A DNA stretch of 64,000 nt, taken from Sinohyriopsis cumingii (lineage: Eukaryota > Mollusca > Bivalvia > Unionida > Unionidae). The notes under the pieces were generated by a model. The model did no database searches. It worked only from the letters and a program-made list of their open reading frames with translations, and was not told the origin of the DNA. Shown one piece after another: positions 1 to 64,000 of the stretch. The translations under genes were made by a program, and so were the position numbers. Every line of letters starts with the position of its first letter. Within the stretch, counting starts at the first letter, position 1. The stretch spans positions 496,001-560,000 of the forward strand of contig JAPYKE020000267.1 of the NCBI GenBank assembly GCA_028554795.2. The letters are read 5' to 3'.

Positions 1-373
1 ATTTTCGACAGGTAAGACGTAAAGAAAAATGTGTTCCCTTTCATGCAAGTGTCATATACCTAATGTAGTGCTTCAGTTACCTTATCGAATGATATATACA
101 AAGCACATCCAGCAGAACAAACAGATTATTGCTCATTCCAATCAAATAAATAAATGTGTCTTTTTATGTTTAATGCAAAATATAAACTTTATTTGCAGTT
201 AAAGCGTAGGAACAAAATCTGAGGCAGATATACAACCATGCATGCCATCATTCCTCTTTCAAGGAAATTTTAAGTCGGTTATAAAAATACAGATTTGTCC
301 TTTATGAATGTTATACTTACTTTTAGAAGATCATTGCGAAGTCTATATTTCTTTTTTTTATCCATTTTCAAAG

Positions 374-487
374 GAGCAATAGCGGATGTTGATGGTGATG
401 GAACACTTGATTATTTGTCCATTGTTCCATGGGGGGGGGGTGAATGCAAAAGTGAATGCAGACTATACCAGGATTTCGATGGAATAA
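374..487 (+). CDS. candidate internal exon, FG-GAP/Ca-binding-like motif
   Basis: A pyrimidine-rich tract (about 345-371) runs into an AG at 372-373. The open segment that follows reads GAIADVDGDGTLDYLS and then a Cys-containing stretch, ending at a GTAACT donor at 488. The segment is 114 nt and phase 1 at both ends, the symmetric class common in extracellular modular proteins. DVDGDGTLD fits the D-x-D-x-D-G-x-x-D loop of FG-GAP/integrin-alpha-like or EF-hand-like repeats. A run of ten G at 431-440 lies inside the exon and is a likely slippage or sequencing-error site. No neighbouring exon was found, so the parent gene is unknown. The motif and splice signals are seen; that this is a real exon is inferred, and a chance open frame remains possible. 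Confidence 0.4.
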
Positions 488-1265
488 GTAACTAATATTA
501 GCAAGGTCAATATATTTCTTCATTTTGACATCATGGATAGAATTCAACTAAATGCAGCAACAGCAATTACAAGGAATAGCGAAGACAAATATATAGAATG
601 AGTTGGGTTACTTCCTCCGGTCCAGCAAGAGGGGACACACTAGTTTGGCAATAAGAGTGATAGTCATTATTTTTCAAAGGATTTGTATGTCAGGTCTAAG
701 ACGCTATAACAAAACTACGTAGAGTCTGATAAATCAAACAAATTGTGGCCCGTCATCATAGTTCTAATAATATTAGATAATGCATTTCAACAGTGTGTAA
801 AAGCGATAGGAATAAACAATTCCTGAACGCTCTAGCATTAATTGATGGAACAACTTAATGCTTGAAGATCATACATTATATGACGTAAATGAACAGCAAT
901 ATTAAACAGAATTTTAGGTTTGATGAACGTTTTGTTCATTTTCCAACAACACTAATGAAAGTCACAACAGTTGCAAGCTGTTTCATGTGCAATCGCAAAT
1001 TAATCATGCATTGCGACACTTCTGTTGATATTTACTCTTAATCACGATTACCCTAATTTTCATGATGAGGTTTCTGTTTTGGTAATAAGTTTTTGCAGCT
1101 ATCAAAATAATCAGTTCGGTTTAATATCTTCGATCACAAATTTCGCAAACTTATTTTGAAAGTATAAACTCACTGTTAATTCAAAGTATAGGTAATATAT
1201 ACGTACTTAACGAGAACAAAGTAAACGTAATAAAAGAACATATGCAGATATACTAGTACATATAT

Positions 1266-1390
<125 letters not shown>

Positions 1391-4300
1391 GGACGTTTAT
1401 TATGGCCTATATGATGTTGTTTAAGGCTTGGATGATCGCTGAGTGTGCCTTTGTGCCAGTGTGCTTATGTGATTAAAAAGTTTTCTTGCTACAAATATGA
1501 CTTAATGACACATTTATCTTTCTCTTCTACGACTCACACATATACTGCTCAGTCTTTGGACTCAAACTCTTTTTCTTATTTCAACCCAATCCAATAAATC
1601 TCAAGCTCATAATATAAGGGATTAATACACTTATGTTTCTCATTTTACTGACGATGTCCTGTACGGCTACTTCCTAGCTGTGGTAATATTTTGAAAATGT
1701 TAGACAAAATTTAAATTATTGTCTTATATTAAAGTCTTATCTGGTCCAACTTTAAACCATGTTATATGGTATGAATGAATAATTATAATATTTGATTGTG
1801 TAACAATGGATGTAGATATGCATGCAAAATATACATGTACGACTTAAGAGCGTTGCTTTAGATTAATAAATGATTATAATATATTTTTTCCAAGTGGTTT
1901 TGGTGTGTGCTAGACGACTTTGAAAGTGAACATTTGTACTGATATATGATAAAACACATATGCCATTGAATGTTGAACCTGTGACCTCAGAGGTTATTAA
2001 AGGTGCTAAGAGTTATTTAGCAGAAAGACAAATAAGCATTGCACTAAAATTGTGATATTTAAAATATTGTTGATATTATTTGGGTATTTGAGTCATCATC
2101 ATCAAAAAAAAAATGGAAAAGACATTGTGCCTTCAAGTATTGTATCGCTCTTTTAAAGTCTTTATATCTTATTTTCAGTTGACAAAGATTTATCAGGGAT
2201 CATCTTTTCTCTACGCACGTAATGAAATATTTGCTTATTAGGGTCGCATCATAAAAACGTCACATTCAAAGAGATTGTGGTTCAATATTGGTTTCCCTGA
2301 AAAAGATAGTGTTGACCTTATGCACCATATAAACATGGAGCAGCTTCTTGTTTTGGATGATGTGAAATGTACGGTGAATGAATGGTTCAAGTGATTCAAC
2401 TTTAGTTACGAAATTTATAATTTGACATCATTTTTTTGAACGTAAATATAATGCTTCAGTTTGATCAAACATATGGAGGACCTAAACAACCAATATGAGT
2501 TCCAAAATGTTCAAATTAGCAATGACTTTAGGCTTTTTTCGAATTAAAATAAACGTGTTTCCTACTCATTCAAGATCTGTGATTAATATTAAATATGTAG
2601 ACATATTGTTACTTGTTTATGTCAAATTGTGTCTACCTCTCTTCCCCCCCCCTCTCTGTTTGAACATTTGTCGATCACAAGCTCTCTATCTCTCTCTATA
2701 TATATATCTGTATATTTATCTATCTCTCTCTATCTCTCTCTTTAGTACTGTCAGAGGCCCAAAACTAAACTAGAAGTCGTCAGCAAAGCAGTCAGTGTCC
2801 TACAATTATTTTATCAATTATTCTTTACGTATGTATTCTGTTCATGTTTTCAGAGCCCTTCGTAGATTACACTCGAGGTAATTTATCTGAATTTCAACAA
2901 CCCTGATAACTTATCACACCTCACATGTTTGCCGTCCTTACCTTCATTGTAGATAAGTACATGTGACAATATCATCCCACTAGCTGCCACACGATTGATC
3001 ACAAGCAAATTGAATCAAAGTTTTCTTGAACGTGAGAAGGATTTTCAACTTCATGGAAAACATTTTGATGGTCATAAATTCATCAACTTCATACCTATAA
3101 AAATTGAAATAATCAAAACAGATAAAAAAAAAATTGAAGAGCCATCTGCGTCTTTAAGAGTTTATTGATTTCTATTTTTTTTTCTCTGTCTTTACAACTG
3201 GCCAAAATGTCGACAGTAACCTGAATTAAACGAGATTCATATTATTTGCGAACAATAATCTAGAGGCAAAGCCATACTTTGAAATGAATGGTACCTTCTT
3301 CTCCCGCCAGGATAAGTCTGACTGCAATTTCTTGACCATGCCTTATACCCATTCGAACAATATTTTGCTTTATGTTTAATTAAACTCAACCATGAGCGTT
3401 AGCCCAACGGGTAATTGACCCATAAAATTATGCTTTCTTGGGAAAGATGTGTATTCTGTGCAGGCATTATAATCATATATTCCCAAATGAACGTGGTCAT
3501 AACTTCCTTTTGTTATTAAAACATTTTGCCACGATTCTGACCATGCTACACTTTGTCGAGAGATAAATCTAACCTTTAAATAAATTTGCTCATTGTGACG
3601 ATAGGAACGATGTTAAATGTTCAGTCTTTGATTACATACAATTCCATAGAAGGAAGAAAGTAATATGTCACGTACAAATGTTAGAATGTATAATGTTTAA
3701 ATTATATGCACATTTAATCAGTTAAGGTATGAGATTAAACTATCTTTGAAAACATCGAAAATCAGAGGGTACAGGCTGATCTCAGTATAATGTTTTCCAT
3801 AATCGAAGACTAGAAAATCGTTTATGTGAGTAAAGTATACGAAGACATTAGAGCAAGTACTAGCGGTGTAACGGTTTTTGAGAATAAAGAATATATTCCA
3901 CAGAAAATAACGTGTCGTTTGAATGACAATTGAAAGACCAGACAAACAATTGGCAGAAATAACAGAAGAAATAATCACTCTCTACATAATGAAATTTACA
4001 CGGGCAATTTTATAAACAAAATACGAATGGAGGCATGAAAGATAACCACAAACATATCCCTGCAAATATCAAGCGCTCCCAACTATCACAGAGTCCACAT
4101 ATAGCACAAGACTCCATTTGTTCCATTGTTAACACATTCAGCAATATGTGTTTGAAACTGAGTGAATTAGATAAACTTTGATTATGATATAAATGTTCTT
4201 CTCTGATGCTTTTTAAAGACACAATTTCAAATATTGAAGAAAAAGAATCGATACTCTGAGTACGTGGATACATAACTTTATTGAATTGCAACATTTTGAT

Positions 4301-7300
4301 ACTTAACAATTATAAATCGAATATGATTTCAGTGTACTAGAACTGAAGAAATACGAAGGATATGTGTGTTGTTGGACTGCTAAGATATTATATTTGGCTG
4401 TAGATTGCAGATAGGTAATCTGGACAAATAGCTCATTGCGAATGTCTTTATTTCAATCCTGGCAAAACTTCAGTACTACCATACAACGAAGCATTGCATG
4501 TGATGCAATGTAGAATATAGTATATCACGTAGATAACGCGCACATAATTATCAAAATTACTTTCATTTATGCAAGGACCTGCATGCTTATGAAATCTGTG
4601 TTTGCATTATCCTTTTTGAGTCCCGTTAGACTCCAGCTTGTTTTTATAGGCTTATACGTACAGTATTGTCTACTGTGATCGTCAAATGTTTATAAAAATA
4701 ATTGTAAAATTAATATGTTTATATTCGATATATCATATTCACTGTGTTATCTATTGTACTCTACATGATTAAAACTTTTTGGCTTAACATATATTGTGTG
4801 TATTTTTACATAACATTCAGAGTTATAATATGATACTTTACAGTGTGCAAGCTTTAAACGGTATTGTGTTTTATGTTGACGTATTAATGCAATTGATATA
4901 AATTGAACATCTAGTGGAATAATAACTCACTTTTCTAATAATCAGTCCAAAAAAGGCTCAGCTGCCTAAATGTTCAATCATTTTAGTTTGATTTTACATT
5001 ACATGCTTGATTCCAAATATCTAAACTATTAAAATAAAATTTGTCTTCAAATTAATCGGGCTGATAAACATGATCTACAAATAGGTTAATGTGATCACCT
5101 GAAAATGTAACGTATTAATTTAAGATTTAAGCTGCATTAGAGTAGGCGACAATGCTTTCCCATTAATTGATGCGATAATGAAAAACTATGTAATGTTGTG
5201 TTTGACTAGATGTCATGGTTTCAAAACATAGTATTGTATCCTCGTTCACGTAAAGCAGCTTTTATTTGCAGAGTCTGAAATGTAGATAAAGCAAGAAATG
5301 TGTTGCTTAATGATATATAGGAGTCATCTCAAAATCGTTCAGTGTACGTTTTTCACTTGTCTTTAACTCAAAGAATGCCCATTTAATCTCCTGGGGGATA
5401 AGAGCTGGAATATTGTAACCACCAAACTAAAATTACCAGCCGGCATATAACGTTTGAAATCTATTCTTACTTGTGCAAAGGTTGTATTATCCAACTATAG
5501 TAGTTCAAAATAACTGCTTGTCTTGTGGTAATGCAAAGCTATTTATCTTTGGTTCGGAAATAATCGAAAGTGCTTCCCTCTGCGAAAATAACTTGTATAT
5601 CACTTAGTAACATTTTATTATTCTTTATAAACATGAATTATATAAAATGTAAAATAATATGAATTAGTTTGTAACTTTTTTGTCACACTCCTGTTAATAT
5701 AAATGTAATTTAAAAGTATGTTCACATGAATAGTTTATTCGTACCAAAATTGTTGTCATATTGAAATTAATAGAAAGTTATTTTATAAAAGAAGACTTGA
5801 TAAATATTATCGTGTCCACATTGTCATCCATTCTATGCAGTTTAAAAATAAATTGGATTTGCTTTACACAAAGAAAACTGATGCAAATTCACCGAAAAAG
5901 GTGACTAAGGTGCTACATTGGTAAATAACAAAACATGTTGAAAAATCTTCTCAATGTTGTGTCACCGAAGTAATGCGATGTGACACACAGTCTCTCACTA
6001 AAAAGATTAACGCACATAACAATATCTTAACCTTTAAAAACATAGCTTTTAGTTTCATGCGCACTGATTATACGCATTTCCTCACTTAAACAACATTCCC
6101 GCTAGATGATTGTTTCTGTAAACACCAAAACCAATGTAATCAACAGTATTACACAGGGAAAAAAGACTAGAATTTAGCAAATGACATAAAAATCAACACG
6201 CTTAACATCTATAAAGCCTTAGTCTTTAAAGCACAATTACATCACTATACATTAGACGTGTACAACTAATCAAAGACCTGGTTCACCCTCTATTGCATTG
6301 TACAAAACATCCACCTTTAAATGTCGCATTTCCCGTACATCACTGACGCTATGTTTCTTGTAGTAAAAACAATCTGTGGTGATGAAAACCATGGTATATT
6401 ATTACCGCTATTATCCTACCGAAATTAGTTTCAAACCAAACGTTATACAAAAAACTTTTCAACAAAAACATTACTAACATTGAAACTGCATAGGCCTTCC
6501 TTAACAGAGATGAAGGCTCCTGTACAGATAATACGCTTTCTCACATCTATACCAAAGCTAAATTTATTTCGCAATACGCAGCGTTATGCAATATGAAACA
6601 CTAATCCTATCGCCAGCAGCGAATACCATTAATCATCAATAAGAGCGGTAATATGGATTTCGTTTCATACATATATGATATTTATATATTTGGTATTAAT
6701 GGGACTGTGTTCTCTGGCTTAAGGTGCAATTCTCTTTGGAAATATCTTCTTGAATGACCTATTTAAAAGAAAGCATTGATAAAGGGTATCATAACATACG
6801 TAAAGTAAATTCTGATTTTTAAGTATTTATTTATATATTTGCAAGAGTTTGGAGGTTATTTTTCATTATAGTGAGAAAGTGAGGGGAGTTTATTTGTCAA
6901 ACGGAGTACATAGGCAATTAATATAAACATTTGGTATAATGTACAATATATACGAAACGTGATAGCATAATTTACTAGTTTCTTAAAATTTGCACTTCTT
7001 AACATTCTAACGTAGGAAGTCATCGGAATAGGTTCACGCTTGTGTTGGGTTCTTAGGTCGTATTTTAATGTGCATGGGATGAAATACCAATCCACTGCTT
7101 GGAACGGCAAGAGGCAAGAACTTAAACGAAATATTTTGAAAGTAGAAATTATTCTGAATGTCTGTTCATTAATTGCTCAGATAAAACGTATGCGTAGTAT
7201 TCGCTTGTTTAATACATTTTCAGTTGATATGGATTGCTGTTTTGAGTTAAAAGATAAAGTAAAATAATGCGAGCGGTCACAAGCAAGACGTGCTGTTATT

Positions 7301-10300
7301 TTGCGAAGTAGTACGAACCCTGGCGTTTTACATGAGAGTTTTATCACATGTCTCTGTTATTAAATGCAACATCTTAGGAAGAATGTTTTGCAAAGTAGGG
7401 GTACGATCCTCGATAAGCAAGAAAGCTGTAGTTCAAACGGTTCCTTCATCATTTAATTGAAACCACACAACTTATCATGAAATTCCATTGACACTTTAAC
7501 TGATCTCTCGATTAAATTTTGTTATTTTGCGTTATTCGCAACTTTGTAGTTTACAGCCTAAGTATGTCTTCGGCGACGGAACCTTAGTTGTATTCATAAA
7601 TTGTGTGTCTTCCTTGATTTCACTGAAACATCAGGGCTACTAGCCTTTCACAAAATCTATATCGCTTTCACGCACATTGAAACTTAAGCAAAAGGCTCCC
7701 TCCGATGAAGTAGCGAGTTCCAGATAAATCAATGAAGGTCGTTTTTTGGAACGGAATTAATATGATCGAATAATAGGCCACGTGTTAGAAACGTTGTCAT
7801 GAAAAGAGGGACATATAAATGATTTTGTTTAGTATGCATTTTATTTGCATAACCTATTTGACCAGCCCTGTAAATTGGTTAGCCTCACAATTATCGTGAG
7901 AGACCCAATTACGTTCGAAAATGATAGTTATGTGTAGCATGATCCAGCAGACAGTATAACCACACGTCGATCGGGAATCATCGGAGAAGGTAATGCTTTC
8001 GACACGTAAATTGCGTTTTCCATAATCCTGAATAGACAAATTGCCATCACTGATGACGTTCGAATGTATATTTTAAATATAGAACAACATAATGAATCCA
8101 CAAACAAGCTAGTCTAATTCCTAAATGAGACTTTTATGTTGATGCCACGTATGGAATTAAAACTATATTCCGGAGGCAACGGACGACATGGTGGACGAAG
8201 CAACATTAACGAAAACTCGATCACGATGGCTGGATTTATCAAAGGACAGAATAACAATCCCATAACACGAAAACGAAGAGGTCAACTTTCACTTGCTGTC
8301 GAAAACCGGTAACATAGGTACGGTTCCGACAGTGCTTGAGTAATCAAATATCAATGATTGAAGAACAGGATGTGCAGGTGCTAGCGTTAAACGCGTGAGT
8401 AAAACAAGTGGTTCAGGTCGCCTTCCGGAGAAGCCAGAGATAGAAAAGAAGCGGATTTCGCCGGAAACGTTCGGCAAAATGCACATAACAGCGCGAAATG
8501 CTGTACAAAATATGGATTAGTATAATAACTAGAGGTTTGTATATTTTATCATTGGTATGTATATAGGCGAATCCTTATATGCCCATGGTAAATTTGTCTA
8601 ACTTTACACACGCACACATACAGCCCGGCCCTTAGATTTGCAATCAGTAGCTCATGTAAGAGGATATACTTATTTGCCCCTAACCAAACAGCTAATATCA
8701 CACTATTAATTAATCAGTCCATAGTAAAATTATACAAGTGATGATTATGATTTACAATCCTGAAATGATATTTACTCTTTGAAAATTTACTCCTATAAAT
8801 AATTTTATCAACGGTGTTTATTCAATGTTCAAACCCGTCGATGGTTTCCTTTTCCGTCAGCACTATTTCGTAATCAGTCATGCTAATTATTTTAGCTTCA
8901 ACATAAAGCGAGTACAGTGTTCTAATTAGTTGTGCAGCTGCCAGAGATTCTAAATAAACAAGTATTCTAGAATGAAGTTGAATCGAACTTATTTTAGAAA
9001 TGCAAAATATACACAAGTACTATCGAGATAGACCCGGCAATAGTTTAGATTGGCGCACCTATAGCACTTGTCGTGGTTGCGATTCCCGTCACCAAAAGGT
9101 CAACAATTCAGGATTTTATATGTTGTTAATTACTCTTTTTAATTTTACTAGTAACATGCGATCATACAAAATATATGCCTCAGTAATGTTCACGTATCAG
9201 GCAATTGTGTGTTCAGGGGGCCTGATACCAAGTTGTTGTTTCAAACAAGAACTGTTACACGGAAAAGCCTTCTTGAAAAACATTAGATGCAGCGTCATCA
9301 ACGCGTAAAGATTCCAGTAGTTCATCGCAAGATATGAACAACATATTTTGTATTTGCGTTGACGTATTCTGATGAACACAATCGAAGAAAAATAATCTTC
9401 ACTTCCACCGATTTCTACCCATTTCAACATTTTTCGCTACAGCTCCTAGCAGGCTTCTAACCGTATATATATTGTCTACGTTAGATGGTTTCGTTGTTCC
9501 AGGTTGATCTTCAAATAAGAAAACTCCATCCAGATAAAGAAAAACAAAATTGGTTGATAAACATAGCCACTTTGGTGGCTAACCTACTCAGGTCTATATA
9601 TTTTCGTGTGGTTGAGCATCCGTACATGTGAATATAAACTTTGTATCCAGTTAAAATTAATTTAGTATGTAATCACTAATAACAATCATAGTTTGCAATA
9701 GCAATGTTGAATAAAATATTGTTCGTCGAATGGCAAATATAAAATAGTATCAATTGGCGATGAAAAACCAAACGATTGAAAAAGAAAATGATGTTTGTGG
9801 GATTCCATGTATGTCATCCAATGGGTTCCAGGTCTGTTGTTAACTCTCTGTTGGTGCTCTCAGTTTCACGCATAATTGAAATCATTGATGGAAGTGTATC
9901 CCACATAAAAACACATCGAAAATGCTTGTCTGATATTGTCATAGAGAGTAAATCAAACTAGTCAATAGACGCTTTAGAAGCTTCGCAAGGCCACAACCGA
10001 AGATCACTTTTCCTTAGGAGTCTTTGGTTCGTACGCCTATAGAGACGCCTTTTTAATCATTTAATTTATATATGACTAGTAAATATCAGCTTGTTTTAAA
10101 AATGATAACGTATTAATCTGCTTTGATATTGACTGGATACAATCGTAATAAAATAAATAATGCCTTATTTTGTTCCAACGAGAAATAATCAGTCATTGCT
10201 TAATTTTAAACCCATATGAATCCAGGAAAAAAAATAATTCATTTCGGACCCTACGTAGATGTTTGAGTGTGACACAGGTTATTCGTGATTGCTTAGTAGC

Positions 10301-12662
10301 GAGTTGTAGTAATATTCTTGTATATATATATAACATCAGAATACCTTTAGAAGTTCTGAATAATGACCACGAACTTTACACAATTTCATTCCTTTTTTAT
10401 ATCACATTTCTAAATGTAACTACTTCGCGTCGGTGGCTTCATTCTATTTAGAGGCGTTGGCAGTAATTCTGGTAAAAGTAAGCAGCGATTGATAAACGTG
10501 TAATCTAATGTAGCGAGTATACTCTATACAGTATGTATCCCATCAATTTGTACTTATTATGCCTCGACACAAACGTGTGAAATGTCCGAGTAGGATCATA
10601 AGTGAAATATTTTGATTTAGAAGCCTTTGCTATTCTTAATATTATTGTTTTTGACGAGTGCTTGGATTATTTTTTATTGAGCGTTTATAACGAGTTACCC
10701 TTTAGACTAGCAATTGAATCGGGATATCTCATCAATATTGGCCTAATTAAATAGATACAGTCGTCTAAAAAAATAATGCATTTCTTCGCTCATACTACGA
10801 CATGTACATCTTGAACTTAAAGAAAGGAAGATCTGGGCTAATGAATATTTATAAAATATTTGTGATCAGTCAGTCTTGATTCCAAATGTAGCTATTCAAT
10901 GTCTAATTGTACATTGTATTTCACTATGTCATGTTGCTTTATATATTTTAAAGATAAACACACACACACACACACACATGCACATAAACACGCACACACA
11001 CATACGTGTATTCATAAATGTGTGAGGACCGTGATATATGATTACATTTCGAAGATCATAAGAAGGAATGAAAGTATATGTTAGAAATTTGAAAGTAAGC
11101 TTACCTGTAAGCCTGGCAATATCTGTATCACTTCATTTTTGCCTTATCCTTCTTTAAACATTATGAGGACTACTCTTACTTTACCATCATTGTGAGGACT
11201 ATTTACACACAATAAACGACTACCATTAACCTGAAAACCTGAATATTATTTTTTTCTTATTGCGCCTGTCCTGCTAAAACATGGGAAGATATGTATTTAA
11301 AACCTTACTAACTAATTTAATTGCAATTAAAACTATAGACAGATATATACACGAGCTTCAATGTTCAAATCGTATTAAAATATAAGTTTAATTAACTTTG
11401 TCATAAACAAAACCTCAGGCAATGTTTTGCAACTTTTTACCTCTTTTATCTACAAAATTAAAAATTACCATCCAGTTGGGAAATATGAAATAGCATTATA
11501 GCAAAAATATGCATTAAGTCTAGATAGTGCAAAAAACCCCCAAAAAACTTAAGACTGTCAAACATATCTAAATTGTTAATTCATCTATTAAAATAAAAAA
11601 ATGAGATTTCTAAAAATGTAGTTGAAACCAAAGGAACACAAATGGCATACGCCAGTTTGCCCAATGCAATTTCATTGGAACTGAAGTTGCCTTTGGGAAA
11701 TCTGCGCTTGACTCATTATATGACAATATATGACAACTAAAGTTTAAACATTAGGCAGAATACAACCTGAAGTTAATTAAATTTGCGTTCCATTTGTTTT
11801 ACATTCATTTTATGTTTTGTTTATGCTTTAAAATCATATGCCCATCATTAAAGTTATCAAAAAGTGTGTAAATAATAACTGAAGACAAATATTACGCGAG
11901 AAGGAAAAGAAGGGTTAGATTGCATATATATGCATGTGTATATACATCGATAAATATATTATGGTTTTGAAATATTTAGAATTGATATAGTATAGATAGA
12001 CGGGGTAGGTAAAATACATTGAACTGAAACATTAAATACTTTTTATTCGAAAGGGCTCATCTGATTTGCTTTTGGAAACGTTAATGAATTAACTTTTCTA
12101 CGCCTAGATATGCTAGCATATCAATATATACAATAATGAAAGCTAGACGTTATGGAATCATATTATTTTCCTTAAAACTAAATGATCTGGGAAAACTGGC
12201 TTATCGATTTGCTTAACAATAATCATCTAATCACCATGAAGTCAGCGACATGCATTTAAATTATCTATGGCGTGCTGACTTTAGATAAGGAGTTAAGTAC
12301 GCTTATTTTAATTCATTTACTTCTTTTCCAGACAATATAGAGTTTTCAACCTTCTGTTATTTTCATGTAAACAACCATACAATAGATGATAAATACTGAT
12401 TGGGTTGCTTGTGTTTAGGTTGATTGATTAGGCATTTAAATAAATATGAATGGCTATAATCATTATGGATAGGTGCACTATTAAGCATGCCTGTAAAATA
12501 AATCTCACACGAGATACACTATTAAAATGTACAAGTATTACTTAATTATTTCAAAATAATCTTTCAGAAGCAGTTTGTTTAGGGTCTGGGATCTCGGCAT
12601 ATAATGCAGCCCGCAATATTTCCATGGCTGTATTAGAGCTTGAAGGCCGCGTACCACGAGAT

Positions 12663-12713
12663 GTATACATTTTTCATTAAATGTCGAATATCCTTTTAAT
12701 GAAAAATGTATAC
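12663..12713. repeat. perfect 19-bp inverted repeat (hairpin)
   Basis: The left arm 12663-12681 begins GTATACATTTTTC and the right arm 12695-12713 is its exact reverse complement. They are separated by a 13-nt loop. Pairing does not clearly extend beyond the arms. It could be a small foldback element or a stem in a transcript; there is no evidence of transcription. Confidence 0.85.
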
Positions 12714-13234
12714 GATTGGTTAAGAATTGATAAAGCGTACATACTGTACATATATTTTATTGATATCACATGCAAAATAATGTGTTTGCACTTTGAATGG
12801 AGTTTAAGATTGACTACAGGCAAATGTGTGTTGACCGAGTTGATGAACTACTCACATCACTACCGAGTGTATCCACTACAGAATGCAATATGTGCCACTT
12901 GTTGTTATTTAAAATCACCTTCAAAATTTGATATGATGATTGTTTATGTTGTTTTTTTTATGTTCTATTTGTTTACATTGATTAAATCAATACAAGACAC
13001 ATGTATGATTTAAGCATGAAAGATGGTTATAATGAAGAATTTAGAGCACTACAAACACATGATTAGCTCAATCAATGACATGAACCCTCAACCCTTAACG
13101 TACCAGTCAATGGAAATTAGTGCGGAATAGAAACCAAGCGAAATGAAAACAGTAGGCGTATTAAAATATTTTAATATATTTACAGTTGATCTAAATCATT
13201 ATTCTGCATAAATAACAGTACTAAAGACCATAAA

Positions 13235-13241
13235 CTCTCTC

Positions 13242-13300
<59 letters not shown>
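13235..13300. repeat. (TC)n microsatellite
   Basis: About 66 bp of CT dinucleotide with one TATC interruption. Confidence 0.97.
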
Positions 13301-13303
<3 letters not shown>

Positions 13304-13570
13304 ACTCACTGTTTGGTCGGTTTGAATTAACTTTTACCATCATTCATAAATCCAGAGGCATCTTGGGATCACACAAACGAAAATCATCCTGTAAGCTCTC
13401 TTTTAATAGATTTTCGCCCGTATCTTGCTTATATGGTCGAGAGAGACAGACAGATTTAGAGACAGAGAGATAGTAAGAAAGAAAGACATTTTCATATTTA
13501 ATTAATAATCGATTTTAGAACATTATAATAGCTTTAAGAAACGAAAATTAAACATTAAATACACAACAGT

Positions 13571-13815
13571 ATGGACCGCTACGGTGGAATAATGTTTAGT
13601 GCGTCTGCGTCGGAAGCGGAAGGTTCAAACCCCGACCGAGTCATACCAAAGACATAAAAATGATACTGCTGCCTCGCTAGGCGAACATCATTAAAAGGTT
13701 AGTGTTAAGACAGGTCGGCCTTGTGTCAGGATAATATGACTGGCGGGGGACATCGTGCTACATGTCTGAATCATGGTTCCCCAGTGCAAGACATCACTTT
13801 AAACTGCCACACTGC
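13571..13815 (+). mobile_element. tRNA-derived SINE, mollusc-type body (copy 1)
   Basis: A tRNA-like head carries an exact polymerase III B box, GGTTCAAACC, at 13622-13631. The body that follows contains GAGTCATACCAAAGACATAA, CGCTAGGCG, AGGATAATATGACTGG and CCCCAGTG. The same ordered landmarks appear in reverse complement at 16812-17030, which shows this is a repeat family. The body recalls the MetaSINE-type central domain common in molluscs, but that family name comes from memory and is unverified. No poly-A tail or clear target-site duplication was found, so the 3' boundary is approximate. Confidence 0.75.
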
Positions 13816-16642
13816 AGATATCGTAGGAATATGACTGAAAATATGCTAAGGCTACATTAAAAGTTCAGATCACACACACATCATAGTATATGTATGAGTA
13901 CCACGTAACCAAGAAATGTACCGTATAATGTCGACAGGGTTTGTAACTTTCTATGTTTGATTATATAAATCCCAAGGCAAGTGCACACATACCGTTACAA
14001 CGAACCATATTAGTGTATGTTACGTGGTTTAAGTTCAACTTGAAGGTTTTCATGCAGCCCAAATTCTTTACTTCGCTCACTCCAGGTTTCTCAGTACGGA
14101 AAGCAGAAATGATTGTGATGAAACTGTTTATTCATTTTGAAAACGGAGAATATTAATATTTGTACCATTATTTTCATACGTCACTAGTTTTTAATAAGTT
14201 GACATAACACCGTAGCAAGGGCGCTGTTGCAAGAATGTTTATATATGCATAGTATTGCTTCATGGGCTGATCACCAACAGTATTGGTATATTAAATTGCT
14301 TTATACCAACACTATAAAAGCCATGTTATTTTTAAAATACATACATGTAACTGACAAGATAAAATATAAATATATAGTAATTGTTGTGAAAAATTGCTGC
14401 AAATATTTAGGCTATTTTTCCGATTACAAAATGGAAATGATGCACTTTAATAAGGATATACTGATTTGATTATAAAAACTGTGGATCATTATGTAAAAGA
14501 AGACTGCGATATATGTAATCTTATACAAAGATGATGATATATTTTCTTTGGGGAGGCAGCAAAGTATGAAAATTGCAAATCATAAAGAAATACTAACTGT
14601 ACACGACCTCTCTTAAATGTTTCGTGCCGAGTCATACCAATAATGGTCGAGACTAATATGAACTTCTTCCTGACATGAGGCCAGTAGGTTCTGAAAGTCC
14701 TAATAACAATAATACGGGGGTTTATTATATTCTGCATCAAACTGATGAATTGTGCTAGTAAGTGATAACGAGATTTACACCTATAACAATTGTACGAGAC
14801 AGGTGAGGGGGAGAGCATACATTCAGATTCAGTTATTTTTTATTCCTACTTTTTGAACATCTGACATCATCAATATTCAATTGTTTACATGTAATATTTT
14901 GCATTGAAACAGTTTTAGATCACATATATTAACAAGTTCATGATCTCTCCTCCAAGAAGATCAAACTAATAGGACCAAAAGCAACACTGTTGTGTCCATA
15001 TGATACATCAGATCAGTACCATTTTTGCTTTGAAAAGATTAGACATCATACGTTTTTCCGCGAAGACCAGATGGCTATATAATTTTTCTATTATGGGGTA
15101 GAAAGCGATTTTCAAGATGCCTACCATGGTGGCCATACTGACCATTTGTCTTTAGGACCAAGACATTACAAGAAGTCTTTTGTTGAGAATCTCAAATTGG
15201 TGCGACTATCCACTCAGGAGTAGCAAGAACAATATTGTCAAGATAGATGGATGCTATGTTGGCAATGTAAAATGTGTGAGCGACATCATTTTCATTTAGA
15301 AACAATTAGACTACGTGTGGTAAACATTCATGGCAATCCGTAAGGTCGAGTCGTGCTAGCAGACAAGGCTTCTTTACAATATGTTATCTTCACATTTTTG
15401 TATGATACATCCAATGAGAATAGTTCACTTAAAGTGATCGTGCATGTGAATATCTAAACAATTTCATTCGATTGTATTGTAAAATACCACCGCGGAAACA
15501 AGGTATTACATGATAACAATATGACAAGTGCTAGGGATTCTCCTCCTCGTTGCTCTAATGTATGCACCAATCATTTTTGGGGTTAGGATGGGAACGGAGT
15601 TCCGTACAGTTGTACATTTCCCTTTACTTGTTCAGCTTTCCTTGATTAAAGGCATACTCTATTTCAGTTTGAAATACATTTTTAGACCAATGGTAGTAGG
15701 GGAACCCCATAATAATGTAAACTTCAGGTAGCTTTTCACTGCTTTCAAAAGATCCATTATTACAGTGGTATTTTGCAATATAAGCAAAACTGGTGGTAGT
15801 TTGCCCATGTCCATATCATACAGATGGAACAATGCAATGGTTTTGTTCTCTTAATATAAATGTGGGAAGTAGCCGATACTCTAGAAACAGCTTGCATATA
15901 AAAAACGCAACTTTAAAAATGGGTTTGTATACCTAATTTTTATTTGCTGGCCTTTATGAATATTTGCTACGTATTTCTAAATTGTGATATTGACCTTGGT
16001 CAGTAATTTAGCTTAATGCCTACCTGACAGAACTCTTAATTTTGATGTAAACAATATAATACATAACTAATATTTATCTATGATTTTTGATTATATATTA
16101 AGATCACTATTACTCGAGATAAACGTTTACTTGAGTTTGAATTTAGGACACTAGTGTTCTTCTTGGGTATTGCAAGTGTACTTGCTGCATTACATGTTCA
16201 TAACTGAAGTTTGAGTAAGTGACCTAACCTTGTTTAAAACTTAAAATATTTTACAAATAACCTTCAGCATGGTTCTGTTATTAAATTATGGGGCTTTTTA
16301 CAATAGGAGAAGGAACAAAACTTTTTTATTGCAGATCTTAACATCAGTTTTTGTGGAATCAATTTAGTTTTCATTTCAGTTAATATTTCAGAGGATTCAT
16401 TTCTTTAAATCATTCATTGGAATTTCAAGGTACTCTTTATTACTTCTTAGACTAAATCACTATTTTGGAATTTTGCTGAATTAAGTTAAGATGTTTTGGA
16501 TTATATCACCCCGATATATTAGCACATTCAAGGCTACTGACATATCAAGTACAATATTGCAATGTGTTTGCATCACTACTGGAATTCATTTGAAGACCAG
16601 AAAGACAATATAAGTTTCAGAAAGAGAGACTTGCAGAAAGAT

Positions 16643-16645
<3 letters not shown>
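13816..16645. other. no gene seen
   Basis: AT-rich DNA with short motif-free open frames. Nothing here was recognised as coding, RNA or a mobile element. Confidence 0.5.
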
Positions 16646-16677
<32 letters not shown>

Positions 16678-16737
16678 TGACAGAGTGATAGAGATGATAT
16701 GCCAATGGAGTGTGCGTGTGTGTGTGTGTGTGTGTGC
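16646..16737. repeat. (GA)n and (GT)n microsatellites
   Basis: A (GA)n run covers about 16646-16674 and a (GT)n run with CG interruptions covers about 16710-16737. Open frames crossing this area on both strands are translations of the dinucleotide runs. Confidence 0.95.
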
Positions 16738-16811
16738 GATTAGGACATGTATCATTATTTTGACAATTGTTTCAGTCATATCGCTACAATGTCTGCAGCG
16801 TAGCATTATAT

Positions 16812-17030
16812 AGTGATGTCTATCACTGGGGCATCATTCCGTTGTTCTACCACGACACATTATCCTAACTCCAAGATAACAAGAGCCAACATTAAACTCT
16901 GAATGCTGAGCACCTAGCGCGGAAGATATACCATTTGTATGCTTTTGGCATGACTCTTCCAGGGTTTGAACCAGCAACCTCCCCCATCCATGACGGACGC
17001 TCTAGCCACTATGCCACCGGATTGGTCGAT
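16812..17030 (-). mobile_element. tRNA-derived SINE (copy 2, reverse orientation)
   Basis: On the minus strand the head reads GGTGGCATAGTGGCTAGAGC, a good A-box region. The B box GGTTCAAACC follows (plus-strand positions 16963-16972). The body then shows GAGTCATGCCAAAAGCATA, CGCTAGGTG, AGGATAATGTG and CCCCAGTG, the same order as in the copy at 13571-13815. The head is better preserved here. Both ends are approximate. Confidence 0.8.
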
Positions 17031-18025
17031 AGGCAAATGTAAATGAAAAAGAAGATCAGAAATACAGAGAGAAAGGAAAAAGGCGAAATGCACTTTAGAT
17101 TAACAAAATAGAAGTGAAAAGCGACCTCCCTTTACAGGCACGCTTGTGTTTTTATGCTATCATACATAATAGGTTAGTATCAATGTTTAGAGAAGAGGAA
17201 GTAAATCAATATGGCCAAGAGAGCATTGAAATATATTTGTACAAAGTGTACTTATTGGCATAGCTAATAAAATCTACACTTCATTATCATTAAAGGAAGT
17301 GTTAAGTATGGTGTGGTTAAGGAACATATCTTAATGGGTGATGAAATGGTACCTGACGTATATCAACACAAGTTAGGATTTTCAAAATGGACACTGGATA
17401 GACTCATTTTGCAACAAGAAATTGCATGCGATTTCTGATTGCTGAAGATTGAAAAATAAGCACCATAATAAAGACAGTCTTTCCAAAGGCTTCTAATTTA
17501 AGAGGCCAGGGTCACATGTACTGAAAGCAATCAATTTGCTGGATGAAACAAATCTGTCTGATTTTATTATTGAGAATTATAAGCCATTAATGTTGAAAGG
17601 TTCTATATCACCTCTGGGTAATTCTACCAAACCTATCCTGACTAAAATATTAAGGCTCACATGAGCTTTTCAGAGTATTTTATTATCAGGTACATTGCCC
17701 GTATCTGAGAAACAATCTGGTCAGCGTGTTATTATTCAGGATGTAAAGTCAAGCTTTGTTTTTCCACTCCAGTGTAGCGAACGCATGACCATTTGATTAC
17801 ACAACGTAGTGATCCACCTACTGAGCTGCTATGGTCACATACCCAATACTGTTTGAAATCGAAGAATTAAAAATAAATAACAGTAGGAAGTTGAAAAGAA
17901 AAAGAAAAACATTAAATGGTTAAATTGCATTATAATTTGATTAAGCCAGATAAGCATGTATGAATATGATATAGGTTCAAACATTTGTAAAAAGAAGCAA
18001 AATTCAAACAGCATGTGATGAAACC

Positions 18026-18123
<98 letters not shown>

Positions 18124-18886
18124 TGAAGTACTCTTGATGTCAGAGACGACACTCTATTTTCTGAGGGAAATATTCAAATTTATATGTTTGAAACATGGTA
18201 ATACTTTCAATGCTTTTTCAATGAATGACAAAGATATAAGAACTACTTCACTGACAGGAAAAGTATTTGCTTAAAAAAATAAGAAAATATACAAATAAGT
18301 AAACTATAAATCTGAACACCAATTTAAACTTCCCTGCCCTTAATGCAAATTAATCAAATGATCAAAATAAAATCTAAGAGCACATTGTAAACACAAATAT
18401 AAAATGTACCCTATTTGTCGGCCAACAAGTCAATGTGAAGTTTAAGTCGAATTTGCACATTTTGTACAGTTTATATCCTTCATCCTTATATAAGTATATG
18501 CTGAGTATAATACAAAGCCAGAGCATTACCTCAATTTTGTCCTTTGTTCCACATAGCATCATTAATTTTCCATAAATTTGCAGATCAGCGCCATCAAATG
18601 TAACAAAAAATACCTAATTAGTTTTACACAAAATGTTTAAAACAAATTAGCTACTTTTAGCTATAGATGACCTGCAAATTGAATGAGTTACAGATAGGAT
18701 AAATTTAGCAATACTGTGTGAAACTTTAGCAAATTCCATTTCCAGGAATATTAATGGTATGTTTTTCATTTTATTTTTGTACATTACTAGCGGTCTAGCT
18801 GAAAGTTGTGAAAGAGAAAACAATAATAAACTAAACAGTAAAAGTATAAAACAATACATACCATAATCATTCAGTTTCACATTTTA
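17031..18886. other. no gene seen; contains (AT)n tract 18027-18122
   Basis: Apart from a 96-bp TA dinucleotide tract at 18027-18122 I see nothing recognisable. The minus-strand open frame over the tract is repetitive Tyr-Ile from the microsatellite. Confidence 0.6.
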
Positions 18887-19204
18887 ACAAACGTCTGACT
18901 TAATATCATACTTTTAAGGAACGCCAAATCAATTTCCCACGGTGACGCTCGATGTGGCCCTGGTCGCGGCGCTTAATATGCAAGAACAACGCCCTAAATT
19001 GAATACTACCTTCTCCTTTGCTAACTGAAAATAAGTTATAATAAATACAGAATGTCAGTTACTTTAAAGCAATGAGACGACATCATTCCATTCAGCGTGA
19101 TCTCACTTGAATATTAAGCGGGCGCGATCAGGGCCATGTTGAGCGGTTGCGTGCGAAATGGATTTGGCATTCCTTAAAGGTATAATATTAAGTCAAACTT
19201 TTGA
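18887..19204. mobile_element. MITE with about 87-bp terminal inverted repeats
   Basis: The left end (from 18887) contains GACTTAATAT, TTTTAAGGAACGCCAAATC, GTGGCCCTGGTCGC and GCTTAATAT. The reverse complement of the right end (ending 19204) contains the same blocks in the same order with scattered substitutions. The element is about 318 bp and has no coding capacity, so it is a non-autonomous inverted-repeat element. It is flanked by TA at 18885-18886 and 19205-19206, compatible with a TA target duplication as in Tc1/mariner-type elements. The superfamily is not certain because the outermost base of the two arms differs. Confidence 0.8.
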
Positions 19205-19206
19205 TA

Positions 19207-21190
19207 ATGATACACATTCGAATGCCTGAGTTAATTATCGGTACCAAATATATTAAGCTACGCAAAGCGTAGCTTGAAATATCAGTGTTTACTCTTAAAT
19301 AGGTTGCGCGAGCAAGGAGAGAAGTGTTCTCCTTTGTAGTTATTATATAGTATATGTATCACAAGTCAAGGGTAAGCAACGATGCGAGCCCCTGTGTTTT
19401 GAATCAGTAAAGTTTTCATCAAAGTCCTTATTAACTATTTATATGAGGCAAACCAAATTCTGCACCAAACAGTCAGCTGCTAAACATGTGTTGGTAATGT
19501 GACAGACAGTGGACACCTACATCAGTAACACTGTTCAGAATACTGTAATGAAACCTCAAGTTCCATGAGGAGCTGCTGTAACCGATTTTCTTAGGCTGTT
19601 CTTGCTTATTGTGAATACCTTTATAATACATTTCATAGCTGGGTCAGTATATTTTACATTTGTATTAAGCAATACAATCCACGTATACATATATATAAAG
19701 AGACAGAGATTCAGGAAAAAAGAGACAGGACAGAGACAGAAATATGCAAATAGTCGTGCTGATAATCTTTGTTCGAATTTTTAACATTTGTATGCGGGAA
19801 ATGCCTCCCTTCGCATTGTTCGAAAGCTAAATCATAGAAATAAAAAAAAAATCGAATGATTGCTATGAAATATGAATGGTAGCCGTGAAAATATACATAC
19901 CAACACCGGACTATTCAATGCTTTTAATTACATTTTGTTTGTGTCATCATGGTCGTGATTATGTGTGCTATTATTACAATAAGATGCATAATATAGTCTA
20001 TCACGCATATAGGCAATTTTATTTCAAATGAAGCAACCATATGTTCGAAACTTAATGTTCTAAGTGTTTTACTACTTATATAAAATATGTGTGCAAGCCA
20101 ATTTTGTTCTGATATAAGATAATGTATAAAGTATTGATAATATATGCATATATGATCTGTTGCAAGCATTTATGTGCTGTTACTATTATTAAAGTTGAAA
20201 TGAACTTCCAACACATCACCTCTTTCTCAAAAAGTTCTCTTATTTCTGTCTTTGTCAGCAGCAAATTATAAATAAATTACATACATTAGCTAAATGGAAT
20301 ATAATGTACTTCTGAATTAATTTCTCCCAAACGACAGTGACTGTTTGCATTTCTGGAGATTTGGATGACAAAAGTGCATGTTCATACATATAAGTATCAT
20401 TCGGCGTATATGCCTAGTGAAGTATATCCAGCTTTATGCCAGTTATTTTTAATACACGCATGTGCAAATTTGTTGCTTTAATAATTTTTGTGCAAAAATT
20501 TCGGGTACCTTCAGTACGACCAAAAATACAATAGCAGGCACAATCAACACATGCACGTAAAAGTATACAAAACATCGCAGACTGTGCTTATTCTACCCGG
20601 ATAACACCGTTTAACGAATTGTCTAATATATTCAGTAAAGACTATTAGTGAATAGTCCCCCCCCTCTCTCTCTCAGTTTGCACCGAAATAAAAAAAAACA
20701 TCCAATTCTAAAATCGCAAATACGACTGGGGTAGGCAGGACGGGCCATCTTCGAAATATATAACCTAAAATCATATGCAACAAAGGAAATATACCTGTAA
20801 TCCGTAAGTTCGCGGATCGCGATAAGAGAATACAATATGTCCAGGGCTATTCAGAGATCATTTGAAGCCTTCGGAGATCTTACACGGTCTTGAAAATTTG
20901 CAAATGGAGAGATATGCTTCGTGTGCAAGCAGAGCTGCACGATGATGAACTGAACGTGGTATCAAACATGGTAAAAACCAAAACACGTCGTTAGGTTCAT
21001 CAGTCTACCCATATTCCCATATCGTTTAGTTTCAACAAGCCATGATAATCCGGTGACAATAAGTGTTACGAAAGTGATGCATTGCAAATCTAATGTATGA
21101 ACAACCCTAATACCACGTTGATAATCATTACGCTGGCAATGCCTTGAATGTTCCTTGTCAATTGATCGCCAACAAGCATTTTGCGGCATT
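19207..21190. other. no gene seen
   Basis: AT-rich DNA with a short CT-rich patch near 20658-20676. No exon-like or transposon-like open frame was recognised. Confidence 0.5.
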
Positions 21191-21199
21191 TTCATTATT

Positions 21200-22292
21200 T
21201 GTTAATGACTATGGTATCTTTGACAGAGTGTGGCACGAGGCATTGTGGGTCACAGTGAAGTATAACATGGGTCAAAAGTTAACCAATACCATCAAGCAAC
21301 TGTACGCCAAGGCTACCAGTGCAGTAATTGCCCAAGGTGCTGTGGGGGAACCAGTCCCCCACAGTCCAGTCAACAGTGGGAGTGCGTTTAGGCTGTCTCC
21401 TGTCGCCCACGCTTTTCAAAATCTACTTAGAGCGCATCATGAGCGAAGGCCTGGAAAACCACTGTGGGACAGTCAGCATTGGAGGGCGTAACATCACCAA
21501 CCTCCGCTTTGCAGACGACATTGATGGGCTGGCAGGCATTGAAGACGAGCTAGCCTCCTTAGCGAAGAACCTGGATGAAACATCTTCCAGATTTGACATG
21601 GAGATAAGCACAGAGAAGACAAAACTGATGACAAATAGTGGCAAACAGATCTCAGCCAAGATTAAAGTCAGAGGACATGAACTGGAAACAGTGAGCCAGT
21701 TCAAATATCTTGGTTCCATAATCACTGAAGAGGGATCAAGAGCAGAAATTTTGTCAAGAGCAGCACAAACAATGGCAGCTATATCAAAGATAAGACCCGT
21801 CTGGAGAGACAAGAATATCTGTCTGAAAACAAAAATCAGACTATTGCGAGCTCTAGTCATCTCAGTCTTTTTGTACTCATGTGAGGCATGTATCTGACAG
21901 CAGAATTACAACGAAGAATCCAGTCACTTGAAATGAGATGCTGCAGAACCATCCTTGGCATCTCTTACATGGACCACATCACAAATGAAGAAGTGCGTAA
22001 CACCATCAGGCGCGAAGTAGGCCAATATGAGGACCTCCTCACCACCATCAAAAAGACAAAGCTGAAATGGTATGGCCATGTCACTAGATCCAACAGTCTA
22101 TCCACAACAGTCCTGAAGGGCAGCGTCCAGGGTGGCAGAAGGAGAGGTAGACAGATAAAAAAGTGGACTGAAAACATCACAAAATGGACCAGGAAAAGTT
22201 TTGCGGAGACACAGGCATTGGCACAAGAAACTCAACAAGTGGAGGGAACTGGTCAGATGTTCAGCAGCACAGTGCTTCAACGACCACACTAG
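21200..22292 (+). pseudogene. reverse transcriptase fragment, two frameshifts
   Basis: The coding remnant spans three open segments. The first (to about 21345) holds FVNDYGIFDRVWHEALW, corresponding to RT motif A with its catalytic Asp. The second (about 21350-21893) holds GVRLGCLLSPTLFKIYL (motif B region), NLRFADDIDGLAG (the FADD form of the catalytic box) and FKYLGSIITEEGS (the later conserved YLG block). The third (about 21888-22292) holds LQRRIQSLEMRCCRTILG and WYGHVTRS, the usual C-terminal region. Frameshifts lie between 21340 and 21380 and near 21893, where CEA should continue into a W-T-L-T-like sequence. The catalytic aspartates remain but the frame does not, so it is not functional. 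Confidence 0.9.
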
Positions 22293-22323
22293 ATCACGAG
22301 ACTGATGATGATGATGATGATGG
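21200..22323 (+). mobile_element. 5'-truncated RTE-like non-LTR retrotransposon
   Basis: This is the 3' part of a LINE. It starts within the reverse-transcriptase domain and ends in a short (GAT)n tail at about 22301-22323. The endonuclease domain is missing, as expected from 5'-truncated insertion by target-primed reverse transcription. The protein resembles endonuclease/reverse-transcriptase proteins of the RTE-like group widespread in invertebrates; the clade is a judgement from memory. The exact 5' boundary and target-site duplication were not determined. Confidence 0.85.
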
Positions 22324-23064
22324 TATCCCCAAGGGAGGAACCTTTCCAATATAATGACGGCACAGATTTCTCCGCAAATGAGGTGTCCTCAAAAGACTAG
22401 CTAACACGTGATATATATATATATGCGTTTGTAACTACCCCTTGATTGAGGAAGACGGAGTGGCCTTGACTTTATCTTATCCAGTCCTTTATTCAACCAC
22501 ACCAACGTCGAATCTTATGGCCCTACAACTACAAAGTAGTCGCATGCTAATCACTCGTGGAGCGCAGTTCCTATCTTTTAACAATGCACCTCTTCAAGCG
22601 TCATCAACAGTCGCATTATTTTTCCTTCAGCATTCCGTGCTTGGATCGATAATATACATCTGCATCTCCAATATAGTGAGCGTGTTTTTCCCCCTTGTTT
22701 TACGCAGTCGTGAGGTGAATCACACTCATACCTATCACGAATCCAACATTCACCAAAGAAGGCATATGGTAGGCTTTACATTTTCAACAGCAGCGGTTAT
22801 TAAAGGTCAGGGTCATATGTCAAGCAGAATAGTAAACAATGTTGTATTATTAAAATATCGATGAAAACAATATATCACTGGCATGACCCGCAATGACTAT
22901 CTCCCTATATTACTGTATTACGAATCGACGATGCTTAGCTTGCGAGGACCGGGCTATGTATTATATTGCAATTAAGTGGCCAATGTAAGAAATCTTGGAT
23001 CTACATTAAAGTGAATGTGTTGTCTCTGAAATATGCTAATCAAATTACAAAACGTTTGTAAATT
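22324..23064. other. no recognised gene
   Basis: The longest open frame (about 22442-22864, + strand, up to 140 residues) has no motif I recognise and no family-like composition. It directly follows the LINE tail. I do not call it a gene. Confidence 0.4.
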
Positions 23065-23230
23065 GGAATTATACTGAACAAATAATCCCGCTTGGGTATT
23101 TATCAATGTGTAAATTGTACCTAATCACTCACAAAATTGACATAAAGTCCTTCTAACCCTTTGTGGGTGATTAGGTAAAATGTACACATCAGTAAATACC
23201 CATCCATGATCATTTAGTCCTATTTTAACT
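23065..23230. repeat. foldback element with 42-bp arms
   Basis: Arms 23094-23135 and 23160-23201 are inverted complements matching at 36 of 42 counted positions, with a 24-nt loop. Both contain TACCTAATCAC and GGGTATTTA. Weaker complementarity continues outward for about 25-30 bp on each side. There is no coding capacity. It lies some 240 bp left of the CACTGG transposon and outside its terminus. It is probably a small foldback or MITE; a structured-RNA precursor is an alternative without evidence. Confidence 0.75.
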
Positions 23231-23686
23231 GATTGTCAGCAAAATATATCTTTTTTTAATGCACACACCTGTAAGCGTTTTAATTAATCAACTTTGTATT
23301 TATATATGAACCCACAATGCTTGTATATATACATGCATGATGACTTTTCTATTTATCACCATCCTTATACACATTTACAAAGTTCGACAGTTGTGGCCAA
23401 TATTTGGTAAAGAATCTATATGATTTTCTTTACATACGTTGTTTTTAAGTATATAGTCTTCTTAAATAACACTGGATAACAAATTTTTACAAAAGTCATG
23501 TTACTGAAATAAAATTAGTCAATTCTTATCAATTTTTATGTGCTGAACACGAATATGACAGTCAAATTGCAAAATTTGCTCTAGTTTTTTTGTAATCTGC
23601 AAGAAATTAATGTTTACATAACGAAATGCATTCCAATAGTAAAAGGTCAACTGTAATAGCCTACCTATAAAAAATCAAGTCATTGA

Positions 23687-25377
23687 CTACATCTTAGATT
23701 TCTTCGCCTGTCTCTTGTACAGCTGTTCGGGAGCATCTCTGAGGAGTGTCCAGCAGTAGTCAGCCAGCATTGTAGTGGACCATTTTCCCTGGTATCTTTG
23801 TTCCATTGTTGCGATATCTTGATGAAAACGTTCGCCGTGTTCATCACTAACAATACCACAGTTGCTAGGAAAGAAATCCAAATGGGAATGAAGGAAGTGA
23901 ATCTTTAGAGACATATTGCAGCCAAGTTTCTTATACTTCATCAACATGTCTTCTACTAGTTCCTTATAGTTTTCTGCCCTAACATTTCCGAGGAAGTTTG
24001 TAGAAACTAGGCGAAAAGCATTCCATGCTTGTTTCGCGTCACCTTCCAGCAAGTTGTTGAACCGGTCATCTTTGAAAAGCTCTCGAATCTGAGGACCCAC
24101 AAAAACTCCCTCTTTAATCTTTGCTTCGCTGAGTCGAGGGAATTTTTCATGCAGGTATCGGAATGCTGGCAAAGTCCGGTCAATGGCTTTCACGAAGTTC
24201 TTCATTAAACCTAGTTTGATGTGAAGGGGTGGTAGCAAGATTTTCTGAGCCTCAACCAGAGCTGGGTGTTGGATATTCTTCTCTCCAATGGCTACATTCT
24301 GCCTGTGAGTCCATTCCTTCCTCATGTAGTGCATTTCCCTTGCTCGGCTATCCCACTCGCATAAGAAACACATGTATTTTGTATATCCTTGCTGCAGTCC
24401 CATTAAAAGGGCAACTACCTTCAAATCACCACAGAGGTGCCAGCTGTACTTGTTATACTCAATGGAATTCAGTAGCTGCCTTAAGTTATCGTATGTCTCT
24501 TTCATGTGGACAGCATACGCTACTGGAATAGATGGAAGAATGTTTCCATTGTGCAAAAGCACAGCCTTGAGACTCAGTTTCGAAGAGTCCACAAATAGTC
24601 TCCATTCTTGTGGGTCATGAGTGATTTTTAAAGCATTCATGAGGCCCTCAATATCGGAACAGAATATCAGGTTACTTTCCTTTCTGAAGAAAGGCTCCAA
24701 TTGCTGGTGGCGCTTTCGATATGCAGTAATTGTGACATCTTCTTCTAGAAGATTCCATTGTTGGAGTCTTGATCCTAGCAATTCTGCCTTGTTCTTTGAT
24801 AAGTCCAAATCACGAATCAGGTCATTTAGTTCTTCCTGTGTTATTCTGTGTGGGGTTGATGATGCACCACAGTGAAAATCTGGATCACTGCATGCTGATG
24901 GACCAGGAGAAGAACAGGTCGACTCACCTTTGTCTTCGTCAGATGAATCAAGAGAATATTCTGCTGGAGGTTCTGGAATAGGAAGTCCCTCACCATGTGG
25001 AACTGGTCTCAATGCAGACGGAATGTTTGGGTAGACTATTCTCGACTTCTTTCGCTTTGTTATTCCGCCGGAAAGAGGAGGAACCAAGCAGAAGTAACAG
25101 TCATTTAGGTGGTTGCTTGGCTCTCTCCACACCATTGGGACTGCAAACGGCATTGATGACCTTTTGCAATTCAACCACTGTGAAAGCTGTGTTGTACATG
25201 TAGCACAGCATATATATGCGGAGCCCAAGGCTTGTCTTGGTCACCAACCTTGCATCCGAAGTAAAGATGATATGCCTTCTTCACTTGAGAATTGATACTT
25301 TTCTTCTGGTTGGCAAATGTCACTTCCCCACAAATATAGCAAAAATTGTCCGCGGTATTAACACACTTTCGAGGCAT
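23687..25377 (-). pseudogene. CMC-like transposase, single 2-bp frameshift
   Basis: The protein starts at 25377 (MPRKCVNTADNFCYICGEV) and ends with TAG at 23687-23689, about 562 residues if the frame is continuous. The first 55 residues have Cys-rich, zinc-binding-like spacing (C-x7-C-x2-C, then YFGC and a CC-x2-C after the break). At about 25208-25216 the run CATATATATGC carries one extra AT relative to the expected frame, so the upstream reading ends 13 codons later. The downstream 513-codon frame (from 25228) is intact. Residue numbers below refer to that frame: D214 (LFVDSSKL), D268 (HLCGDLKVV), C287 and C290 (CFLC), H336 (PPLHIKLG) and E466 (HGERFHQD). D, D-C2C, H and E in this order match the CMC transposase pattern. 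An acidic, Ser-rich linker lies at about 92-120. The frame is otherwise undamaged, so loss is recent or is an assembly or read error in a dinucleotide run. Confidence 0.85.
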
Positions 25378-25490
25378 TACTGTTCTTTATTGTACGTAAA
25401 TGGATAAAATAATAAGTTTTATGTAACAGTAGCTTGAACTGTCTCGCACAACGTCTAAAATATTTTAAATGCTGAACCTATCTGATTGGG

Positions 25491-25499
25491 CTTTATATA
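25491..25499 (-). promoter_or_regulatory. TATA box of the transposase gene
   Basis: On the minus strand the sequence reads CTATATAAAGC, a good TATAWAAR match, about 115 bp upstream of the transposase ATG at 25377. Nothing confirms the transcription start. The position inside the transposon and the strand fit a promoter for its only gene. Confidence 0.55.
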
Positions 25500-25611
25500 G
25501 TACACTGCTTACGTCAGCTTCAGCAGCCGCCTGGCATTAGTATAATAGGCCTACACATGTATAGTACACTGCTGACGTCAACTTACTTCAGCAGCCGCAT
25601 GGCATTAGTAT
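25496..25611. repeat. direct repeat with CRE-like sites upstream of the transposase
   Basis: Two copies of about 50 bp, starting at 25496 and 25560 (offset 64 bp), share TATAGTACACTGCT, ACGTCA and TTCAGCAGCCGC then TGGCATTAGTAT. The second contains the full palindrome TGACGTCA (consensus CREB/ATF site); the first has TTACGTCA. They lie immediately upstream of the TATA box with respect to the minus-strand gene. A short hairpin (TTGCATCA/TGATGCAA) follows at about 25615-25636. Confidence 0.75.
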
Positions 25612-25874
25612 TGCATTGCATCAGAAAATGATGCAATCAACTGTGGATGATGTGAGCATGATGGTATTATGCAATGTTACATCATTATTCCGGATGTTGC
25701 TGCAGTCCTACTGGAGAAATTTACACAGTGAAACATAGAAAATGAGGTATATGAATATCTTCAAAACGAGAGCCAATACAAATTTTTCACGGTTATATTC
25801 GTGTTCGGCACACCAAAATACTACAGATTAGGGCCTTTTCAAGTCAGTAATGATTTCACTGTTGACCAGTGTAA

Positions 25875-26439
25875 TTGTCTGTTGCCAGACAATAATGTGA
25901 CAGTACGTGTCCGATGACTATTTATGACTACATTTTGATGTATTAATCGATACCACATGCAAGTTACATTTACCTAAATGTATCATTAATCACATTAAAA
26001 CATAATTTAAAACATGCGATTTTGTGTCACAATGAAACCACAACCCCGGCTTTACCATATCATATATATTTGTACCATTGTTTCATTCACCTGTTTCAGC
26101 ACGGGTTGGAAACTGGCTCCTGTTTTGTTTATGTGTTTCTCAATTTGTATCCATTTAAATTGATATCAATTAAAAGTAAATGGTACTGTTTCTTCACATC
26201 CACGCACCACTACCACATCAAGCAATAATTACACAGATTTCTCGATTGAATGCCCGTGTCTTGACTTACTGAGTAGATATAAGGAGGGTGAATCAACATA
26301 CACAAGAATATTATACAGTTTCAATGTTCTTGAAATTTTAGTAGTTATTACAATAAAAGCCGACAACAATACAAACTGTCTCTGCTCTTTAGTTAACAAG
26401 TTAATGGTGTATTTTGTAACTTAACGGAAAATCATATAT
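25875..26439. other. no gene seen
   Basis: AT-rich flank of the transposon. No recognisable feature. Confidence 0.5.
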
Positions 26440-27850
26440 GTGAAGAACTGAGAATATGTACAGATAGTATTTATTTCAGGACACCTAATACTTCATAATA
26501 TAATTCATTTTATTGCAATTTAAAAGATAGGAGTTAATGAAAATATAAAAATTAAAGATCGATCTTTTCATCTATGTGGAAAAAAATGAAACATCACCAG
26601 AAACAGACCTGAAGAGCCAAAACAGTTTGTAAGGTCATCATCCGTTTGAAACATGTTTGACAATTGCATATCCTTGTTTTAATTATGTGACAAAGAGTTA
26701 TAACGAACAATAAGACTAATAGGTGTTGATTTATTGTATTCTGTGAAACGTAGACTGGGTGCATAACAGACCAGGAGACCAGATGTCAGATCTGATAGAT
26801 GCATTGTCCTCAGAATTTAAATAAAAAGGGTAAAGAGGAGCGCAAACATGAAGTTGCTAGTAATATATTCTCAATTTTATTTATATCTCACAGATCTTAA
26901 ATAAAGTCTGCAATGAAATTACATACATTTTATATCTTCAAAACAGCTAGTAATATGTGCAAATGTTAGTTGTCTTTGTGTCAGATTTTTTTCTTCTTGT
27001 GTGTCCTCTCGTTGGCAGTAGAATATTTATCTCTTTGCAGCAAACACATTTGAAAAACACTTTCGGAATATTTCAATTTTTTTTGTGGAAATTACTAGCC
27101 CAAGATCAGAAGCTAAGTATAAAAGCAAGTAATAAAAAACTAAATTAGTCTCTGGATCGGTGAATCCGAAGTGCATGCGCATTATGGAAATTAGTCAAGT
27201 TTGTATATCTGCTTTTGTCTAGTTGTTTCATATTTCCAAGAAACAATGTACCGTCTGGGAAAAGCAGCGAAACTATCACTGTTTCTGTTGATCAATATAA
27301 TATGTATCATCCAGTGGAATATGAGAAAATGACATTGAACGTGAGATTTGCAACACCAGCACACGTTCATTTGTATACGTTTTCTACATAAGACAATACA
27401 AATTACATTCGGATTATCTATGACTAATATTGTTTAAACTCATATTATGACAATGTATAAATTGTTATATGATTTTCATATTATCTCCCGTATTAATAGT
27501 CTTACGAGTTTCTTGTGTCAATTATTTTCAAGGCAGTGACTTAAAGGTTGTGTATTAATACTGCGGTGCACATATTCTACAAACATACATTCACCGCATC
27601 GAAACATTTTTATTTGTAGTGGAGTTACCTTAACGTACTTGCTGACATTCTCAGAGACCCATATTTTTAAATACCACTTTGTCTTTGTCCACAATGCACT
27701 TATGTCTAGTTCCTACTGCATTTTGTTTTTCCAACTACATGTTGCATATTTAGGAAAGGAAATAAATACTCCTCAATTGCGGAAAAGTGTGAACACGTTT
27801 TACATTTGTTACAAAGCACTAATATAATGCAGAACAATTAATTTTAATTA
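26440..27850 (+). repeat. large dispersed repeat, copy A
   Basis: Ordered landmarks here recur in the same orientation at 38080-39900. They include an ACATGTTTGACAA block (26650), an ACAATGTATAA/ACAATGTATGA block (27449) followed by a TCAATTATTTT block (27517) and a CAGTGA (27534), and the series CACAATG, TTTTGTTTTTC, GCATATTT, TACTCCTC and GTGAACACGT at 27690-27800. It is diverged and has no intact coding frame. Element class is unknown, and boundaries are approximate. Confidence 0.6.
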
Positions 27851-28308
27851 TTGTGGTGGTTAAATGAAAATAAGTCGTTTTTCTTTACGGTAGTCCCGTT
27901 TTACCTAGGTAAGCATTTATTTTGACTTACCAACTTTCGACTGTATCCTTTAATTATTAAAAGTGACAAACATTCCATATTATTTTACATTTTTTATAAT
28001 TTTGTTTCATATTTTGAAGTCTTTTCTCATATCGTGATAAATGTTCATTAATTGCTATTTTTACACTCTTGTCATTTAGTGACAGAGCCAAAAAGGTGGA
28101 AGCTTGCCGTTATTAGATCTGGAATAAGTATTTAGCTGACATAAACATACTTAAATATAGTTAATGATACAAGGTATTGAAGAAACAACTAGTTATATAA
28201 AGCGATTATATTCTCGACTTTATAATTGTCTTTTAAGTTTATTTTACAATGCATTTAGTTGTACGAACTGTACTGATATTTTGTGATTCTTATTCATCTT
28301 CTTCTTGT
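27851..28308. other. no gene seen
   Basis: AT-rich sequence without recognisable features, lying between the dispersed repeat and a (TTA)n tract. Confidence 0.5.
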
Positions 28309-28334
28309 TACTACTACTATTATTATTATTATTA

Positions 28335-28381
<47 letters not shown>

Positions 28382-28440
28382 TTATTTAAACATGGTAAAA
28401 TAACTGGTTGTGCCCCAGTGTACATTGCGACCTAAGAACA
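28309..28440 (-). repeat. (TTA)n microsatellite, possibly a retroposon tail
   Basis: A (TTA)n tract covers about 28309-28384. Read on the minus strand, the flank has ACCATGTTTAAATAAAATAA running into (AAT)n, which resembles the 3' end and microsatellite tail of a non-LTR retroposon. No coding remnant of such an element was found next to it, so only the microsatellite is certain. Confidence 0.6.
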
Positions 28441-29925
28441 ACACTACATGAAAAATACTTATTTTACCTCTATGTCCGGTTTACTAGCGCAATGACGTAA
28501 TTAATATGAATCCATTTTTTAGTAATAACTCAAGGACCTTTTAATATCTCTAATGAAACCGATTCACATTTATCAGTATATATGAACACGGTGTATTCTC
28601 TCGATTTCTCTTTCACTCTTGACCACATATCGTTAATAATTCACACACACTAATTAGTCACTTGACAAAGGTAATGAACTCGGTTTGATCCGTAAGGTTC
28701 AGCAACATTAAAGGTTTTGTATTGCCTTTGAAAGTTAAACATATTTCCCACGTCTGCACATCGACAGCACATGAAATGGGAATAAAGCTGAAGCTTAATA
28801 ACCTTTATCATATAGCGACTATAATATATGGGTAATCAACCCTAAAGACGCCGAAACGGATGTGGGCAGCCACAGATATAGCTATGAAATGAGACCTTTG
28901 TCTCTCACAATGTCTGATGGATAAGCGAGGTAAGACCCATAACGATACTGGAGGCTGTATTAGAAAATAAATAAAACGGCGAAATGTTTCATGCAAAACA
29001 AAATGTCGTTTTCTAGTATGTGCCATACTTCCCGCTCGACATTTTAGTCCCTGTGATGTGTGACAACAGCACCAACGACATCCAGTAATACTTGAACGAT
29101 CCATGGGAACAGAACCAAAGCGCCATGTGTAGTTACATTAGAATAACAATTCGAGATATTACCTTGTTCCTTTCATATCCTATATTGAGGTTGTCGTCTG
29201 ACTGTAACTTGTAACAATGAAGCTTATGTCTGCAAAAATAAAAACGATATCGCCACGACCACTGTAGATCCTGCTTGGTATACAGAAGACTACGCCCGCA
29301 AATCTGACCGTACGATAATGTTTGAGAAGGACAGATCAGATGCGCTGACGATATTCAGTTTAAAGCAAAATAGGTCCGAAAGAAATCGCAATTAACCCTA
29401 ACTGGAGCAAGCCAGAATAATGTTTTACTCTATAACTCACTATCAGTTTTCGATTCTTCTTTGTTAATGCTAACATCAAAGATGACGGCATCATTCGATT
29501 CTATGCATAGGTCGGGGGCAACGTTGTGGTGGATATCACGCAGTAGCCAGTTGCGGATGCCATCCTGCTTTACTTCGTGTTGCACGTGAGCACCACATCT
29601 GTTCAAGCCATGACAACAAAAACATTAACAATCGAAAATCATTTTTCCTGATAAATTAGTGCAGCACAACACATCTAAGTCGGGTATAGTATTTGTCGCT
29701 TTGCGCGCGGTGAATGTATCATTATTTTCTTTTAATTCTTTGCATAAGCCCAGTGTCACCAAGTGAAATGTGTGCCTCTGCGTCCATACGAATGTAGCTG
29801 AATTCATCATCTTAAACAATGATAACATAGACGCAAAGGTAACAGTTCGATGCATGGCTTCATAGCATGCAACCAAACGTGAACTCTGAGCCCCAATGTG
29901 GCCAGTCTAAATGTTAGACCTACAC

Positions 29926-30000
<75 letters not shown>

Positions 30001-31226
30001 CTTTCAGCCATCGTCGCAAGGGAGACATATTAGATCTTCAAGGCTAGTGCCGTTATCCTTGATGATAAACTGCTCAGTCACGAAGAAGCAAACCGGAGAA
30101 AGAATGTTATTGCCGACGTCGTAGAAGATCCTGAAACTGCACTTAGGAACGAAACACAACACAATGTCATACGACACAACTTGTATCACTGTACAAATGA
30201 TGCGCCAAGGGGTTACTCCTTTGTTGCGTTTTCTCAACCTTTTTTGGTTGTGCCCCTATTATGTCAATTTAGATTTAAACCATGTACCACAACGTTGATG
30301 ATGGCAAAAGCAAACACATGCAATGCATTGCACACTATTGTTTACATTGCTAGCTTGATGTCAGTACACGGCACTGCAGAGCATGTTTTGTCAAGCATAT
30401 GCATAAAGCACCCATATTACAGATTATGATAAACTCAATATATTTTAGTTCTGGACAACTAGTGCGCTTTTGTGACTGATTGGGCTAATTTAGCCATCCA
30501 CGCAATTCCATACGTGCCAACATGATGGCACCTTTCGAAACCACGTTTGCGGTCATGGATTGCCTTCCTGGTAATAAATGACGACATCAAATACATGTAG
30601 TTCATATTTGAGTTTGTAAAGCAGCATCACGGCGTGTGTCTGAAACCAGAAACAGGCATTTTGCTTTAGTTTGTATTGTTACATTCATTGTTTTGGGCCT
30701 TTTACTGTATTCACACAATGTTGGAATAATGTGGATACTGATTATTGTTCTCGTATGGCTATAGGTCAGGTTTTTTGTGCTATTCTTATATGTAAAAATT
30801 CCGTGAAGCAAACTTTTAGGCTTTAATTTGTCAATAACTTGATATTCGCGAGAGAACCGTTTCCTCATACGATTGTCTCGTATCATTCTTTTGCCCCGCT
30901 TTACCTAGACTTGCTATATTTTACTTGGGCAGTGTACTGAAGAAAATAAAATTAAGTTGAAGAATTGGTGTAAATATTATATATTTAGAATGTTTTGTAC
31001 TTTGATCGATTTTTGCGGGCTCATGCCATAGAAATAATATATATATATTCGTACGTCTAAATGTTATTTCTCTAATTTGTTTTATGACTAAATATGGGAT
31101 CAAGTCGTTGTAGAGAACGAGTCAGCTTCTCCCATCGGTTTTAAACAAGAGATTCAGTATACATGATTTTGTACCCATCTTGATAGCAGATGCAATAATT
31201 TTGAAAACAAATCTTAGGCATTTATG
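28441..31226. other. no gene seen; contains (AT)n tract 29929-29999
   Basis: A 71-bp TA tract lies at 29929-29999. The remaining open frames are short and motif-free. Confidence 0.5.
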
Positions 31227-31562
<336 letters not shown>

Positions 31563-31953
31563 GGGAGAGAGAGATAGATATATATTAATATAGATAGATT
31601 GATTAATACGACAGGTTTGCTAAATTGCTGCAGTGCACGGTGCCAAGGTATACAATATTAAAGAGACTAAAATCTATTTCTGTTCAGCTCTTCTTAATAC
31701 TATGGCTATATAGCAGTTGTTCCCAATTTTTTTATTTCGATTGAGAGAATAAAAGAGCAATGTAAGTATGAGGACCTTTATTGGCTTCCATGCCACAATC
31801 AATGAAACATATGCCAGTCCATGGTTAACTAACTGTACTATTTACGTCCAAATAATATGTCATTTAAATATGCTTACCCAAATAGACTGATTTGTACTTC
31901 AAATGTTACGCTCGATTCAAATTATACGATTAGACGAAATTCAAGTCAGATAC

Positions 31954-32915
31954 AGTTGAGTTCACCAGGGTGTCTCCACATATAAAGTTAAGTTTGGTTA
32001 TGACACATGTATATATAATAAAGGAAATGAACATCATGACGAACGAGAAATGCGTTTGCTTACATTAAAACCTCCGTTTCGATGAATGTTTTCCGTCATA
32101 TATGAAGTTGTTTAAAATGACTCAATATTGTTATATGCGTCATACAGTTACAATTTGGAGAGAGAGAGTTTACTTCCGCAAATATATATCCCTACATGAT
32201 TTTCAAGATCTCACAAGTACATAATGTGTGAAAATAGTCAGCACAAATCATTGCGTAAAAGTTGGGGAGGTTATTTCTATCCGGAATTGAAGTGCTTCTG
32301 TACCTGTTTGGAAAGGTAAGAAATATGATAGAAGGAATAACAAAACCACTTTTGATCAATAAGAATACAAGGGAACTGATGAAAAGAAAATTATTCTTTC
32401 CCAGTATATCTGTATTATCTAATTTAATAAATTGTGTACAACATTTCATGAGAAAATTGGAGCGATAATCAACACGACTCTTAAATTGTCTGGTACCATT
32501 AATAAGCTCGAATTGGAAATGTGCTCCCTGAAGAATTGAACGCAGATCAGAGAGGCCATCTTTCATTGTTGTGGGATCTCGCACAGGTTGATGTAGACAG
32601 GTAATGTTTGGCGACCTTAGTCGTAACATAGTCCTTTAACCCTAAATAACATTATGATTTGTAAGTCGATGTATCCTACATTTAACCCAATGCAGTTTTC
32701 ATTCACCAGCGTCCATAACACATATAAAGTTACATTTGGTAAAGACAAAGATATCTAAAATTACAAAAAAATATATTTAAAAAAACCATTGGAAACGGTA
32801 AATATGCTTACGATACAAAATAACCACTTCACTATGAATCTCAATCATAATATATAAAACCGTTTTTAATGAAGACTGTCGTATTTATCACACATAGCTA
32901 CAATTAAGATAGATG
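31954..32915 (+). repeat. diverged direct repeats about 740 bp apart
   Basis: Segments at about 31954-32165 and 32693-32915 share TTCACCAG, ACATATAAAGTTA and TTTGGT, then a TATGAA/TCATA block and a TACAATT near the end. The intervening DNA (32192-32629) has a 145-codon minus-strand open frame with no recognisable motif, which I do not call a gene. Confidence 0.45.
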
Positions 32916-33767
32916 TGTTGATGATGGCACACTATGCCAAGATAACGGTAAAGAATAAGGGTAAATTTAAAAATTTTGTTTCTGATGTTCTGGAGATCGG
33001 AGGTTGTATATGAATCGTGTGCAAAAAAGTATTTACAAATTTATGAAAGAAGTAATGGAAGGGAGAAATGAATTACGTATTGACATCATTGCTCATTTAA
33101 CTTTATCAATTACCAATCACAACCTCCAGATAGCTTAAAGATACGTATTTCTTATAACCAGACAAGAACATACACTATACATAGATTACGGTCAGAAAAA
33201 AAATCATTTTCTCGCATTCTTGTTTATGTCGTTTGTCCAACTTAAACAATCTTGAGGGAAAATGATACATAATATGGCATTTAGCTGCATAGTTGAGCTG
33301 AACTTGTACACTGTTATCTTCTGAAACAATGTTATCTTCGCAACACATCGTATGTGTTACATTTCAAAATAATTATCTCGTCAGTTTAACGCATATCATT
33401 GAAATCAAATAGCCCATAGCCTCGTCTTACCTTTCTTACCATTATAAGATAGAAGAAAGAACAATTTCTCACAAACAAGTGCAAAGTGATTCAAATATGG
33501 CGGTTTTTGTATTCAGTCGGTGTTTTGGATGATATCTTTTTCAGACATGCTTCAGTGATACTACTACTAATACTAATACTACTACGAATAATAATAAGCT
33601 AGTAATAATAACGATGATAACAATATTACAATAGTGAAACTCACTTATTAAAGGTGATATAGTTGTAGTATTGATCTATATATAAGATCTCGAGAAGGTA
33701 CTATATATATATGTGTTCAGGTAATGATTTTTTTTGTTATACTCAAACTGGAATTACTATGACTGAT
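32916..33767. other. no gene seen
   Basis: AT-rich sequence with an imperfect ACT/AAT trinucleotide patch at about 33558-33625. No gene-like feature. Confidence 0.5.
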
Positions 33768-34018
33768 GGGGGCCCCGAGTGCCCGAGTGGTTTAAAGCGC
33801 TCACCGTAGCGGATCACTGCCATCTCACCTCTGTCTGCATTGGTTCGAGTCTCGTTCCCCTACCAGTGTGGGTACGTGAGAAAGTTTGCCAGTTGCTTCT
33901 CGAATGTATGTTGTTCTTTCCGGGGTATTCCCTAGTTCTTCCTCCACCATTTATACTGGTATGGCCTATCTTGTGCTTTAAAATGGCATTAAACCCTACA
34001 ACAACAATAACAACAATC
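33768..34018 (+). mobile_element. tRNA-derived SINE with (AAC)n tail, copy 2
   Basis: The tRNA-like head contains GCCCGAGTGGTTTAAAGCGC (A-box region) and an exact B box, GGTTCGAGTC, at 33842-33851. A tRNA-unrelated body follows, then the 3' tail GGCATTAAACCCTACAACAA and further AAC/AAT units. The A- and B-box layout resembles a class II (Leu/Ser-like) tRNA ancestor. The open frames over it are incidental. Confidence 0.8.
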
Positions 34019-36596
34019 ATGAGTGCTGCCCATGTTCATCAGAACATTGATTTCAATCACTATTAATGACACTCACATGTGCATATATAATAAAGATGGC
34101 GCAAACTATCATATAGACAGAACTATATATTGTTAGCAAGACATCGTTTATACTGGCTTCTCCTAGTAACTGAACTTTTTCATTGTGTTGTACTTGATAT
34201 ATTAATGACGCTCTATCATTTTTCCTACATCACGAAATTCTTCTTTTAGCTATATACCCGAATTACTCCTGAATAAAATTCTAGACGATTCATCTTGCTA
34301 TTCAGCAGACTGCCCCACCCACCGTACCGCCATTTTCGTAACTTTACTTAACTTTCCTTCGTTTTAATAGACTGGTCAAAAAATATCGGTACTTCAAGAC
34401 ATCGCAAGGCTTGGTATTCTCAAATACGTTGTCCTAAATAAAAAGCAAATTTAGATTTTCTAAATAGGTTAACATATATGACCATAAACAAAGTCCGATT
34501 CACCAAATACCCCACACCGTGTTTAAAATATTTGACAAGGTAATAATTGCGCAATGATTTCGTAGAAACGTGGACAGCGTCGAGATAGATTTCTTCGGAA
34601 TACAAAAATAGTCAATGTCTGAAATGTTATGCGAATGAACTTGCCAGTTGAGTAAGGAATGTTTTTTTTTTTTGTTTTTGTGTGTGTAAGTGTAATTATC
34701 TAGGCAGAAACAATCCAGTCTGTAATGGGTGTTCCTGTATTTGAGGAACTCATAATGTCAGGACGTGTTTTACAGAGATGAAAATACAAACATACGGCTG
34801 ACACTTAAAAGCTCAACTAATTAACTTTTCAGCAGTAATGTTGTTGATGTTTGGTTCAATCTTTTGATTGATTCCTTATTTCCTTTAGAAATTGTATACT
34901 GTTTGGCAACTATGGCTCTGATATGATTTCCAGGCTTTTTGCTCTGGCATAGCAAGTGCAAATAGTTAGGAGCACATTGACGAAAGTTTTTCAAATATAG
35001 TTGTAGTTCATTAGTGTTAGCTTAAATCTGTATGTGAATTCAAATTTCATAGTTGCATTCTAAGTTTATAAAATGTCGGTTCAATATATACATAGATTAC
35101 TGACAAACATCTTTTGGGAACAATACATTTGAAGTAAATATCATAATGATGTCATAAAGGAGCTGTTTTGATTAAAACCTATGTAAAGCGTTTGTACTTC
35201 TAGAGTCCACTCAATAAATCCTCGGTATGAGCTTGCAGTGTTTCATTTGTATAATATTGAGGAGTTTGCAATATGTGGTCGGTTTAAGCATGGATAATCA
35301 AACCATTCTGTATTTTAGTCTCTTGTTAAAATGATAGAATTATAGATGGAGAAGGCTTTGCGCATATAACTTACAGAGGCAGTGAGTTTCCTATTACTTT
35401 CTTCTATCTTCGTTTAGGTATACTGTTTTTAATTCCCAGATGATAATTATCTAAAGAGTGATTCTTATAACCAAGGTCAGTAATGTTTATGTCAGAAAGT
35501 TTCATGTAAATTAGATACTTCTTACTCACCACCAGAAATACTTCCAACATATCGCTTATTGAATGTTTAACATACAAGGACAATTTATACATTCAATATA
35601 ATTTGGCAAAAAAAAACGCATGCTCATCATCCTTAATTAGTTTGTCAGTTCGTAAGTTCATATAATATCACAATTTAAATAAGTGATGTCATATGCATGA
35701 AACGTAACGCTTAATTGGTTTCTGTTCATTACATTGGGACATTCTTGAATGGACTGTATCTAGCTTGTAATATGTATGTGCACTAGTGGAATTGCATAGG
35801 AAAGGGGATTTATCAATGTCATTAATAGTACAATATTAGCTAATATAAATTATTGTATCAGTGAGTTTAAATGAAACTGTACGTGTATGTTCAATTACAT
35901 TTTATGTCCAAATGATGTCAGTGCAATTTGGTCCATTATTTAGAACATCACTCATCCTGTATTTTCGTGTAACCTTCACACTTCCATTTTTGCAACTGTA
36001 AGCATTTACTGAAAAATCATACAGTGCGTGTTGGTCACGAAAAATACAACGAAACGGCGTGCATAATTATACCGTCATGTAACTGACATAAACATTGTGA
36101 TAAAGATTGTATGACTAATACAAAAGCTAGGTGGCATTAGCAATGCATGCTATGAAACACTGTGTTATGGTCAAGCTAAAACTAGATCGTATGACCTTAT
36201 AAGTGCCTCGCTTGCATAGCAATACGGATCAAGCAATCTTCGTTAAGTTATGCATGAAAATCTAATCATAATATAAAATAGGGTCATTTAATAAAAAGTC
36301 ATGTCTTGAAGGTTTCACTAATTTTTTGCGTAGTTTTATATTTTGTCATTATTAAATTTTATGAAGCTACGTTTTCTATATTTCTGTTAAACGGTTGATA
36401 ATTCCAACAAAGCAGTTGGTGAAATCGGTGACAATGTGCCTCTTATATGTTTTATGTTTGAACTAGGTTCTCTGAAAAACAAAATCCTATATTTTATTAT
36501 GTTTCCCTTTTTAATAAAGGGATTACGCTACGTGTTACGACATGAATATAGGCTTAAAATACTCAGTTAGTTTGATCAAATAGAAGTATGTTTGTG

Positions 36597-36629
<33 letters not shown>

Positions 36630-36747
36630 GTGTATATGCATAACATTGGGTGGAAAGTTTAATGTTATCATGGAAATATAAGTAGTTTTACAATATTGAT
36701 ATATCCACCACCAATTGTAAACTAACCTATAATATATACATGTTTGT
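34019..36747. other. no gene seen
   Basis: AT-rich DNA with a T-run near 34662-34678 and a (GT)n run near 36593-36631. No coding or mobile-element remnant recognised. Confidence 0.5.
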
Positions 36748-38079
<1,332 letters not shown>

Positions 38080-38776
38080 ACCAAGTGAAGATCAAGTTTT
38101 ATTTAAAGTACTAAATGCTATGCTTACACTCTAATGACTCATTTCCGTTCTTTATCCGATTTGAGAACAAAATGAAATGCCTTAGGGAAAAGACATTATG
38201 TATCCCAACAGTTTGCAATGCCATCGGTGTAGTGACTTTTATTACATGTTTGACAAGTAACCCTCATACAGTGTATTTTACTGTGCTATATTATAATTTT
38301 AGCGATGCAATTAGACCAACAGGTATTTGATTACAAAGATGTGTTTAAAGTCGAATTCTTTTCGTTTGTAGAACAATGGGCAGTGCATAGCAGATAACAG
38401 GTTGAGATTCAAAGTCGGATTATACAAACGTAGTGTGTTCAGAATAAAAACGGGCAAAGTTCAGAATGGCAACAAAACTGATAACGAGGATGATATTTCC
38501 TTGTTGTCTATTGCTCATAGTTTTTACAAAGCCAGCACTGAAATTACATAAATTGTAGATCTTCAAACTAATTAGTATTATGTACGAATAATAGTTACTT
38601 GTGTCAGTTTATGTTTCGTTGTGTGTTCATTAGTTGGCAAAAGTAGATTTTTGTATCAGCATCTATACAAACATCATTGCAAATATTCCAATTATTTATT
38701 TTCTCGAACCAATGTTATGCGGTTTTCAGAATGAAACTAATTTGTTTCATATATAAATATATAAACAAATAAATAA

Positions 38777-38777
<1 letters not shown>

Positions 38778-38837
<60 letters not shown>

Positions 38838-38932
38838 TGGTCTAATATGATTATAATTTGATGCTAAATCATACATTCAAGATGTACGAAAACTAAAAAT
38901 TTTACTTCAAGGAAGTGTGCAACAAGAATAAA

Positions 38933-39021
<89 letters not shown>
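38778..39021. repeat. two (AT)n tracts
   Basis: TA dinucleotide tracts at 38778-38834 and 38936-39021, separated by about 100 bp of unique sequence. Confidence 0.97.
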
Positions 39022-39024
<3 letters not shown>

Positions 39025-40149
39025 GACATTTCAGTGGTGTCATTGCAAGAAAGAACCATTACAGTTGAGATTAAAACAAATATAAAGAGATTTATATATG
39101 TGTGTGTTTGTATAAACTCAAAAATGAAGGCTAGCGCTTTTGAGATACTCACATTTTTTAGGGCACTAAACTAGGCTTGACAATAACGCGTCACATAATT
39201 CTGAATTACTCATGTGATCCGTATGTCCGAATACCATAACCCTTGCGGAAAGTAATCACGTTTGCGAGTCTGCTCATGTATATGTTGGTTTAAATTTTTT
39301 TTATCTAGCACTGTACACTTTGTTAAGAGTCCCCCAAAAATCACTAATGAATCAAGTATTTGCCATTAAGTGGAATTTGATAAGCTGTTTAATGAGATTT
39401 GTAGCATCCGCTCTTATATGTATGTACTTTCTAAATAGCACAACACGAAACACATTACCATTTCTAATACTGACAATCGCCTATACTCATGTCATGACAA
39501 TGTATGATGTGGTATAGGACATTAAAGTGATATTAATATTGACACTCTAATTAATGTTCTTATGATATTTTTGAAATATTTCTCTTAAGTCAATTATTTT
39601 AAATACAGTGAATCGGTTTGTATTTCAATATTAAGGTGCAACTAACGGAAAATAAAAAAGACATTCACTGCATCACATAAACTGGTTTTGCTTTGGAGAC
39701 ACGATAACATGGCTGGCAACATTATTGAAAACATACCGATTTATGTGTCACTATCTACAATGGATATTGGTCTTGATCCTACTTTATTTTGTTTTTCTAA
39801 CAGTATATCGGCATATTTGGCAAATTAAACTAAGTACTCCTCTCTTGTGGTAAAGTTTGAACACGTAATAAAATATTTTGCAGATCATTAAGATAAAGCA
39901 TACCAATTAAATGTATTGGAGTTTTCTTGGGTTAAAAGTGCGCTTTTTATAGCAAACAAGTGTTGATTTAGTACATTTTTAAGCATCTTCCTCATTCATG
40001 AAGCCTTAATCAAGGTTTTATAATTTTAGGGTACATTCCGTCAGACGCAGCGTAAGACGAACTCATCGGTTCTGTATAAAAGAACTGTATGCATCAACAT
40101 ATTTGTAGGACATATGCTCATATGTTGGAAACGTTGAAAGTCGCATTTA

Positions 40150-40269
<120 letters not shown>

Positions 40270-40816
40270 GCATAACATAAGCAACCTGTCCTATGTAACT
40301 AACAACATCCGTAAATTATGATTTTGTCTGACAAAGGTATGAGCAATATTTCAATTTTCTATTCTTGGAAAACCAAAGCTTATTTTTATTAAGGGACTAT
40401 CATTGTGATAAAAGTTGATTTCAGCTTTAATAAAATTAGCATCACATACATGCAGGGACAATATGGCATATCACGTTCTTATCAACACATAATACATACT
40501 TCAGTATCAAAATAAAATGTCATGCAAATGGATATTATTTAAGTACAATAATATATATAAATTGAAGCTAGATAACAAAAAATGCGCCACATTTTATTTT
40601 ACAAACGTGACTTCGATCTTCATAACCGTAACAACAAGAATATAATTCCAATCGCACCGTACGCTATTCGTAACAGCGATACACTCTTGAGGGCTGAAAA
40701 GGATGGACCAGAAGTTTCCACAATATTAATTTAATCGTTCCTTTGTCTTTAATACAATTTATGTACAAAGAGCATATGCACAAGTGTATAGAAAACAGTT
40801 ATATTCTGTGAAAGAA

Positions 40817-41848
<1,032 letters not shown>

Positions 41849-42480
41849 GGAATACAAATTTCATCCCTTCAGTGGCAGTCGCAATACACGAAGCAGACTG
41901 CTTGCCATTCATGGAGACAGTGCATCAGAATCTTCACGATATCACGACAATATTCCTTCCTTTATGAGTTTTCGCTGTCAGATCAAGATTGACGTTTCCT
42001 TGATTTACGTAAACAAACATTTGACGTTAGTTTGTATATCATGGACACGGCGGAATGAACTGCGACAAATAGTATATAGAATGCATAATTTTTCTGTTAG
42101 AAACCTTAGGAAAAATATTCGGTTTCTCAAATGCTACTACATCAGACAGGTCAAATTGATTTAGGGAAAGACAACATTCATTCCTTCAGTGCCGGTCGCA
42201 ATATACGAGGCAGATTCCTTACCATTCACGGAGACAGTGCATCAGAATCTTCGCGATATCACGACAATATTCCTTCCTTAATGAGTTTTCGCTGTCAGAT
42301 CAAGATTGACGTTTTCTTGATTTACGTAAACAAACACTTGCCATTAGTCTGTATATCATGGACACGGCGGAATGAAAGGCGACATATAGTATATAGAATG
42401 CATCGTTGTCAGTTAGAGACCTTAGGAAAAATATTCGGTTTCTCAAATGCTACTGCATCAGACAGATCAAATTGTTTTAG
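41849..42480 (+). repeat. 317-bp tandem duplication (two copies)
   Basis: Copies lie at about 41849-42165 and 42166-42480. Fixed points are GAGACAGTGCATCAGAATCT at 41914 and 42231, an offset of 317 bp. Other shared blocks include ATGAGTTTTCGCTGTCAGAT and CATGGACACGGCGGAATGAA. Divergence is by scattered substitutions. A plus-strand frame stays open in both copies (starting MSFRCQIKIDV) over about 36 codons and then diverges. I do not recognise it as a protein. Confidence 0.9.
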
Positions 42481-42785
42481 TTACGATCGATACATTTTGG
42501 TGACATAGAACGTTATATATAGATATTACACAAAACGAAATAATAGCAGGTATAAACGTGTGATTACTTGACATACCGAACATGATATCCTAATATAAAA
42601 ATCCTAACGTAATTGCCTTTTTGCTGCTTCTTGTTGGTGTAAGTATATTTCTGGCCTTAGCCGTGCGAACGCAAAGACAATAATGGTTAGATTTCGAACA
42701 GATAACTGGAGATCTCGGTGTCGACCATAAAGGAGTGGTACAATAGCAGAGTCATCTCACAACAGAAAAGTAGCATACAAAATTA

Positions 42786-42788
<3 letters not shown>

Positions 42789-42871
<83 letters not shown>
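42789..42871. repeat. (AT)n microsatellite
   Basis: About 82 bp of TA dinucleotide. Confidence 0.97.
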
Positions 42872-42874
<3 letters not shown>

Positions 42875-43158
42875 CCAAAAATTAAACGACCATATAAACA
42901 TAGGTATGCACATTAATAACTATGTAGAATGTTCAAGAGTAGTAACCGCAAAAACAGCATTCGCTTGCTTGTGATTCATATAACTCATTACTGGTTTTAC
43001 ATATTAATGGTATATTATCTTAGTCAAATTAACTGAATCATGACTTTATAAAGCCAGGTTATAGGCACCAATAAACGTACGGAAGAAAAGTGTTCATCCT
43101 ATGAAATTTTTGCAGATACTAAATTGAGTCAAGAGAATACGACGTCGAATATTTACTG

Positions 43159-50210
<7,052 letters not shown>

Positions 50211-50386
50211 TGGGGTGTCCAATAGTCAAACAGTTCACGACATCGACACTGAGAGTTACGATGGTGGTTGGGGTGCTCTAGAGGATCTCCCACCCAACCC
50301 ACATCGTAACTATCAAGGTCGGGGTCTTACATTGTAGGAATGTGAATCCAATTGTTATAATGTTAGTCTTTGACCGAACGACCCCT
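50211..50386. repeat. nested inverted repeat, MITE-like
   Basis: A strong hairpin has arms 50254-50275 (AGTTACGATGGTGGTTGGGG) and 50291-50311 (CACCCAACCCACATCGTAAC) with a 15-nt loop. It sits inside weaker outer inverted repeats, GGGGTGTCC with TCAAA at 50212 and the reverse complement of TTTGACC with ACCCC ending 50385. At 176 bp with GGGGT ends it could be a small foldback transposon. No target duplication could be defined. Confidence 0.6.
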
Positions 50387-52345
50387 ATGTATATTTACCT
50401 ACAGTTTTAAATTAATTTGTAACGAGCTGCAATGAAAGTTCTGTAAGCCCAATATTCTTGTCAGATTTTGAGTTTTCCAGCTTTTCTTTTTCAAATCTAG
50501 TCAAATTAAGAATTATTTAAATTCAGAGAAACATCAATGATGTGGTAAATCAGTTGATTTAATTTTCTAAATAAAATATAAACCCGCCGTTTGTATTTTG
50601 TTTTAAAGGAATGCAGTGTGTATGCCTTCCAGTTCAGTGTTTACGTTAGTTACTTTGCACGTGGCTCTATTTACAGAAGTTAGTTTAATAAAGTTCTCCG
50701 TACAGTATATACATAAAGAAACACAATTGAGACTGTTCACATGATTATGTTCTGACCAATCGAAATCTTACCTTCATTTATCAACTGTTGCAACTGTAAG
50801 TATTATATGTTACCAGGTTGAATATAAATTTTCATGTTTCTCTTATTATTATTGCAACAATAAAAATGTTACAATGAACGAAATGTATTTTTCGACGTGT
50901 TAAGAAAGCGAATTAAGTGACTGCTTCAGGAACAACAAATTCTTCAACTACTCTGTCACGTACTAATTGGCCATTTTATAATAAAATCTCAATTCTCTAT
51001 TGTGACATACGTCCTTTTATTCATTTACATGCGAGCAACTTCATTGTGCTTGTTTTAGTTTAATACTTTTCCCAGCAAGAACACTTCTCATTTTCTGTCA
51101 CTCGAATAGATATGGTTCATTATTTAATGATTTAAATATCTAAATTGGATTGAATGATGTGGTATCGAAACGATATATATCATATTAATGAATGGCATTC
51201 AAAATATATAGGTCCATAGAGTAACTGTTTAAATATCGTTTTGTATTAATGCATGTATAGAGTTAATTCGTATCTAACATAAAAAGCGATAAGATATAAT
51301 TTTTTAGTGTTACAATGCATCGTTGCGAATATGCAATCGTTATATGTATTTAATTTGCATTGTTTCTTGTTTTTTTTTTAGATATATTGTATGCTATAGA
51401 TAATTTTATTTTGGACTTGAACTTGTCCAAAGCCAAGTTCCTGTAGTTCCTCACTAGAGATTCTAATATTTGTAAACAAATAACACAGAATTAACTTTTT
51501 TTTCTAGAACTGTGGGTTGTTGGTCAGGTACGAGTCGAGGAAGACATTATATTTGCCATGTTCTTTGTTACAATTGTAGCAACATAGTTTACCTTATAAA
51601 CAAACCAGCGTGTTATAGAATGTAACGTTCCACTAAACTAACGCAGTAATCCTCGTAAAGTCTTAATGTGACCTAGGTCAGGTAGAGATGTTCACAATCT
51701 TGTTAAATTTAGAAATTAATCAGTCTTGCTTTGCCATTTTTAGGCAAAACTTAAGACTTATTGTTGTCTTCAGTATTTGATTTAGGTGATGTTATTCATT
51801 CAAGCTATTATTCGCGAAAGACACAAAGTCCTGGTAAATAATATTCCTCGACGAAAAAGATATGCCTAATTATATTTAATTCTGACAAGGGGATCTTGCA
51901 TTATACGATTGTGATTAACTGCAATATTGTTAGCACACCATTGCACTTGGGGTTACTGGTTCCATGGTATACTGAAGCACATAATGCCTTCAACTCTTGA
52001 TTTTATTACAAACACCACCGACATCGAATAAGAACGGCATTCGTTATGACTAGTGGTATAATGTTTTCCACATTTTTTTGAATTTCTAACTGTAAGCTCG
52101 GTATATCAGTCTAAATTTGTTCTAAGGAGAGAAAATATTTTTACAAAACCTGTTGGTTTTCGCTCTTTTATATTACTTAGTTTAAGACAATATAGTCGTA
52201 ATAACAAGAAAACACGAATTCGTAATATTTGAAATTCATTTTGGAAGTCTCATTTTTGAACTGCGATTGGTCTTGCTATAGTTCTTCAGCGAAGTGAAGG
52301 TTCTTCTATTATACGTCAATGTATGACATAGCTGCGTTTCATTTG

Positions 52346-52438
<93 letters not shown>

Positions 52439-52605
52439 TCATTTGTGTAGTAATTATGGCTACGTGTTCACACTTTTGTTTCAATTTCACCTGTCATCCA
52501 GGAAACTATTGGATAGCTCCTTCATTTTTCGCTATCTTCGTGTGATCTCAAAGTATTTGACTGGTCCGTAGAGTATATACACGCCCAGCAATGAAGTAGA
52601 GTCTC
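50387..52605. other. no gene seen; contains (AT)n tract 52354-52437
   Basis: An 84-bp TA tract lies at 52354-52437. Nothing else is recognisable up to the candidate promoter. Confidence 0.5.
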
Positions 52606-52613
52606 TATATAAG
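52606..52613 (+). promoter_or_regulatory. candidate TATA box of the A/B cassette gene
   Basis: The sequence TCTATATAAG is a good TATA match. An exon-like segment without ATG follows and ends in a strong splice donor at 52701. Transcription would be expected to start near 52636. The assignment to the downstream gene is inferred from order and strand only. Confidence 0.4.
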
Positions 52614-52635
52614 TCTGATTCAGACAAATCCACAC

Positions 52636-52700
52636 AAAGCCGCCTGCGGTTTAGAAGAAAGAACCTGTTCCTTGATATTGCAAAGGTAGCTGTTCTTAAG
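52636..52700 (+). other. candidate 5' untranslated exon
   Basis: The segment ends CTTAAG before GTAAGA at 52701, a near-consensus 5' splice site. It contains no ATG. The next plausible acceptor on this strand that leads into coding sequence is the AG at 54450-54451, just before an ATG, giving an intron of about 1.75 kb. The start is estimated from the TATA box at 52606. Confidence 0.35.
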
Positions 52701-54451
52701 GTAAGACAAATCAGCCTTTTTAATCTGACAATTCTTTCAACATATTTAGTATACTAATATACTTTTTTGTACCATTTATTCTCAAAGTACAAAATGTATC
52801 TCAGTCAAACTTTATACATTTTCTCCCAAATACATTACTAACGCTTCCTGATAGTACTGATAGAGTAAAATATCATGAGTTTTTATTCCTGTGCTAGTTT
52901 TCTTCACTTATTGTACTCAAGTATCAAAATGGACAGAGAAGATAAAACTCCAATAGTTTAGTGTGTGACGAGTCAAGGCAGAATCGTATCACGCAGCATA
53001 TATTCAAAATGATACAGCATTTAAGTAGCCTCGCATATTTAATAATTCAAAGAAAACCAAGTTGTATTTAAACACATTATATGCTTCATTGACACAAGCA
53101 TGGTACCAATGGTATATAATGAAACATTGTAAGACGGTAAGTATTGATATATGATCCAGGAAGTTGGACATGCGTTTTACATCGTCAAATAGGCGTCTGC
53201 ACACCATGGTTACTTTATTCTAGATTTCGAAATAATATTATCAACGAATTGTCGTATGGGTATCATTCTCATACAATAGTACAGGTTCAGAGCACAATCA
53301 AATATGTAAATAATTGTTTACAAATATCTGAGGTAAAAGGGATTAAAAAAATTATATCCGTGTTGTTTGGGACCAGGTAGCCAACATCGTATAACCAAAA
53401 CAGCGGAAAATTCTCGTTTTGAATAGTGTTCATTAAATATGTTAGACCAAGTAATCATCCATAATGAGAATATCTGGAAACGTTATCTATAACAATTTAA
53501 ACCAGATGACGATTTTAGCACTTGCAAGCATGTGTATCCTTTACACAATACGGACGAAGTTTAAATTATCCTCAAACGTAGGAGGAACGCACATTATATA
53601 TATACACAAAGTAATGACAAAAATTTGTTTTCCTTTGCCAGATTAGCCAAATCTTCAACAAAATTCATTGATTCCATTTCTAGTAATTTGCATTATAATA
53701 TTGTATTGAGAGCTACATTAATTTATTTTATACATAGTTTATAGTTGTACAATTGCTGTAATTGTTTTAATTATTTCAACATCGCTGAAATACAATGTTA
53801 GCATAATGCAACAAGGATATACAGTACACAAAGATTTTCATCATGAAATCAGAGACTTACCAAGATACTGATATATTACGTGCGCCATATACAATATGCA
53901 AACTCGCCAATTTTAAAATATAATATGATTAATATTGTTTTCATGAACTACTTTGATTCTGAGCGATTCATAAACAAATACCTTACATTAGTACTGTCTT
54001 GAGATCGTCACAGCTGTTTTACGAACCGTGTGAGATATTTGTTACTGCATTGACATGTGTACTTTAATATTTGCATTTTTGCTAATGCAGGGATGTTGCA
54101 CGATTGAAGCATTGTATTCCACTTGTTTATGTCTGAACTTAAGATGTGATAATGTTGGCGTTTTCGTTTTCTAGTCTGACATGTGGCATGTCTAATGCAA
54201 TTTGTCAATACGATAGTGATTTGTAAAATCGTTTTTCTAGATTTCAAACATAATTAACATTTCACATAAGCTGTGGATTCCTCAATTAATACTGATAACG
54301 AAAGTGTCGCTGTGTGAGGAAAACATTAGTTCACATAAATCATCTTTATTTCCTGAATGCATAATGTGACCATTCTCCTGATTGTCTAGTCATGCATATG
54401 TTGCCGTCGTGTCTAAGTAATGTATGTCATAATTGTATCTTTTCATCGTAG

Positions 54452-54595
54452 ATGACACGTGACTTACTTTCCGTCTCTATCGTCATCTTTGTCATCCTAA
54501 TGCCATTGGTTATGTGTGGCATCATAAAGAGTGACCGAAATCGCCTGGAAGAGAAGATAGAGGAAATGGACCAACTTATGAAGATAATGACTGGG
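54452..54595 (+). CDS. exon 1: start codon, signal peptide/anchor, half A module
   Basis: The ATG follows an AG acceptor (54450-54451); the preceding in-frame triplet is TAG, so this is the first usable start. The 48 codons begin MTRD, then a hydrophobic stretch of about 21 residues ([10 protein letters not shown]...LVMCGII), then [18 protein letters not shown]. The last part matches the A-module core ([13 protein letters not shown]). The downstream intron also resembles the introns that follow A exons. The exon ends in phase 0 before GTATTA. The hydrophobic part could be a cleaved signal peptide or an uncleaved signal anchor. Confidence 0.75.
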
Positions 54596-55352
54596 GTATT
54601 AACATGACACATGAACTTCTCATTATCTTCAATCATCCAGATCACATTTAGTTGAACGTATTATATCGTCGCTTTGTACAATGCTCGTCTTATGACAACA
54701 TGTATAATTTCAGAAATATTGAACATCACTAAATGGTTATACTACGTTATTACATGGCACACGAAAATACACATCATGCTCGTGATTATAAAGAGTATCA
54801 TCAGCATTAATAACAACTATACAAGGTTGTGTCTTTGTTAATCGTGTTTCTCTTGCTCTCTGGAATCACACTCTGTAGTATCAGTAGTAATAATTGTTTA
54901 TGCTGTTGCTGCTGTTGAAAATATGTATATTCCGTAAGATTAGGAAACTTTGTTTATCGTTTCAATGTTATTAGGCTGCCATTCTACTGTAAATTACAGG
55001 ATGTTGACAACGCTGAAATTGCACTTGAAAGGAACATAGTAGCTGCAAAGAAATCCGCGGACAAGTGTAAGATTATATATAATATAATATTCCGCATATT
55101 TCCTGCGATATCATTCATAGAGTATATACATGAACTACCAGCTTTCATGTTACTACTCTTATTTGACACTGCTAAATACAAACGGCACGTGCAACACGTA
55201 TGAAAAGTGCACGATGCATATATATCGATATATAAACCGGCTCATGTTGAGGCAATTATATATCTGCTTAACATGATGTTTCCCATTATATTATCACAAT
55301 TGTTACCACACTCAGACTGAAAATGGCGATAGTTTAGAAGACAATTACTTAC

Positions 55353-55383
<31 letters not shown>

Positions 55384-58260
55384 CATACATACATACATAC
55401 ATACATACATACATACATGCAAAAATACATATAAAGAATGTATTTATTCCGTGTCATTTTGTCCTTTATTTTACTTTGATATTGATCTTTTTTCTAATTT
55501 ACAAATGCACATGGATGAGAATGATATATCCATAGCTGTGCTGTCTATTGATTTTCATAAATGATAAAGGGTAGAAGAGACAATGATAATTTTAGAGGTC
55601 CATGTTTTAGGATTTGTTTGCCATGCTGCAAAATAATATGACTTTAAGGGTGTTACCTCCTTATATATGAATACGATTTACTTCTCTAGCAGATGCAGCT
55701 GTGAAAAGAGGACTTGGTGAAACAGTTGCCCAAAATGACGTAATAAACAAGATAGACGAGATGAACCAACTCATGAAGGAAGTGATTGAGGTATAAAAAG
55801 CACACATTCACATTTTATTATCCTCAATCATCAAAATCATAATTGGTTGAAAACATTGTTTCATCATATTTATACTATGTTTGTGCCATGACAAGATGCA
55901 GAATTTTATTAGTATTGAACTTGAAGCAATAGTTATACTGCGTCATCACAAGGCGCACCAGAATAAACACCATCGATTTTTTTAATAAACAGTAAAATTA
56001 GCATCAACAACAGCTGAAGAACATTAAATCATTGTTACTCTATCTTAGACATGCCATCTGGAGTCAACATCAGTCGTAGCAGTAGTAATTATTGTTTTTG
56101 ACTGACTGCTGTAGTTGAAAATATTTAAATTTGTACAGTTTTAGAATATGTATTTATCCTTGCATTGCTATTAAGCTGCCATTCTACTGTAAATTACAGG
56201 AAGTTCCCATTGCCAGAAATGAACGTGAAAGAAATGTAGCACTTGCAAAGAGGTCTGCCGAAGATGGTAAGCTTATATGCTACTATACTATACTGCTTGT
56301 ATCCTAGGCTACCTGTTATAGTGTATGTACATAAACTACCATTATTCAAGTTGCTGGTCAGTTTGACCTTGCTGGATCAAAATAGCATGCGCAACATATA
56401 TGAAAAGAACGTGATACATATAATGATATATATGTCAGCTCTTGTTCAACCTACTTGGTTCAATGACAGGTCATAAGTTTTAAGCTCATTTCATATATAT
56501 GTAATATGTGTACAATAAATGTCACTTGAAGCTAGTCAACAACTTTGAAGATGAAATCCAGCCTTATGGTAAGGAGACGTGCATTTCACCCAAGTTAGTA
56601 ATACTCGTTATAACATTTATTTATAACTTTTCATTATCTTCGTTTCTTTTAGTCATTTTAGGTATATAGCTTGATTGCTAAAAAAAAATGTTATACTTAA
56701 GAGCATTGAAAATACCAGTTAGTTGTATTTATATTCTCGTATTTCTCTGTTGACCATATTGATCGACAGTATGTCCTCAGATTACGTGTTATGATCTTTT
56801 TGTTTTGTTTTTCTCTTTCGTTGGTTATTTTGTCGGAGATGGTAGACATGCTCATCAAGCTTCTCTCTTTTGAAATAATTACATTTATTTTGTTTTATAA
56901 AGCAGTTGTATTCATATTTAAATCAAAATATATTTTGTTCGCTTCAATTTGAAATCATTTAGATTATCCAATCGTGTACCTAGCTCGAGTTCTAATTGGT
57001 TTACCCACATATCTGCACCTTACAACAACGGTACATCATCTTTGATTGAATTCAATAAATCTAAGGTGTAATCCTGTTTTTGATTTCATCTTGAATTCGC
57101 ATTGAAATGTTGAAGATGAATGGTAACGATGACTTATTTTTATTGCATTTGTAATTTTTCGTTTTTCTGTTGTTTTGATAATGCCAGTCAGTTTTTACAA
57201 CACACTTGAGATTCTGCAAAGAATTTATTTCATCCAATGATTGTTTAATATCTCGTAAATAATATTTGCCTATTTGGTTATACTTAGACTTACATTATCT
57301 GCGGAAAAGGTCAAACATTTGAAAACCATCCTTTCCTGGTGATTTTTTCACAGGTTAATTCAAAGAACAACCATCTATGAAAAATGTCAGAAATATGAAA
57401 TGAAACATGGATTATCAATGAGCCGACATCTTTGCTGGACAACACTTTAGATTTAATCACCTTAACACAGACAGTGAATGTACAATTTTTGACTTTAATA
57501 TCACGCTGCATTTTTCTTTGCTTGATAATTGTTCAATGACTTGTTCCTAGCTTTGTCCCCTTAATCAAAGGGAATGTAAATTGTTTTTACGTACTAGCTT
57601 TATGTGCAATGTAGACTTTGATGCATAAATCTGCTGTCTAAACAACCTGCAATCTGAATAGCTTTCTAAAATATATAGGACTTCATTAGAGGTCAGAAAG
57701 ATTCATCATCTTTAGGAAACTGTAATACATTTGAACTTAAAATGTTAACTAAATGGATCAGAAGAGCCCAATGAAGAATTTAGTATGCCCCAATGTCCAA
57801 AGTTCACACGCTCTTTTTTTATGCGTGAAGGTAATTTTTGACACCAAACGTCGCTCACAGTACAAATGCCTATATTTATCCACGTGATAAGCTTGCCAGA
57901 TACAATACAAGACAGAAATGCATTGACATCCCCAACATTTTCTCAGATCTAGTAAAATATACTCATATATGATGCTTTGAACTTACTCAAATATTTACCA
58001 GCGCAAGACGCCAATTTCATACTCTACACCCAATATGTAGTTTAGAAAGTTTGCTTTGGCACATACATACAAAGGGAGGTAATCAAAACAGGCTAATACA
58101 TAATAGCTAATTCGATACAAAACCAAATATAATATACTACCATAATGGGTTGACTGTACTAATAAATAAATGGTAATTGTTTCTTTAAAGGGCGAAATGT
58201 ATAGATTTGATGAACAATTCTGATTAAGCTGTCTCATACATACATATATACATACATACA

Positions 58261-58293
<33 letters not shown>

Positions 58294-58420
58294 GCATACA
58301 TACATACATACATACATACATACAAACATACATACATACATACATGCATACATACATATATACATACATATATACAGACAGACATGCGTGGATACATATA
58401 TACATACATACACACATACA

Positions 58421-58454
<34 letters not shown>

Positions 58455-59721
58455 CAGACAGACAGACAGACATTCATACATACATACATACATACATACA
58501 TACATACATACATACATACATACATACATAAATACATGCATACATACATACATAAATACATGCATACTTACATAAATACAGACATACATGCATACATACA
58601 AAGAGTGTATTTTTCCGTTTCATTTTGTACTTTTTTATTTTGAAAATTATCTTGTCTTTAATTTTTAAATGCATTTGGATGAGAATGACAGGTCCGTAGA
58701 TGTGATGTTTATTGATTTTATGCAATGATAAAAAGTAGAAGAGACTCTGACAATTTGAGACATATATGTTTTATGATTTATTTACCATGCAGTTAAATAA
58801 TATGTATGTAAGAGTGTTTTTACTTATACATCTATAGTGCATCTTTCTCTTGCATATGCAGCTGTGAAAAGAGGACTAGGTGAAACAGTTGCCCACAATG
58901 ACGTAGAACACAAGTTAGACGAGATGAACCAACTCATGAAGGAAGTGATTGAGGTATACAAATCACATTCACTTTAGATCATCCTCAATAATCACGATCA
59001 CAAGTGGTTGAACGCCTTGTTTCGTTCTTTATACAATGTTTGAGCCATGAAACCATGTAGAATTTCAAAAATAGTGAACACCAAGAAGTGTTGATACTGC
59101 GTCATCACAAGGCACAGCAGATTATACACCATCGATTTGACCATAAACTGTAACATTAGCAAAAATCAACAGCTATAGTACATATACATAATTGTTACTT
59201 TCTCTTAGAAGTGCAATATTTATTATACACCAGCAGTAGCAGTAGTAATTATTGTTTTCGTCTGGTTGCTGTAGTTGAAAATTCTTAAATTTATGAAGTT
59301 TAACAAGATATGTTTCTCTTTGGGTTGTTATTAAACTGCCACTCAACTGTAAATTACAGGAAGTCCCATATGCACAAAAAAGAAACATACAAGCTGAACA
59401 GAAGTTTGCCGAAGAGTGTAAGATTATTTATTTATATTATAATATGCCGCATATTTCCAATGATAAAATTCATGATGCATATACATGTAATACTATCTTT
59501 CCTGTTGCTGATCTGTTTTTCGTTGATGAATATAAACAACATGCTCAAAAAATAAGATAATAACGTGATATTTAAATGTCGTCCATATTTTCGCTATTTT
59601 AAATAATACATACATCAATGCACCATACATGCATACATGCATTCCTTAGTATCTGATTAAGTACTACCGTCATGGATTCAAGCAAGAACATGTGCCCGTT
59701 AGTGTGTGCGTGCGTTTATGA

Positions 59722-59812
<91 letters not shown>

Positions 59813-62538
59813 CATATATACATTCGTCTTTCTATTCAGGGTAACTTCCATGCAGGAATTCATAAACGTATGCTTACATACATGCATGCGCACATACACA
59901 CATTCTTACACAGTGTATGCATGAACACATGAATACATACATGCATACATACCCACATACCATCATTGATACATACATACATACATACATGCAAAAATAC
60001 ATATAAAGAATGCATTTCTTCCATGTCATTTTGTCCTTTGTTTTATTTTGATATTTATATTTTTTCTAATTTACAAATACACATGGATGAGAATAATATG
60101 TCCGTAGCTGTTCTGTGTATTGATTTTCGTAAGATAATGAAGGGTAGAAGAGACTATGATAATTTTAGAGGTCTATGTTTTAGGATTTGTTTGCCAGGCT
60201 GCAAAATAATATGACTTTAAGGGTGTTTTCTCCTTATATATCAATACGATTTCTTTCTCTTGCAGATGCAGCTATGAAAAGAGGACTAGGTGAAACAGGT
60301 GCCCACAATGACGTAGAACACAAAATAGACGAGATGAACCAACTCATGAAGGAAGTGATTGTGGTATTAAAATCACACATGCACATTCGATTATCCTCAG
60401 ACATCACAATCATAATTGGTTGAACGCATTGTTTCATCATAATTATACTATGTTTGAGCTATGAAAAGTTGTAGAATTTTATAAGTATTGAACTTGAAGA
60501 AATAGCTATACTGCGTCATCACAAGGCGCACCAGAATAAACACCATCGAAATTATCATAAACAGTAACATAAGCATCAACAACAGCTGTAGAGCATTGAA
60601 TTATTGCTACTCTGTCTTAGAGATGATATCTGGAGTCAACATCAGTCGTAGCAGTAGTAATTATTGTTTTTCACTGGTTGCTGTAGTTGAAAATATTTAA
60701 ATTAGTACAATTTTAGAATATATATTTATCCTTGCATTGTTATTAAGCTGCCATTCTACTGTAAATTACAGGAGGTTCCCTTTGCCAGAAATGAACCTGA
60801 AATAAAAATAGCTCTTGCAAAGAGGTCTGTCGAAGAGGGTAAGCTTATATGTACTATTATATACTGCTTGTATCCTAGGCTACCTGTTATGGTGTATGTA
60901 AATAAACTACCATTATTCAAGTTGCTGGTCAGTTTGACCTTGCTGGATCAAAACGGCATGCGCAACATATATGAAAAGAACGTGATACATATACTGACAT
61001 ATATTTCAGCTCTTGCTGAACATATGGTATGTCTACCGAAAATGATGTTTTCTGATATATTATCGTTGTTGTGAAGTCAGTTATATTACAAATGGTGATA
61101 GCGTAGACAGTTATATGTATAAATACAACCATACATACATAGATACATAGATACAGACATACATACATACATACATACATACATACATACATACATACAT
61201 ACATACATACGTACATACATACATACATGCATACATATATGCATACATACATACATATATACATACATACAGACATACATACATACATAAAAATATATAT
61301 ACATACATGTATTTTTTCCGTTTTGTTTTGTCCTTTTTTATTTTGATATGTATCTTGTCTTTAATTTTTAAATGCGTTTGGATGAGAATGACAGATCCAA
61401 TGATTTTTTTCACTGATGAGAGGTAGAGCTGACTCTGACAATTTGAGAGATATATGTTTTAGGATTTATTTGCCATGCAGTTTAATACTATTTCTTTAAG
61501 AGTGTTTTTACTTATATATCAATAGTACTTCTTTCTCTTGCATATGCAGCTGTGAAAAGAGGACTTGGTGAAACAGTTGCCCACAATGACGTAGAACACA
61601 AGATAGACGAGATGAACCAACTCATGAAGGAAGTGATTGAGGTATAAAAATCACACATTCACTTTTGATTATCCTCAATCATCACGATCACAAGTGGTTG
61701 AACGCCTTGTTTTGTTCTTTATACAATGTTTGAGCCATGAAACCATGTAGAATTTCAAAAATAGTGAACACCAAGAAGTGTTGATACTGCGTCATCACAA
61801 GGCACAGCGGATTATATACCATCGATTTGACCATAAACTGTAACATTAGCAAAAATTAACAGCTATAGTACATATACATAATAGTTACTTTCTCTTAGAA
61901 GTGCAATATTTACTATACACCAGTAGTAGCAGTAGTAATTATTGTTTTCGTCTGGTTGCTGTAGTTGAAAATTCTTAAATTTATAAAGTTTAAGAAAATA
62001 TATTTCTCTTTGGGTTGTTATTAAACTGCCATTCAACTGTACATTACAGGAAGTCCCATATGCACAAGAAAGAAACATACAAGCTGAACAGAGATTTGCC
62101 GAAGAGAGTAAGATTATTTATATAAATTATAATATTCCGCATATTTCCAATGATACAATTCATGATGCATATACATGTAATACTATGTTTCCTGTTGCTG
62201 ATCTGTTTTACGTTGATGAATGTAAACAACATGCTCAACAAATAAGATAATAACGTACTGCTTTTAACGAAATATCGGACTACTCATGATGAACATATGA
62301 TAATTATGCAGAAAATAATATTATCCAATTTAATATCGTAATTGTTGATTCACAGAGATTAAAAATAGCGACAATATAGACGACATTAACCATATTTAAA
62401 TGTCGTCCATATTTTAGCTATTTTAAATACATACATACATCAATGCACCATACATGCATGCATGCATTCCTAAGAATCTGATTAAATACTACCGTCATGG
62501 ATTCAAGCAAGAACATATGCCCGTTAGAGTGTGCGTGC

Positions 62539-62581
<43 letters not shown>

Positions 62582-63607
62582 AATACATACATACATTCGT
62601 CTTTCCATTCAAGGTAACTTCCATGCAGGCATTCATAAATGTATGCTTACATACATGCATGCGCAAATACACACATTCTTACACAATGTATGCATGAACA
62701 CAAGAATACATAATTGCATACATACCCACATACGCTCATTCATATATACATACATACATGCAAAAATACATAAAAAGAATGTATTTCTTCCGTGTCATTT
62801 TGTCCTTTGTTTTATTTTGATATTTATCTTTTTTCTAATTTACAAATACACATGGATGAGAATAATATGTCCGTAGCTGTTCTGTGTATTGATTTTCGTA
62901 AGATAATGAAGGGTAGAAGAGACTATGATACTTTTAGAGGTCTATGTTTTAGGATTTGTTTGCCAGGCTGCAAAAAGATATGACTTTAAGGGTGTTTTCT
63001 CCTTATATATCAATACGATTTCTTTCTCTTGCAGATGCAGCTGTGAAAAGAGGACTAGGTGAAATAATTGCCCACAATGACGTAGAACACAAAATAGACG
63101 AGATGAACCAACTCATGAAGGAAGTGATTGTGGTATTAAAATCACACATGCACATTTGATTATCCTCAGACATCACAATCATAATTAGTTGAACGCATTG
63201 TTTCATCATCTTTATACTATGTTTGAGCCATGAAAAGATGTAGAATTTTATAAGTATTGAGCTTAAAGAAATAGTTATACTGCGTCATCACAAGGCAGAC
63301 CAGAATAAACACTATGGAAATTATCATAAACAGTAACATAAGCATCAACAACAGCTGTAGAGCATTGAATTATTGTTATTCTGTATTAGACATGATATCT
63401 GGAGTCAACATCAGTCGTAGCAGTAGTAATTATTGTTTTTGACTGGCTGCTGTAGTTGAAAATATTTAAATTTGTACAGTTTTAGAATATGTATTTATCC
63501 ATGCATTGTTCTTAAGCTGCCATTCTTCTGTAAATTACAGGAAGTTCCCTTTGCCAGAAGTGAACCTGAAATAAAAATAGCTCTTGCAAAGAGGTCTGTC
63601 GAAGAGG
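54452..63607 (+). CDS. multi-exon gene of alternating A/B coiled-coil cassettes, 3' end outside window
   Basis: Twelve coding exons were identified: a first exon with a membrane or signal segment, then alternating B and A exons. Entries for each follow. Each junction is GT-AG. A exons leave in phase 0 after VIE or VIV; B exons enter in phase 0 and leave in phase 1. An A+B pair is 150, 156, 159 or 165 nt, always a multiple of three, so pairs can be gained, lost or skipped without a frameshift. The A core reads [20 protein letters not shown] then NQLMKEVIE, with hydrophobic residues at 4-3 spacing (V, I, M, M, V), which suggests a coiled coil. B exons are charged and helical in composition (E-V-P then ARNE...ALAKRS.EE). 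With its N-terminal hydrophobic segment the product is probably a secreted or type II membrane protein with a repetitive rod. I recognise no family. Frame conservation and splice sites are seen; expression and function are unknown. Confidence 0.8.
55000..55066 (+). CDS. exon 2: B cassette, divergent
   Basis: The acceptor AAATTACAG is the one used by all later B exons. The 67 nt encode [20 protein letters not shown] and DK plus one base, ending before GTAAGA. It is the most diverged B copy, lacking the EVP start of the others. Confidence 0.75.
55346..55418 (+). repeat. (CATA)n in intron 2
   Basis: About 70 bp of ACAT/CATA tetranucleotide lie upstream of the first complete A exon. A conserved block follows (GGATGAGAATGA ... 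TTTTAGGATTTGTTTGCCA, about 55510-55626) that precedes every A exon. Confidence 0.95.
55693..55790 (+). CDS. exon 3: A cassette
   Basis: The acceptor is CTCTAGCAG; a second AG six bases downstream would start the exon at 55699. The 98-nt form with the base carried over encodes [20 protein letters not shown] then [13 protein letters not shown]. The donor is GTATAA. AQNDVIN differs from the AHNDVEH of later copies. Confidence 0.85.
56200..56266 (+). CDS. exon 4: B cassette
   Basis: The acceptor is AAATTACAG. The 67 nt encode [20 protein letters not shown] and ED plus a base, then donor GTAAGC. It belongs to the long B type (22 codons plus one base). Confidence 0.85.
56267..58235 (+). other. intron 4, no module copy found
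   Basis: This is the longest intron found in the array region (2.6 kb including the CATA tract). It holds mostly unique AT-rich sequence, with no A or B copy and no other recognisable feature. It separates the first A/B pair from the densely duplicated part of the locus. Confidence 0.6.
58236..58599 (+). repeat. (CATA)n microsatellite, large
   Basis: About 360 bp of CATA tetranucleotide with CAGA, TATA, CATG and TAAA variant units. Long open frames on both strands are translations of the repeat. It precedes the conserved block (58600-58790) and the A exon at 58862. Confidence 0.97.
58862..58953 (+). CDS. exon 5: A cassette, type 2
   Basis: The upstream AG seen in other copies is changed (TTGCATATGCAG), so only the downstream acceptor (58860-58861) works. 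The 92 nt encode [20 protein letters not shown] then [11 protein letters not shown] with the carried G. The donor is GTATAC. Confidence 0.85.
59360..59417 (+). CDS. exon 6: B cassette, short type
   Basis: The acceptor is AAATTACAG. The 58 nt encode [19 protein letters not shown] plus one base, then donor GTAAGA. It is three codons shorter than the long B type but keeps the same phases, so the 9-nt difference is in frame. Confidence 0.85.
59724..59820 (+). repeat. (AT)n microsatellite in intron 6
   Basis: About 95 bp of TA dinucleotide. The flanking sequence TCATGGATTCAAGCAAGAAC (59672) recurs before the shorter tract at 62541-62577, so both lie at the same point of the duplicated unit. Confidence 0.95.
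60266..60363 (+). CDS. exon 7: A cassette, type 1
   Basis: A strong acceptor, TTTCTTTCTCTTGCAG, precedes it, with a second AG six bases on. The 98 nt with the carried T encode [20 protein letters not shown] then [13 protein letters not shown]. The donor is GTATTA. Confidence 0.85.
60772..60838 (+). CDS. exon 8: B cassette, long type
   Basis: The acceptor is AAATTACAG. The 67 nt encode [20 protein letters not shown] and EE plus one base, then donor GTAAGC. Confidence 0.85.
61131..61310 (+). repeat. (CATA)n microsatellite in intron 8
   Basis: About 160 bp of CATA tetranucleotide with variants. Its left flank (ACAGTTATATGTATAAATAC) recurs at about 63876, before the tract that begins at 63897. 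Confidence 0.97.
61550..61641 (+). CDS. exon 9: A cassette, type 2
   Basis: The single usable acceptor is CATATGCAG, as in the exon at 58862. The 92 nt encode [20 protein letters not shown] then [11 protein letters not shown]. The donor is GTATAA. Confidence 0.85.
62050..62107 (+). CDS. exon 10: B cassette, short type
   Basis: The acceptor is ACATTACAG. The 58 nt encode [19 protein letters not shown] plus one base, then GTAAGA. It differs from the 59360 copy at K/E and K/R. Confidence 0.85.
62541..62577 (+). repeat. (AT)n microsatellite in intron 10
   Basis: About 36 bp of TA dinucleotide at the position matching the longer tract at 59724-59820. Tract length therefore differs between duplicate units. 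Confidence 0.95.
63035..63132 (+). CDS. exon 11: A cassette, type 1
   Basis: The acceptor is TTTCTTTCTCTTGCAG. The 98 nt with the carried A encode [20 protein letters not shown] then [13 protein letters not shown]. The donor is GTATTA. It follows a short B exon ending in A, so the junction residue is Asn or, with the downstream acceptor, Thr. Confidence 0.85.
63541..63607 (+). CDS. exon 12: B cassette, long type
   Basis: The acceptor is AAATTACAG. The 67 nt encode [20 protein letters not shown] and EE plus one base, then GTAAGC. This is the last cassette inside the window. The phase-1 end requires a further A exon beyond the right edge. Confidence 0.85.
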
Positions 63608-63896
63608 GTAAGCTTATATATACTATAATATACTGCTTGTATCTAGGCTACCTGTTATGGTGTATGTAAATAAACTATCATTATTCAAGTTGCTGGTCAG
63701 TTTGACCTTGCTGGATCAAAACGGCATGCGCAACATGTATGAAAAGAACGTGATACATATACTGACATATATTTCAGCTCTTGCTGAACATATGGTATGT
63801 CTACCGAAAATGATGTTTTCTGATATATTATCGTTGTTGTGAAGTCAGTTATATTACAAATGGTGATAACGTAGACAGTTATATGTATAAATACTA

Positions 63897-64000
63897 CCAT
63901 ACATACATAGATACATAGATACAGACATACATACATACATACATACATACATACATACATACATACATACATACATGCATACATACATGCATACATACAT
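63897..64000 (+). repeat. (CATA)n microsatellite, cut by window edge
   Basis: CATA tetranucleotide runs to the last base. By analogy with 61131-61310 it should be followed by a conserved block and another type 2 A exon. Confidence 0.95.

Follow-up and report, generated by a model that had tools for sequence, protein, structure and literature searches.

The window, i.e. the whole 64,000-nucleotide stretch that was analysed (C267:496001-560000, in an assembly of 2.90 Gb), carries close to its right-hand end a repetitive plus-strand gene that continues past the window end. The sequence was read from 54000 to 64000 and scanned for repeats over 53500-64000, and the DNA past the window (L008) was also read; coordinates above 64000 continue the window numbering into L008. 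The gene consists of 15 exons in the order E1, A1, B1, A2, B2, A3, B3, A4, B4, A5, B5, A6, B6, A7 and T. Note that our A corresponds to the B cassette of an earlier, sequence-only reading of this DNA, and our B to its A cassette.

54452..54595, + strand: E1, first coding exon, signal-like segment and E1 helix, 48 residues; 25 other E1-like places
55000..55066, + strand: A1, 67 nt, phase 0 in, 1 out
55699..55790 (alternative start 55693), + strand: B1, putative hybrid exon, 92 nt, phase 1 in, 0 out
56200..56266, + strand: A2, 67 nt, ALAKRS flavour
58862..58953, + strand: B2, putative hybrid exon, even flavour, acceptor CATATGCAG
59360..59417, + strand: A3, 58 nt, EVPYAQ flavour
60272..60363 (alternative start 60266), + strand: B3, putative hybrid exon, odd flavour
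60772..60838, + strand: A4, 67 nt
61550..61641, + strand: B4, putative hybrid exon, even flavour
62050..62107, + strand: A5, 58 nt
63041..63132 (alternative start 63035), + strand: B5, putative hybrid exon, odd flavour
63541..63607, + strand: A6, 67 nt, last exon inside the window
64358-64449 (L008:358-449), + strand: B6, past the window end
64859-64916 (L008:859-916), + strand: A7, past the window end
65983-66035 (L008:1983-2035), + strand: T, terminal exon, past the window end

The sequence-only reading had placed 12 exons at 54452-63607. All of them are present with AG/GT borders and a continuous frame, and every one is real; the list was three exons short (B6, A7 and T) because the window ends. 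The strict alternation of two cassettes, with the phases proposed at that time, extends over all exons between E1 and T. The A exons (67 or 58 nt) are entered in phase 0 and left in phase 1, and the B exons (92 nt, or 98 nt via an acceptor 6 nt upstream in B1, B3 and B5) are entered in phase 1 and left in phase 0, so the length of an A-B pair is always divisible by three (150, 156, 159 or 165 nt). Pairwise alternative inclusion of the cassettes, as once suggested, would thus be allowed by phase. The donor of B6 (gtttaa) looks weak by eye. Three features go beyond what had been noticed before: the cassettes come in two alternating flavours that form a higher-order unit of four exons and about 2.7 kb, the gene has small three-exon relatives, and B resembles a fusion of a last and a first exon. 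The joined product has 396 residues (402 with the upstream acceptor in B1, B3 and B5), its repeats are distributed over 13 internal exons, and its C-terminal end reads ...KKGLEKEGKWWLG. TTTTCATCGTAG, at times with one base changed, abuts the ATG in 19 of 20 loci, which suggests that a non-coding exon precedes E1. Scans of the window against Rfam at gathering scores and for tRNAs gave no match.

When same-length intron pieces from the region were joined at random, none of 5000 joins was open (mean 24.3 stops, minimum 8). This test is to be leaned on less, because the copies are related to each other and the joined exons are likewise free of stops in one antisense frame. Exon conservation, together with recurrence in paralogues, provides the better evidence. 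Odd and even B exons are 94.7% identical (9 pairs), with 76.9% identity in the 300 nt downstream and 76.3% in the 200 nt upstream; E1 and A are found in paralogous genes too, in the same order and with the same splice sites. Among the E1 exons of four relatives (6 pairs), five pairs are 87-90% identical in the exon and 74-88% at the start of intron 1, and the sixth, a pair of close relatives, is 96% identical in both. The pN/pS ratio is 0.83 for the 15 B pairs (16.0 synonymous and 56.0 non-synonymous differences); for the relatives' E1 remainder it is 0.92, so neither value demonstrates purifying selection at the codon level. For the A exons the ratio, which rests on few differences, is 1.19 in the 22-residue group and 0.25 in the 19-residue group.

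A search of the genome with the E1 peptide returned at least 27 places: 12 on C10, 8 on C14, 6 on C267 (the window gene included) and one more on C14 at chance level (E 8.5). This leaves at least 26 E1-like places, all in these three contigs. On C14 two of them are weak matches (E 0.0011 and 0.033), one of which is broken, so the number 26 counts E1-like places and not working genes. An open E1 with the start ATGACACGTGAC is present in 19 of the 20 retrieved loci, and in 18 loci besides the window gene an A exon follows E1; the exception is L036, where the A-like stretch is divergent. The coding part of the relatives read comprises three exons, i.e. E1 with the signal-like segment, A, and the terminal exon T, and covers about 2-3 kb where all three were seen. 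With the T region as query, at least 21 places were found (16 on C10, 4 on C267, 1 on C14), and the distance from E1 to T is about 2-3 kb in copies on C10, on C267 and in one on C14; as C14 has a single T match, no T was seen for most of its copies. Nine T exons were read, seven in fetched short stretches and two on L008. They carry KWWLG, KWWFG (2), KWCCW (3), KWCCIW and SGIW, and one is a degenerate copy. A composite query of the whole small protein matched at least 49 places, again all in C10, C14 and C267.

The 12 E1 copies of C10 lie on one strand at 115.98-116.95 Mb, 73-107 kb apart, and their surroundings are 97.8% identical on average (66 pairs, 90.3-99.7%). The series is either a young tandem amplification of a large unit or an effect of the assembly. 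Four plus-strand T-like places on C10 (C10:116062454 and three alike), about 2.2 kb from the minus-strand T of a copy, are nearer the window T (84-85%) than that minus-strand T is (71%); no plus-strand E1 on C10 is among the E1 search matches listed. In L058 (C10:116156305-116157378) the early part of intron 1 repeats with a period of 309 bases. In the region C14:47970500-48010400, parts of the window (about 1-6 kb and, inverted, 10-19 kb) recur at 66-90% identity, with halves of E1 about 19 kb apart; the region appears to be an old segmental duplication of the window gene's cluster. About 5 kb past the last exon of the window gene, at L008 ~5540-7000 (C267:565540-567100), there is a degenerate A-like stretch with a copy of T that is 90% identical to the real T and has a broken frame.

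The family, unrecognised from the start, has stayed so in the Pfam-A and PDB searches. Four proteins gave nothing above the Pfam-A cut-off (best DUF5658, 22.2 bits vs 25.2), and the PDB matches are at chance level, one for a C10 relative (E 0.64) and two, both chemotaxis receptor rods, for the window product (E 0.096 and 0.12). No printed description of the family or the gene is among the matches listed from the open-licence literature. The cuttlefish sex-pheromone precursors show no resemblance by eye in the available part of PMC3484142. We would thus be dealing with an unnamed family of putative secreted peptides that is strongly amplified, with at least 12 E1 copies on one contig.

The origin of the B exons can be read from their two sides. 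Every one of the six B exons was taken together with 400 nt of flanking DNA up- and downstream and searched at E 1e-3 against two T regions and five E1 regions. In all six, similarity to the E1 of four relatives sets in at about exon base 17-29 and extends into the beginning of intron 1 (E 5e-34 to 3e-49); with the E1 of the window gene itself it sets in at base 45-51 (E 4e-35 to 1e-61). On the other side, two blocks of the intron that precedes B, both no more than 250 nt away from the exon, resemble the intron that precedes T (the best block with E 2e-13 to 8e-19). The T-like start of B itself comprises about 22 aligned bases, ATGCAGCTGTGAAAAGAGGACT aligned with TCGCAGCAGTCAAGAAAGGATT; the BLAST match to T enters the exon only for B6, so that for the other five the likeness is made up of these ~22 aligned bases and the intron. 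No B region matches, at E 1e-3, the DNA that follows T or the DNA that precedes the 3' part of E1; the leftover matches are between the DNA before B and positions ~840-960 of the E1 rows, with TA repeats in L035, L031 and partly L020. Full-length matches to B were found in this gene only (6 places). B thus looks like T in front and E1 behind, i.e. like a hybrid of a last and a first exon. Since T is entered in phase 1 and E1 is left in phase 0, the phases of B are explained as well. The repeated unit corresponds to a whole single gene, and each junction to the end of one gene joined to the start of the next.

The explanation that we favour, and hold to be probable, is that about seven copies of a small unionid secreted-peptide gene were fused head to tail, and that the fused gene encodes a precursor which is secreted and most likely cleaved at KR. 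The anatomy of the gene and its homology to the small genes are observed; the deletion or crossover, and its direction, belong to the interpretation. The starting point would be a single gene whose E1, coding for the signal-like segment and an amphipathic helix, is left in phase 0, whose A is entered in phase 0 and left in phase 1, and whose T, the terminal exon, is entered in phase 1. In a tandem pair of such genes, a deletion or an unequal crossover would have placed the 3' part of the next gene's E1 directly behind the 5' part of T, removing the stop, the intergenic space and the signal segment, so that inner starts and stops were lost. The resulting exon would have taken its acceptor and phase 1 from T and its donor and phase 0 from E1, and with these phases it fits between two A exons. 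Duplications of whole blocks would later have lengthened the array.

The relationships among the copies are compatible with such a course. The tree of B ends with their downstream introns is ((B1,(B3,B5)),(B6,(B2,B4))) and that of the A exons with flanks is ((A2,(A4,A6)),(A7,(A3,A5))); the inner branches are well supported (8 of 8 for B, 4 of 4 for A), and the B copies form one clade against the five E1 rows (99/97). The blocks B2-A3-B3-A4 and B4-A5-B5-A6 are 95.2% identical over 1921 aligned bases. The simplest reading would be one fusion, followed by the separation of the odd and even flavours, and lastly the duplication of B2-A3-B3-A4 to give B4-A5-B5-A6. The suggestion that the array is suited to changes in length is supported by this recent change in copy number, seen in two neighbouring blocks, and we predict that the number of repeats varies between individuals.

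The fate of the product is a separate question. The N-terminal hydrophobic segment of 23 residues is signal-like by eye, in line with the earlier idea of a cassette gene behind a signal or membrane segment, and cysteine is absent beyond residue 23. GLG opens every repeat and VP lies in its middle. KR is found in all six B exons, as opposed to KK in eight of the nine T exons (a set that includes near-identical copies and one degenerate one). AKRS is present in A2, A4 and A6 (3 of 3) and absent from A5 and A7 (KK) and from A3 (QKRN), so that cutting would yield unequal peptides. A repeated peptide bordered by dibasic pairs, as in prohormones, is what we find; if the fusion is accepted, we consider it somewhat more likely than not that the product is a precursor from which several copies of one peptide are cut. 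Cutting at KR would release six related peptides of about 33-50 residues, beginning with GLGE and with a helix starting K(I/L), and a short tail, GLEKEGKWWL, that is possibly amidated.

The alternative that survives best, although we consider it rather unlikely, is that the gene is fused as described and its product is left uncut, i.e. that it is a secreted, mostly helical repeat protein (of structural, mucus, matrix or egg-capsule type) whose length is tuned by the number of repeats. This comes close to the coiled-coil-like rod that had been proposed earlier. The strongest hydrophobic period is indeed 3.5 residues (calculated without a shuffle control), three of the five helix segments are amphipathic beyond shuffles (rank 0.012 or less), the moment of the E1/B helix being 0.50 vs 0.21 for shuffles (rank 0.005), and the PDB matches, weak and at chance level as they are, are to helical chemoreceptor rods. 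However, two of the five segments are not amphipathic beyond shuffles (0.205 and 0.116), there is no cysteine beyond the signal-like segment, and GLG and VP interrupt every repeat, which makes a single long coiled coil unlikely and a continuous rod doubtful. Charged helices might by themselves account for the dibasic pairs, but KR in every B exon as against KK in most T exons leads us to prefer a cut precursor over an uncut rod.

It is improbable, in our judgement, that the fusion is decaying, i.e. that the concatemer is no longer transcribed or is degenerating. The degenerate A-like stretch and T copy just downstream, the broken places on C14 and the high pN/pS ratios would fit such a view, but all 15 exons are open with AG/GT borders in spite of 23-24% intron divergence between the flavours, and the B exons have stayed nearly alike across them. 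Least probable is an ordinary duplication of internal exon pairs in an old multi-exon gene, with the small genes as shortened derivatives: the phases would permit it, block duplication clearly happened later and the single-to-fused direction is our interpretation of this one genome, but it leaves unexplained why B matches a first exon and its intron on one side and the intron of a last exon on the other, and full-length matches to B were found only in this gene, the relatives read being of the short form.

Returning to the fused and cut precursor, a wider reading, which we offer tentatively, is that the gene belongs to a so far undescribed family of secreted unionid peptides, where fusion of a last with a first exon created a phase-compatible internal exon and thereby a polyprotein gene, in which KR was gained and the number of whole blocks varies between individuals.

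It is useful to compare this gene with known systems of fused or repeated genes. Firstly, a two-domain globin of the bivalve Barbatia was reportedly treated by Naito in 1991, as cited by a later paper. In the parts of PMC4732748 and PMC4503718 at hand, the two-domain globin of Barbatia reeveana is likewise a case of single bivalve genes fused head to tail, for which unequal crossing over is inferred. Its two domains are joined at a bridge intron that has been likened to the pre-coding intron (PMC4732748, PMC4503718), whereas here the joint lies inside an exon made of a last and a first exon, and there are about seven units. Secondly, the mCRP-I genes of the bivalve Mytilus are clustered and code for small secreted precursors that contain dibasic sites and, in some cases, several repeats, as far as the available sections of PMC10138031 go. 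Their repeats lie in one terminal exon, in contrast to the 13 internal exons found here; the authors held exon duplication to be implausible, and the six-cysteine knottin array C-C-CC-C-C of Mytilus CRP-I (PMC10138031, same sections) is absent from our product. Thirdly, the bivalent ICK toxins of spiders also come from three-exon precursor genes, some with repeated units, but the repeat arose inside exon 3, the peptides are cysteine knots, and the excerpts of PMC13172734 describe no hybrid exon. Finally, schistosome micro-exon genes such as MEG-26 resemble the present gene in being secreted, in having an amphipathic helix and in exon repeats that arose by internal duplication; from their description in the portions of PMC5825161 at hand they are set apart by having most of their coding part in symmetric exons of 6-36 bp, as opposed to asymmetric exons of 58-98 nt here. 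Among the literature matches listed (open-licence papers, available in part), none has a joint inside an exon made of a last and a first exon. The gene would thus be a multi-exon repeat protein built from small tandem genes, in a genome that has retained relatives of the parent gene. The hybrid exon would be the joint, and with one phase inherited from each parent it would allow read-through however many units there are.

A few other features of the assembly and the window can be mentioned. There are three COX1 matches of two kinds, C807 (two copies 15,961 bases apart) and C1106, which are 69.5% identical in protein over 446 residues; the order cox2, cox1, cox3, atp6 was read from the translation of L075. 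The first COX1 protein, this gene order and the size of the genome agree with Unionida, which points to a unionid freshwater mussel as the probable source. An octopus or another cephalopod, suggested at first by base composition and repeats, was given up as host in view of COX1; a loose reflectin-like query gave no match, and neither did molluscan haemocyanin PF14830, the controls of which were silent as well. Two divergent mitochondrial types are an outcome of doubly uniparental inheritance, and the two COX1 types would be as in such a system; alternatively, the second type may come from a contaminant. Within the window, worn LINE reading frames are found at 21111-22292 (+ strand), with an RVT_1 match (E 1.2e-12) in 21328-21897. 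An open frame of 517 codons at 23687-25240 (- strand), without a Pfam match at E 0.001, is by its look presumably derived from a transposon.
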